Assembly (NCBI RefSeq): GCF_026151205.1
Contig: NC_087078.1
Coordinates: 5,535,675-5,599,674 of the forward strand
DNA from: Bolinopsis microptera
Taxonomy: Eukaryota; Ctenophora; Tentaculata; Lobata; Bolinopsidae
Reading direction: 5' to 3'
DNA length: 64,000 nucleotides
In this document: positions 1-64,000 of the stretch, piece by piece
How positions within the stretch are numbered: position 1 is the first letter of the stretch
How the letters are laid out: each line of letters begins with the position of its first letter
Notes under the pieces: generated by a model
The model's database searches: none
Told to the model about the DNA's origin: nothing
The model's input: only the letters and a program-made list of their open reading frames with translations
Program-made: the position numbers and the translations under genes

Positions 1-147
1 CTATAATTCTTATTTTTATGCTCAATGTTTCGTAGACCACGTTTGAAAGTTTCAAAACGATCTCGGACTGAATATGTTACTTGGATTGTAAAATTTACTG
101 CAACTGTTCTTGTGAAGTTGGTCTTGATTTTATCTAGAATCTTTTTT

Positions 148-856
148 GGGGGGGGGGGGGGGGGGGGGGGGGCCAACCATATTAAAGTATATTAAAATGT
201 AGGATTTTTCCCGATTTTGACCCGGGGATATACTTTAATATACTTTAATATACCTACAATATACTTTAATATCCCTATCTCCTTGGAGGCCTACTTCAAA
301 AATTGTTGCCCAAAATAAGCTTGAAATGCAATTCTTAATCTATTCCAAAAAGTTCTTGAAAAAATATTGAAAACTGATGGAGTTATTTCAATTTTAATGA
401 AGTCATTTTGGCTAGTATTCCGAACCGAGATATTATGTGCAATTTTCCCAATTTTGTTCATGGAGGTCTTTTTACTTAGTATCCACTATATTCAACAAAC
501 ACTGAGTTATATCTTTCACATAGAGTTAGTCTCATTAAAAAATATTGAAATTTTATCGAATTTGGTCAAAAGCGAATTTGGGCAAAAGCGTATGCCCAAA
601 TATGGGCATACTTTTTAAAGCTCATAGCTCAGCCAATTTTTGACCAATCTGGATGGAAATTCATGTACTAGTCCTAAAACAGGCTTATCTTGCGAATCTG
701 AGTGAAAAATATAGTTCATCATGTAAATCTTAACGAAGAATATAAATCTTCTAATTGTAGGTATATTAAAGTATATTAAAATGTAGGATTTTTTCCGATT
801 TTGACCCGGGGATATACTTTAATATACTTTAATATGGTTGGCCCCCCCCCCCCCCC
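148..856. mobile_element. MITE-like inverted-repeat element with poly-G/poly-C ends
   Basis: The element starts with 25 G (148-172) and ends with 15 C (842-856). Just inside are inverted copies of GGCCAACCATATTAAAGTAT (from 171, and its complement ending at 842). TTTTTT sits immediately outside both ends (142-147 and 857-862) and could be a target-site duplication. Each end is itself a hairpin of TATTAAAG/CTTTAATA repeats, and its loop (about 200-236 and 780-816, containing TTTTGACCCGGGGATATAC) lies in the same orientation at both ends although the outer repeats are inverted. I see no transposase, so it looks non-autonomous. It lies directly upstream of the TIMP-like gene. Confidence 0.6.
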
Positions 857-895
857 TTTTTTGTACTGAAAAATAACCTCCTACCCAATACAGAA

Positions 896-1727
896 ATGAG
901 TTCGTTACTTTTGCTGCTACTAGCGTGTTTGGTGGGCGTGGCACATTCCTGCTCCTGTGCCCGAAGGAGGTACAATGCTGAGGTTTGTGACGACAGAGTA
1001 AAGTACATCATCAAGGTGAAGATAGAACAGGATCTTGATGATAAGGAATCATTTAATGATGATGACCAGGTACGTAATTTCAAGTCCATTTCAATTGGAA
1101 TTTCCGGCAGCTTCGATAACAATCCTCGGCCTCTTTTATGTATTTCTTTTCTTTCGTAACACAAAGTTAGTAAGTAAAAATTCACATTAAGTCAGCTTCC
1201 CATATCCAGAATCTTTCAATAATTGTATTATCCAGGGCGACGTGGACTCCTATGTTTGGCCGCCTCTCACTACCGACATGCCGACCACAACCACCACGGA
1301 CTGGTACAGGATCCGCCGAGTACGAGCCAAGATCCTCCACTTCTACAAAGGAAAAGGAGAACTGGGCACGGATATAATCCTGGAGAGTGGCATGATGGAC
1401 TCCATGTGCGGTATTGGTGCCTGGCTGACCCCCGGAGAGAAGTTCGCTCTTTCAACCAACAGTCTGGAGGTAGCCAAGATGGGCCTCTGTTCCTTCAACT
1501 TTGTGGTTGGAGGCTGGGAATGGGACCAAGTGGAACCAGTGCTGAAGAACCATGACTGTGACTGCAAGTTACAGGCGTGTCGGATGAGGGTAAACAGAAA
1601 AGTACTCCGAGGAATGTGCAAGGATACCGCTGCTTACTGCGCTCAAGATGACAAAGGGAAGTGTAGGTGGTACAATGCTGAGTCTATAGAATCTTGTAGA
1701 CTTCCCCCGTACATGAGAAGGAACTGA
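896..1727 (+). CDS. TIMP: TIMP-like metalloproteinase inhibitor (two exons)
   Basis: Exons are 896-1069 and 1236-1727, joined in phase 0 (CAG|GTACGT donor, TATCCAG acceptor), giving about 221 residues. A leucine-rich signal peptide (residues 1-18) ends just before CSC, the TIMP hallmark: after cleavage Cys1 with its free amino group chelates the catalytic zinc of matrix metalloproteinases. The second exon has the TIMP-type GLCSFN and DCDCK segments and a cysteine-rich C-terminal region ending near RWYNAESIESC. Length is normal for the family. The bases before the ATG (CCCAATACAG) resemble a splice acceptor, so a 5' UTR exon may lie upstream with the element at 148-856 in its intron. The product should be secreted. 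The family call is firm; the target proteases are unknown. Confidence 0.85.
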
Positions 1728-2591
1728 ACACTCGGACCCTGCCAAGAGCAATTACTTACAAGAACAAATTTATTCCAAAGAACTGTGAAGAAAGGACGCC
1801 CATGTTTTCCTTAACGAATGATACCCGTACAATATTTATTTGAAATATTTACAATTTACGAAGAGGTATAGCAAATATTTATCGTTCTGAACCACCACGA
1901 GAACTCGATCCACTCCATGCATGGTTGGTAATATATCACGAACACTTATTACGTGGTTGATATTGCGTACACTTAAAACGAGCTGATGATATGATGTGTT
2001 TATCCGTTTGTTGTAACTTTTATCCTAAATTTATAGTATTTTTAGAAAAATGACAAAAGTGTTTTGCTGTGGCCTGTGTCCAAAATCAGATTTAATCCTG
2101 GTACAATGAAAATAATTAAGAAAAAATTGGAAAGATCTAAAAATTATAAAAACGTTAACACTTGTCGGTGATTGTTCGAAAAACTTGAGCACTAGCAAGA
2201 CCCTAGCATTGAACGAAAAAAAAACAATACAATTCAGTCCAAATGATATAGAGAATTGCGTGCATATTCCCCAAAATTCTTTAATTTAACAGTTACAATT
2301 GTTTATATTAACACAAAATAGAATTGCGTATATTTTATCTATTTACAAATATCCCATCCCTATCAGTTCTTTATCTTGTTCCTCTCACTTTGCAGGGAGT
2401 TGAAGATTGATCATTATTTGGATCTTTTCTTCATCGTTTCCTGTTGACTTGCATTAAATTCTTCAGAAATTCAGAAGACGAATTATTTGCACCGCCCTAA
2501 AAAAGCAAAATGTCACATCACAGGAATGTGGGCAAGAAACCCCCAAGAAACCATGAATTATCACTGATTGAGCGTGCAGCGTGGCTCATTG
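1728..2591. other. intergenic, no gene recognised
   Basis: AT-rich spacer between two convergent genes. It presumably holds both 3' UTRs. I saw no clean AATAAA close behind either stop codon and no repeat of note. Confidence 0.5.
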
Positions 2592-5500
2592 TTACTTGTT
2601 AGATATCCTAAAATGATTACAGAAAGTTCTTACATGGTTAGGGAGAAGCGGGGCGTCCCAGAGATTGGAAGTTTGAGGAGGGTTTGTAACTTGTGGTGTG
2701 GGGACTGGGTTGTCAACGTGGAGGGAGGATATGTTAATGTGGCTGTTATCAATAGTCGGTGTGTCCTCGTCCGCCAACCAATCGTTCAACCCTGTGGAGG
2801 TCTTGTACTTAAAATATATATCACATGTATAAAGCGTATATTATATATACCAATATTATGATTAAAGAAGTGGTCATCATGTACAGAACATAATATCGCT
2901 GAGTGAAAAATGTGAACTCACAGTCATCGTCATCATCTTCGTCGTCGTCATCTACAGTGAAGCTGTCATTTGGAGTTGATGGGGCGTTGTTAATAACACC
3001 ATTAGTAGGAGAGATGTTCTCTGCAGATCCCACAGCTACCAAGACATCACTAAAGTGTCTATCTTCATCATCGTGCGTATCTATAACGTTCAGTTCGACC
3101 TCCTGTGAAAAATACGTCTTTTGAAATGTGGGTTGTGACAGAAAACTCTCTTCGCATTTATCCATCTCTTTGGATCACTACCCAGACAAACTAAAAGCGT
3201 GGGGTGACAGGATGATTAATCATAGTGTTATTGCAGTGCAGTAGCAATCTTCCGTCACGTTGAATGTTTCGCAGGGTACTGCAACACACTGACAGGTGAA
3301 TCTGACACAGTGACACTTGACAGGTGAATAATTTTAAACTTAAATCGCTTAGCTGCCAGCCATCCGCGGTAGGACACGATCAGCCAGAGCGATCGCTATA
3401 AAGCTAAGCTAGCTGCGCGCGCGTGCTCACGCGCATATCTCCGGTAGTCACCGGCTACACTTTCATAAAATGATTCACGTTTGTTGTTCGCGCGTGCCGC
3501 AAAGTCCCCACATCTGACAGTCAAACAGGGTTAGACTACCCATGTAGGAGATTGCAACGAGTCACAGATCACTGATCACATATTATTACTATATCCGACC
3601 AAGCGCGAGCGTTAACAGCTAATTCAACATAATGTACATTCTTAATAAGTAGTAAAACGAACCTGATCTGACTCGAACATGATCTTGGCGTAGTACAGTT
3701 TATCAGTGTGCTTTGGTCCAAAGACATCCCGACTTTTATCGTCCCAAGTCTTGCTATTGAAGGGTCGAATATCGCACAACCCACACCGTCGAGTAAAAGA
3801 TTTGACCAGTCGAAACTGATCATTGATCCTGAACAAGCACGCAGGCGCAACTTGTGATTTCTCAGCAGTGTCGACGGCACGAACGGCAACAATATCTGCG
3901 TTAATTGTAGACTCCACTACCGCTCTGTGATAACGATCGTGTTCGTCTCGATATACACACAATTGATCCTTTTTGTAGGGTGGTGAGAGACTGTGCTTCA
4001 CTCTGTTCATCCTCACATTGTAGAACTGACTAAAAATAGTTTTGGAAAATTAGGTGATTGAAATTTGAACAAGTTGTGATGAGATGTATAATATCACGAT
4101 TCCTCCATGTCCAACAATCAGTATACCTTATCAGTTATCACGGAAAAACAATCTTACAAGCAGTTAAATTAATATATAAAAAAATAGAAGCTTAAATCGG
4201 GAGGTACCGGATACAGCGTTACTAACACTTCGCCTTATTTAACTTTAATTATCACATACTTTAGTTTTTGAAAGAACTGTTTGTATTCTTCCGTCGCTTC
4301 AGGCGAATCTTTGTAGAACCACACGTAAAACTCGTTCGGTGAGTATATTTCCTTTATATAAATGATAACAAATTCTCCATCTGCTTGGAAATCCTGAAAC
4401 AGAAAAACTTGCTATTATAACAAACAAAGCAGTCGCTAAGAACATACTCTGAATATAGTTTGGCTATACGACTTGTACACAAGTCTCACAAAAACCTGAA
4501 GAGACTATTAAAGTTCAATGATATGATGTAAAGTTGCTATGAAAAGCAAGTATCAACTATAAGAAGCATCTCGTAAACAATAACCAGTGTATCACATGAT
4601 CAATCTCTTATAGTTCAAGTTTCAACTATATAATTATATATACTATTGTATATAATATACAATAAGAACTCTATAAATTATATCTGCACAGTATGAGTAA
4701 CTAAGAACATGAGCAATTACATTTAACAGGTTACCGATCACACAATTTACCCTAAAGCCGAGTGATATCTCCTCTTTTCCAGTCAGCACAGGTCTATCAA
4801 CAGCTGCTTGTCCCTTCAAAGAGGTTTCCTTTTTCTGGTAGGATGTCGTCTGTCCTGTTGAAGAAGATGCCCGATTCTGTTCAGGTGATATATAATGTTG
4901 TGCTGCTGCTCCAGACATGAGGGGGCCATTGCGCGGCTCAGAGAAACCAGGCGGAGCGGCAGGGGCCTCTGGGGCTATCTCAGCGATCAACAACAGTCCA
5001 GCTGCGAGTGTGAAAATTAGCGTTATATGACTCGAGTTACACGACAATTATTACTGATTGTTCTAAATAATAAGCTCGCGAATGATGTTGCAAATATTCA
5101 ATACTATGGTTGAAGCTGTAAGAAAATGATATCTATTATTACTGGATAATTTCATAATTTAGCTAATTGGCTAATTAAAGGATTCCTCGTATTCATTTAT
5201 CCGGTTTGAAGATATCTCACCATTGGTGCGTGTCATTGATACCATCTCACTGTAGTTAAAGAAGATGTGCCACAGTGACTTGTAACCGTAATCTGCTGCT
5301 ATTAGTTTCCGACTATTTCTGAAGAATAGCGTGAAGTTTGAACTTAGTATCAAAATGGAAAATGAGTTGTTCTGATTGGTAAGTTTGTGTCACGTGGTGT
5401 GAACTGTGATTGGTTGATAAAGTTGAATTGATATATTTTTCATGTACGGTAATCGAAATTCATACCGTAATCGAAATTATCTCAATATCTAATAAAACAG

Positions 5501-5932
5501 AATAGACTGCATTTATGATTATAATGGGTAGTCTAAAACAGTGGTTAAACTTACAATCGTTGGTAAACGTTATCGAATTCTCCGAGCAATAAACCGTTAG
5601 GATCTGAGTTTAATGTGCTGTAGATGGAAAGTAATACTCTATACGATAAATCCTGACCTGAAATGAGACATTCTTTAATATAAACAGTAACAAAGAATTA
5701 AAATAGTTAATGATGCAAATATGTTAAGTTTTCGAAAGACGCGACATAAATGACAGAAATAACTTGATTCAAGCCAGAGCTGGTTTTGATCGTTGGAAAT
5801 TAAATTTGTACCCTTGTGTTTGAGGTGAATAATCCATGAATTATTGTCGGATTGTCTGATTTTAATCTCATCAATAAGGTCGAGAAGTTCAGCGGCAGAG
5901 CTCCTACCAAACAACATCACGTCTATGTTAGC
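2592..5932 (-). CDS. LOTUS- and Tudor-domain protein, TDRD5/7-like (3' part)
   Basis: Eight exons join in phase: 5812-5932, 5555-5657, 5221-5318, 4751-5001, 4260-4393, 3663-4029, 2922-3102 and 2592-2791 (stop TAA), about 484 residues. The first exon is the second half of a LOTUS/OST-HTH domain (LFGRSSAAELLDLIDEI). The next two form a complete LOTUS domain (GLLLGEFDNVYQR, then DYGYKSLWHIFF). A proline-rich linker follows, then an extended Tudor domain (SPNEFYVWFYK; YRDEHDRYHRAVV; VRAVDTAEKSQV) and an acidic tail. LOTUS plus Tudor proteins are germ-granule/piRNA-pathway factors; LOTUS domains bind RNA or Vasa-type helicases. No start exon was found at 5933-6369. The missing N-terminal part may be the LOTUS exons at 14410-16226. 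Confidence 0.82.
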
Positions 5933-6369
5933 CTGGGGACGAACAATTGGTTTGTTAACACGATTTTAAATCTCCAATGACGTAGAGAATTTAATTTTCT
6001 GAATTTTTGTTATGTTATCCGAAGTTTTGTGATTTTAATTGTTCCCCTCATTCTTGTACGTACGAGTTTTATGAAAACAGTAAAACCCATAACTTTGGTC
6101 TCCAAGGATTGTATGGAGCTTTACGAATTTATCTATTAATTGTATAAGATAACATAATATGAGGATATCAACCTAACACAAATGAAAAGTAAGTGACGAT
6201 AAGTGAAACTGTCATGATTTCTGCGTACTGACTTTTTATCACAATTCGAACGGGCAGCAGCAACCGACGGAATTTACTTTGAAAATAAGGAATATATCAA
6301 AGTGGCCCAGCATTAAGCCTAATGGCCCATTGTCCAGTATTGTTCATCAGATCGCCTGAAATTCCCAAT
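5933..6369. other. short spacer, no exon recognised
   Basis: It lies between the first identified exon of the LOTUS/Tudor gene and the stop codon of the hydrolase gene. I looked on the minus strand for the missing first half of a LOTUS domain and did not find it. Confidence 0.4.
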
Positions 6370-7488
6370 TTAAGTATTGAACTCATATTTGACGGCCACA
6401 ATAAGTTCTTGAGTGTGGATATATTCCCTCGCAATGGTCTTCAACGTATCAAAGAACACCTGGTTACTTTTCAAACTAGGAGTTAGACTGCTGGCGTGAC
6501 CAGCCCCAGGAATTACGACAAATTCCAGCAGCCTACCAGCCCTCCGTAGCCTGCCAGCAAGCCTGGTAGCCTCTGTAATGTACTGATCAAACTCACACTC
6601 CATTATAATTGTAGGAGGGAATTTCTCCAGCAGCTTGTCACTAGCCTTACCCGGGAACAGATGAGGACTGGTCTTCTGCTCCTCCCAATCAGCAGCTATA
6701 CAATATTTCCATATCTTCCTAAACGAGGCTGCATTATTTCGTTCTTCCTTTGTCATGGCTTGCGTGTCAGAGAAACAGTAATCATCTACCATAGGAACAC
6801 CAGGTATAGCCAGTTTGACTAGATGACTTTCATCATTTTCAGCCAGCATGACCATGGTACCAAGACAGATGTAGCCCCCGCCACTATCTCCAGCGATGAC
6901 AATCTTAGCAGGATCCACCCCCAGACTCTCACCATTCTTGCTTATGTACTTGACGGCTTCGTAAAAATCCTTGACGTTATTTGGACACCGCGTTTCTGGT
7001 GCAATGCGATAGTCAACGTTGTACACAACAACCTTGAATTCCACAGCATAATGCTTCAAGAGGGCGTCGAAATCAGAAGCAGCCATGGCTATAGCGCCTC
7101 CCCCATGAGCGTAGATGTAAGCGCAGTTTTTTGTCCCACCCTGCAGATCTTTAGGAGTGTAAACTTCAACAGGCACATCAAAATTTCCATCATGTGAAGT
7201 TGGGATTGTGATTGAAGTTGTGATCGTTTGCTCGACACTGTCAGTGAACTTATCACTGGCTTTGAGTATATCTGCATAGGGGGCACATAGTCCGCGCATC
7301 ATATCCACAAATGCCTTGTTAGATTCATCATCGTGATTCTCTATCAGCTCGAGTGACTTCTCAAACATCTCCTTCATCTCCGGTGACGACTCTATCAGCT
7401 CCTCTTGATTTTCCATCGCGTTGACATCGTCATCAAGTTTACCAGTAGGCTTGAAGTGGAAGAGATCCTTCGAGACCACCCTTGACAT
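6370..7488 (-). CDS. HSL-family alpha/beta hydrolase (carboxylesterase/lipase)
   Basis: Intronless, 372 residues, with an ATG at 7486-7488. The hormone-sensitive-lipase family motifs are all present: oxyanion hole HGGGA (128-132), nucleophile elbow GDSGGG with Ser202, acid Asp301 in ECEFDQ, and His331 in GAGHASS. The VYNVDYRIAPE strand typical of the family is also there. No signal peptide is visible, so the enzyme is probably cytosolic. It should cleave small acyl esters; the substrate cannot be read from sequence. The absence of introns beside intron-rich genes on the same strand fits a retrocopy or an acquired gene. It lies in what may be a large intron of a LOTUS/Tudor gene. Confidence 0.9.
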   Translation of the reverse strand: MSRVVSKDLFHFKPTGKLDDDVNAMENQEELIESSPEMKEMFEKSLELIENHDDESNKAFVDMMRGLCAPYADILKASDKFTDSVEQTITTSITIPTSHDGNFDVPVEVYTPKDLQGGTKNCAYIYAHGGGAIAMAASDFDALLKHYAVEFKVVVYNVDYRIAPETRCPNNVKDFYEAVKYISKNGESLGVDPAKIVIAGDSGGGYICLGTMVMLAENDESHLVKLAIPGVPMVDDYCFSDTQAMTKEERNNAASFRKIWKYCIAADWEEQKTSPHLFPGKASDKLLEKFPPTIIMECEFDQYITEATRLAGRLRRAGRLLEFVVIPGAGHASSLTPSLKSNQVFFDTLKTIAREYIHTQELIVAVKYEFNT

Positions 7489-9473
7489 TTCACCTTCAAA
7501 GCATAGATTAATGTTGGTTCACGTCATTAGTCAATATAATATAAACACTCGAAAGATCGTTCATGTGCGAGAAACTCAATGAATATGGTAAGAAAAGTTA
7601 CAGCAAACAAAACGTCAAATCAAACATCTAAACTAGAGTTTAAGAAAAATAGAAGATTGCTTAGTATTAGTAGGCAATAAGAAAGATAACTGCATAAAAC
7701 AAGAACATCTTATATTCAGCGAGCCAGAGCAGTAAGAAGGCAGCAAACATATGCTTGATAAACCTCACCGTTGAGCAGTAAGCACGTACACATAAAAAGT
7801 AGCTTACTTAGCAAGCACATTGCACAGTTTCTTCTACGATGAAAAGCGTTCTAATAGTTACTGTCTATCAATTGCCTAATATTACCTTTAAGTTTTGTAG
7901 TTGCCATAGGGACAACGCGAACGTGATATATTACTTGAATTGTAATCAGGTGGCTCATAGATTTCGAGCGTGCTAAATCACTCAACACTCGATCTTCTAA
8001 ATTTTTCTAAAAGGGCCCCCCGATAGTTGAAACCAACAGGAATCGATGTATTTTCGGACGCTGGTTCCGAATCAGCCCGGCCCCGATGATATAGGGTAAA
8101 AATATCTCGATCACGGGATATGACCGTATAGGGAAGTTTATCTAATTTCTCGTCAGGGTTACGGTTTCAGCATAATATAATAGAATTAGTACGAAGGTAC
8201 GATCGGTTAGTACTTACAATTAGTATTGTACAATTATAATAGAACCACAAACCTTCACAAGCAGCCAGTGCTGTCAGGGGGTTAATTATACGATAAATAG
8301 AGTATCGCTGACTACTATAATTCAAAATCTTACACGCAATCTGTTGCTGTAACACGATTTATTACGATCTAATAGCTAGAATTTTATTCATAAACTAGAA
8401 TTGACCAAAGGAAACAGGTGAATCGTTGAATAACTGGTAATTGAGTAGAAACTCTCGAAATACGCAACAATTAACAATAAACGTGTAGCTCTGGCTACGT
8501 TTCCACTATTCTTGAGTAACGGTTTTTTTCCCAAAACCAAACCAAACGTGTCACTGCAAGAACTGCCACAAACAGGGCCCGCAACCAGTGACTGCACTGC
8601 GTCACGTGATACCACATGTAGAACCACGCTGTACCGCACGTCGCAGATGCACCACTCTAAAGTGTAAACCACTGCCCTCAGCCCACCAGACCTACACGTG
8701 CTACTAACTAAGCAAAACTACAGATAAACCTACTCGGCAAAACTACTAATCTACACTAATCATTTCCAACGGCTTTTTCACTAATCTATTTGGTTGTATC
8801 AGATTTCAGCATTGTGTCTGATAGAACAGTAATGGTGAAAAGTGTGTCTGATAGAAAAGTAATGGTGAGAAGTGTGTCTAATAAGAAATGTAAAGTTAAT
8901 CTGAATAGAAGCAACAAAGGTTCTAAAATAAACGGTGAAATATGTTAAAACAGCTTTAGAGTAGAATTTACTCTTTCTTAAAACATTAAAAGGGGAAACA
9001 AACACTATCTCAAGCCATTATACACTTTGGCCCTCCGCTTAACTAGACACACACACACCTAGACACATACTATTCACATACTATACCTAGACACTAAAAC
9101 CACTGATCATCCTACAACAACTGTTCTAAAAACCTTAAGAAATACTCGACCCTATTAAGTTCCCTCACGTCCTACCTTACAAGACTAAATAATGCATTGA
9201 AATTCAAAATATCGAAACACGCTTTTGTTTTTTCCGCACCTGGAATGTTATCGTCAGGTAACATCGCATCGAAACTATAAATTAAGCGCTTTCTTCCAAT
9301 TGAAATTTATGACACCAATTGAACCAGCTAGTGCAAATAGTAACGTAATTTAAGTATAGCCCATGAAAATAACGCCTGTTCTTATAAAGTCATATAGATT
9401 ATAGATGCTAAATAAGGGCGAAATGAATCGTCTTCAGAGTAAGAGCTTCAGATAAGAAAATCGCACGGTTAAC
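7489..9473. other. intergenic with dispersed repeats
   Basis: No gene recognised. The segment about 7965-8130 is repetitive: 7965-8003 reappears inverted at 17153-17195 (shared core GATCGAGTGT and AGTGATTTAG), and 8040-8105 resembles 21325-21385 (GTATTTT-GGACGCTG with GAATCA). The open frames around 8170-8670 show no domain or exon signals. Confidence 0.5.
8815..8885. repeat. short tandem repeat, about 31-bp unit
   Basis: Just over two copies of a unit containing GTGTCTGATAGAA and AGTAATGGTGA. Noncoding. Confidence 0.6.
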
Positions 9474-10625
9474 TCAAAACAGAAGATTTATCAGAATGAA
9501 GGTAGGAAACAATATTCCATGAGCGGTTTTTGTTGCAAAGCGATAACTAGAAGCAGTGTTTTCCAGTCCTTGGCACGGCGGTGGCTTGATAAAGTTGTTG
9601 AGACAGGTGAACTGGTAAGTAGTGGCGTTGTTGTGCTCCCTAGCCTCGTATCCGGGATTACATGCCACAGTGATGTTACTTCCGGGTAGGTAGAATGGTA
9701 CTGATGAGTTTTTCACTACCATTCCGTCATCTATCTGTATCCCTTTGTGGCATGGTTCTTTAAGCGTTTGAACTGTGTCAAATACCAAGTCTTGTAACGT
9801 TTCTTTACAACCTGGACAGAGGGCTATTGGATCGTACTTGGTGTTTATTTCTAATGTATAGTAATCGATTATGCCACCTGGTATTGAGTGCCTTAGTACT
9901 ACCAGTTCAAATATTTGGAAAGTAGATTGCGAGCAATTCCTGAGAACAACAGATCTTCCAGGAACAGAACCACCTTGAAAAACCTCCATGCAACTTTTTG
10001 AAGCCTTGTGTTTGATCCTTACCCGGATGGAGTCGATCCAGTTGACAATCCAAAATGAAGTGTCCAAACATGCACTCCACTTGAGATTCAACGTCTTATT
10101 AACTCCTAAACATTTACCCGTGTCTCCATTTGTTATGAGGGCTTCTTGCTTATTTATTCTATTTCTCATTTCGTCCAAATCAATATACTTCGCTTCCAGT
10201 GATCTTTGGACAGGTCTGATACACTCAATATCCCCAATGGTGGTGAACTCCCAATGGCGGTGAACATCTATAGCTGGAAGATTCTTCAACAAGGTGCACA
10301 TATTAGTATAGGATTTGAATACCAAGTAGTTGCAGTGGTCAGAAAACTGGCAGTACTGTTCACATTGTTCCAAGGAATCAGCAGGAAACTGGTTGATCGG
10401 ATCATCACAGCAAACCATCTCATGTAGCTGATAGCATGATTTCTTCAGGTCTTTAAGAAGGCCGATCTGTGGAGTCATTCCGGTGATTAAATTGGTCGAA
10501 CTGTTCTTTTCCAGAGTTCCCGCTCTAGTTGGCGGTGGAAGTGATCCCAAGGCAGGTAGAAGGAGGACCAGGATTATTTGTAGGAGCAGGTTTAACCATC
10601 CCATCCTTGTGTGATCACTGATCAT
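9474..10625 (-). CDS. secreted or GPI-anchored PAN/ricin-like/CCP protein
   Basis: Intronless, 383 residues. The hydrophobic stretch LLLQIILVLLLPALG (about 13-27) is a signal peptide. Residues about 63-136 form a PAN/apple-like domain with the spacing CCDDP, C..YC, DHCNYLVF and MCTLL. Residues about 155-245 resemble a ricin-type beta-trefoil segment (NGDTGKCLGV, KSCMEVF, QIFEL). Residues about 295-355 form one CCP/sushi module (VACNPGYEA, FTCLNN, PPPC). The C terminus is small-residue then hydrophobic (GILFPTFILINLLF), as in GPI-anchor signals. Several NxS/T sites support an extracellular location. Binding of sugar or protein ligands is inferred from the domains; no ligand can be named. The ricin-like call is the weakest of the three. 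Confidence 0.75.
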   Translation of the reverse strand: MISDHTRMGWLNLLLQIILVLLLPALGSLPPPTRAGTLEKNSSTNLITGMTPQIGLLKDLKKSCYQLHEMVCCDDPINQFPADSLEQCEQYCQFSDHCNYLVFKSYTNMCTLLKNLPAIDVHRHWEFTTIGDIECIRPVQRSLEAKYIDLDEMRNRINKQEALITNGDTGKCLGVNKTLNLKWSACLDTSFWIVNWIDSIRVRIKHKASKSCMEVFQGGSVPGRSVVLRNCSQSTFQIFELVVLRHSIPGGIIDYYTLEINTKYDPIALCPGCKETLQDLVFDTVQTLKEPCHKGIQIDDGMVVKNSSVPFYLPGSNITVACNPGYEAREHNNATTYQFTCLNNFIKPPPCQGLENTASSYRFATKTAHGILFPTFILINLLF

Positions 10626-11545
10626 AGAGATTAGAAAACAACTACTAAGTTTTAAATGAACTTTATCTTCCGATACAACGAATTTATTGACAATTTGAAT
10701 AGGTGTGATGCGTTGGTTGCTCCTTCTTTTATCTCAAGTACAATGAAAAATATGAGCGATTAATATAAATGCATCTTTCAAAAACTGTGCCTCAATGGTC
10801 TCTACGTAGAAATGATTCGTAGTCTTTTTTTTTCACTTTTTATTCTTAACTTGGAATAATTGCATTCGAACTTAATGTTGACTTCTACAAACATTCCTTT
10901 AATTTAATAGCTCTTTCATGTACCCGGACGGGCCTGATGCTGACCCTGGTCATTAGAAACACCCCTAAAAGTTCGTTTTTTGACAAAAAATTAAAACTTC
11001 TGTAGTCTCATTTCTGTTTTAGTTACGCATTTGATTCTTGGTATGCGTATAGAAGATCGATACAGCTTTAAAATAAGACGTTCGGCGACCTCTTAGCTCG
11101 GTCATTAGACTCAGTAGGAGTGGTTGAATGTCAAATATCATATAATGCTTATCTTAAAAGTTCTTCCTGTGACAATCTTCTAAAGTTTAATTGGGAAAAA
11201 CGTGGTCCATCTCGAAAAATTAACTTGATTATATAATAATTAAATCGGCTGAACCAACAAAAAGCAAAAGCAACATTAACGTTGGGGCCGTTAAGGCTTA
11301 CGAACACAAAATTCAGAATGTTGGGAATTCAACGAACTTTTTTCTTGGGATTCATTCTTGAATTGGGATAATTGAGTAGTAGTAAATTTTGCGGTTTATA
11401 GAGGTTCCAAAATATAGTGTATTAAATAAATCACATTGGGAGGATATAAACCGCGTGAGTGATATTAAAAAAATTGAAACTGGAGATAAAAGACTCACGG
11501 CAGTCTGAAGACTGGATAAAGTCATGGTATAATCTGTTGTGTTTC
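10626..11545. other. intergenic, nothing recognised
   Basis: AT-rich DNA without exon-like frames, transposon proteins or clear repeats. Confidence 0.4.
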
Positions 11546-13224
11546 TCAGGGCAGGTTATAACGTTTGTCTTTAGAGTCTGGAAATTCAGCAGATTTGGAG
11601 ATGTCTTTAGGGACGATAGGTGGAGCCGGTGGAGCTGGGGTTTAAAGACAGTTAGAAACATTACAGTGATCACATTATAGCTTGTATCAATCATTGTTCA
11701 GACTATATATTTGGAGCGAAGAAGCTCCACAATTGTACTCTCCAGAAATAAGCTCAAATGTGGAACTTAAGAAAACACTTGCAACCTCACTCTTTGTTCA
11801 GCAGTTCGTGGTTCTAAACAATACAATGAAGGTAACGAAAGAAAACAACTTGATACCGGACCCCTAAACAAATCGAGAACATGCAAACTGAAATTAAATG
11901 CTGACTTCAGTCTGTTACCTAGACCTGGTCTATTAAATTGCTGACTTCAGTCTGTTACCTAGACCTGGTCTATTAAATTGCTGACTTCAGTCTGTTACAT
12001 GGCCTGGTCTATTAAATTGCTGACTTCAGTCTGTTACCTGGTCTATTAAATTGCTGACTTCAGTCTGTTGCCTGGTCTATCAAATTGCTGACTTCAGTCT
12101 GTTACCTGGTCTATTAAATTGCTGACTTCAGTCTGTTACCTGGTCTATTAAATTGCTGACTTCAGTCTGTTACCTGGTCTATTAAATTGCTGACTTCAGT
12201 CTGTTATCTGGTATATTAAATTGCTGAATTCAGTCTGTTACCTGGTCTATCAAATTGCTGACTTCAGTCTGTTACCTGGTCTATTAAATTGCTGACTTCA
12301 GTCTGTTATCTGGTATATTAAATTGCTGAATTCAGTCTGTTACCTGGTCTATCAAATTGCTGACTTCAGTCTGTTACCTGGTCTATTAAATTGCTGACTT
12401 CAGTCTGTTACCTGGTCTATTAAATTGCTGACTTCAGTCTGTTACCTGGTCTATTAAATTGCTGACTTCAGTCTGTTATCTGGTATATTAAATTGCTGAA
12501 TTCAGTCTGTTACCTGGTCTATCAAATTGCTGACTTCAGTCTGTTACCTGGTCTATCAAATTGCTGACTTCAGTCTGTTATCTGGTCTATTAAATTGCTG
12601 ACTTCAGTCTGTTATCTGGTCTATTAAATTGCTGACTTCAGTCTGTTACCTGGTCTATTAAATTGCTGACTTCAGTCTGTTATCTGGTATATTAAATTGC
12701 TGAATTCAGTCTGTTACCTGGTCTATTAAATTGCTGACTTCAGTCTGTTACCTGATCTATCAAATTGCTGACTTCAGTCTGTTATCTGGTCTATTAAATT
12801 GCTGACTTCAGTCTGTTACCTGGTCTATTAAATTGCTGACTTCAGTCTGTTACCTGGTCTATTAAATTGCTGACTTCAGTCTGTTACCTGGTCTATCAAA
12901 TTGCTGACTTCAGTCTGTTACCTGGTCTATTAAATTGCTGACTTCAGTCTGTTACCTGGTCTATTAAATTGCTGACTTCAGTCTGTTACCTGGTCTATTA
13001 TCAGGTGGAGTCTCGTTGAGCACCATCCATCTACCATTAAGATGCCTCAACTGCTGGATCAGTGCCAGGATGTCCACTAGGTACCTCTTCTTAGTGATAT
13101 CACAGAGATGTTGCATACTGGGAATTATACTATAAATTGATCTCAAAAACTTAGCAGTGAAAGCAGTATTAATGACATTCTCACTTTTCAGAACTAAGTG
13201 CCTAATATAATTAAGATAGAACAT
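11546..13224 (-). CDS. small unknown protein, two exons around a minisatellite intron
   Basis: Exon 1 is 12990-13224 and exon 2 is 11546-11634, both phase 1 at the junction (CCAG|GTAACAG donor, AACCCCAG acceptor), about 107 residues. The N-terminal part is helical (LRSIYSIIPSMQHLCDITKK, then LVDILALIQQLRHLNGRW). The C-terminal tail is proline-rich (APPAPPIVPKD) and ends in TGA. The ATG sits directly after CTGTTTAG, a plausible acceptor, so the true start may lie upstream. The donor is made by the first unit of the 34-bp minisatellite that fills the intron. I do not recognise the family. The model rests on phase agreement and could be a chance pairing. Confidence 0.4.
11892..13000. repeat. 34-bp minisatellite, about 32 copies
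   Basis: The unit reads TGCTGACTTCAGTCTGTTAC then CTGGTCTATTAAAT. The first copies are 38-40 bp, with an extra CTAGAC or ATGG before CTGGTC. Variant units (ATCTGGTATATT with GAATTCAG; CTATCAAA) recur in the same order, which points to a higher-order repeat. On the minus strand every unit contains CCAGGTAACAG, a reasonable splice donor. Confidence 0.95.
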
Positions 13225-14409
13225 CTAAACAGTTTTATTCCTGTTCCATATGATCGAGGATAGTCAGGGCTACAAAACCTGACCAAGTTTAGCTCAATCC
13301 AGTACTGCGCGTTCAAGATATGAGGTTAAATATACCAAAAATAGAGGTTTTCTGGTGTGACATCATTGTAAATTATTTGGAGTATAACCTCAATATCTCA
13401 CAAACTATACATTTGTGGTCTTTCTGAGTTACACTATCTGTTTCCTTTGGCAATTTCGGTTCAGAGTCAATTAAGTTTGAAACAAAATCTCAGTATATGT
13501 GAAAGGACTGAGGATATCAAGTTTGTAAAAGCGCGCGCGCGCGCGCGCGCGCACACACATATAATGACCTCATATCTTCCACATTTAACGATTTTTTATA
13601 GAAATTCTTTCACCATCCTGTAGCACTCATGTGCTGAGTAGGATAGCATTCAAATCATGTCTTTAAAAGATTTAGATAGATACTGAGGGAGAAAATTCAT
13701 GTTTGTAAAAGCGCGCGCGCGCGCGCGCGCGCGCGCATGGCCCAGACTATATCAATGGACGGCCACGGGAGGATAAAAGTACTTTCATACACACCAGCAT
13801 GCTCATTGATGGCTTAAAATGAAGCTAAGACATACTCCTATCAGATCCACCATAAGTTAGATACCATAATAATCATTAAATGTGTCTAAAATGAGGAAGC
13901 TTTGACAAGTGCGAGTGGTTTTGGCAAATTTTGGTATAAAATGGGCCCTGAGATCATATTTTTCTCATTAAAATCACATATATCACGAATATTCATGTGT
14001 GTTGGGTGTATCCTCATTGGTATCAACCATTTCAATCATCTAGAGCAGCTTTCCTGATTCTTTATCTCATGAAAATGGGCAAAAAAGCTCATAAATAGTC
14101 CAAAATCGGTCATTTTCGCCGCTTTAATAACCTCATTCCTGGCACCCAGAACACTTTGGGTACTCAAAACATGATTTTTCGGATACCTCAGACCCCTAAC
14201 TAGCACATGGAGCCAGAAAGAACAGCATGTAGGGACTTCTAAATTTCCATGGTTGAGAACCCAATGTCACACTATTCGTTCATTAATCCTGCTTTCACTG
14301 TTAGATAACCAAATAAATTGTCAGCACGAAACATGAAACCACGGTATTTTACAACCGAGCAAAGGAGATGTAAATCTTTATAATATGTTGTCGAAAAATT
14401 CTGACTCAC
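13225..14409. other. noncoding stretch with two CG-alternating tracts
   Basis: Alternating GC runs at 13531-13552 and 13711-13736 are both preceded by GTTTGTAAAA, so they look like two copies of one repeat. Such tracts can adopt Z-DNA. No exon with consistent phase was found here on either strand. Confidence 0.6.
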
Positions 14410-16226
14410 GGGAAAGGCTCCTCGTAAAGTTCCGAATACTTTAACTTTACTTCGTCAGTACTGAGCCCTTCTGGACAGGATTTTATCACTGTTACAATCC
14501 TCCGCTTGTGCTTATCCGGGAGTTCTAGAGGCTGTTGAAATAGGCTGATTATTGTTATTACAAAATATTACGTGCAAATATACGGGTGGGGGACGGGGGT
14601 TTGGACTTTAGGGGCGGAGAGTTCATTTTGTCAAGACAACCTATTATGTCAAAAGTTGTAGAACTATTTTTACTATTAATAGCAACCCCACAAACAGCAT
14701 CAGGTTTGTCGGATGATTTAAACAACAAATTACCTCATTGTTCAATTTGTTTTGCATCTCGAGAACCTTGTGCTTTGGCTTGAAGAAGTTACCGAACTTC
14801 GCCTGAAATCTCATCGGAATGGGCCTTGCATTAGGCGCGTTCTTGCTGCGAGTTGCCTGGTTCATTTGAAATATGTGTGCGGTTTTGGCATCAGGAACAC
14901 CATGGAATATTGCTATCGCTCCATTGTTCCACGCCTGTGGAAGTGAGGATTTAACTCGTAAATATAATGAAACAAGAGAAATTTGGAAATAAATAAAATG
15001 TTGGTCTATAATCTATTCATTATTATATAATAGTCATTGTACGTATTATTAAAATAAAATTTACAAACTTATTGCAAGGAACTATATAATTATAATATCA
15101 TCAACAGAATGTGCCACTGTTGAACTATATACCGTAACAGGCATCCCCATAATTTAAACATGTGTATAATTAATGCATACAATTAACGGTCTAAGGTGAC
15201 ATTTAACTAACCTCGTAATCAATACAATCCAGGTTGTCGTTGCAGAAATCCGTCAAAGTTTGATAATTGATCTTTCTGATGTCATCAAAGATTGATTCAC
15301 CCGTTAATTCCTGATAATTATTCATGAACCGCATGGCATCAAGGCCCTTCTTCTCTGTCGCCAATAATGAGCGCACATTTCTTCTTATGTCTTTCACTTT
15401 ATCAGGCCTTCTTGGCGCATTTGATTGAGAAGGTTCATTATTAGATCTATGAGGTATGGCAGAAGCTGATCCATTATTGGATCTATGAGGTATGGCAGAA
15501 GCTGGTCCATTATTTGACAACGTGTTAGCACGTGGTTCATTTCTGGACCAAGACTGTCCAGTATTAGCACGTGGTCCATTATTGAATGATCCAGTGGAAG
15601 TATTTGGTCTATTAGTAGGTGCCATCTGTTGTTGAGGTCTAAGGGAAAGATGGTTAAGCTTAAAATCATTATAACAAGGTTTAAGCTACTAAAACCTTCA
15701 TTCCTTCACATCGACATCAGAAATTTCAAAGAATTTTACAATTATTCAACAGTTATTCAACAGTTATTCATACCTGATGTTCACATTTGGAGGTACCTGC
15801 TGAAATAATAACTATCATAATGGTCCACAAAATATCATAATTTGATTTCTGAGATAACCTGAACGGATAATTTCCTATTGTGAAGAATTTAAAATCAGCC
15901 TTCTTGCTAAATAACAAAAACTGAGTTGTTCTGTAACAAATAATCAGTAAATCCTAAAAATTATCAGTATTATCTGCAATAAAATGATTACTCACGAGCT
16001 GGGCATCAAGCGCAACATGCTGCCCTCTCAATCTGGGTACTTGAGTTTTTATAAACTCCACCATTTTTAGTCCAGTAGCAGGATCTGCAAAGTCGATGAC
16101 GGTATCGAATGGGTCAGTGTTGTTCACTGCATACTTTGTGAGGGAGAACCGATTGTTCATCAACAAACGTACTAGATCTTGCTCCATCCCCCGTGGACAG
16201 TGATAAACTTTTAAAGAAAGTGACAT
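14410..16226 (-). CDS. LOTUS-domain protein, TDRD5/7-like (5' part)
   Basis: Exons 15996-16226, 15774-15799 (a 26-nt microexon), 15212-15638, 14734-14934 and 14410-14531 join in phase (0, 2, 0, 0), ending in phase 2 at TTTCCC|GTGAGT. Residues 1-77 (LKVYHCPRGMEQDLVRLL...) look like an RRM-type alpha/beta fold, which is tentative. A Asn/Pro/Ser-rich region follows with two copies of ASAIPHRSNN. Next comes a LOTUS domain (IRRNVRSLLATEKKGLDAM, NYQTLTDFCNDN, then AIAIFHGVPDAKTAHI). The last exon is the first half of another LOTUS (RRIVTVIKSCPEGLS, KLKYSELYEEPFP). The second half is absent nearby; the exon at 5812-5932 has exactly that half. The ATG at 16224-16226 follows TTACAG, so upstream exons are possible. 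Confidence 0.75.
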
Positions 16227-16570
16227 GTCCTGTAACCAAGTTTATATAATTAAAATAAGAAACTATGAATGAGAGATTACTGATAAGACTATCAAATACA
16301 TCAGATCATGGCAATTTCCATCTTTCCAGTAAAAAAAACTACCCAGTATCTCATTTATTTTGTAATAGGTCGCTATCCAATATATAAGCTTGCTGACAGA
16401 GGGAAAAATATACTATCAGTTGATACCCAATTTAAAAATAATTTTTAAATGAGAATTAGAATTATAACCAAATTTACACAGAAATACAATAAACATTTAA
16501 AAATTTAAAGAAGCTTCAATCTGCTGTACAGGATGGATGATGATTAATCACTCTACAATCGACTGTCCCA

Positions 16571-16651
16571 CAGTGGCGTAACATTGCCTGTTGGCGCCCC
16601 CCCTGAAAAAGCGACCCTTCCCTTTTGGAGAGGCCCTTTGTTACGCCACTG
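16571..16651. mobile_element. 81-bp miniature element with CAGTGGCGTAAC ends
   Basis: CAGTGGCGTAAC at 16571 faces its exact complement GTTACGCCACTG ending at 16651, around a GC-rich core. The ends resemble hAT-type termini. The flanking octamers CTGTCCCA and CTATCATA agree at only 5 of 8 positions, so the target duplication is uncertain. A third copy of the terminus begins at 16905. Confidence 0.55.
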
Positions 16652-16886
16652 CTATCATATGACTTTTTTAACCCGTTCTATGGCTGGCCCTGAACGACTA
16701 CGTATCTGAAACCCTAACCATCTAATCTGATCTCAACCCTAACCCTAACACAATCTCTAACAAAAGCATATGCTGAAACCCTCACCCAACCGAGAAATTA
16801 GACCAACCTCCTTATACAGTCATATCACGTGATTGAGACAGTTTTTTGCCAATATCTCGCCAGGGGAGCATTTAAACCCATGTCAT

Positions 16887-17195
16887 GGGGGGGGGGGGGG
16901 GGGGCAGTGGCGTAACGAAAGGCCCCGCTGACCCTGCTGTGCGGGGGGGGGGGGGGGGGGGGGGGGGGATTGGGCGCCGTCTTAGGGGGGCGCCAAATCG
17001 TCGTTTAAATGTGGGACAATTTCGAAAACTTAACTAAAGTACTAGCAAAACTGCGCGTTTTGCTCTAGATACGCACTTTTTTAGAGATTTTACCGGCGAA
17101 TCCTCTAAAATCATTCTAATTTTAGGGAGGGGCACCAAAAGGGGAGGGGGCGCCAAATCTCGAAGATCGAGTGTAGAGTGATTTAGAACGCTTGG
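16887..17195. repeat. G-rich interspersed repeat
   Basis: A poly-G run (16887-16904), a CAGTGGCGTAAC terminus (16905), a second poly-G run (about 16943-16968), and two GGCGCCAAATC boxes (16988 and 17148). The right end (17153-17195) is shared, inverted, with 7965-8003. Probably one or two non-autonomous element fragments. Confidence 0.5.
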
Positions 17196-18376
17196 TGCAC
17201 GACATTCAATTTAGTCAAAAACTGTTAATACTGATTTGATTCTAAGGACTGATTGGTTGTAAGAATCAAAGAATCAATCAAAGAATCAAAACATATAATA
17301 ATAAATTGATTGAAATAAATTTTCGTGCACATACAGAATGAATGGTTAATAATTTAATATATATGTAGACCAAGCTCTGTGCACGGGATGCTTCCTGGAA
17401 GAATCCAGTTCTTTTAGCGGGGCACCCTACCTAAAGCCAAATTGAGATATAATAATCATATTCCTAGGGAAATAATCAGAAATCGAATACCAATCAAATA
17501 ATATGATATATAGGAGTAGTAAGTTCCATATTTACTATGCAAAATGCCCCAACCACATAGTGTAAATTTATATAAAATTCAAATTCCATATCATCATTAA
17601 ACCTCAATAGTCAATATAATAGCCCAAGCAAAATTAAATAACTTCTTATATACCTTACTGTCATACTACAAATTAATTAAACATTTGAAATCTGTTAACC
17701 AGAGAATAAATTTCTAAACCTAATGCAAGTGAAATAATTTAGATGCAATAATGAATGCCTAATGTGAGTATCATCTGTCAATGTCCTTGTAAAACAGTCT
17801 GTACAAGAGATATGAGTAACTAATATAGAAGAAAAAAACAGGAAGTTGTCGTCTGTTGAAAAATAAATAAAATATCTAGAATATAGATTAGAATATAAAA
17901 TAACATTCAGTCAATGTGTCGTCAATAAACTGTACAATTATCAAATGTTAAAACTGGGTGATATAGTCACCAAAAATAAATACTAAGTATAATAAGTTAA
18001 TAAATTAAATGTGGTCTATAAAACTACCACTAGGTATAATAGGTCAATAAATTAAAAGTGGTTTATAAAACTACCACATAAATATTAAGCTCATGACTAT
18101 GGTAGAGTGAGTTACAACTAGAAAACTGTGGGCATGAAAGCAACCATTACAATGTTATGAATAAAATAATAATAATAATAATTTAAACTTATAAATTATA
18201 GTGGCACAACAACTTAAAATGCACAGGTGTGCCACGAAAACAAGTCAGGATACAAGAAAACCTGAAAAGCAATCCACATTTAGGTTCCAAACCATAGAAA
18301 ATTGCAAAGACTTGATACACTAAATTACAAGGTTAAGGGTATGCACTTAACAGTAGAAACGTTGAAAAATAGTAAA
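17196..18376. other. AT-rich noncoding DNA
   Basis: No gene recognised. A partial tandem duplication lies at about 17990-18085 (units with AATAAATTAAA and CTATAAAACTACCAC). An AAT microsatellite lies at about 18165-18183. Confidence 0.5.
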
Positions 18377-18604
18377 TTAATTAATATCAAAAGCACGTTT
18401 AAAAAGAAACGTTTTCAGATACACTTTAAAAGATTCCAGTGACATGCAATTCTTAATTTCAAGAGGCAGCTCATTCCATAATTTAGGGCCAACTTTCTGA
18501 AACGATCTTTCTCCATACTGTGAATATACTCTTGGTTCAGTCAAATAGATAAGATGATTATAATTGGCATATTTAAACATATCACTTAAATAATCTGGTT
18601 CCAA
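18377..18604 (-). mobile_element. LINE 3' fragment (reverse transcriptase C terminus)
   Basis: A 75-codon open frame carries the conserved C-terminal signature of jockey/CR1-like reverse transcriptases: YGERSFQKVGPKLWNELP followed by SLESFKVYLKTFLF. The rest of the element is absent. The AAT repeats further along in the minus-strand direction may be its 3' tail. Confidence 0.75.
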
Positions 18605-19370
18605 TAAATTGTTGTTCCAAAAAGATTTGTTGTTCCAGACATATTAGTGTAACGCTATTTAGGTGTTAGCCATTTACCGTGTTCATTATCAGACAGCAGT
18701 CGTCTTTGGAACGCTGCCCGCCTCCAGGAAAATGAAGACTTGCTAAGAGCCTACAATTTAAAACCTGGCTCTACTGAAAATAATAATTATTCAAACAATA
18801 TACACATAATATAACAATAACCCTATATAAAAATTCTATATAAAAATTCTATATAAAAATTCAGTAAAAAATTTCATAAAAACGGCAGTTTGTTGTAGTA
18901 GTAAAAGTAGCCAATTCTCTGCTGAAACAACTAAGTTTTGTGCTGAAAAACAAAGTTTTATTATAACTAGTGCCATAATTTGGTATCGAACGTTTTCAAT
19001 AACTTGTACAACGTTGCACGGCTTAAGCTTTGCATGCATCCCCTTCACTGGCCCGGATGCATCAATGAGATGATAGGTCGGGCAGCATTTGACAAGTACA
19101 ACTGGTAACACAAACATACATTTAGTGTTCATAAAAAAATTGTTCGCTTTTTGAGAAGACTTTTTACTGTACGTGCTACTTTGTGATATTATATCGTTTC
19201 ATTTCGTCAGATATTTGCTTTGTTGTATACATATATAAATATAATTATAACTCGTGCAAGTCCGAAATGGGCCGTGTGCTGCTTCTAGGAAGTACATATG
19301 ACAATGCATATCAGCACACTGTTGGCTTTCTTAGAGACCTGATGAGAACCAAGCGGAAATCATGATTGCC
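18605..19370. other. noncoding, nothing recognised
   Basis: Contains three tandem copies of TATATAAAAATTC around 18830-18862. Otherwise no supported feature. Confidence 0.4.
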
Positions 19371-19572
19371 TGGTAAGCAAGTTCACACTCATTCCGAATG
19401 GCGGTAGACTTTACAGCTACACTGCAGCTTACACTGTAGTGGGAATCGCGTCACTGATATCCTCCGAGCATAATTACCAGGATAAATCCTGTACCAATCA
19501 CAGCTTGGTGACCTGGCCTGCCTGCCTCAGACGGGGTTTGAAGTAGGAGTACCACTACACCACCCGGCCGAC
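19371..19572 (-). mobile_element. tRNA-derived SINE
   Basis: Read on the minus strand from 19572, it begins CGGCCGGGTGGTGTAGTGGT, which contains TGGTGTAGTGG, a perfect match to the RNA polymerase III A-box consensus. ACTTCAAACCCCG about 25 bases on is a degenerate B box. A non-tRNA body of about 140 bases follows. This is the layout of a tRNA-related SINE. The tRNA part does not close into a good cloverleaf and is not a tRNA gene. Confidence 0.65.
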
Positions 19573-19781
19573 AAAAATATAAATATAGTATCCGTGAAAG
19601 TTTTGAACATCAATTGCAAAATCAGGGGGAAAAATTTAAAAACAAGCAGGACAGATTGTTTGTGTAGCGCTCGATCGCAGCACTTTTTCTCAAAATATAT
19701 TACATGTACATATTAGCCCGAAGCAAGTGCTACGTTGCTCTAACCAGAGCCCTCTGGTTGCGCTCTAACCAGAGCCCTTTT

Positions 19782-19846
19782 GCTTTCACATAGCCATGTG
19801 TATACGCGTACTGCGTCATATATATACACATAGCTATGTGAAAGTG
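19782..19846. repeat. near-perfect palindrome
   Basis: CTTTCACATAGCCATGTGTATA pairs with the complementary arm ending in ACACATAGCTATGTGAAAG across a short spacer. It could form a hairpin or cruciform. It is preceded by a direct repeat of CTCTAACCAGAGCCC (19737 and 19763). Confidence 0.7.
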
Positions 19847-19944
19847 CTATGGATCAGTTAGTCCATTAACAATGTCCATTAGTCCATAACAATAGACAAT
19901 GTTTTTGTAATTAAAGTTTAAGTCCTTCAGCTCAGTTAACAGCT

Positions 19945-20665
19945 TGATTCACGCGACGATGTCAATCCTTCGCACCTCGGCGAGGCTCAGTGGTGCATCT
20001 CGCCGATCTACCGAGAAGACTTTTTGATGCGCGGCGCACCCGGCGGTCCAGTTAATCAAGTAGTGCTTTGAGCTACAATTAACAGCTAGTTGACAATTTA
20101 AAATTTGTTTCCCTATTCTTAATTGCCGAAGGCAAAAAGATCGTAGGGAATAAGTAATTGGATTTGGATATATGAGGTGGCCCGATGGACCTGCAGTGAC
20201 GACAAAAGTCTGCTCCTTCGCAATATAGATCACTCCCAACTCCCCTATTATATAATTAAGTTTATAGGAAGCGTGTGTTATGCTGCGCGCGACGCTAGCC
20301 ATGTGTTAATTAATTACAGTGAAATTCCTCCTTCGCAAAGTTATTTTCCGCAATTTTCTGGATTCATTTATTGTTGATGCGCGGCGCTGCATTGGTCAAA
20401 TAAATCGTCAATTTTTTCCCGATCCATGACTCGTGCCGAAGGCACAAAAGAGTCAAGGACAAGGGTTAGCGAACGAGGTTTTTTTGTATATGGTAGCTTT
20501 GCGACCGTACCTGCGAGCGTGCGACCGTACGTGCCTGCACACACTGTAATCGCCCACGTGACTACCTGCGCAAAGTTATTTTGCGGAATAATTCGAATTA
20601 AATAATTGTTGGCGCGCGCGCGGCGCTGAACTGACCAAGTACATGGTTAATTTCACCATGTACAT
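19945..20665. repeat. hairpin-module repeat cluster
   Basis: Three copies of a GC box resembling TTGATGCGCGGCGC lie at 20023, 20371 and 20607. Copies two and three are also preceded by CGCAAAGTTATTTT (20334 and 20570). Each box is followed by a different inverted repeat: CCCTA...TAGGG enclosing GCCGAAGGC (20111-20148), GACTCGTGCC...GAGTC (20428-20454), and GTACATGG...CCATGTAC (20639-20663). At 19945 a CTTGATT...GACGATGTCAATCC box precedes a TCGGCGAG/CTCGCCGA hairpin. Two related boxes with other hairpins lie at 21500 and 40632. Noncoding; function unknown. Confidence 0.5.
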
Positions 20666-20719
20666 ATCCCACTAGGCACTAATTGATAGCATACTATTAT
20701 TATTTTGAGTTACTTATAC

Positions 20720-20905
20720 TATTTTTCACAGATCCGTGTCGGGTGTCAGGTTGCATAAACAATAAGCATATGGTTTTTAAAAATATACACGATTTTCAAA
20801 TTAAATATGGAATTATATTAACTTGGTGGCGCTCGGCCTGTCACTTCGCCATATCTGCATACTTATAAACAGTAAAAACTGGGGTCCCCAGGTTGTATAG
20901 AATAT
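20720..20905. repeat. dispersed repeat, copy 1
   Basis: It shares GGCGCTC-GCCTGTCA and GGTCCCCAGGT-like segments in the same order with 36300-36450. Noncoding interspersed repeat of unknown class. Confidence 0.5.
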
Positions 20906-21299
20906 GATAAAATACGCCATCACAGATCGGGAAATTGAGCGGCCATGCACTTAAAAAAAAGCGGCCGCATTTTTTGTTACTATGCACGAATCCCACTCAT
21001 TTATAAAAAACATAGTATGTAAATACTAAATATGGTGCTTTTTTTTCAGTCACACTTTTCACTCAAAAGAATTAATGCCATAATGGTACAAGTACATGGT
21101 AGGGAAAATTGATCGTGCGTGGTTAAACCGCGGCGAAATTTTTGTTAAAGAATCATTAGCCATGACCAATTTGATGATAATAATAATAATGATAACCATC
21201 GTTTATGGTTTATTTGTTATTTTATACAAACATGTACATGTGTCTGTCGCTCCTACCAAATCGCTCGCCCAAATTTTAAGAAAATTCTTGTGAAAAGGC

Positions 21300-21395
21300 C
21301 CTTTAGGCATGAAAGTAATCTAGATCGGTGTATTTTTGGACGCTGATTCTGAATCACCCCCATGACGTAGAGTTAAAATTCTACCCTGGAGAGTT
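21300..21395. repeat. dispersed repeat related to 8035-8110
   Basis: Shares ATCGGTGTATTTTTGGACGC and the following GATTCTGAATCA with the segment near 8040-8080 at moderate divergence. Confidence 0.5.
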
Positions 21396-21486
21396 ATGGG
21401 CAAAAAACCGTTTTGGTCACGTGACAGGCTAGTAAAACGTGAATTCGATTATTTAGGGCTCGGGTTAGAGTTAGGGTTGTGGTTGG

Positions 21487-21603
21487 AGGACTTCGCCGCT
21501 TCGATGCGCCGCGCAAACTAGCATTCTTGCTTCGCATCGACGATCGTTGCTCTGCTTCGCAAAGCAACGATCTCGACGGATTGACATCGTCAATCAAGGG
21601 TTG
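21487..21603 (-). repeat. CCTTGATTGACGAT box with hairpin
   Basis: On the minus strand, CTTGATTGACGATGTCAATC (ending at 21603) is followed by GATCGTTGC...GCAACGATC, a strong hairpin. The first box matches 40634 almost exactly. The hairpin stem is unrelated in sequence to the one at 40634. Confidence 0.5.
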
Positions 21604-21784
21604 TGGCTAAGATTATGGATAGCTTCGGGGTTATGGTTATATTAGGGTTGGGATTAGGGTTTATGTAAAACCGTTTTGTAAGGCTGCAAAACCAAACAAA
21701 CCAAAGTCATGTGAAATTTTTTGGCGAGCGATTTAGTAAGAGCCTCTGTCTGTATGTCTACGCGTATACTGCATCCCAAGCAAG

Positions 21785-22045
21785 AAACCTTACTGGTAGG
21801 GGCCTAACTTCAAAAATAAAAGAAATAGAAACGTCTCATGGTTTTCAACAAAATGTTTGTTTTGTAAAAATAACGTTTCCTCCCCAGGAGGAAAATTCAA
21901 GACAACGTAGATTTTGAATTATCGCGAAAAGTCTTATTTTGGGCCTTTTAAAAGTGCGCAGCTTTAACTTTGCGGATTTTTGTTCTCTGATAGGCTGAAT
22001 CTTATTACGTGGTACGTAATGCAATTGCATTATTGGAATGTTTGA
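21785..22045 (+). repeat. dispersed repeat, inverted partner of 26215-26505
   Basis: It begins CCTTACTGGTAGGGGCCTAA and continues through AACAAAATGTTTG, TCCTCCCCAGGAGGAAA and AGGCTGAAT. The same order of blocks occurs inverted at 26215-26505. Confidence 0.65.
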
Positions 22046-22252
22046 AGCGTGCAAATGCAATAAGCTAACGATGAACGAGCGCGCGCGGGGTTCGACAAGC
22101 TGTGCATGTAGACACTAGACGTGATAACCTGTAGTAATATTGCCAGCCAGTAAGGTCTGGGCCGATTGCAACAAAAATTGGTAAGCTTACTCATAGACTT
22201 ACAAGGAAAGTGTCCGAAAAATGTAAAGCATATCCAACCATCAAACATTATT

Positions 22253-23515
22253 TTACAGCTAAAAGCAGCGTATTTTGCCCCATTTCGATCACTATATCAA
22301 TTAGACTCCGCGCGATATCCACCAAATTTTTCGGACAGTTGTGAAAGCCCTATTGGAAGGTCGTCGCCAATTTTCAGAATGATCTCATTCAAGGAACTGA
22401 AGATATATCCTAATAATACGGCAAAAATCAATTGTCAACGAATTTGGTTGACCATTGTTAATGGTCTGGCCCGGCGCGCGCTACTTTGTAGCACTTGCCA
22501 TCGGGCCAACATTTCGAGAAGAAAGCGGCGCGCGCTACTTCGAAGAAATTTAGACGAGTAACATCCGTCAACGAATTTGGTCAAATTTGGTCAAATTACG
22601 CGACTTTTACAGCTAATTTTGCTTCAAAAGCCCGGCACCATCAAATTGCAAATATGGCACATAATAAGCGAAACTCACAGATCTTTCCAAAAAGGTATGA
22701 CAAATTTGGTATTGTGAAAATTCTCACTGCAGTCTCTAGAAAACGATGGTACAAAAATGTTTAAAATCCGAGGAAGTTTATTTTTATGGTGCACCCCCTA
22801 GTATAGAAGTACAACAATTACAAATCCCAAATTTTCAAAATTTACCTCTAGTCTAGCAGGTTAGGGGCCATCTTTGCAAGAGGACTTCGCCGCTTCGACA
22901 TTCGGCCGGTGGTCCGAAAATTTGCGATTTTGGCCGACGTCCTAAGTAGATGGCCCCTTACTCCAAATTGCGTTAGAATTTGAGATAATTAGTGAGCGTA
23001 GGTTGTCATACGTTGTATGACCCGCCGCGCACGAGTGCGCAGCTCCCCCTGTATCGTCGAAACTCTAGTGAAGCGACCGTGGGGGTCACCACGTGATACA
23101 AAGTGTAGGTAGGTGACCAGTTAATTACGTTACGTGAACTTATGTTACAGCTAAAAGCAGCGTATTTTGCCCCATTTTTATCACTATATCAACTCCGATA
23201 TCCACCAAATTTTTCGGACAGTTGTGAAAGCCCTATTAGTATTGGAAGGTCGTCGCCAATTTTCAGAATGATCACATTCAAGGAACCGAAGATAAATCCA
23301 AATAATACGACAAAAATCAACGAATTTGGTCAAATTACGCGACTTTTACAGCTACTTTTGCTCCAAAAATATGGCACCTAGGCGAAACTCCCTGATCTTT
23401 CCAAAAAAGTATAACAATTTTGGTATTGTGAAAATTCTCACAGTCTCTAGAAAAAATTGGTACAAAAATTTTTAAAATCCGAGCAAGTTTATTTTTATCG
23501 TCCACCCCCTAAATG
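22253..23515. repeat. direct duplication pair (22253-22795 and 23146-23515)
   Basis: Both copies start CAGCTAAAAGCAGCGTATTT and share AAATTTTTCGGACAGTTGTG, AGGTCGTCGCCAATTTTCAG and a final TTTTAAAATCCGAG. The left copy carries extra GC-rich inserts (about 22440-22550), including a TGGCCCG...CGGGCCA hairpin. Noncoding interspersed repeat. Confidence 0.7.
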
Positions 23516-23629
23516 CTAAAATAACCGAATCTGATTAAGCCTAATCAAAGTGCTCCTGACTCTGAGGAGTAATATAGATCACAACAGCACAACACTGTAA
23601 CTCTGCATTTAAGCACGTGCACCTAAGCA

Positions 23630-23747
23630 CCAGGCACGTAGCCAGGGGGGGGGGGGGGGGGGGGGGCTAGGGGGGCGGCAGCCCCCCCCCGGAAAAAATC
23701 GAACCCCAGAAAAAAGATAAGCCCCCTAGTCCCCATGGGCGCCTGGT
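23630..23747. mobile_element. G-rich miniature element
   Basis: CCAGGCACGTAGCCAGG at the left, then a long G run, GGGGGGCTA and CCCCCCCC blocks, and an imperfect inverted end CCCCATGGGCGCCTGG at the right. No transposase. Related C-rich sequence, inverted, lies at 24060-24113. Confidence 0.45.
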
Positions 23748-24000
23748 AACTGGGCTGTGTTTATGACTGCAGTCAGTCAAAGATTTGAACTGTGGATTAG
23801 TAAATATATGTCATTAAATCCAAGCAAACATTCTAGAAGACTTCTATAATTATAGTCAATAGTGTCCCCTAGACCGTAGGAAATGTAAAAATCTTAAGAC
23901 GATGAGGCCTGAGTAAGTCGTAAATTCTGATTGGAGAATGCAGATTGCTGTTGTGAAGTTACCAAATTTACGTGAGTACTTGATTCTTTTCAATCCCAGT

Positions 24001-25470
24001 TTATTGCTGTCCTACAAATTTCTTTAATGCCAAATGTCGTCTAAAACACCCTGTTTCGCAAAAATTTCCGGGGGGCTGCGCCCCCCCTAGCCCCCCCCAA
24101 GGGGGGGGGCTAGGATCGTCTCCCAAATTATCAGCATCATCGGCAATTGACTCCTGGATTGGCCCTCCTTGAGTAACAATTTGTCTGCCCGGGTTCATGT
24201 TTTTCAGCCCGAACCTGAACAAAGTTATGTTATCAAATATTTATAATCTCTGAAATCTGAATACCCATAAGAATTAGATCTTGATTTGAAAAGATTTTAT
24301 GACAGATTGCAAGTGGTAGAACCAAATCCAGGCAGAGGCTTAGTTCCTGGGGGAAATTGTGCTTACCTTGTACTGAGTGATTCTCCCGGGACTTTGAACT
24401 TGAAGACCTTGACAGCATCCACAACACCTCGCTGATGTCTCACAATAGCGATGTAGTTTGCTGGTGTAGCCCACACTTTTGCACTCAAGTAGTCCTTGGT
24501 TAAGGCTTCATCATCACTTCCAATATCAATACTAGTGGCCCATCCTGAGGATAATAAATTCAGCCTGATGGTGTTGGGTTATTGTCCTGTAAATGATAAA
24601 GATAACGAACGCAGCTTCGCCATTTGCCCATTTATTTCTATAATGCGAATAATTTTTATCGATACCAGAACCACAATGAAGTATGAACAATTCACAATTT
24701 TTGACATTTCGACATAAAAATTACTTTAATTTTCATTTTTGTCGTGAAATCCCCAAATCGATGGCACAAAATGGCAACACTTAAATCTACCAGTCCCAAT
24801 TCAAAAAGCATGATAATAATTTCTTACCGACAGTGTATCCGAATATGTGTCCGTCGGCAGGATTGATGTTCATCCCCAGGCGCCATGTCCCCAGCTTTTT
24901 CTCACATGACTGAATCTTCTCTGCAAGTACCCCCTGTCTGACATCAAGGGACTGAATCTTCTCTCCAAGAACTCCTTGTCCATCATCAAAGGACTGGATC
25001 TTCTCTCCAAGAACTCCTTGTCTGTCATCAAGGGACTGGATCTTCTCTCCAAGAACTCCTTGTCCGTCATCAAGGGACTGAATCTTCTTTCCAAGAACTC
25101 CTTGTCCGTCATCAAGGGACTGAATCTTCTCTTCAAGAACTCCTTGTCCGTCATCAATCTTTTCTCCAAGAACTCCTTGTCTGTCATCAAGGGACTGGAT
25201 CTTCTCTCCAAGAACTCCTTGTCCGTCATCAATCTTTTCTCCAAGAACTCCTTGTCTGTCATCAAGGGACTGGATCTTCTCTCCAAGAACTCCTTGTCCG
25301 TCATCAAGGGACTGGATCTTTTCTCCAAGAACTCCTTGTCCCTTCTTGAGCTCACTCAGCTCATCTTTTATCGCTTGTAACAGCTGCTTGGTCCCACCCT
25401 TAGACTTCTTTGACTTTGCTGCATATAATACTCCGACTAAAAAAGTTACAAAGATAAGAAACTTCATCAT
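24001..25470 (-). CDS. secreted coiled-coil repeat protein; 3' end altered by a C-rich repeat
   Basis: Exons 24828-25470, 24367-24544 and 24001-24214 join in phase (1, then 2). The N terminus (MMKFLIFVTFLVGVLYA) is a signal peptide. About ten 13-residue repeats follow (consensus QGVLGEKIQSLDD, two copies shortened), with heptad-like spacing expected to form a coiled-coil stalk. The C-terminal part is a compact module (WRLGMNINPADGHIFGY, GWATSIDIGSDDEA, VWATPANYIAIVRHQRG, VPGESLSTRFGLKNMNPGR). I recall this module from uncharacterised cnidarian secreted proteins but cannot name it. After NLGDDP the frame enters the C-rich repeat at 24060-24113 and stops at 24001, so the C terminus is probably replaced or truncated. 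Confidence 0.7.
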
Positions 25471-25518
25471 AAATTCGAATTGTAGAAATGATAATTTTGT
25501 TTCTAGTCTCTTATCTAC

Positions 25519-25530
25519 ACTTATATAAGT
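25519..25530 (-). promoter_or_regulatory. candidate TATA box
   Basis: ACTTATATAAGT lies about 50 bases upstream of the ATG of the coiled-coil protein gene, a reasonable position for a TATA box with a short 5' UTR. It is palindromic, so it gives no direction by itself. Confidence 0.35.
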
Positions 25531-26214
25531 ATAAGGTCGTATGAATGGAAAAACCTGATGAGGTGGTTACTATTGTAATTTCTAATTTCTGTCGCGTTAG
25601 AGGATATTTTTCGTGTGATAGTTCATCAAAAATTTGACCAGCCCGTTAAAATTAAATGCAATAATTATAGTCATTATAACTAAGATAAATTACAGACAAC
25701 TGTCTCTCTCACTTTCTCTCTCTGTCGGTTACGGTCAACAGTTTCTGGCCACAAATTTGATGATGTGGTTGAGTTTACTGTTGATAATTTCCTCCATTGT
25801 AAGAAGTATAATATTTATTAATTTGTAAACCTTTATAATTTTAACGTGGCTTCAAGAGGCAGGACACTTCAAAACAGGACCGTGTTGCTATTTTTAGAGA
25901 TTAAATGACAAACTGGGGTCTGAGATAGAACTGTAACATTAGGCATTAGCAGGTGGGAGTGGTCACCATCATAAACCGACAGCACAGTAATTATTAACAT
26001 TAGAGCTTTTCAAATATAAGTTAAACAAAGTCTTGCGTTAATACGTCGATAGGGTGTGGAACTGTGCAATACTGCAATAATAGCACCGGCAGCGCAGCTT
26101 AGCTCCTTTTGCTTCAGCCTCAGCAAAATTTACTGGCTGGCGGTGTTACTAGAACTAGAAGTGGTTTACTTTAAACGGACGGGTCGAGCTCGCGACATTA
26201 AGCTTGATTTGCAC

Positions 26215-26505
26215 GCGTGGCGCATTCCAATATCCAAGCAGCTAGCACGTGACACAATTCAGCCAATCAGAGTACAGAAATCTGCAAAGTTAAAGTTGCA
26301 AACTTTTAATCGGCCGAAAATGAAACTTTTCTGGAAATTTTGAGATAACTCAAATTTACAATGTCCCTAATTTTCCTCCTGGGGAGGTAACCTTAGTTTT
26401 ACGAAACGAACATTTTGTTGAAAACCAGACGTTTCCAGTTTCTATCTCTTTTATTTTCGAAGTTAGGCCCCTACCAGTAAGGTTTTCTGGGTGTAGCTGA
26501 CGCGG
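26215..26505 (-). repeat. dispersed repeat, inverted partner of 21785-22045
   Basis: Carries the complement of the 21785-22045 blocks in reverse order (ATTCAGCC, TTTTCCTCCTGGGGAGG, AACATTTTGTTGAAAACCAG, AGGCCCCTACCAGTAAGGTT). The two copies are about 4.2 kb apart in opposite orientation. The remaining parts of 25531-26932 show no gene. Confidence 0.65.
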
Positions 26506-26932
26506 AGTAGGGTATTTTGGTTCAAACTTAAGACTTTAAAGAATTAGAAGTAGCCGTTTTAATCCTCCAAACCTACGACTTTAATGAACTGAAATTAGCT
26601 GTATTTCGCCGTTAAACTAAAGGTTATACTGTTTACTTAAAGTTCATGAGTGGGTCGTAATTAAAAATCCAATTTGACAAGAAGCGGGGCTCATCGGCTC
26701 ACTTAACGTCACTTGTCGGTCAAGCTCAGTTGAGCGACCCTGTCTTGCGACTGGACAGCAACATGAAGCATATGATCCGTGTTTGACTTGTACTAGCCCT
26801 AATTGGGTATTTCGTCATCAGTCATGCGTTTATATGGGCCGCCCGTGGCTTTACGATTTACACCCAGTGACCATTTAAGAAAGTGAAGGTGAACTTTTTC
26901 GCTGTCCAGAAGGCTAATTTTCTTGAGAATTT

Positions 26933-27346
26933 TTAAAATTTTGTTTTTGTGTCGGGATCCATATTGAGATCGACTTGTTTTGATATGTGTTTTATGATAG
27001 ACATATTAGGTGTGTAAATAGGCGCTCTGTAAAGAACGATAGGTTTAATAAGACCATCAAAGAGTGTTGTTAGAGAGCGGAATGATAATTTGGATTTGTT
27101 TACTGAGCTTTTCATGGCATAGAGTGCACGCATGGCTTTCTTTTTGAGCTCAGTTCGGGCATTTGTGAATGAGCCGGATTTGTGTATTTCGATTCCTCGA
27201 TAACAGTATGACTCGACTTCTTCTAACAAGTGATTACCAATTTTGAGGGGAACCGGCTGATGATTATCAAAACGGGCATTAAATTTCATGAGTTTAGTTT
27301 TATCTGCATTAATTTCGACGCCCCATTCCGAGCAGAAATTGTTCAT
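26933..27346 (-). mobile_element. LINE reverse-transcriptase fragment
   Basis: A 137-residue open frame matches the post-catalytic part of a non-LTR reverse transcriptase (WGVEINADKTKLMKF, SYCYRGIEIHKSGSFTNART, LKKKAMRALYAMKSS, LFDGLIKPIVLY). The order and spacing match residues after the ADD motif in the ORF2 at 32611-36101, so it is a diverged relative. It is cut off abruptly at 27346, where MULE sequence on the other strand begins. Confidence 0.8.
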
Positions 27347-27918
27347 GAGTGACTACGAGAGAGCCCTGATCAACGCTGTGGAGACAACCTGGCCCACTAC
27401 TACCAAGAGAGGATGCTTCTTCCACCACAAGCAAGCACTTTGGAGGAAGATGCAGCAACATGACCTAGTCCCGGAATACAACGCAGAGAACTCAGCAGTA
27501 CGGAAGTACTTTCAGATGATCGGTACTGGATACCTGGACGCAGCTGAGAGAATGGATTCCTTTGCTGACTACTACGAACGTACCTGGGTCGGAACAAAAA
27601 CTTCCTCTTCCCTCTACACACACTGGATCTGGAATCAACGGGATGCTGTCATGGCCGGACTCCCCAGAAGTTCAAACATTGCTGAGGGTTGGCACAACGG
27701 TTTTCGATCCTTGATTGGCTGCACCAGGCACCAACCCTACTATCTGGCGATTTATCGACGTCCTGAAGAAGGAGCAGGATCTAACCCAGTGGAAGATCAA
27801 CCAGAAGATGCTCAGACAACCAACTCCTCGCCGACTGAAGAAGTGGACCGATTACGACCGTCGCTTGAACGCTGTGATTGATTGCTACGATGATTATGAC
27901 AGAATGGACTATTTGAAG
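27342..27918 (+). pseudogene. MULE transposase fragment, frameshifted
   Basis: The frame from 27342 encodes the C-terminal half of a Mutator-like transposase (SDYERALINAVETTWP, KRGCFFHHKQALWRKMQ, then LPRSSNIAEGWHNGFRSLIG). At about 27715-27740 the similarity shifts frame and continues with NPTIWRFIDVLKKEQDLTQW and LRQPTPRRLKKWTDYDRR to about 27918. The N-terminal DDE residues are missing. GTGTCGCAC (27971) and GTGCGACAC (28051) downstream are inverted and might belong to its terminal repeat. Inactive. Confidence 0.8.
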
Positions 27919-28076
27919 TGTGTTGGAACAATGATTTTGATTTTGAATTGTTTTTTGTTGCACTTTAGTTCGTGTCGCACAACAGTCCAGGTAGCGTACT
28001 AAAGCGCGACAGTGTCGGCCTTGAAAATTCTCTGTCGCACTACAGTACGGTGTGCGACACGTACCCTAGTGCGAAA

Positions 28077-28498
28077 CCACATAGTCAACGTTATAAATAG
28101 TATTTTAAACAAAGGATACTTCCTCTCGGAGAAGGGACGATATGATAAGCAGTATTATTTATGCTACAGAGGGCTATTGAAGTTTCCCAATACTTGGATT
28201 CACTAACTGACCGAGTCTGCAGTACTTAACGTTATATCACACTTTTAGTGTTTCTATATTTAACTGCATACTACAATAAAATAACCTTCACTCCTGAAGT
28301 TCACCATTTTAAATAGCAGCAGCGTTCAAGCCCGTCTCAGTAATCAAACGTATGTACATATGTACTAGTAATTTTAGGAACACCTATATTATATTTTGTT
28401 TATATATCATTTATTATATTTTATTTCAACCTTATTTGAGGCTTGAGTAAGGATCGTTTTTTACAAACTTTGAGAAGCAATGTCATATTACATGCATT
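28077..28498 (+). repeat. dispersed direct repeat, copy 1
   Basis: Runs from ACATAGTCAACGTTATAAAT to ATGTCATATTACATGCATT and matches 36829-37247 in the same orientation with few differences and small indels. It has no coding potential. The pair brackets the AlkB-encoding retrotransposon, but no link is shown. Confidence 0.75.
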
Positions 28499-29604
28499 AA
28501 GGGGAGATACACCAAAAACGTTTGTGCTCCGAACATCGATTTTATTTTATATTATGGTTAAATAGACAAAAAGAATAAGATTGCACACCTTCACAATTTT
28601 CTAAAAATATTCCCTCATCGAGAAACAAAATATTTTTCTTTTTCGAAAATTTTTAAAATTTGGAGAAGTCTGTCACTGTAATACCGATAGTTCTGCTATT
28701 TTAAAAGTTTTTCGACTGATTTTTTATTGAACATTACTTACAATCCGTACAAGAAGCCATTAAAAGGATTATATAATTGAACGATAAATGACGAAGTTAC
28801 AGACCAAACAAGGTCGAAAAAATAAAAATTGAAATTTTTCCCACTTCTAAAGTTGTACATTTCACCAATCACCCGGGTCAGCAGATATCGCTTCAAAAAT
28901 TCTTGTGAGTGTAGCTGATGATCATATCAAACTTTTTGGAGTAGGATTTCTCTCAGATTTGAGTTTTAAGCTATGCAATGTGGCCTCAAACGACTTAGTA
29001 AAATTCATCGTAAAAAAGGGCAAAAAAGGCAGATTTAAGGCTTAAAATGCCTATAACTCAAAAAGTATCAGTTTTTTTGAAATTATTTTTACAGAATCGT
29101 AATCAACTTGGTAAGACGAATCTTTTAGTACCAAGTAGGTGCTTTTAGAAGACAAATTGTCTTAAATAATTTTCAAGCTCGAACACAAGGGTCCCCCCTT
29201 GAATAAATTTTGTACAAATTGTACACATTTTTTTACAAATTTTGTGTCTTTAAATATTATAAATGTCGTACTAAAAGATTCGAAGCCCATAAGCAAATTT
29301 TTTTTAAATCGGTCGGTGGTAAGTGGTTTAATTGATGGTTTTGTACCAAAAATGTGACATAAAATAGCTTGAGCAGAACGGCAAGAGTTACGGGGCTTGC
29401 TCTCTCTCTCTCTCTCTCATTACTGTATATGTAGCGTCATAATTGGGTTAGCCCAGGAAGATTCGCTGTAATTTTATACCATAAGCTTATTAGGGGAGGA
29501 GGGACTGTTAGTGTTTGGGGTCTGTTTGGACTGCAGAGAGAGAGAGAGAGTTCATACTTTCAACACTACTATATAACAAATAATTTGAGGATGTACCATG
29601 GAAG
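28499..29604. other. noncoding AT-rich DNA
   Basis: No exon-like frame. A TC tract (29399-29418) and a GA tract (29535-29550) lie about 120 bases apart as inverted simple repeats. Confidence 0.45.
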
Positions 29605-30371
29605 TCTAGAGTACCCGCAACAAAAAATGCAGCTGTAAACGACTTGGTAACGGGGTGCATGTGAGCTCTGGGGGCCAGTGGCATCAGAAGACTGGCTATC
29701 AGCCTTGAAAATAAGATGAGTTCTTTAGATTCATGTCACATCTGCACTGCATCTTCAATCTCCATCACAATGACACAAACACTTTCTCCTTCACTACCCT
29801 ACCCTACCCTAGCCTAACCCTACCCCTCCCTCCTTTTACCTGTTGCGGGTACTCTGGACTGCATGGACATCCTTGAATAGAGATATTTTATATAGTAGTG
29901 TTGTGGTATTATACTGTGTACATGTATATATATTCTATCCTATATATCAATATATTCTATATCTATATTATATACTGTATCTTTTATATACAAACTTTTC
30001 CTTACCCCCGCCTCCCCTTCCTCTATAAATTGTACTCAAATCCCACACCCAACCTACTATTGACTTACTAAATAACCTCTATATCTCTACATTGGGCCAT
30101 AGCAGTCCACCCCGCTCCCTTCCCCTCCCTCCCCTATTCCACCAAGCACCAACATCTCTCCAAATCACATCATAAACTTTCATGTAATTAGACCTTGTGT
30201 TCCTTTTTTATTTTATTTTGAAAATGATTTTGTTTAACTTTACCTCTTTACCTGATATCACTCACCCCTGTCAAAACTGTGTTACTCTCATTATCTTATT
30301 TTCAGGCTGTTGGTTGGTTTGATGGTGCCCTTGCCCCCATCTCATTATGTGCTCCCTACCATCTATTCTTC

Positions 30372-32561
30372 ATGCAAGACAGAACTCTTACTGAAGATAA
30401 TTCTCGATCAACGAGATCGAGAAACAACTCCTCTCCCCTGGATGGAAATGTTATTGACTTTACGAAACCTATCACCATCACAACGCCCGGATGCTATGTG
30501 CTTAGCAATCCTGACTCTGGTTGTAGAATCAGTCTCTTTCAGGATGTGTTTGCAAGCCAACTGTGTGACCAATTTTCCTCTGAAATCGAAAATACTGGCA
30601 CCCTTAAACAGTACAACACAATCCATAGGCAGTCTCAGGCGCCACTTCCAAGACTCTCGTCATGGTTTGGACCCGTAGACTATGCGTTCTCAGGAATCGT
30701 AATGAAAGCTAATTCTGTCTCCCAATGTCCTCGCCTTATTGCAGCATATCAGAACATGGCCGAAAACCTCTTCACACCCAACAACATTGATTGCTCCTCT
30801 GACTGCTTTTTGATAAACCAGTATAGGACTGGACGTGATTCCTGTGGTGAGCACAGTGACAATGAGCCAGAGGTTGACCTCTCAAAACCTGTCGTTACTC
30901 TGTCACTTGGCCAACAGCGCTGCATGCTCATCAGAGAGGCTAAGAACCCTGGAAATGCCATCACAGTCAAACTCGACCAGGGTTCAGTTCTTGTAATGCA
31001 TGGTACTGATTTCCAAAAGAAATATACGCACCAAATACCCAAAGATAATGTGATCACTAATTCACGTATCTCTGTGACCTACAGGACCTGCAGCTCCACT
31101 TTCCTAAGAAACCGAAGTGCCCTATCTACACCCCTGAAAGAGATATCTATCACTCCTATACTCGCCCCCAAGACCCCTGGAGTCTCAGGCTCACCATCGC
31201 TACCTCTGCACAACAGACGTAGATCCTCCTTGTCTCTGTCTAGCTTCTCACAAGTTGACACCAGCTCAGTTGGGTCTCCAGTGGCCAGTAGTTCTCCTTC
31301 CATAACCAGCAGTAAAACATCAGTCTCTGATAGTGATACATTGCCTCTCAGCATAGAAGCCATGCTTGAAGCCATTGATCTAATGAAAGACAAAACCGTG
31401 AAAAGCGAACTTTCTCGCCATGGCAGCACAAACTCTGGAACCCCTCTGCATTGTAAGAAAAGACTGAAGAAAGTTGCGAAAGCATGTCACAAACGCCTGA
31501 GCACGCTTCTTGTTGAGCCTCCAGTAGTCTCAGCTGAGCCCGAATGCGTTACCCATTCCCTCCAAACTTTGGAAAACTCTGTTATTGATCTACAATCCAA
31601 AATAAGTCTACAACATAGCACCCTCCAAACACTTGTCTTATGTTCTGACAGTAATTCCACTCAAAAAGGTAGTGTCAGCCCCCCTAACCTGTCTAATGAA
31701 CTCAACACTATGGACAAGAGACTTGAAAAGTTAGAGGATATAATGAGCAGCATAAACGAAAAACAACATGAAACTGCTACCTCCCTTAAAGCCTTCGAAG
31801 CAGATGTCACTGCAATCAAGAACAAAGTAGATGACTCTAAGGCCTGCCTACAGTCTCTCCAGCTTAATGACCGCACCACCCCATCCAGAAAAAAGCCATC
31901 ACCTCATCCTCAAAACCAGAACCACCCAACCCACAGCCCTAGTAGACAAACGCGAAAACCAAAAAAGGTTCTACTCCTACATGACTCCCAGATGAACAAC
32001 TTTCTACCTGAGTCATTTTCCTCTGGGTTCAAGGTGGAAAAAATGAAAGTAGGCTCTTATTATACTGACATGATAAAAGAGCACTGTATGAGAGATGTCA
32101 TTAAACAGCCAGAGGTCGACTGTTACATTCTCCAGCTTGGAGTCAACGACTACAGATACAGAACCTGCTCTGTTAATAAAGCGATTGAGGATGCAAAATC
32201 AGTCATCGATAAACTCCTCTCGAGCTCCAGTGCAAAGGTTGTCATCTCCCTACCCGCCCCAACCCCTGGATTAATCAGTGAACTTACCAACCAATTTGTC
32301 TCAGAAATAACCCTATTTGTCTCAGCTAAAAGAGGGTTAAGTGACTTTTACCGCCGCCTATATACTGTAAACAATACTGGGAACTTCTCCCGTGCCATCT
32401 CTGCTGCTGAGTCATCCCAAGACTCTCCTAACCCGTTGAAGGAGGACCAACTTCATGTCTCAGAGTATGGTTTGAAAAAACTTTGTTTGAATATTAAACT
32501 TGGCCTATACCGTGCCTTTGGTATGAGATCCCATAGAAAGCAGCCCCCTACAGAGCGTTAG
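30372..32561 (+). CDS. LINE ORF1: AlkB-like dioxygenase, coiled coil, SGNH hydrolase
   Basis: About 729 residues from the ATG at 30372; the frame is open upstream to 30279 without an ATG. Residues about 40-240 form an AlkB-like 2OG-Fe(II) dioxygenase: iron ligands H161-S-D163 in GEHSDNE and H220 in THQIPK, 2-oxoglutarate arginine R232 and substrate-side R238 in RISVTYR, plus PVVTLSLGQQRCMLIRE. A Ser-rich linker and a coiled coil (about 410-500) follow. Residues about 530-720 resemble an SGNH hydrolase: LLLHDSQ with Ser539, LGVND with Asn592, and DQLH with Asp692 and His695. SGNH/esterase domains are known in ORF1 of CR1-like LINEs. The AlkB domain suggests alkylation repair of element RNA or cDNA, which is inference. 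Confidence 0.88.
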   Translation: MQDRTLTEDNSRSTRSRNNSSPLDGNVIDFTKPITITTPGCYVLSNPDSGCRISLFQDVFASQLCDQFSSEIENTGTLKQYNTIHRQSQAPLPRLSSWFGPVDYAFSGIVMKANSVSQCPRLIAAYQNMAENLFTPNNIDCSSDCFLINQYRTGRDSCGEHSDNEPEVDLSKPVVTLSLGQQRCMLIREAKNPGNAITVKLDQGSVLVMHGTDFQKKYTHQIPKDNVITNSRISVTYRTCSSTFLRNRSALSTPLKEISITPILAPKTPGVSGSPSLPLHNRRRSSLSLSSFSQVDTSSVGSPVASSSPSITSSKTSVSDSDTLPLSIEAMLEAIDLMKDKTVKSELSRHGSTNSGTPLHCKKRLKKVAKACHKRLSTLLVEPPVVSAEPECVTHSLQTLENSVIDLQSKISLQHSTLQTLVLCSDSNSTQKGSVSPPNLSNELNTMDKRLEKLEDIMSSINEKQHETATSLKAFEADVTAIKNKVDDSKACLQSLQLNDRTTPSRKKPSPHPQNQNHPTHSPSRQTRKPKKVLLLHDSQMNNFLPESFSSGFKVEKMKVGSYYTDMIKEHCMRDVIKQPEVDCYILQLGVNDYRYRTCSVNKAIEDAKSVIDKLLSSSSAKVVISLPAPTPGLISELTNQFVSEITLFVSAKRGLSDFYRRLYTVNNTGNFSRAISAAESSQDSPNPLKEDQLHVSEYGLKKLCLNIKLGLYRAFGMRSHRKQPPTER

Positions 32562-32610
32562 ATTAACCCTAAAATTCAAGAAAAAACAAGTATCACGAGA
32601 TCAAGTCGCT

Positions 32611-35600
32611 GTGATGTCCTGGAACATCCAGGACAGCACAGGAGACGGGTCTAACAAATTTGAAAATAGCGAATTTTTGTCAATCCTCAAACAAGCTAAC
32701 ATTCTTTGTCTTCAAGAAACAAAGAAGCAAGTTAAGATTGAAGGATACCTCTCTTTTAATAGCAACCGCAAAAATTCACGCTCAGGGGGGTCTGCATTCT
32801 TGCTGAAAATGACCTAAGAAAAGGTGTCTCTAGTGTGCTTTGTAATGAATCTGATGACATTATTGTTGTTAAACTGGACATGAACTTTTTTAAACTTGAT
32901 TTTGACCTATTTTTGGTATGTTATTATATTAGCCCTGCATACTCGTCCTATGTCAAGAAGAATCCAGATTATACTGCTAATACCTTCTCTGCTCTTGACT
33001 CTATCTGTACCAGACTACGTCAAAAGGGAGAAGTTATTATGTGTGGCGATGCAAATGCAAGAACTGGAAAACTCCCAGACTATATCCTTTCCTGTAATGC
33101 ACCTGCCATCCATGACATCTATAACGACATTGGACTCGAGCACGACATAGAAGAACCAAGAAACAATTCTGACCTTACAATATCTGAACCCCACTGCCAA
33201 CACTTCCTTGACATGGTTATCAATAACCAACTCAAAATTCTCAATGGTCGTACCCTTGGGGACACCACTGGAAAAATGACCTGTCACAAATACAATGGAA
33301 GCAGTGTGGTTGACTATTTTGTAATCACCTCATGGGCAAGAGATCATGTAAACTCTCTCCAAGTAAAAGAGTTTACATCATACTCTGATCATTGTCCACT
33401 AGTCTTGAAACTCACTACATTTGAACCATTTGTCGCAAACTTCCAGCTCCCAGACTTTTCTAACTTTCCTTGTGGCTATAAGTGGGACAGCAACACCTCC
33501 CATTCACTATTTAAAAAAGCCCTTACCTCGCCCGAAATTATCAACAATCTGGAAAGCATTGTGACAAATGAATTTAGCAGTACTCTGGAGGGCAATCACG
33601 AACTGAACGATGCAGTCATAAAATGTCTCCACAGTGCTGCTGATATAGCCCTAAAAGTGAAAAAGCCTCCCAAAAATTCTGCCCGTAAAAAATGGTTTGA
33701 CCCACAAGTCAACTCCTCGCGGCGGAACCTTAATAGGCTAGCAAATCGGCTTGGTAGTAAGCACTGTAACAGTATCCTCAGACGAGAATACTTTAAGCAA
33801 CGCAACAAGCATAGCAATTTTGTAAACAGTAAGAAAGTAGCATTCCTTAAGAAGCTAAATGAAGCTATAGAAGAAGGTCACATACTCGACTGGAAAAAAT
33901 TTAAACGGCTCAAACAAGAACATGACACTAGCCCCTTACTTGACAAATTTGATTTAGCTAGCTTCCATGACTTCTTTGCATCCCTTTATAAAAAACCAGA
34001 CCAGGAGCCAGATCTCACTCACCACAATCACAAACATTACCCTGAACCACCAGATCTGGATATCCTAAATAAGCTCATGTCAGAATCTGAAGTGACCTCT
34101 GCCATCAAAAATCTCAAAAAAGGTAAAAGTTGCTCAAACGACTTGATATCCAACGAGATGCTTCAGAGCGTGACTCCGCTTTGTCTCAAAGCCATCCTCA
34201 AAAACTTCAACCACTCACTGGTCTCCGGTTACTATCCATGGCACACCAGCATCATTACTCCTATTTACAAGTCTGGCAACCCTTTCAGCCCGGACAACTA
34301 CAGAGCAATAGCTGTTGGTAGCTGTATGGGTAAACTGTTTTCTAGCATCTTACTTGAGCGTCTCCTGCACTTCAAAAAGCTCTACTGCCCTGACCCAAAA
34401 GAACAACTAGGGTTCTCGAAGGGTGCTCAAACAAATGACCACGTTTTTACCCTTAAGACAGTCATTGACAAATATACCAAGGTTAAGAAAGCTCGCATCT
34501 ATGCATGCTTTGTTGATCTAAGAAAGGCCTTTGACACTGTATGTAGGGACCTCCTTCTGCACAAAATCACATGCCTTGGAATAACTGGAAACTTCTTCAA
34601 TTGCCTAAGTGATATGTATAGAAACTCAATAGCTCATATAAAAATCTCCAAACTCTTGTCCCCTAATATTGACATTGGAAAAGGAACAGAGCAGGGACAC
34701 CCCCTATCACCGGACCTTTTTAAAATCTATATCAACGACTTGTCATCTCTCCTGAAATCTGTTGCTGATTATCCTATTCTAGCTGACGTCCTAATATCAC
34801 ATCTGCTCTGGGCTGACGATCTTGTCCTACTTGCCCTAAGTCCCAAGGCCTTGCAAGACAATATAAACATCCTATTCGACTTCTGTAACTCTATGGGCCT
34901 TGAAGTAAACATTAAAAAAACCAAGATTCTCATATTCTGCCCTCCTAAAAGAAAACAATCCTATGAAACATTCATTTTGGGAGGCCAGCCCATCCAACAC
35001 ACCGAAAAATACTGCTATCTTGGCATTATATTCCACAGAAATGGATCTTTTACAGCAGCAAATACTGAACTGAGGGCCAAGGCTCTCCGTGCTCTCTATG
35101 GCCTCAAAGGCAATATCGTCAAAGATGCCCTCTCTCACCGTTCACTATACATTCTATTTGACTCTCTAATAAAACCGATACTGCTCTATGGCTGCCAAAT
35201 CTTATGTCCTCACTCAAAAACCATGAGATACCTCTCCAAAACAGATAGCAAAGCCAACCCCCAGCATACTCTCAGGTACATCTCACAAGACCACTATGAA
35301 AGATTCCACCTTAGGTTTATCAAGTGGTCCTTGTCTGTCCATTCAAAAGCATCAAATATAGGCTGCTGGGGCGAAAGTGGGCGCCACCCCCTCTTCTTTG
35401 AAGCCTGCAAACTTGCAATAGATTTCTATAGTCGCCTTGAAAGCACTGAAAATGAACTTCTCTCCGCTGCATTTCACGAGCAGATTATGCTGGGCCTTCC
35501 TTGGTACACCAACATCTCTAATCTTCTCACCAAATATAACTTCCCCCACTCATCCTCTTCAAAATCCAAGCTCTCTACCCAAATCAGTCACAACATGAGG

Positions 35601-36101
35601 GAAGAATTTGTGGATACCTGGAAATCTGCCAAGGCATCCTCACCTAAATTAGAATTCTACAATCAAATTAAACATGATTTTGAACCAGAAACATACTTAG
35701 GAGTGGTTAAGATCCCCGATGCTCGGAAAAGCTTAACAAGGTTTCGTATTAGCTGCCACAATCCTTACATTGAGAGGGGCCGTTACGAAACCCCTCTAGT
35801 ACCAAGAGAACATCGATGGTGCACTTTTTGCTTTTTCAGCAAGGGGCTTAAGCCTATTGAGGACGAAATTCATGTTCTAACTGACTGTTTACTCTACTCC
35901 TCAATTAGAGAAAAATTTAACTTCCATCCCGAAAATATTACTGACCTAGCCGGTTTGCTATCCGATAAAACACTAGACCCTACAAAATTTACTGCCACAG
36001 CAAGAGCAATCCATTCAATTCTCTCTGTGAACGAAAATTTTACAGCCTACTATAAGAGCCCAGATTTCCACTCAAATACTGGCCAATGCATAATGCTATA
36101 G
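32611..36101 (+). CDS. LINE ORF2: APE endonuclease and reverse transcriptase (one frameshift)
   Basis: The endonuclease begins MSWNIQ...LCLQETK in one frame and continues after a shift near the G6 run 32785-32790 (then GVCILAENDLRKG, CGDANARTG, SVVDYFVI, YSDHCPLVL). The reverse transcriptase core carries LKKGKSCSND, PDNYRAIAVGS, FVDLRKAFDTV (motif A), GTEQGHPLSPDLF (motif B) and LLWADDLVLL (motif C). The C terminus has a Cys/His motif (RWCTFC...EIHVLTDCLLY). One extra G would restore the frame, so the shift may be a real mutation, a programmed slip or a sequencing error in a homopolymer. Total length is about 1160 residues. Confidence 0.88.
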
Positions 36102-37672
36102 GACCTCAAAAATAGTATTATAAAACATTTCTATTTTATCCCTACACATTTGTAAATAACTAGAATTGTGTAACCTTAAATTATTTCAGAATTATAACTA
36201 TTGTGAATTCTGCAATAAAATAATTATCACTTTTGTATCCTTGTATCCTTGTTGTATCCTTGTATCATACGACAATGTTATGCGTGTTTTCAAATATAAT
36301 AGGCGGGTGTGGTGCGGAATTAACAAGGGTTAATTTCTATAACGATTTAAATAAAAATGGAAAGCGGTTCAAGACTTACTGGGCGGCGCTCAGCCTGTCA
36401 TTCCGCCAAATCTTTATGAACATAATAGCCTGGAGTCCCCAGGTAATTCAAGACGGGAGTGATGAGGTGTAATAGTCGGTGTGCAGACCTTATGATCATG
36501 GAAGGTGGTGCCTAATGGCTAATAGTAATAATGACTTAATTATTCACTAGTATTATATATTAGGGTTTTAGCAGTTGCTTCACAAGGTCATTCACAAAAA
36601 TTGTATCAATTGCAGTGATCGATAATGTTGAGAAGTCAGAAAAACGATAAACAATGATAGTTTATTCAATTATCATCAACGATATTTTCAGCCATTTCCA
36701 TTTCATACCATTTGCCCATATTTAACTCTCATGTTTTCAGCTCTGGTCCTGCATATTGCTGTTATTCTTTATTAGTTTGTATAAAATCTGATATCATCAC
36801 TGCTGCTATTATGCACATACTATTATGCACATAGTCAACGTTATAAATAGTATTTTAAACAAAGGATACTTCCTCTCGGAGAAGGGACGATATGATAAGC
36901 AGTATTATTTATGCTACAGAGGGCTATTGAAGTTTCCCAATACTTGGATTCACTAACTGACCGAGTCAGTACGTTATATCATCACACTTTTAGTGTTCCT
37001 ATATTTTACTGCATACTACAATAAAATAACCTTCACTTCTGAAGATCACTATTTTAAATAGCAGCAGCGTTCAAGCCCGTATCAGTTATCATACTAGTAA
37101 TTTTAGGAACACCTATATTATATTTTGTTTATATATCATTTATTATATTTACTATATTTTATTTCAATCTTATTTGAGGCTGGAAGCGTAAGGATCGTTT
37201 TTTACAAAGTTTGAGAAGCAATGTCATATTACATACATTTAACTACCGTATATTACCGGACTTTATTTGTACGGATATTAATTGAACGCTGGAGGCCCTA
37301 GCATTCATTTTAATGTCCGTTCAAATAAAGTCTGTCCAATTCAAAGTCCGCTGAATTTTTTCTTCGAATGTTTTTCACTACGAACTTATTTTCCAAGATA
37401 TTATTGCTTTTAAAAATCACTATCAGTCAATGTCAATTTCCATCATCGGACTAAATTATATCGACAGGTTTATTGTTTACTACTGTTGCAATTCGTTCAA
37501 GTATTGTTAACTAAATACCCTTTGGCGAAATCATATAATCTTTATTAGCATACCGTAACTGTTTAACTGTGAAGTTGTGATTATTACTCACCTATTTCAT
37601 ATTTGATTTCTTGTTTTTTTAATGCAAACCTTTAATTTAGCAAAAGACTATGAATCTGCAGAAATAGGAAGA
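36102..37672. other. intergenic, repeat-rich
   Basis: Contains the LINE tail, a copy of the dispersed repeat of 20720-20905 (36300-36450), the second copy of the 28077 repeat (36829-37247), and a foldback at about 37257-37345 (GGACTTTATTTGTACGGA facing TCCGTTCAAATAAAGTC). No gene recognised. Confidence 0.6.
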
Positions 37673-40600
37673 ATGAAAACTATCGTGAATCTCCAACTTT
37701 CTCTACTCGTCTCTTTATGTCTCGTTACAAAGTCACATGCGGGTAAGATACGTTTAAAAAATTACATTAACGATTTTTAAACACTGATTTCGAATCATCC
37801 CACTATATCCAGAGAATGTGTTTAAGTAATTAACACGACACGTGATAGTCGACAGTATTAATCATCATGACATCATCCGTAAAAACCCAAAATCGCTATA
37901 TTCAGGTACCTAAAATATGGTAAAAGCGAGCGACCTATTTCATTTTCGGTATCATTTTGCAATCGAAGTGGATAATTTAAAATAATATCATCAAACTAGT
38001 CTGTTATTTTAAAATCGCAACATTTTATGAAATTTGCAGATGAACCAGTTGAAGGTGTCAGTTTGTTCGGCGTTATCAGTGAGTTTGGTGATGACGTACC
38101 CCCAGGTGAGAGAGGATTGCTGCTTTACAAGGGTAGTACAGTGTGTGACGACCCTTTTAGTACCTCTGCAGCGAACGATATCTGCAAACAAATGGGTTAC
38201 ACACGGGCGATGCTTTGGGATAGTGGAAATTATCCTCTCGACTTTCAAGAAAGATTTGATATCGCATTTACAAAGGTTGATTGTAGGCTTGACGCGGATG
38301 ACTGGCGAACCTGTCAAGTATTTACTATTCACAGCACCTGGTGTAGTCATTTCAGCGATGTGTTTCTAACTTGTACAGCAGGTATTTACAATATGGTATT
38401 ATAATCCCTGTAGAACTGTTGTTTATTATTAATATCAAACTAAAATCTCCGTCGTGTCTGAAGAAGTAGAAACGAAGCAGCTTAAGTCAACAAAGTTAAA
38501 AGTTACACTTTTAGCTATTGTTGATAATTGGATAAATTTTATTTGCTTTTACAGCATTTCCGGATAAAACGGACCACATTGGGTAATGAAAATAAATAAA
38601 TTGGACTTGAATTGAGATTTTCAAATTGCGTCAAGTTAATTATTTACATCATGTTCCACGTGTTCTTTTCATGACACTTCTACTCTGAATTTTTGTTTTG
38701 TTTCAGGAAATAATCAGAACGGAGAAGATATTTCACAAATTGCCGGTACGTATATGAAATTATTAGCACACGAATTGTGCAATTATTTGCAAACGAATTA
38801 TGCGATTAGTTGCACATGAATCAAGCGATTGAAGGCAAATGTGATGATGAAGCCATTAAACAAATCTGAATGTTTTAGAACTAAGTCAGGGTTCCTCTAC
38901 CAATGGGCTTAAAAGAATTAATAGTCAATGAGCTCCAAATCTCATGCAATACTCAAACTAAGGCCCAACATCACTGCACCAGTATTATGAATTATCATGT
39001 AGAAAGGAAACCACTCTCATCGCTCAATTCCCATTTAGAGATTTTAGTCCAACGTCTTCGGACTACAACCTCCTTTTATACAAATTTGATTAAAATAAAT
39101 GTGTTCTGACTTATGCACTATAAGATTAAGACCGGAGATGACGTAAAGATAAAGCGAAATTTCTTGGACAACCCTAAACTTATATTCAATTCGAAACGAG
39201 GACCATTTATCGTTCACAAGAAAATTAGGCCCACCAACTTTACTATTAAAATTCCAGGAGAAGCATTCAAGATTTATCATTGCCGTAAATCTCAAACCTA
39301 TCGGTACACAAATAACTGAGACTAAAACGGCTAAGTATGAACTGGAGAGTGTGCTCCAACTTTCGGAATCAATGACAATAATTTCACAACCTCCTACATA
39401 ACTGAAGAAAGAACCTGCTGAACTAGTGTCAACCCTAGACACTAACACTTTTACCAGTAACGTGTTTAACCCACCAACACAACCCCTCCGCAAGCAACCC
39501 ACTTACCATCTTCTAGCACAAACCCTCCGCAAGCAACCCACTTACCATCTTCTAGCACAACCCTTCCGCAAGCAACCCACTTACCATCTTCTAGCACAAC
39601 CCCTCCGCAAGCAACCCACTTACCATCTTCTAGCACAACCCCTCCGCAAGCAACCCACTTACCATCTTCTAGCACAACCCCTCCGCAAGCAACCCACTTA
39701 CCATCTTCTAGCACAACCCCTCCGCAAGCAACCCACTTACCATCTTCTAGCACAACCCCAACGCAAGCAACCCACTTACCATCTTCTAGCACAACCCCTC
39801 CGCAAGAAACCCACTGACCATCTTCTAGCACAACCCCTCAGCAAGCAACCCACTTACCATCTTCTAGCACAACCCCTCCGCAAGCAACCCACTTACCATC
39901 TTCTAGCACAACCCCTCCGCAAGCAACCCACTTACCATCTTCTAGCACAACCCCTCCGCAAGCAACCCACTTACCATCTTCTAGCACAACCCCTCCGCAA
40001 GCAACCCACTTACCATCTTCTAGCACAGACCCTACCAGAACCTTAGGAACCTACTAGGACTTCATCAGGGCGACCTGTACAAAAAACTATATTCCTGGGT
40101 GTCGTTTAATTATATAATTAAATATGAGTCATTCTAACATTTTAAACATAAACATTTAACATACCGGACATTGCGTGAACTGCGTGAAAAATAACAATAT
40201 AAACGTAATGTTATACTTTTGCAGATAAAGCATTTAAAGGAGACGTGGTGTTCAGTCTGGTCAGTACTACTGGCGATGAAGTTCCGCCCGGTGAGAGGGG
40301 ACTATTACTTTACAAGGAGGGCATAGTGAGTGACTATTTATTTAGCAGTAATGCAGCGACCGCTATCTGCAAAGAACTGGGTTACATACGGGCAATAAGC
40401 TGGACCAATAAAGCTTTCGATCTGATTTATTTTTCTTCGGATTATCGGAAACAACTTGATGTCACACTGACTGCTGTAGAATGCTCTACTGATGAGTGGA
40501 GATCTTGCACGTATTTGACACATGAGATTAAGAAGATCTTGTACGCTCGTGACACAACATATGTGTCACTAACTTGCACTGCAGGTATTTTAAATAAATT

Positions 40601-43600
40601 CTTATTTGGACGACCGCTTAATTTCCCGGCCCTTGATTGACGATTTCAATCCTTCCCAGCTCGTAGCTTTCGTACTATCTCGTCACGGTGGTGGTGAGAT
40701 AGTACGAAATGATGCGAGAAGCATCATTTCAGACAATCCCACAATTTGCATTGGAAATATGTTACCATTTCAGAGTTTTTGTGGGAATTTAAGAAAGCAA
40801 GTCTTATTAAGGTGGTAAACGGAATGAAAACAGTTACTGATAACGAAGGTCTTCTAGTTGTAACTGTGATAAGTAACAAGGATCAGAAAGTAATAAACGG
40901 AACCGTCTGCAAGGATTATTTTGACTGGCATTCAGCAAACCTGTTTTGCCAGTCTATTGGCTATATGTTTGCTGAATGGGGAAGCTACCCAAGAAACTTG
41001 GAATATGCCCCTAAGTAAATTTTGCGTTCATTGTTCAACATTCTAAAAGATATCCAAAATACTATGAAAAGTAATATTTGTACACTTAAATAACCTGGTT
41101 CAACTTGATCATTTAATCAAAAATCTGAGCTTCTTTGCGCTGAATAATTATGTGTACTTTATAAAACAGTGACGAAACATCGCTAGCTTAAATCAATTAA
41201 AGGTTATTATTAATAATAATGATTATTACTAATAATAATAGTATTCACTGTTTAGATCTTGGCTGAATAAAACAAAAGGAGGTGTACCGATTATAATGGA
41301 TGATGTGCGATGTAGGCTGAACGATACAAATGTAACAATGTGTGATATGAGGATAATGAAACACAACTGCGACTATCAAGATAACATCTGGCTCCACTGT
41401 TTTAATCAAACAGGTATAATACAAAAATATGTAATTGAAATGCTGTTTTTATTGTCACATTTCTTAACTATTGATTAATGCGTAATGAGTTCGATTATGG
41501 TGAGTTAATAAGAAAGATTTACATTCATACATTTTTCAGGGTGCACTGACATGAAAACAATGAAACCTAAAGAACAAAATTGTTCCACCGTAAATATACG
41601 TGGATTTTTGAAAAATATCTGCTTCGATGTTAGAGAAAAACACTTTTATCACATGTGTGGGAACACAAGCATATCATATGAAGTGAGTAGAACTTTGTAC
41701 AGAAGCACTGGTTTCTACAAGCTATCCAGTGTTTCGTCTGTGTGTGATAATGACCCTTATGTTTATCAGGCATGCGGGTTCAGCACCAAAATAACAAGAA
41801 ACTCACACTTCATGTGTGGTGGCTACTTTCTTACTGATAATAAACAAGGAGTAAATAAATTTGTTGAGTGTAACAACGAGTGTGACATTGGTAAAAATGT
41901 CTCAAGCGGAGAAAAATCAAAGCGTCCTCGCAAAAGAGACGCAACTATATGCAACGACAAGTGTGATGAGAGGAATTGTGAAGATGAGAGCAAGTGTAAC
42001 GGAATAAAATACGGAATTCGTTGTACCGTAAATCGTATCATGACTTATATACCTCCATCCTGGATATGTGACGGACATGCGACATGTGACGTTGGGGAGG
42101 ATGAGGAGCACTGTGGGTTAATTGATAACACAACACAAACCTGTATGCATTTCACTTTCAGTACTACTTATACTGCACGTAAGAGTAAAAAGATTGTCCC
42201 CATGTTGAGCAACACCAAGTGTAGTGTGTTTGATTTTAGAGATAGTTGGGTACACCCATACTGTGCTGACTTCCTAGACCAAACAAACTGCACTGATGTG
42301 ACCAGAGTGGGTGGTTACTGTTTAATGGGAGGTTACCTGTCTGGTGTATCTAAGTACGTGCTCTGTGATAGTCCCAATTTAGAGAACGATCAAAATACTG
42401 AACCAGCTCCTATCACTCTTTGTGACGATAATCTCAATAATGAGTGTTTTTCGCCGTCTAGACATTGTGTGGTTCACAAACACAAACTCTGTGACGGAGT
42501 TAGTGATTGCATAGACGGTAGTGATGAAAAAGACATCTGTCGTTTTACTACTGTGGGTCACTTTAAATGTAACCGCACTTTTAATGTTGAAAAATACATG
42601 GAAATACCTGTATCTTGGATATTGGACACCCAAACTGACTGTTTAGATGGCGAGGATGAAAAACAGATTGGTTACTGTTTGATTAATGGTTCTATGTCTA
42701 TCGTCTCAAAGTACGTGATCTGTGACAGTCATTTGAATGGCCGCACACGAACTCCGTTATGCGACGATAAGTTAGATACTGAATGTATCTCTTCATCTAC
42801 TTTCACAGACTGTGTGGTCCACAAACACAGATTTTGTGACGGAGTTTATGACTGTAGTGATGGTAGTGATGAATCTCACGATATGTGTAGTCGTACTACA
42901 TCAGATAACTTTCAGTGTAAACGCATTTTCGGTCCTAATAAGTACTACGAGGTACCATTCTCCTGGATATGGGACAACCAAACTGATTGTGTGGACGGTA
43001 AAGATGAAGAAAGAAAGGATATGTGGAAATCGTGTGGAGATCAAATTGAAGGGACATATAGGGTGGTATTACGAAATGAAACTTGCAAAAACGTATTTCT
43101 GTGTACAGGATTACATTACGTTGAGTTCGATCTTCTTTGCGACTATGTTACCATGGATTCGTGTCAAATTGAAAATAAGGTATGTATGATATCGCGAGAT
43201 TTCCCAAAAATCGAAACGTCTGCTGTGAATGAAACTTGTTCCGCACGGGATTTGTGTAAATCAAAAGACGTGTTTAAAGATACAACATGTCATATCAGGG
43301 AATTTAAAAGATCGTCAGGGGATGTTTTTGGTGTCAGAACAATGCTTAATGCTCCTACCTCCAAAGTGGACTGTAGTCTTCTATTTGGAGAATACTATGT
43401 GTTCTTGAGCTGTATGGATTTGTGTCTAGATTCCATTTGTCCTCTTGCAAATAAAATAATTCAATATGATTCATGTCCGCGACAGTATCCTGACCGAGTT
43501 TACACTCTCGCAAACAACTCTTACCTGACTTTTGTCGTTAAGTCTGAGGCAGGTGAATATGAGAATAACTATTTCCAATGCGCAAACAATATATGTGTAA

Positions 43601-45015
43601 TGTACAGCCAGGTATGTAACCTTGTGAACGATTGTGGTGACATGTCAGACGAACTAAATTGTACAAATCAAATGGTTTGTGAAAACACTAAAGATCTTCC
43701 AGACGCAAAGAAGCAGCTGATTGCTTACTCTCAGAAATGTGACGGGATATTTGACTGTTTTGACCTATCCGATGAATGTAATGAGTCTTGCGGCAAGGAA
43801 ATCCTTGACAACTGGTTGTTGAAAGTCATATGCTGGCTTTTTGGGATTTCGGCGGTCATTATTAATGGGATAACAGTAACCAAGGTAGTATGTTCTATCA
43901 AAGAATGTAAAACAGGTGGTGTCTTGTATACCAAGGTGCTTATTATCCTCATCGGAATAGGGGATTTTCTAATAGGCGTTTACTTGATAGCACTCGCTGT
44001 CTTCGATAGTATCATTCAGGGAAAGACTTACTGTAGGAACCAAGCTGAATGGTTATCTGGGAACGTTTGTGCTATCTTGGGAGTAGTAAGCACAACAGGG
44101 TCACAGATTTCCCTTTTTGCTATGACTGCATTGAGTCTCATAAGGATGTCTGGAATTATAGGGAGTTCTTCTATGACTGGTTCGACACTTGCTAATAAAA
44201 AAGAGCAGACCAAAGCGATTTTGATGGTGTTGACAATCGTTGCTACTTCACTCACAATAGCTTGTGGACCCTTAGCTCCTGTACTCGAAGATTATTTTGT
44301 GCAAGGAATGTTTTATAACCCTAACTACAAGGTCTTTATTGGATTTCCCAACAAAGTCAAACATATCGAGATTCTCAAAGAGTACTATGGGCCAAAAAAC
44401 ATTTCCGAAGGGTTAACCTGGAATGAGATTGGGGATAAGGTGGACGGAATGTTTAGCCAAGATTACGGTTACTTGAGCAGAAGTCCTGTTCACTTTTACG
44501 GAAATGATGGTGTATGCCTGTTCAAATATTTTGTTCGTCGAGATGATCCAAGAAGAAGCAGAGGATCAGAAGCAAATGGTGTATCAGACATCAAAGGAAA
44601 TGCGATGGTGTGGGTCATGTTGACTATTAACCTTTTCTGCTTTGTCCTAATATCTCTGTCCTACATGATTATCGGCATCCTTAATTCCAAATCGTCAAAG
44701 GACTCAGGTCAGGACGACAACCCAGTGAGAGCACGAGAAAACAGGGACATACAAATCAGGATTGCGAGTATAATTGGTACAGATTTCGCCTGTTGGGTGC
44801 CATTCATCATTATAAGTGCTTTACACAATCTTGAGTTGATTGATGCTACTTATTGGTACGTTACATTTGCGATGTTTATGTTACCTATAAACGCAGTCAT
44901 CAACCCTCTGCTGTATGACAACACTATAAAAGAGTTTCTCTCTGACAAGGTTACCAGCATTTTCATATCCTTGCGGCAGTTAACAACTCGGACAACTATA
45001 GAAGTTGAGGGTTAA
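37673..45015 (+). CDS. SRCR-LDLa rhodopsin-like GPCR
   Basis: Seven exons join exactly in phase: 37673-37742, 38040-38381, 38707-38745, 40225-40584, 40774-41014, 41256-41413 and 41540-45015, 1561 residues. Exon 1 is a signal peptide. Exon 2, exon 4 and exons 5+6 each encode an SRCR-like module (VPPGERGLLLYK is shared by the first two). The long last exon has LDL-receptor class A repeats (LCDGVSDCIDGSDE, FCDGVYDCSDGSDE, LVNDCGDMSDELNC, KCDGIFDCFDLSDEC), then a 7TM domain from about residue 1160: GNVCAILGVVSTTGSQISLF and MTALSLIR, TM6 ACWVPFIIIS, and NAVINPLLY as the NPxxY motif. The 7TM part recalls relaxin-receptor/GRL101-type receptors, which also carry LDLa modules. Leucine-rich repeats are absent. 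The ligand is unknown. Confidence 0.88.
38890..39425 (+). mobile_element. LTR-retrotransposon integrase remnant in a receptor intron
   Basis: The frame 39113-39319 reads KTGDDVKIKRNF, PKLIFNSKRGPFIVHKKI and TNFTIKIPGEAFKIYHCRK, matching the C-terminal SH3-like part of Gypsy/BEL-type integrases (GD.V.I, PK...GPF.V). Flanking frames are broken by stops. It lies inside the third intron of the SRCR-LDLa receptor and is inactive. Confidence 0.55.
39475..40030. repeat. 39-bp minisatellite, about 14 copies
   Basis: The unit is CAACCCCTCCGCAAGCAACC followed by CACTTACCATCTTCTAGCA. Because 39 is a multiple of 3, it is open over long stretches in several frames (QPLRKQPTYHLLA; TTPPQATHLPSSS; a minus-strand VLEDGKWVACGGV). 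None has a start, splice or domain signal, and it lies in an intron, so I treat it as noncoding. Confidence 0.9.
40632..40737 (+). repeat. CCTTGATTGACGAT box with two hairpins
   Basis: CCTTGATTGACGATTTCAAT (from 40631) is followed by CGTACTATCTC...GAGATAGTACG (40670-40707) and then AATGATGC...GCATCATT (40708-40728). The box nearly repeats that at 21581-21603 (minus). It lies in an intron of the receptor gene. Confidence 0.5.
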
Positions 45016-45874
45016 GATAACAAGACGGCGTCCACGCACAGTGCACAGTGACGACGAGATTAGAGGAGGTCTGCACGGAAACGAGCGAGCTAAACCACTC
45101 TACACACTGCTACAGTAGAGACTAGAGAGGCTGTAGAGTCTCCAGTCTACACCTAGAGAACGTGTCTAAGTGGATCAAGTGATAGTCGAGTGTATAGAGT
45201 GAATAATCATTTGCATTCAGTCAACGATGCAAATATTTTCAAATTGATTTGATTTTCATGTAATAAGTACAAAAAGTTGTTTGCAAAAACAAAAAAAAGC
45301 GCAATTTTTTTGCAATTTTGATCGGATAACTTGTTTAATATTGTTATTTGTTTGATGTAGGTTTCTAAAAATCCGGACGTCCGGAAATTTTCATGGCAGA
45401 ATTAACAAAAAAGTCGCATTTCTTTCAACTCTCTTTCAACTCTTTGACACTAATAAGCAATCACTCTGTAGGTTAATAGATCCCTGTATTTTGAACGAGT
45501 ACTTAAATGTAATTGTGCTAAACTTGTTCGACACTAATATTCGATATTACAATATTGGTGATTATAGATATAACGTCATTCACAGCCTTAGTTTCGGTCA
45601 GATGATGGGTGAGAAAAAAGAAGATAAGCAGCGGACTAGAAGAAATCCAGTAATATAAAGTGTCATATTTCTGTCTTTTATTCTCGCAATGTTTTCTTTC
45701 ATTTGTCTCCTACTTTTATTTGCGACCTCATCTGCTGGTATTCAACAAGAACAGTTAGTTTTTAAATCCTTCTCTATACTCTTCAAAACTTTGTATCATT
45801 TAATACTAGCAAAGTTGTCACAAATTTTCGAAAGAAATCCTGTTAGTTAAACTCGAGCTCCAACTCTTTTGCAG
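45016..45874. other. downstream region, possible signal-peptide exon
   Basis: No confirmed gene. ATG at 45690 opens a short frame with a signal-peptide-like stretch (FSFICLLLLFATSSA) and a possible GCTG|GTATTC donor. Its phase does not match the thyroglobulin exon at 45875, so I do not join them. Confidence 0.3.
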
Positions 45875-46063
45875 AACTGCCTTGAAGAAAGTAAAATGAC
45901 CTCCAGTTGGTTCCCAAGTTGTTTGGAGGACGGTAGCTATGCGCCTGTACAGTGCAGTGGAAATAACTGTTGGTGTTCCCTTGGTAACGGAACTGTTATT
46001 ACTGGCACAGTTACACCAGGGGATACCAATCTGTTCTGGGTTATAGAGCTGTGTTGTTTGTGA
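45875..46063 (+). CDS. thyroglobulin type-1 domain exon
   Basis: After a good acceptor (CTCTTTTGCAG) the frame reads NCLEESK, then SWFPSCLEDGSYAPVQCS and NCWCSLGNGTVITGT, which is the thyroglobulin type-1 signature (C...P.C..DG.Y.PVQC...CWCV...G). Such modules occur in secreted proteins and often bind or inhibit cysteine proteases. It stops at TGA after LCCL, so this is probably the last exon of a short secreted protein. The upstream exon is not resolved. Confidence 0.6.
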   Translation, partial: NCLEESKMTSSWFPSCLEDGSYAPVQCSGNNCWCSLGNGTVITGTVTPGDTNLFWVIELCCL

Positions 46064-47334
46064 TTATTAAATTTTAATCGCTCTTAAAGACGCAACTTCA
46101 AGCAGCTATATAATTTATACCTTTCTTTATTAAATCTAAACTTCTCTGCTAATTATTTTAATTTACGTTACGCGTTTATAGCTCATTATTTGTGCTATTT
46201 ACAAACAATAAAGACGTTTCCATGGACAGATAATTATTTGCATACTCACAGGGATATTATAATTTATGAATATGTTGTATTAGCGCTATAGCGCTGTATA
46301 TTACCAAACCTGGCCTTGCTATTCTGTTGCAAGTCTCGGAAGAAACCTTGGCATGTTATTCGTATCGTGATTATTACTTATTTTGTAAGATAAATGTTGT
46401 GACAATGAGAGTAGAATGATATTATGTCTGCTGTCATACTTGTCATAATCGCACTTCACTTATGTCGTTTTGAGCGCAAATTTGGATTATTGGGCGATTT
46501 TCAAAGAATAAATACAACGCTTTCTTAAAGATTGACAAACCAACAAATATCAATTTAAATTTCTGTACATAATCTCACAAATTATACAAATCAAGGAGCT
46601 TGTCGTTATTAGTTGGTCGACTTGATTAAGCGTTAAATAATTGAGAAAAATAACTCATTATGAACATCCTCAGTTCCGTTCATCATAAACAAATCTGCGA
46701 CCTTTTTTAAATCAAGCATTGAACTGAACATTTTAATTTCCTAATTTAGATGTATATATAAATATATATATAGTTGGTTAGTGAGACAGGGGAAGAACTT
46801 TATACGATCACGTACTTTGTACCAAAAAACAATTGAATTAATTGACTTATACATAAACAGCTTCTGTAAACTACAACTATCAGCAATAAGCATGTCTTTT
46901 GAAGAAAGTAACTCCTAAATCTGCAAAGGCTACGAAACAGACTTATTCAATCAATATATTTTCAAAACTTAACAATAACATAATATCAACATAAAATCTG
47001 ACGTCAAATCCCGAAACCCGGGCCACACTAAAGCAGTACTTGATGCGGTGGTAAAACGCACATTTTACTGTAGAAATCGAACAATTTTCTCAGACAATTT
47101 ATCCTATCACTAAGCAGAGGAATTATAAGTTTCTCTTACATTATCTAGGGGTGCAGGTGAATGGACTGGATGCTGATTTCCGCAATAAAATGAGATGACT
47201 GTGATTAACCCTTTCAAAGAGCAAAATTTAAATAATATAACAGGGAAAATAACTTAAAGGCCCCTGGTTTCTTGCCAAGCTGTTTGGTGTACACTAAGCA
47301 CAAGGCAAGGTAGCCAAGGTATGAGGATGGGGAA
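46064..47334. other. intergenic, nothing recognised
   Basis: AT-rich, with a short TATATA tract near 46750-46773. No exon signals or repeats of note. Confidence 0.4.
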
Positions 47335-49009
47335 TCAAATTTGGTCGGCTTGGTGGAGCAGATCCTGCCACTTCTGATCCGAATTTAGCCTGCTCTCTCT
47401 CACTAACCTCCACAGGTTCTTACCCTTTCTTCGTTTCTCAATGTGACTTGAATCGTCGCTATCAGTAGAGTCTTTGTGTCCGTTCACTCTGTTTTTCATC
47501 TTGGCTAGATCCTTGACAGCATTAGAGGAGGCAATTCTTGGGATTGATCCAGCTGGGGAAGTGAGATCAACAGATAAGTTTGGAGTGCTACCGTGTATCT
47601 TTGAAGACGAAAATTTAGGTTTTTCCCTGTTCTTGAGGCTTTGTGTTTGTTTGTGTGATCCGTTGTAGGTGGACAGTTTGGAAGGATTAGAGTTGGATCT
47701 ACCGTATGTGCTGGGTTCAGGAGAGGAATTACTGTCCGATCCTGCTAACGAGATTGTGCTACCAAACTCCGCGTCATCGGATGCTGTAATGTTGAAGTTG
47801 CATAGACTCTCTATTCTCCGCCAACGCTGAAATTATAAAAATTATATGCTTGAATAGTGAATATATGATATATTGAGGGGATGTAACTCAGGCAAAATTC
47901 AGCACGCTAAGAATCAAGATATTAAATTATCCTGTCAACTTAAGGCACGCCACATACAAAAAGCACTTACCGATGAAAGTTCTTGAAGATCAGAAGTTGC
48001 CTCAATGAGAGCTGTTCGGGCGCTACAAATCCTGTTTTCAACAGCTTCCAGAGCATTCCCGTGTATCATCTTCAGCGAGCTTACTACCCCAGCGCGTTTC
48101 TTTTTCATCTTCAGGCCCTGAATAATGGAATATTTTTAGAAAATGAACTCAATTCAGGGTGTGAGATTGTGAACTTGTCTAATATTGGAAGCTACGAGCA
48201 AACAATTCCTGATCGCAAAAAAGACAGCGTCAAACAATTAAATTCTGGAAATTCTCACCCATTGCTTTGCTTCTTCCAACTGCTTGTCTGCTGCTGCCTT
48301 CTTAAAGTTGTACTGCTCCCTTTCTTTTCTATAAGTTGTCTTCAGATAAGACTGTAGTTCTCTGTTTACTGACGAGTTCTGACATTGTTTAGCTTCTGCG
48401 TTAAATAAAGCCAGTCGAACCTGGGACACATTATTGCTAAAACAAATCATTGGGATCGTTATAAAAACTTAAAAACTTTATTAAGCGTTATGGAACCGCA
48501 AATTTCGATAAAACGGTTCTAAAATTCATTCAGGAACGAAAATAGAGGTAACATCCTGAAATCCAGCTAAAGGCGGATGATGATTTCAAAGATAATGAAT
48601 TAAACACCATGTTCAATAGGACAGTTACCTGAGCAGGATTTTAGAAAACTAAAAACTGACCTGTTCTAGCTCTTCCTCTGCCAGTCTAAGACGTTCTACT
48701 TCTGTTTTGGTTAGCTCTCGTTCTTTTGACAACCTCTCAGCTTCGTTCTGAGTGTAAAATATACGTTAGATTAAACTGTACTTTTCATTAAGGCATCCGA
48801 TCTGATATTCTCAATGTAATAATTCCTAGATAAAATTACGGAATCACAGGCGAAAATTAAAGAGCTGGTTGACACTGTACTTGAAAGTATGAAGAATGGA
48901 TATCATAATCGAACAAACTTTAGCTTGATTAATTTCAATCTTCAGCTTCTTTTCTAGGCTTTGTTTCTCTTTGACAACCGTTTCGTTTTTCTTTTCAGCC
49001 TCATGCAAC
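47335..49009 (-). CDS. STIM: STIM (stromal interaction molecule), C-terminal half
   Basis: Exons 48919-49009, 48661-48747, 48259-48420, 47971-48117 and 47335-47826 (stop TGA) join in phase. STIM is the ER calcium sensor that opens Orai channels. The order matches its cytosolic part: CC1 end (KLKIEINQAKNEAERLSKER, LAEEELEQVRLAL), then CC2/SOAR (ELQSYLKTTYRKEREQYNFK, KKAAADKQLEEAKQWGLKMK, KKKRAGVVSSLKMIHGNALE), then CC3 and the following segment (LSSRWRRIESLCNFNI). A Ser-rich tail ends in a basic/hydrophobic segment (KNLWRLVRESRL). The lumenal EF-hand, SAM and transmembrane exons should lie upstream at higher coordinates; I did not find them before 64000. The Penelope-like element at 49190-53235 lies 180 bases upstream, presumably in an intron. 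Confidence 0.88.
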
Positions 49010-49204
49010 CTGCAAAGCATCGAGTGTTAATTTTGGAACGCAAGTAACGTTGATATATTCGAAATATGTGTGTTTTAAATGACACACCAATTTTAACGGG
49101 AAACACGATAGAATATATGTGCAAAATTTACTCGGTATGTTCTGTACAATAATATGAGCTAATTTTAACACCTTTTTAGAACGAAGCACGATTTAACACC
49201 GCAC

Positions 49205-49406
49205 CGATTTAACACCGCAATTCCAGTCGCAAGCCTGGGACCACTACTAGCATAGTCACAACATCTACAAAGCTGCCATATAGCCTGACTGACAATTTTC
49301 TCGACTGACTGACAATGTTTCTTCTTTTTCCCCATTTAGAATACAAAGATTAGTACATTTTAGCTTATGATTAATATTATATTTTTACCTATAGTTTACT
49401 TAGATT
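49205..49406 (+). repeat. left pseudo-LTR of the Penelope-like element
   Basis: Begins CGATTTAACACCGCAATTCC and ends TATAGTTTACTTAGATT. I compared it by eye with 53034-53235 and found no difference. No hammerhead ribozyme core (CTGATGA...GAAA) was seen on either strand. Confidence 0.9.
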
Positions 49407-49925
49407 ACGTCCGTATCATGGTATCAAGTACTGGTGGTCGGTTCTTCCGCCCCGTTGGATACATAATTGATAGCTTTTCTTGATATTGCTCTATAATTAC
49501 ATTTATATCTCTCCCGGCCATTGGTTCCGAGATTTGGTTGATCTTTGTTTTCTTGGGCGCCCTCCTTGAAGTCTTGTTGTTGTACATACATCTCCTGATT
49601 TATCCTGTATTTACCTGTTTATTTCATTTTCTGGCGTGAGCTGTCCGCCATGCTACGGTACGAGAAACAGCGGCAGTGCAAGATCCGGTTCTAAGAGATT
49701 TTTATGGTCGCGAAGAATCTCGCCAGGCTACACTGCGTCGGTGGGAGAACTATTTAGGTTCATGACATCTAACGCCCGCCCAATCATGGCAGCCCCATGA
49801 CAATAGGTTGATGTCCGACCCGTTGTCCTTGGCCTATCTCGAGTCGTTGGGTCTAGGCGGAAACGCCGAAAGGGATGATGTTACCTTCTTGACTTAAACG
49901 TAATGGTAAATTTTTCTCAAAATCC

Positions 49926-52667
49926 TTGAATAAATGGGTAACCCCTAGTAATGTCTTTTCTAGCACTTTTAGATGTTGCAATGGTAGAGGTTGTCTCACT
50001 TGCAACAGTTTTAATCCTGTTAATACATTTAGGAGCAGTACTTTTAATAATGATTTTATCTTTGGACATACAAATTTTATATTTAATTGTAAAACTAATA
50101 ATGTTATTTATGTTATTACCTGTTCTACCTGTAAAAAACAATATGTTGGAGAAACAACTCAACCACTTCATAAAAGAGTCAATGGCCACAGAAATTGTGT
50201 CAAAGCCAAATCATCCACATTTTTATATGAACATTTTAATATTCCTGGTCACGTCTTCTCAGATGCTTCCATACAGATTGTAGATTATGTTGATTCTGAC
50301 ATGTCCACCGATGTCAAAAATGATTTACTTCTCCTGGAGGATTACTGGATAGAGAAGCTTGGGACAGCATTCCCTCTTGGTCTTAATGACAAGAAGAAAG
50401 GAACGGGCAACATCTCCCAAGATCGGGTTATGAATTATTTTAGTGGACAGATTGCTCGATACAAACGTGGCAGAGGGAATGGAAAGAAGAAAGTTCAGCC
50501 TAAGAAGTCTCTGGATACCATAGAGTCTGATATTAACAGGCTGAAAGATAACATCTCTTCAGAACATTCCATATACAAAACATTAAAATGTTATAGCTTA
50601 TCAGATTTAGACACTCTCTACTCTTTGAGTCAAAATAATTCAGGATTGATTTACAACGTATGTTCCTCTTTCTGTTCAACATTTTCCCCCAAATACCATC
50701 AGAACAAATCTGAATCCAGTAATAGAGAATTTATAATTGTTCCATTTAATTGCAAATTCATTGATAATCTTAACCTAAAATCTATTTTCTCTGACACCTC
50801 AGTCATTGATTTGCTTCCCATTTTGATTCAGTCTTTTACACCATTACAGATTTATTATGAGTATAATGATCCTATAAGTCTTTCTATTTGTAACTATGCT
50901 TCATTCTTAAAGAAACTTTCTATTTCTGATATTAAATCTATTTTAGGTAGTCCATGCGATTGTCACTCCTCCCCTTTCAATTATCCTCCTCATGGACATG
51001 TAGTTACTGGTAATTTAGATATTGTTGATAATGTTGAACTTATGGAAGTACTTTCCTACGGTTGTAAATACAGAATTCCCACATTTAAGTCTCCAGATGA
51101 GATATATATGTCAGTTACCGAAGCTGTCGATAAATTTATAAAATCAAAAAGTAGAAAGTACTGTCAAAAAGAAGTAAAGTTCAGCGATTGGAAGGAAAAA
51201 GTGTTATCAATAGTTTCCAATCGTATTGAATATTACAAGAAAAACTTTCCTGAAACATTTGAAATAAAAGAAAACACACTGGAAAAAGATGATGTTAAAA
51301 GAAGTCTTAAATTGCTGAAAAGTAAATACATTATTTGTAGTATCGACAAAGCTTCTGGTAATTTTTCATTTATTTGTAAAAAGTTTTATGTAAAAACTCT
51401 TGTCAATGAAATGGGTTTTGATCCTAATACTCTAGAATGTATAGGTAATGATACATATAAACCCTGTAGCGAAGACGAGACTCATTATGTCAATAAAATA
51501 TCTGAGAGTCTAAAGGAGAGATTTAATGTACAAGTTGAAGATAAAAACTTGCGACTAGCACGCATCTTCTGGAACCCTAAGCTTCATAAGAACCCTTACA
51601 AGGCGAGGTTCATTGCAGGTGCCCGTTTTTGCGTTACGAAACAACTTAACGTCCAAGTTAACTGTTGTCTGAAACTTTTGAGGAAATACTTCAAGAAATA
51701 CTGCGAGGCAATCTACAACAACAGCGGTATAAACATGTTTTGGAGCATAGATTCCTCAAGTGAATTCCTTGAAGCTATCAAAAATAGCGATGTTTATAAT
51801 ATACAAGTATATGATTTTACTACTCTTTATACCAGATTAGACTTGATTGAAGTAGAGAATATGATTAATGAAGTTGTTGATTTAATATTTTCAGACCGTA
51901 ATAGATATATTTGTATTTCTAAAAGAGACAGTAATACATGTTTCTTTTCCAATAAAACCTATGATTGTCATGCCTGCTTTAGTCAAGATGACCTAAAAGA
52001 GGCTGTTAAATTTATTATTTATAACACTTATGTCGTCTTCGGTGGGATTGTATTCATACAAACCAAGGGTATTCCTATGGGCGGAAATTCAAGTTCCCCT
52101 ATAGCTGATCTCACTGTTGGCAAAAAGGAATTTAATTATATGAAACGTTTACTTCAGGAAAAGAAAATGGGATTAGCAAAGATATTATCCAATAATAAAC
52201 GATATGTTGACGATTTATCTATTATTAACTACCTTTACTTTCATAAATTGATTAAAGATATTTATCCTAATTCATTGGAGATGGAGCGAGCTGGTTCCAA
52301 TAATAAAATCATTAACTACCTTGATTTAAATATTAATATTTCCACAGAAGGACTAGAAATATCAGTGTATAACAAAACTGATGATTTTAATTTTCATGTT
52401 GTATCCCTTACATTTCCTCACAGTAACATCCCAACCGAGGTTGGCTACAACGTTTTTTCAAGTCAAGTTCTTAGATATGGTAATGTTTGCACTAGATTGG
52501 ATATCTTTACCTCCCATCTTCACAAAATATTCAAAATTCTAATTGATAGAGGATATAGCCGTGATAGACTGATTAAAGGCATTAAACGTTGTCTGAGGAA
52601 ATATGATAACGTTTTCAGGAAGTTCGGTATTCTAGATGACCGTAACATTATTAAAGAACTCCCCTGA
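49926..52667 (+). CDS. Penelope-like GIY-YIG endonuclease/reverse transcriptase
   Basis: About 913 residues from the TTG at 49926; the frame is open from 49893 with no upstream ATG, so the start may be spliced or non-ATG. A Cys cluster (RCCNGRGCLTC, 16-26) precedes a GIY-YIG nuclease: IYV (61-63), YVG (73-75), then R84 and H88 in HKRVNGHRN, and EDYWIEKLGTAFPLGLN. The reverse transcriptase follows: FWNPKLHKNPYKARFIAG, motif A DFTTLYT (D630), motif B GIPMGGNSSSPIADL (G715), motif C YVDD (from about 760), then YLDLNINI. Canonical Penelope proteins have GIY-YIG at the C terminus; the N-terminal position defines the permuted Chlamys/Naiad group. It mediates target-primed insertion. Confidence 0.88.
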   Translation: MNKWVTPSNVFSSTFRCCNGRGCLTCNSFNPVNTFRSSTFNNDFIFGHTNFIFNCKTNNVIYVITCSTCKKQYVGETTQPLHKRVNGHRNCVKAKSSTFLYEHFNIPGHVFSDASIQIVDYVDSDMSTDVKNDLLLLEDYWIEKLGTAFPLGLNDKKKGTGNISQDRVMNYFSGQIARYKRGRGNGKKKVQPKKSLDTIESDINRLKDNISSEHSIYKTLKCYSLSDLDTLYSLSQNNSGLIYNVCSSFCSTFSPKYHQNKSESSNREFIIVPFNCKFIDNLNLKSIFSDTSVIDLLPILIQSFTPLQIYYEYNDPISLSICNYASFLKKLSISDIKSILGSPCDCHSSPFNYPPHGHVVTGNLDIVDNVELMEVLSYGCKYRIPTFKSPDEIYMSVTEAVDKFIKSKSRKYCQKEVKFSDWKEKVLSIVSNRIEYYKKNFPETFEIKENTLEKDDVKRSLKLLKSKYIICSIDKASGNFSFICKKFYVKTLVNEMGFDPNTLECIGNDTYKPCSEDETHYVNKISESLKERFNVQVEDKNLRLARIFWNPKLHKNPYKARFIAGARFCVTKQLNVQVNCCLKLLRKYFKKYCEAIYNNSGINMFWSIDSSSEFLEAIKNSDVYNIQVYDFTTLYTRLDLIEVENMINEVVDLIFSDRNRYICISKRDSNTCFFSNKTYDCHACFSQDDLKEAVKFIIYNTYVVFGGIVFIQTKGIPMGGNSSSPIADLTVGKKEFNYMKRLLQEKKMGLAKILSNNKRYVDDLSIINYLYFHKLIKDIYPNSLEMERAGSNNKIINYLDLNINISTEGLEISVYNKTDDFNFHVVSLTFPHSNIPTEVGYNVFSSQVLRYGNVCTRLDIFTSHLHKIFKILIDRGYSRDRLIKGIKRCLRKYDNVFRKFGILDDRNIIKELP

Positions 52668-53033
52668 TATCTTTTGATTTATTGAAACACGGGTACTAAC
52701 TCTGCTAAACTGAACAAATTCTGAAACTTAGGTGAATAAGTGTACAACGTGCTAAACCGAAGTTCAGACTGACCAGTGAAAATGGGCGAGCGTACCAAGT
52801 GTCATTTTAATTAGAAGTTTTAGTCAGTGATTTATTATTGAAGCTTGTAATTACAATATCTAATGCTCCTATAAATACTTTAATTAATTGTTTGTCCCGT
52901 TATTCTTTTTCCTTCCTCTTTTCCTTGTCATCCCCTTTAGTTTTAAGATTCTTGCTATAAATGGCTACAGCTAACACTATTAATGCTAAGTACCAAACAA
53001 CAAGTGGGAGGTGGATCGTTGGTACCATTAAAT

Positions 53034-53235
53034 CGATTTAACACCGCAATTCCAGTCGCAAGCCTGGGACCACTACTAGCATAGTCACAACATCTACAAA
53101 GCTGCCATATAGCCTGACTGACAATTTTCTCGACTGACTGACAATGTTTCTTCTTTTTCCCCATTTAGAATACAAAGATTAGTACATTTTAGCTTATGAT
53201 TAATATTATATTTTTACCTATAGTTTACTTAGATT
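53034..53235 (+). repeat. right pseudo-LTR of the Penelope-like element
   Basis: Same 202 bases as 49205-49406, in direct orientation. It follows about 365 bases of 3' untranslated sequence after the stop codon. Confidence 0.9.
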
Positions 53236-55602
<2,367 letters not shown>

Positions 55603-55623
55603 TCTGTATTATGTTGTCATGTG

Positions 55624-57893
55624 GTCTGTATTATGTTTTAAAGCAAATCAACATGATTTGAAAAAGACTTGGAAACTGATAAACGGTTTACTAGGTAGGA
55701 AGAGATCAAACAGATTACTAGTTTTTCCTAATCAAGATGCAGCGCATAATTTTAATTATTATTTTGTTAATATTGCTAATGATCTTTTACTAAAAACGTA
55801 TGGTGAAAATGCTAACGCGGATTTAACAGATTTTAATAAATATATGCCTGAGAGGAACATAAGCGAGCTATCGGATATTAATTTTTCAAGTGAAGAAATA
55901 AATAATATTATAAGTAAGCTTAATAATAGCAAGGGTACGTATTATTCTCCTAGGGTCCTCAAACTTTTAGCTACCACTTTAAGTCCTTTACTGGCTGATA
56001 TTTTTAATAAATGTGCAAATGAAGGTTATTTTCCGAAAGAATTAAAAGCAGCAAAAATAATTCCTTTGTATAAGAATAAAGGATCTATTTCTGATATAAG
56101 CAATTATCGTCCTATTTCAATGTTACCTGTTTTTGCTAAGATTTTCGAGAAGTTAATACATAAAAACGTATCTGATTTCTTTAATAAGCACAATCTTTTC
56201 TGTGATAATCAGTTTGGTTTCCGCAGTAAGCACTCAACCTTTCATGCACTTGTTTCAGCAGTAGAAAATCTTCATGATGCTATCGATAATAAGAATTTTA
56301 CATTAGGTATATTTATAGATTTTTCCAAAGCTTTCGATACAGTGCGGCATAATATCTTGTTAGAAAAGCTGGAGAACTATGGTATTCGAGGAAATGTCAT
56401 TAAATTATTAAACAGTTATTTATCAGATCGGTTTCAGTATGTTAGCTATGGGGGATTCGAAAGTTGTCTCTTGAAAATAACCTGTGGTATTCCACAGGGG
56501 TCAGTGTTAGGCCCCCTGCTCTTCATTATTTTTATCAATGATTTGGCAAATATTTGTGAGCTAAATTTATCCTCTTTGCAGATGATTTAAACCTTTTTCT
56601 TCAAAATAAAGACCGAAATTTACTCTACAAAAATGCTAATGAGGTATTATCAAAGATTCACGACTATTGCTGCTTAAATAGGTTAATCATTAATTTTGAA
56701 AAATGCTGTTTTATGGAATTCGGAAGTAGTAAAGTTCCTAAGAATCAAAAGTTTGTTGGAATACTTAACAACCAGTTTAATCAAGTGAATAAGTGTAAAT
56801 TTTTGGGAGTCATTATTAATTCTAATTTAACGTGGAATGATCATATTACCTATGTAATAACGCAAGTTTCAAAATCTTGCGGATCACTCTACTCCATAAG
56901 TTCTATAGTACCAGCCAAAGTGTTAAGACAAGTATATATTTCACTTGTTCAACCATATTTAATGTATTGTATACCACTGTGGGGTGCTGTTTTTCACCAT
57001 CCTTTGCTGCAAAAACTGTTTGTGTTGCAGAAAAAATGTATTCGTATTGTGAGTAGAAAAACAATAAAGATTGATCACAAGTTTCAACATACGAAACCAA
57101 TGTTCTTTCGTTTGAAATTATTAACCTTGTTTAACTTATTTACATACTTTACTGGATGTATTGCAATGAGGCTACTTAAAGAACAAATTCCTGTTGATGT
57201 TTATCGCCGGTTTAGCAAGTCAAGTAGATCATGCAGACTTCTATATCCTAAATTCTCAATGTCTAAGACCAAGAATAGTAATTTTGTTTTTAATGCATCC
57301 AAAATTTTAAATTATCTCCTTGATCATGATGTACCGTATCATATTTTGTCAATTTCACTATTTAAAAAGAGATTTAAGAACCATTTGCTTCATATACAAA
57401 ACCTAGGGCTAAATGGGGATCATGGATGGCTACCATGTAATCACGATATCTTCTCGAATGTATCAATTTCATAAAATAAGTTAATTTCAACTAGGGAAAT
57501 ATAAATTGAAGTTAATGTTTTGGGGACGTTTGTGTGTTTTTTGTGTGTATTTTATTGTGAGTATTTAAAACAAGATGGGGACTATAATTGTAACGGTTTA
57601 AGTGTATACGTCTTTATTAATGTTGCCTCCGATTTCACTACACTGACAACATTCACTTTTTATTTTTTGTGTTATTTTTTACTTGAGATCTCATATCATA
57701 AAATTTTACCATCGCGATACGGGTATTAATTTACCTCCCAGCGGTGAGACACCGCTTCCCTCCATCGCCATGTTTGAAGCTCTCCCATCATCTGTTCTAC
57801 TTCAGAGGGAAGTGATTTATTTTATATTTTAAAATTGTTATTATTCCAGTATAACAAATAAATTTTCTAATCGTGTAAAATCGTGTAAATTAT
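55624..57893 (+). mobile_element. 5'-truncated LINE with target-site duplication, frameshifted
   Basis: The reverse transcriptase starts within the linker before the core (KANQHDLKKTWKLINGLL) and has SNYRPISMLPVFAKIFEKLI, FIDFSKAFDTV (motif A) and CGIPQGSVLGPLLF (motif B). Near 56570-56580 one base is lost: the frame ending at 56590 is broken and FADDLNLF (motif C) continues in another frame to the stop at 57474. The 3' end has ATCGTGTAAA repeats (57871-57890). TCTGTATTATGTTGTCAYGTG flanks both sides (55603-55623 and 57903-57923), a 21-bp target-site duplication. Jockey/CR1-like; inactive. Confidence 0.85.
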
Positions 57894-57923
57894 GTCACGT
57901 GTTCTGTATTATGTTGTCACGTG

Positions 57924-60119
57924 ACGGTATTAAACACGTCGCAAGGGGATTACAGTGGGGCGCACTGTCTATAATCTTATCTTTGGGCTCTCAGTATTTA
58001 TACAAAACATCCAGGCAGCGTATTAAGTGAGGTATTAGCAACTGAACGCCTCATATTACCTCGCTCCCCGTCCATTCCACACGCTTGTTTCACGAGAATC
58101 ACCCGCATTAATATGAACTCATAGATCCATTTTAGCACGGGCTCGCGTCCCTTTAAACATGATATGATCTCGTGCAGAGAGCTCAAGTACACCTTTAGTA
58201 TTCTATCACACATAAAAATATACGCATGGCAAGTAGACCGCTTCGTTCACGTGGGGTGGCTTGATGTTGGTACTTGTCAAACCTAACATCTGATGTGGCT
58301 GGTAGTCATCTATCTAAAACCATCCAGTCCCTATCAGTAGTTACCAGCAACATGTCAATGACAGAACGAGGAGGGTAACAATCCCTCGGCCTCCCCCACA
58401 CTAAGATACTTTGGTCCCAGAGTCCCAGGTGGTGGTGATTTCTTTTAGTATAATTGCTATCCTTTAAAGGTTTAAAAAAAATACGCTGTCTTTCTGACTA
58501 ACGTCAACACGTGATCGTTGGTCTAAGCGCAATGTGGCTAATGGACAGTGGACACACGAACTAATGTCAGCTTTGTTCAAGAAGACGTTAAAATTGTCTT
58601 TAGTCTCACTTTTAGCTTTTATACAGAGCGCTCAGTGGACAAAATATTTTACTGGTTTTGAAGTGAGTGTTGACTGCGTATTCATAATATTATAAAGGAT
58701 TGTTTTAAATCTTTGTTGTTCGCAGTTTGTTTGTCGCAGTTTCTAATCATTGTTGTTTTGTAAACGGTCGCGGTTGTGATGAAAAAATTGATCGATTAAT
58801 TAAAGATATCGCAATTCCTACAATTATCTATGTACTTATAATCCGACGCAAGGCAAGAAATAGACGAGCAAACTTTATTTCCACTAAAAGGGAACCCTGT
58901 AAGGAATCCTGTGCTTTGGTAGGTATGAAGATATTTAATGGCCCTATTAACAAATCAAAAGTTTATGGGTTGTAAAGTTTGCTGCCCACGATGTTTTTAA
59001 AGAAACTGTACGACACTTGCAAGAATAATTGCAACTCACGTAACGAATCTATGCACAGTTTTCCCATGTAAAGGTATAAGATTGGGCGAGGCTGACTTGT
59101 GACATCAGAGCGGGCAAATGGCTCAGATTATAGCTCTGTCGGTCAGTCCATCTTAAAAGCAACCACTCCCCTAAAGACTGCCCTCTGTAAATGCGTCACT
59201 GAATGCTATATTATAATTATGGTTCTAAGAAATAATAGGGTGAACAATGAAATAACGTGATTTCCTCTCATATTCCAGCTAGGGTTCTGAATTCTCTGTT
59301 TTTCAGGTCCACTTGCAAGGCGTCTGTTTTATTGCTACTCTAGCTGAGTAGACGGTTGATCACAAACTTATTTCAACAAGTTTCAACATGGTTTGGTTAT
59401 TGGTATATTCTGCTGAAGTTAAATCAAATGCCTCAAAAACTAATTAATTCAGTAATATGTCAGTGTGGCTTGCCCCTGCCCCCTTGTTCTCGTATCCGAC
59501 TTGAAAACTGTTTGGGACTAGAAGAAATATTTCGAGAATAGGTTCTAAAAACAATTTTACGACATCTAATATCCAGATATCTTCGCCAATTTGGCTAAGA
59601 TTTAAATCAGCTGTGACAAACTGGTAAAAAATCGTATCGCCGAAAGAACCAACTCTCTAGCGTACGTGTAACGCGTGTTATTGCAATAATAAGCTGTGGC
59701 CTCGTGACGTCACTAAGTCCCTCAGCGCGCGCTTGCATAGCGTAATACATTGCAAATGTTTATCATCGTCAATAAAACACGTGTAACTCTCTCGAATTTT
59801 AGAATTATGACTATTTCCCTAGTTCTCCAAAATCCTTATAGTTTTGGCTAGCACCCTAACTAAAGGAATAGCTGATTAGATGTACAGTGCTCACGTCAGG
59901 ATTTTAAACAGTGACATAAGTTCTTGAACAGTGGCGGGTGAATGTACGGTTAGAAAGTTTCTGCTATTACAAGTTATGTCATATGTGATAATTTTGGATT
60001 GTTTTCATTGCTTCTTACACACGCAGGGAGACTGTACCGATTATATTTCCCCAGTCCATTAAACTGGATTTGTTTTGTTTAAAATTGATCTGCCCAGAAA
60101 GCGTACGAATATTCGTGTA
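57924..60119. other. intergenic, nothing recognised
   Basis: Some short open frames (58000-58213 minus, 58727-58975 plus, 59356-59541 plus) lack recognisable domains or exon partners. No STIM N-terminal exon was found here on the minus strand. Confidence 0.35.
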
Positions 60120-63100
60120 ATGGTTGTGTGGCAAGCAGTTCTGCTGTTGTGTGACTGTTTTGCAGTCGGGATATCAACAGGTAAGGGACCAGAATTAATT
60201 CGATTCACCGTTAAAATTAATGAAAATTCCGGAGAATGGTTGCTTGTGTGTAATTAAGGTTACTTTGAGGGGGGGGGGGGCTTACTTACGTCAAAATGTT
60301 AGCGCAATTTCTACAGAGTCATTCTATTGAGGGTTATTACTTCGCAAGATCATTAGACTTATTCAGATTTCAGAAGCATTAAGACTCTCAACAAACTTGT
60401 AATCTACATTTCAGTCGAATCAGGTCAAGAACTGATTGTCGACAGATCGGAATCATTCAATCATTATAACAGATATGTAGCGGCTAATGCACATGACGGG
60501 GACTACAACACTTTATACAGTGTTAAAGATGGTGAAGTGGCTGGAAACTTTCTGAAGTTGTATCTCACGCAGCAGTACAATATCGGACAAGTTAAGATGA
60601 CCGTCAGAAAAGACTGCTGTAAAGAGAGAATTGTGAATACAGAGGTGTTCGTTTATTCTACTTTGCAAGGAGAGCAAATAGTCATGAGCTGCGGTAAAAT
60701 TACCGGTGAGCAGTCGAGGTTTCTCGATAATTTGGAGATAATTACTTTCTGAACTTGTTTGGCCTATTTTTTTTTTGGCCCGGAGTATGCTCTAGGAATA
60801 AGAAGCATCCCATCATTTTTATACAAATTTGTATTATTATCACAGCGGAGAGACCCCCTGGTAACAAAGATATTGAGGCACGGACATATACTCTGGACTG
60901 TGATGGGGCGATAGGAGATATGGTGTATTTGACAGACACGGATTACAAACTTGCTGAAGGCCACAATTTTGTGGAAGTTAAGATTTATGGTCTTGGTAAG
61001 CGATACATCATAAATAAATAAATAAGGTACATAAAAGCTCAAATATACTAGCAGAAACCCGTGTTTGTCAAGATAAAATAATATTTATTTATTTTGTGCT
61101 TTTGACACCACTTGGGGGTACAAATTTCAGGACCTAAAGTTCTTATTTCTTGGCCAATTTTTATTTCTTCATACTTTACTGGTCAAAAGACAATAAAAAC
61201 ATTCGAATCAACCAAAAAAGTTTCGATGGTATAGGAACGGTTTTCGTTAAAAGTTGCGTTAAAGTTGATTTCGTGGTGTCAGTAAAACGGTAACAGATAT
61301 ATCATATCGTCTCGCTTTATATATACTAGTAGGAACCACCCGTCTAACCCTTAAGTGGAGTCAAACCTCAAGAGACTAAAATAATTATTACCTATTTAAT
61401 TCGCGTTTTTGACACCACGTCTTTGGGGTCCAAATTTTGGGCACTAAAATTCATATTCCTTGGCCAATTTTTTATTTTTTCGTGCTGATTTAAAGGCCAT
61501 TAAAGCATTTGAACCTGTCAAAAAAGTTTAAGTTGTATTATATATATATATCTTTTACGGTTATTGAGGAAAGTCGTGTTACAGTTGATGCCGTGGTGTC
61601 AGTAAAATGGTACGGATAAATATATTATATACATATACGTATATATCACCTCACTTTATATATGGGTAATATATAATATGTATATACTATATATTATATA
61701 TTATACAAAATGAAACGACCGGTTGAGTCAGACAAATGTTTCAATCATGATACAAAACCATGATATCATCAGTGACAACTGAGGTATAGGAACTAAAATC
61801 AAAATTACAAAGCTAAAAATTAACATAAACATTCACTCGTGAAACAATACTAGGGGTTAGATATATGAGTCATTAGATTATAAAAGGAATTTCCGTTTAT
61901 GGCGGCATTTTGTGAGGATTTCCGTCCTGGAGTTAAGTAAGTGTGGGTCAGAGGATCGAAGTAAGATTTCTAATTTCTCAGACGTGCACAGATCGCAGCT
62001 GTTCTGGCCGGCTCTGTATCCGTGTCCACGTCTGATTATTTTCCATTCGATCCTGAATTCTAACCCACGGTCTTTGAAGGACCAGATCTTCTCCGACAGT
62101 TTGGTTCTATTTCGGTACCGCTCCAGGCGAAATGATGACGTGTGCCCGTTGTACCGGTCCTTGAATGTGCCCTCCGTCATTCCGATGTAATGGTGCTTCT
62201 CATTTTCCGTACGGAGGGTCGCCATGTATACCACAGACTTCGATAGGCACTTTCCGTCTAATGGGCAGGAGTTCCTGGAGCGGCAGTTGCACTGCCGTGT
62301 GGTGGGTTCCTGGGTTTCCTGGTGCTGACGAAGCAACTGCTTGTTCCGGGATTTTATGAGGCATTCCATGTTTTTCATACAGCTGTATGAGACTTTTACA
62401 CTGTTCCGGTTCAAGACGCCAACCACAATTATTATATATTATATATATTTATTGCATCCTTTTTTCAAGTTAACAATAACTGTACTACTTTCAATCAGAG
62501 TCATTAGAGTCATTTCTTCGTCTCGTGAATTTAGTGATAGCTAATTTAGTTATAATTGAGAACAAGATAGTCGCTCATACAACTAACATATCATCTGCTT
62601 CAGAGCTTTGTCCTGCTGGAAGTTACAATGGAGAAGGGACATGTGGTCCCTGTGCAGACGGTACTATCAGCACAGCTGGGTCTACAAATTGTGCGGCTTG
62701 TCAGGAGGGGACTCAGGCGAATATAGCAAATACTGTATGTGGTGAGTATTTTTGAAATATTCCTGCAATTCATAACTTGGAGTGCGAATACTTGTTTGAT
62801 ATTTATATTTTACCTGCCATAAACTAAGAAATAAATAACCATGTTCCAGAGCCCTGTGGAGATGGACAGTACAGAAGTTTGGACATAACTAAATGTGCTA
62901 CATGTGAGGACGGGTTTGTACCAAACTCTGCTAAATCCGCTTGTGGTGAGTCAGAAATATTCAAAATATTCAAGGATTTTATGATTTATCGGTCGGAGAG
63001 TTCTAATTTTTGCCTCAATTTCATGTTCAATAAATTACAAGGATTTAGGATTCACATCGTCAAGCCCAATGACTCCAACACGGGACAGCCATGCTGTTAG

Positions 63101-63923
63101 TTGAGTTGCCATGGTACTTTGATTAGAAATTTGCACTTGCAATTTCATCTGAATGACAAATTAAATATCAAATTAAATATCTCTATTTTATACAATATTC
63201 AGATGAGTGCAAAGAAGGAACATACAGGAGCTCAGGAATGGCAAATTGTGCGAGCTGTGATGTTGGAAAAATACCAAACTCTGATAAAACTGCTTGTGGT
63301 GAGTTACTTATTCAGTGCAGAAGAATATTTTCTTTTCATGAATTTATATTTAGTGATAGCTCATACAATTGACATAATATATCAGAATCTGTTTCAATTT
63401 GAGTTAATATATATTCATTCAGCTTAACATTAACAGTCGTTGTGAAAACAATCAAAAACCCAATCAACCTTCTTCTAACCCCAGTCACCTGCGAAGCTGG
63501 AAAGTATCGAACACAGAGTATGTTAACTTGTGAAGTTTGTCCAGTGAACAAATACAGTTCACAACCTGGGTCAGCATACTGTTCAACCTGCCCACTAGGA
63601 AAAGTTTCAAACACAGACAGGACTTCTTGTGGTGAGAAACTTTTTTATTCTGTTTTTTTAAAACAATTTAGTCCATCTTTGATTACTTGCTTCTAATTTG
63701 AAAAATAAAGACAAACAGTGATATTGAATTATTCACCTGTTTTCAAAATTTACATTTCCGTAAATTAATATTATTTTAGATGTTTGCCCTGCTGGAACGT
63801 ACAAGAGCTCAGGAATGAACTCATGTGATCCCTGTGCAAACGGTGCTATCAGTACAGCTGGGTCTAGAGAGTGTTCTGCTTGTCGAGTGGGGACTCAGGC
63901 GAATATAGCAAAAACTGAATGTG
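60120..63923 (+). CDS. secreted fucolectin-like and cysteine-rich repeat protein (partial, runs off the edge)
   Basis: Eight exons all begin and end in phase 1: 60120-60180 (signal peptide MVVWQAVLLLCDCFAVG), 60415-60705, 60846-60995, 62604-62741, 62850-62945, 63203-63298, 63485-63631 and 63780-63923. Exons 2 and 3 resemble a fucolectin/F5-8C-type lectin fold (ANAHDGDYNTLYS, VKMTVRKDCCKERI, VFVYST, DCDGAIGDMVYL). The later exons each encode one or two short Cys modules (CPAGSYNGEGTCGPCADGTI, CSTCPLGKVSNTDRTSC) of the GCC2/GCC3 or ephrin-receptor-like type. The last donor (TGTG|GTGAGT) shows that it continues beyond 64000. Extracellular recognition is the likely role. Joining the lectin exons to the Cys-rich exons across the 1.6-kb intron rests on phase only. 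Confidence 0.7.
61077..61665. repeat. tandem duplication, two diverged copies of about 300 bp
   Basis: 61077-61330 and 61385-61665 share TTTTGACACCAC, GGCCAATTTTTATTT, CAAAAAAGTTT and CGTGGTGTCAGTAAAA in order. Noncoding, in an intron of the lectin-like gene. Confidence 0.65.
61878..62426 (-). mobile_element. canonical Penelope-like element, 3' fragment with C-terminal GIY-YIG
   Basis: The 182-residue frame reads CNCRSRNSCPLDGKCL, VVYMATL, HYIGMTEGTFKDRYNGHTSS, KLSEKIWSFK, SEKLEILL and LNSRTEILTKCRHKRKFLL, the C-terminal GIY-YIG block of canonical Penelope elements. The reverse transcriptase part is missing, so the copy is 5'-truncated. It sits in an intron of the lectin-like gene. Confidence 0.8.
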
Positions 63924-64000
63924 GTGAGTTCAAAAAAGTATGGTAAAATTTATCAGATTATTGATCAATAAACTTAATGGATTTGTATTTTGTACAAAGT

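Follow-up and report, generated by a model that had tools for sequence, protein, structure and literature searches.

An ORF1 with predicted AlkB-like demethylase and SGNH esterase domains in a LINE of the ctenophore Bolinopsis microptera

No part of retrotransposition is understood as poorly as the ORF1 proteins of LINEs, and the locus described here raises the question of what a dioxygenase of the AlkB family would do in such a protein. The locus lies in a window of 64,000 nucleotides from Bolinopsis microptera (contig NC_087078.1, positions 5,535,675 to 5,599,674 of the forward strand), which is the whole stretch of DNA analysed and to which all coordinates refer. In the initial annotation it was claimed that an AlkB-like dioxygenase is fused to an SGNH hydrolase in one LINE ORF1. 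This fusion was confirmed; it is part of a multi-copy element and recurs in other species. The element comprises the following features:

29551..36269, plus strand: complete LINE copy of 6,719 bp, ends set by comparison with 15 other copies
29551..29925, plus strand: structured 5'-terminal UTR, hairpin from inverted-repeat arms at 29561-29622 and 29841-29903
30372..32561, plus strand: ORF1, 729 aa, intact
30462..31106, plus strand: AlkB (2OG-Fe(II) dioxygenase) domain, residues 31-245
AlkB ligands: H161 (30852), D163 (30858) and H220 (31029) for Fe; R232 (31065) and R238 (31083)
31344..31511, plus strand: weak SAP-like helical segment, residues 325-380 (PF02037 and helices)
31542..31862, plus strand: coiled coil, residues 391-497 (helices and weak coiled-coil Pfam matches)
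31956..32522, plus strand: SGNH hydrolase domain, residues 529-717
SGNH residues: S539 (31986), G590-x-N592-D593 (32139), D692 (32445) and H695 (32454)
32614..36101, plus strand: ORF2 with APE endonuclease and reverse transcriptase (PF14529, PF00078), frame broken
36102..36269, plus strand: 3' UTR, terminating in short TTGTATCC repeats

The comparison copies originate from the window's own genome and were each taken as a 9.9-kb stretch. The 5' end was found exactly at 29551 in ten of the 15 and within 10 bp in two more, and the 3' end at 36264-36274 in 12 of 15. Since the copies share both end positions, the element was defined as 29551-36269. Three of the 15 (L031, L032 and L043) showed more internal start points, corresponding to a 5' truncation; dispersed copies with a common 3' end and 5' truncations are characteristic of an APE-type LINE. 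Among 13 copies including that of the window, flank matches of 7-8 bp in the same register were observed in three (L035, L038 and L039); a 7-bp match of L034 in another register shows that such lengths can also arise by chance. The window copy itself has no target-site duplication between its two flanks.

The inverted-repeat arms of the 5' hairpin are 81.5% identical, and for 29551-29920 a fold of -118.6 kcal/mol (z of -5.87) was calculated, with none of 100 shuffles being as good. Between one copy of subfamily A and two copies of subfamily B (see below), the hairpin region showed an identity of 93-94%, compared to 71-75% in the next 446 nt. The higher conservation of the hairpin between the subfamilies could be due either to constraint or to exchange. 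For the 3' UTR, one A copy compared with two B copies gave 93-96% identity in the aligned bases, with 44-46 gap columns. An Rfam search of 29300-36600 gave no match up to E=1.

Downstream of ORF1, ORF2 matched the APE domain with an E-value of 1.2e-9 and the reverse transcriptase domain with 2e-28. In the window copy ORF1 is intact, and ORF2 is present as two open pieces (32527-32817 and 32763-36101) with the frame break between 32763 and 32817. Both ORFs are open in five of the 16 copies (L031, L032, L037, L038 and L039), with an ORF2 of 1162 aa. Judged by these sequence features, the element is an APE-type LINE (non-LTR retrotransposon). Since 470 relatives of ORF2 and 25 of ORF1 were found among public proteins, more distant ORF2 relatives with another ORF1 are likely; every copy of the window family was located via ORF1. 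No relative was found in scans of viral contigs or in a phage search with ORF2.

AlkB enzymes are defined by the motifs N-x-Y, H-x-D...H and R-x5-R. All of them, including the iron ligands of H-x-D...H, were found in ORF1, together with an AlkB fold in sequence and structure model. The SGNH domain comprises the serine of block I, the glycine of block II, the GxND of block III and the DxxH of block V as well as an SGNH fold. For the SAP-like part, PF02037 was matched in 5 of 25 family members (best E 0.0087), with helices at residues 328-337, 340-349 and 358-381, while the helices of the coiled coil span residues 391-424 and 440-497. The nearest characterised enzyme to the AlkB domain is ALKBH3, both by sequence (PDB) and by structure model. 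The 50 structural matches listed do not include the esterase of ZfL2-1, which excludes nothing. Altogether, sequence and model predict an ORF1p in which a catalytic demethylase resembling ALKBH3 is joined to a SAP-like/coiled-coil region and an esterase of the SGNH type. An occurrence of the motifs by chance was rejected by the domain, PDB and structure-model matches, and an AlkB gene merely adjoining the LINE by the recurrence of the single ORF in further copies and on further contigs.

Of 7991 candidates in a protein search, 25 proved to be relatives of ORF1. Apart from P0026, which was excluded from the family alignment due to its differently arranged domains, 24 relatives align over the full protein or the part present, with 40-98% identity to the query. 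In the resulting 25 rows including the query, H161, D163, E165, N149 and Y151 are identical in 24 of 24 rows with letters at these positions, and H220, R232, R238 and the catalytic residues of the SGNH domain do not vary in any of the 25 rows; PF13532 matched all 25 aligned proteins, a list of predicted proteins and thus biased towards intact ORFs. The named members belong to Bolinopsis and Mnemiopsis, and in Mnemiopsis ORF1 (ACHWQZ_G008545) and ORF2 (ACHWQZ_G008544) carry consecutive tags, on contigs of equal length.

At the genomic level, 63 matches of ORF1 were found in the window's own genome, of which 29 places were used (the copy on contig C32 was omitted). The 16 motif positions were unchanged in 316 of 316 cells, with 17 places covering H161 and D163, 18 covering H220 and 24 covering S539. 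At the same 29 places the share of kept residues was 94.9% for the other AlkB positions and 87.4% for the linker; many of the copies are young, and unchanged residues alone are therefore weak evidence. Loss of the metal ligands in most copies, which according to the initial annotation would argue against function, was not observed: none of the 29 places examined, out of 63, has lost the Fe or 2-oxoglutarate ligands. The omitted copy (L030/L044) shows 88% DNA identity over its longest stretch and no frame of 150 aa, and perhaps represents an uncorrected contig instead of an old copy. The Bolinopsis protein named 'alkB homolog 3-like' by NCBI (P0147) matches 47% of ORF1 at 99% identity and, by this match, is a piece of the ORF1 of the window LINE. 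Ctenophore gene models with this name can thus be transposon pieces.

The comparison of dN/dS across copies, also proposed at the outset, was carried out for each domain by the Nei-Gojobori method within one genome, between subfamily A, comprising the window copy and L031-L035, and subfamily B, comprising L036-L039. Within ORF1, AlkB gave 0.055, SGNH 0.127, the coiled coil 0.141, the SAP-like segment 0.27 and the linkers 0.30 and 0.23, compared to 0.142 for all of ORF1 and 0.061 for ORF2 (the latter from two A and three B copies); the N-terminal 30 residues of ORF1 gave no dS. AlkB is the most constrained measured part of ORF1 and about equal to ORF2, and strong purifying selection acts on this domain. 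Trees of the AlkB and SGNH domains (22 complete rows) have 12 of 19 splits in common, with no conflict among splits with a support of at least 0.9. This agreement is as expected from the sequences had both domains travelled together.

The domain is not restricted to the window family. When the genome was searched with PF13532, at least 151 matches were obtained (587 first-look candidates, 150 scored), including the window family and host exons. Among the 150 listed, 149 are stop-free and 114 lie in frames of at least 500 aa. Frame sizes of 551, 593, 611, about 645, 676 and 692-707 aa recur, six frames exceed 2,000 aa, and a separate search gave a further class of about 630 aa. Such repeated sizes look like the mark of transposon families, with AlkB massively present in apparent mobile elements. 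One of these, L046 (522-5000), comprises a 646-aa ORF1 with AlkB (5.7e-23) and SGNH (8.3e-6) and, downstream of it, an ORF2 with APE (4.1e-6) and reverse transcriptase (2e-36), and is by its domains a second LINE with an AlkB-SGNH ORF1; its ORF2 is 29% identical to that of the window over 244 residues. L050 (265-1920) encodes a 551-aa ORF with AlkB (1.1e-18) and SGNH (0.00037, below the curated cut-off), which is 31% identical to the ORF1 of L046 over 489 columns. Since 23 full-length copies of this ORF at 96-100% identity (22 of them stop-free) were found among the matches listed, along with 15 at 65-66%, the element was probably active recently.

A different order was observed in L047 (2383-8499; C10:16872000-16880500), part of a 3388-aa frame in which an N-terminal SGNH (7.5e-6) is followed by AlkB (4.2e-21). 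In the 2039 of 3388 aa that were read, DUF6570 (8.1e-14) and Helitron_like_N (PF14214, 1e-7) were also found, and a helicase would be expected in the remainder; L047 would accordingly be Helitron-type, belonging to a Helitron or something related. Its SGNH-AlkB part is matched by four frames longer than 3,000 aa, one of them L047 itself. Among public proteins, P0152 resembles the window ORF1 in carrying AlkB and then SGNH in one ORF, as does its relative P0026 (33% over 559 columns). Its arrangement is a PHD domain (weak, 0.0061), a coiled coil (by eye), AlkB and SGNH; in contrast to the window ORF1, the PHD stands at the N-terminus, AlkB directly adjoins SGNH, and the AlkB domain falls into another tree group. 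That the domain order differs between these proteins points to rearrangement or repeated assembly without proving it.

With regard to the origin of the domain, the initial annotation had considered a closely matching host AlkB gene, together with copies of the ORF2 family lacking AlkB, as a sign of a one-off capture. Host ALKBH3 and ALKBH2 exons are indeed present in the genome (L049, best PDB match ALKBH3 with 3e-40; L048, best PDB match ALKBH2 with 2.7e-59), as a recent capture of a host gene without selected function would require. However, the LINE AlkB domain is only 29% identical to the host ALKBH3 and 27% to ALKBH2 in the best aligned piece, the fusion is retained across a family of 40-98% identity, and the low dN/dS of the domain speaks for a selected function. 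A recent one-off capture is thus largely contradicted by the sequences and hardly credible. An unrooted tree calculated from 19 AlkB cores shows three groups which meet at one node: the window family with a UFBoot support of 99, the AlkBs of the other transposons with 96, and host ALKBH2/3 with 89. Although ALKBH3 is the best PDB match, host ALKBH2 and ALKBH3 group together and apart from the window family. Since the tree does not nest the window domain inside ALKBH3, an analogy with ALKBH3 is a weak guide to the substrate. One recruitment followed by divergence would fit this tree as well as two; a first interpretation in favour of two recruitments was given up, as the tree is unrooted and the three groups join at a single node.

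Among known ORF1 proteins, which a catalogue of 448 Jockey-superfamily elements divides into types I-V (PMC4120745), the window ORF1 resembles the type IV esterase ORF1s reported for zebrafish ZfL2-1 and RTEX, in which a coiled coil is followed by an SGNH esterase (PMC3905857). SGNH ORF1s have been described in CR1, RTEX and Penelope-like elements, and for the esterase ORF1ps of RepBase no structural RNA-binding domain was reported (PMC3905857). Type IV comprises a coiled coil and no structural nucleic-acid-binding domain, whereas the window ORF1 has the AlkB dioxygenase, a domain of a nucleic-acid-enzyme family, and the SAP-like segment upstream of the coiled coil. By its domain content it is a variant of the esterase-type ORF1 and no plain member. 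With human ALKBH3 the domain shares the fold, HxD..H, R-x5-R and the motifs PRLxxW(Y/F)G and H(S/A)D(N/D)E, while ALKBH3 is a host repair gene and the frame read of host exon L049 shows no SGNH. AlkB domains of viruses stand in a polyprotein context and are not known to occur with reverse transcription or SGNH. A similarity lies in AlkB being carried by a selfish RNA replicon, as reported for RNA viruses including those of plants (PMC544882, PMC9452765). The closest precedent in a retrotransposon is the AlkB (2-ODD) ORF of an orchid (Phalaenopsis) Ty3/Gypsy element, described as an AlkB-family demethylase active in vitro (PMC9289625). That element differs in being a plant LTR element with AlkB in a separate second ORF and of the m6A type, with no SGNH mentioned in passages describing it (PMC9289625). 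The word AlkB does not occur in the main text of the ORF1 catalogue (PMC4120745). The titles and beginnings of abstracts listed in searches of the open literature gave neither an AlkB in a LINE ORF1 nor an AlkB-SGNH pair in a transposon. Within this literature, what is new is the AlkB in a LINE ORF1, while SGNH in LINE ORF1s and AlkB in the orchid LTR element are known already.

Enzymes of the AlkB family oxidise methyl groups off bases with Fe(II), O2 and 2-oxoglutarate. On balance, the AlkB domain would probably serve the element by clearing its nucleic acid, and m1A/m3C would be the main target, the substrate being assigned by analogy. ORF1p would coat the element RNA and, with these reactants, strip methyl groups of the Watson-Crick face (m1A, m3C) from the RNA template; single-stranded cDNA might be demethylated too. 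Such methyl groups would block the reverse transcriptase, and their removal before or during target-primed reverse transcription would preserve full-length copying. ALKBH3 is reported to demethylate m1A in mRNA, m1A to truncate or mutate cDNA, and AlkB treatment to let reverse transcriptases pass m1A, m3C and m1G (ARM-seq; PMC9141559). Template clearing appears most plausible because an RNA-coating protein would carry its own AlkB and AlkB treatment aids reverse transcription. For the SGNH part we assume the role that has been suggested for esterases of other LINEs, namely in the assembly of membranes or RNPs; the ZfL2-1 SGNH esterase is described as membrane-binding and weakly active (PMC3905857). 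Of the initial proposal that the element protects or unmasks its own RNA or cDNA, the conserved AlkB-SGNH fusion with its ligands stands; protection or unmasking itself is what we infer, with m1A/m3C favoured over m6A.

Three other roles were weighed against template clearing. The domain could repair m1A/m3C lesions in single-stranded DNA (cDNA, the displaced strand or the rolling-circle strand of a Helitron) rather than remove marks from RNA. By their titles, the best ALKBH3 structures matching the AlkB model are complexes with ssDNA. Helitrons move as DNA. Since the Helitron-type L047 with its AlkB-SGNH pair would do so too, a substrate beyond or other than RNA can be argued, and ssDNA would be a common denominator with LINE cDNA. 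However, the tree places the AlkB of the window family in a different group from that of the other transposons, so that a common substrate is not required, and ORF1p is expected on RNA, so that this role is considered unlikely. A removal of host-deposited m6A from the element RNA, by which recognition and decay would be evaded, has been proposed for the orchid Ty3/Gypsy AlkB with its measured demethylase activity (PMC9289625). Against it, ALKBH3 as closest characterised relative points by analogy to m1A/m3C and not m6A: the domain is closest to ALKBH3 and ALKBH2, and among the model and sequence matches listed FTO ranks lower and ALKBH5 does not occur. Furthermore, in mammalian L1 m6A is reported to help and ALKBH5 to suppress (PMC7873242). 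An m6A eraser is accordingly rated as rather improbable. Finally, the AlkB fold could act as a nucleic-acid-binding module in place of a missing RRM, with incidental catalysis; one may be needed, as esterase-type ORF1ps are reported without structural RNA-binding domains (PMC3905857). The invariance of all Fe and 2-oxoglutarate ligands in the sequences and places examined and the constraint on the domain, the strongest measured in ORF1, render mere binding very improbable.

Beyond template clearing in the window LINE, the shared AlkB-SGNH module is possibly a larger story. Tentatively, and with more doubt, AlkB and SGNH could be a recurrent accessory module of ctenophore selfish DNA, occurring in LINE ORF1s and Helitron-type elements in differing orders and perhaps assembled more than once, by which elements with single-stranded intermediates would rid their RNA or ssDNA of host-made or chemical methylation belonging to the m1A/m3C class. 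If so, nucleic-acid methylation would be, or have been, a front line between ctenophore genomes and transposons, and the module a natural counterpart of laboratory AlkB-assisted reverse transcription. That a single animal genome holds AlkB in so many repeated frames, those of LINEs and of a Helitron-type element among them, would surprise specialists. For the LINE itself, the demethylase in ORF1p is preserved to much the same degree as the ORF of the reverse transcriptase, and such a protein makes it possible to ask directly if retrotransposition is limited by methylated bases in the RNA template or the cDNA, and if hosts make use of such a limit.

In the surroundings of the LINE, a direct repeat (28078-28498 and 36828-37239, 88.9% identical) flanks the element on both sides. 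A MULE transposase fragment was observed at 27288-27881 (PF10551, 5.8e-6, 27.1 bits compared to a cut-off of 27.6), and an SRCR domain at 38000-38404 (PF00530, 7.9e-11) is probably a host-gene exon. Long tandem arrays consist of 34-bp units at 11923-13000 and of 39-bp units at 39478-40032, the latter being open in frame and encoding 13-residue repeats.
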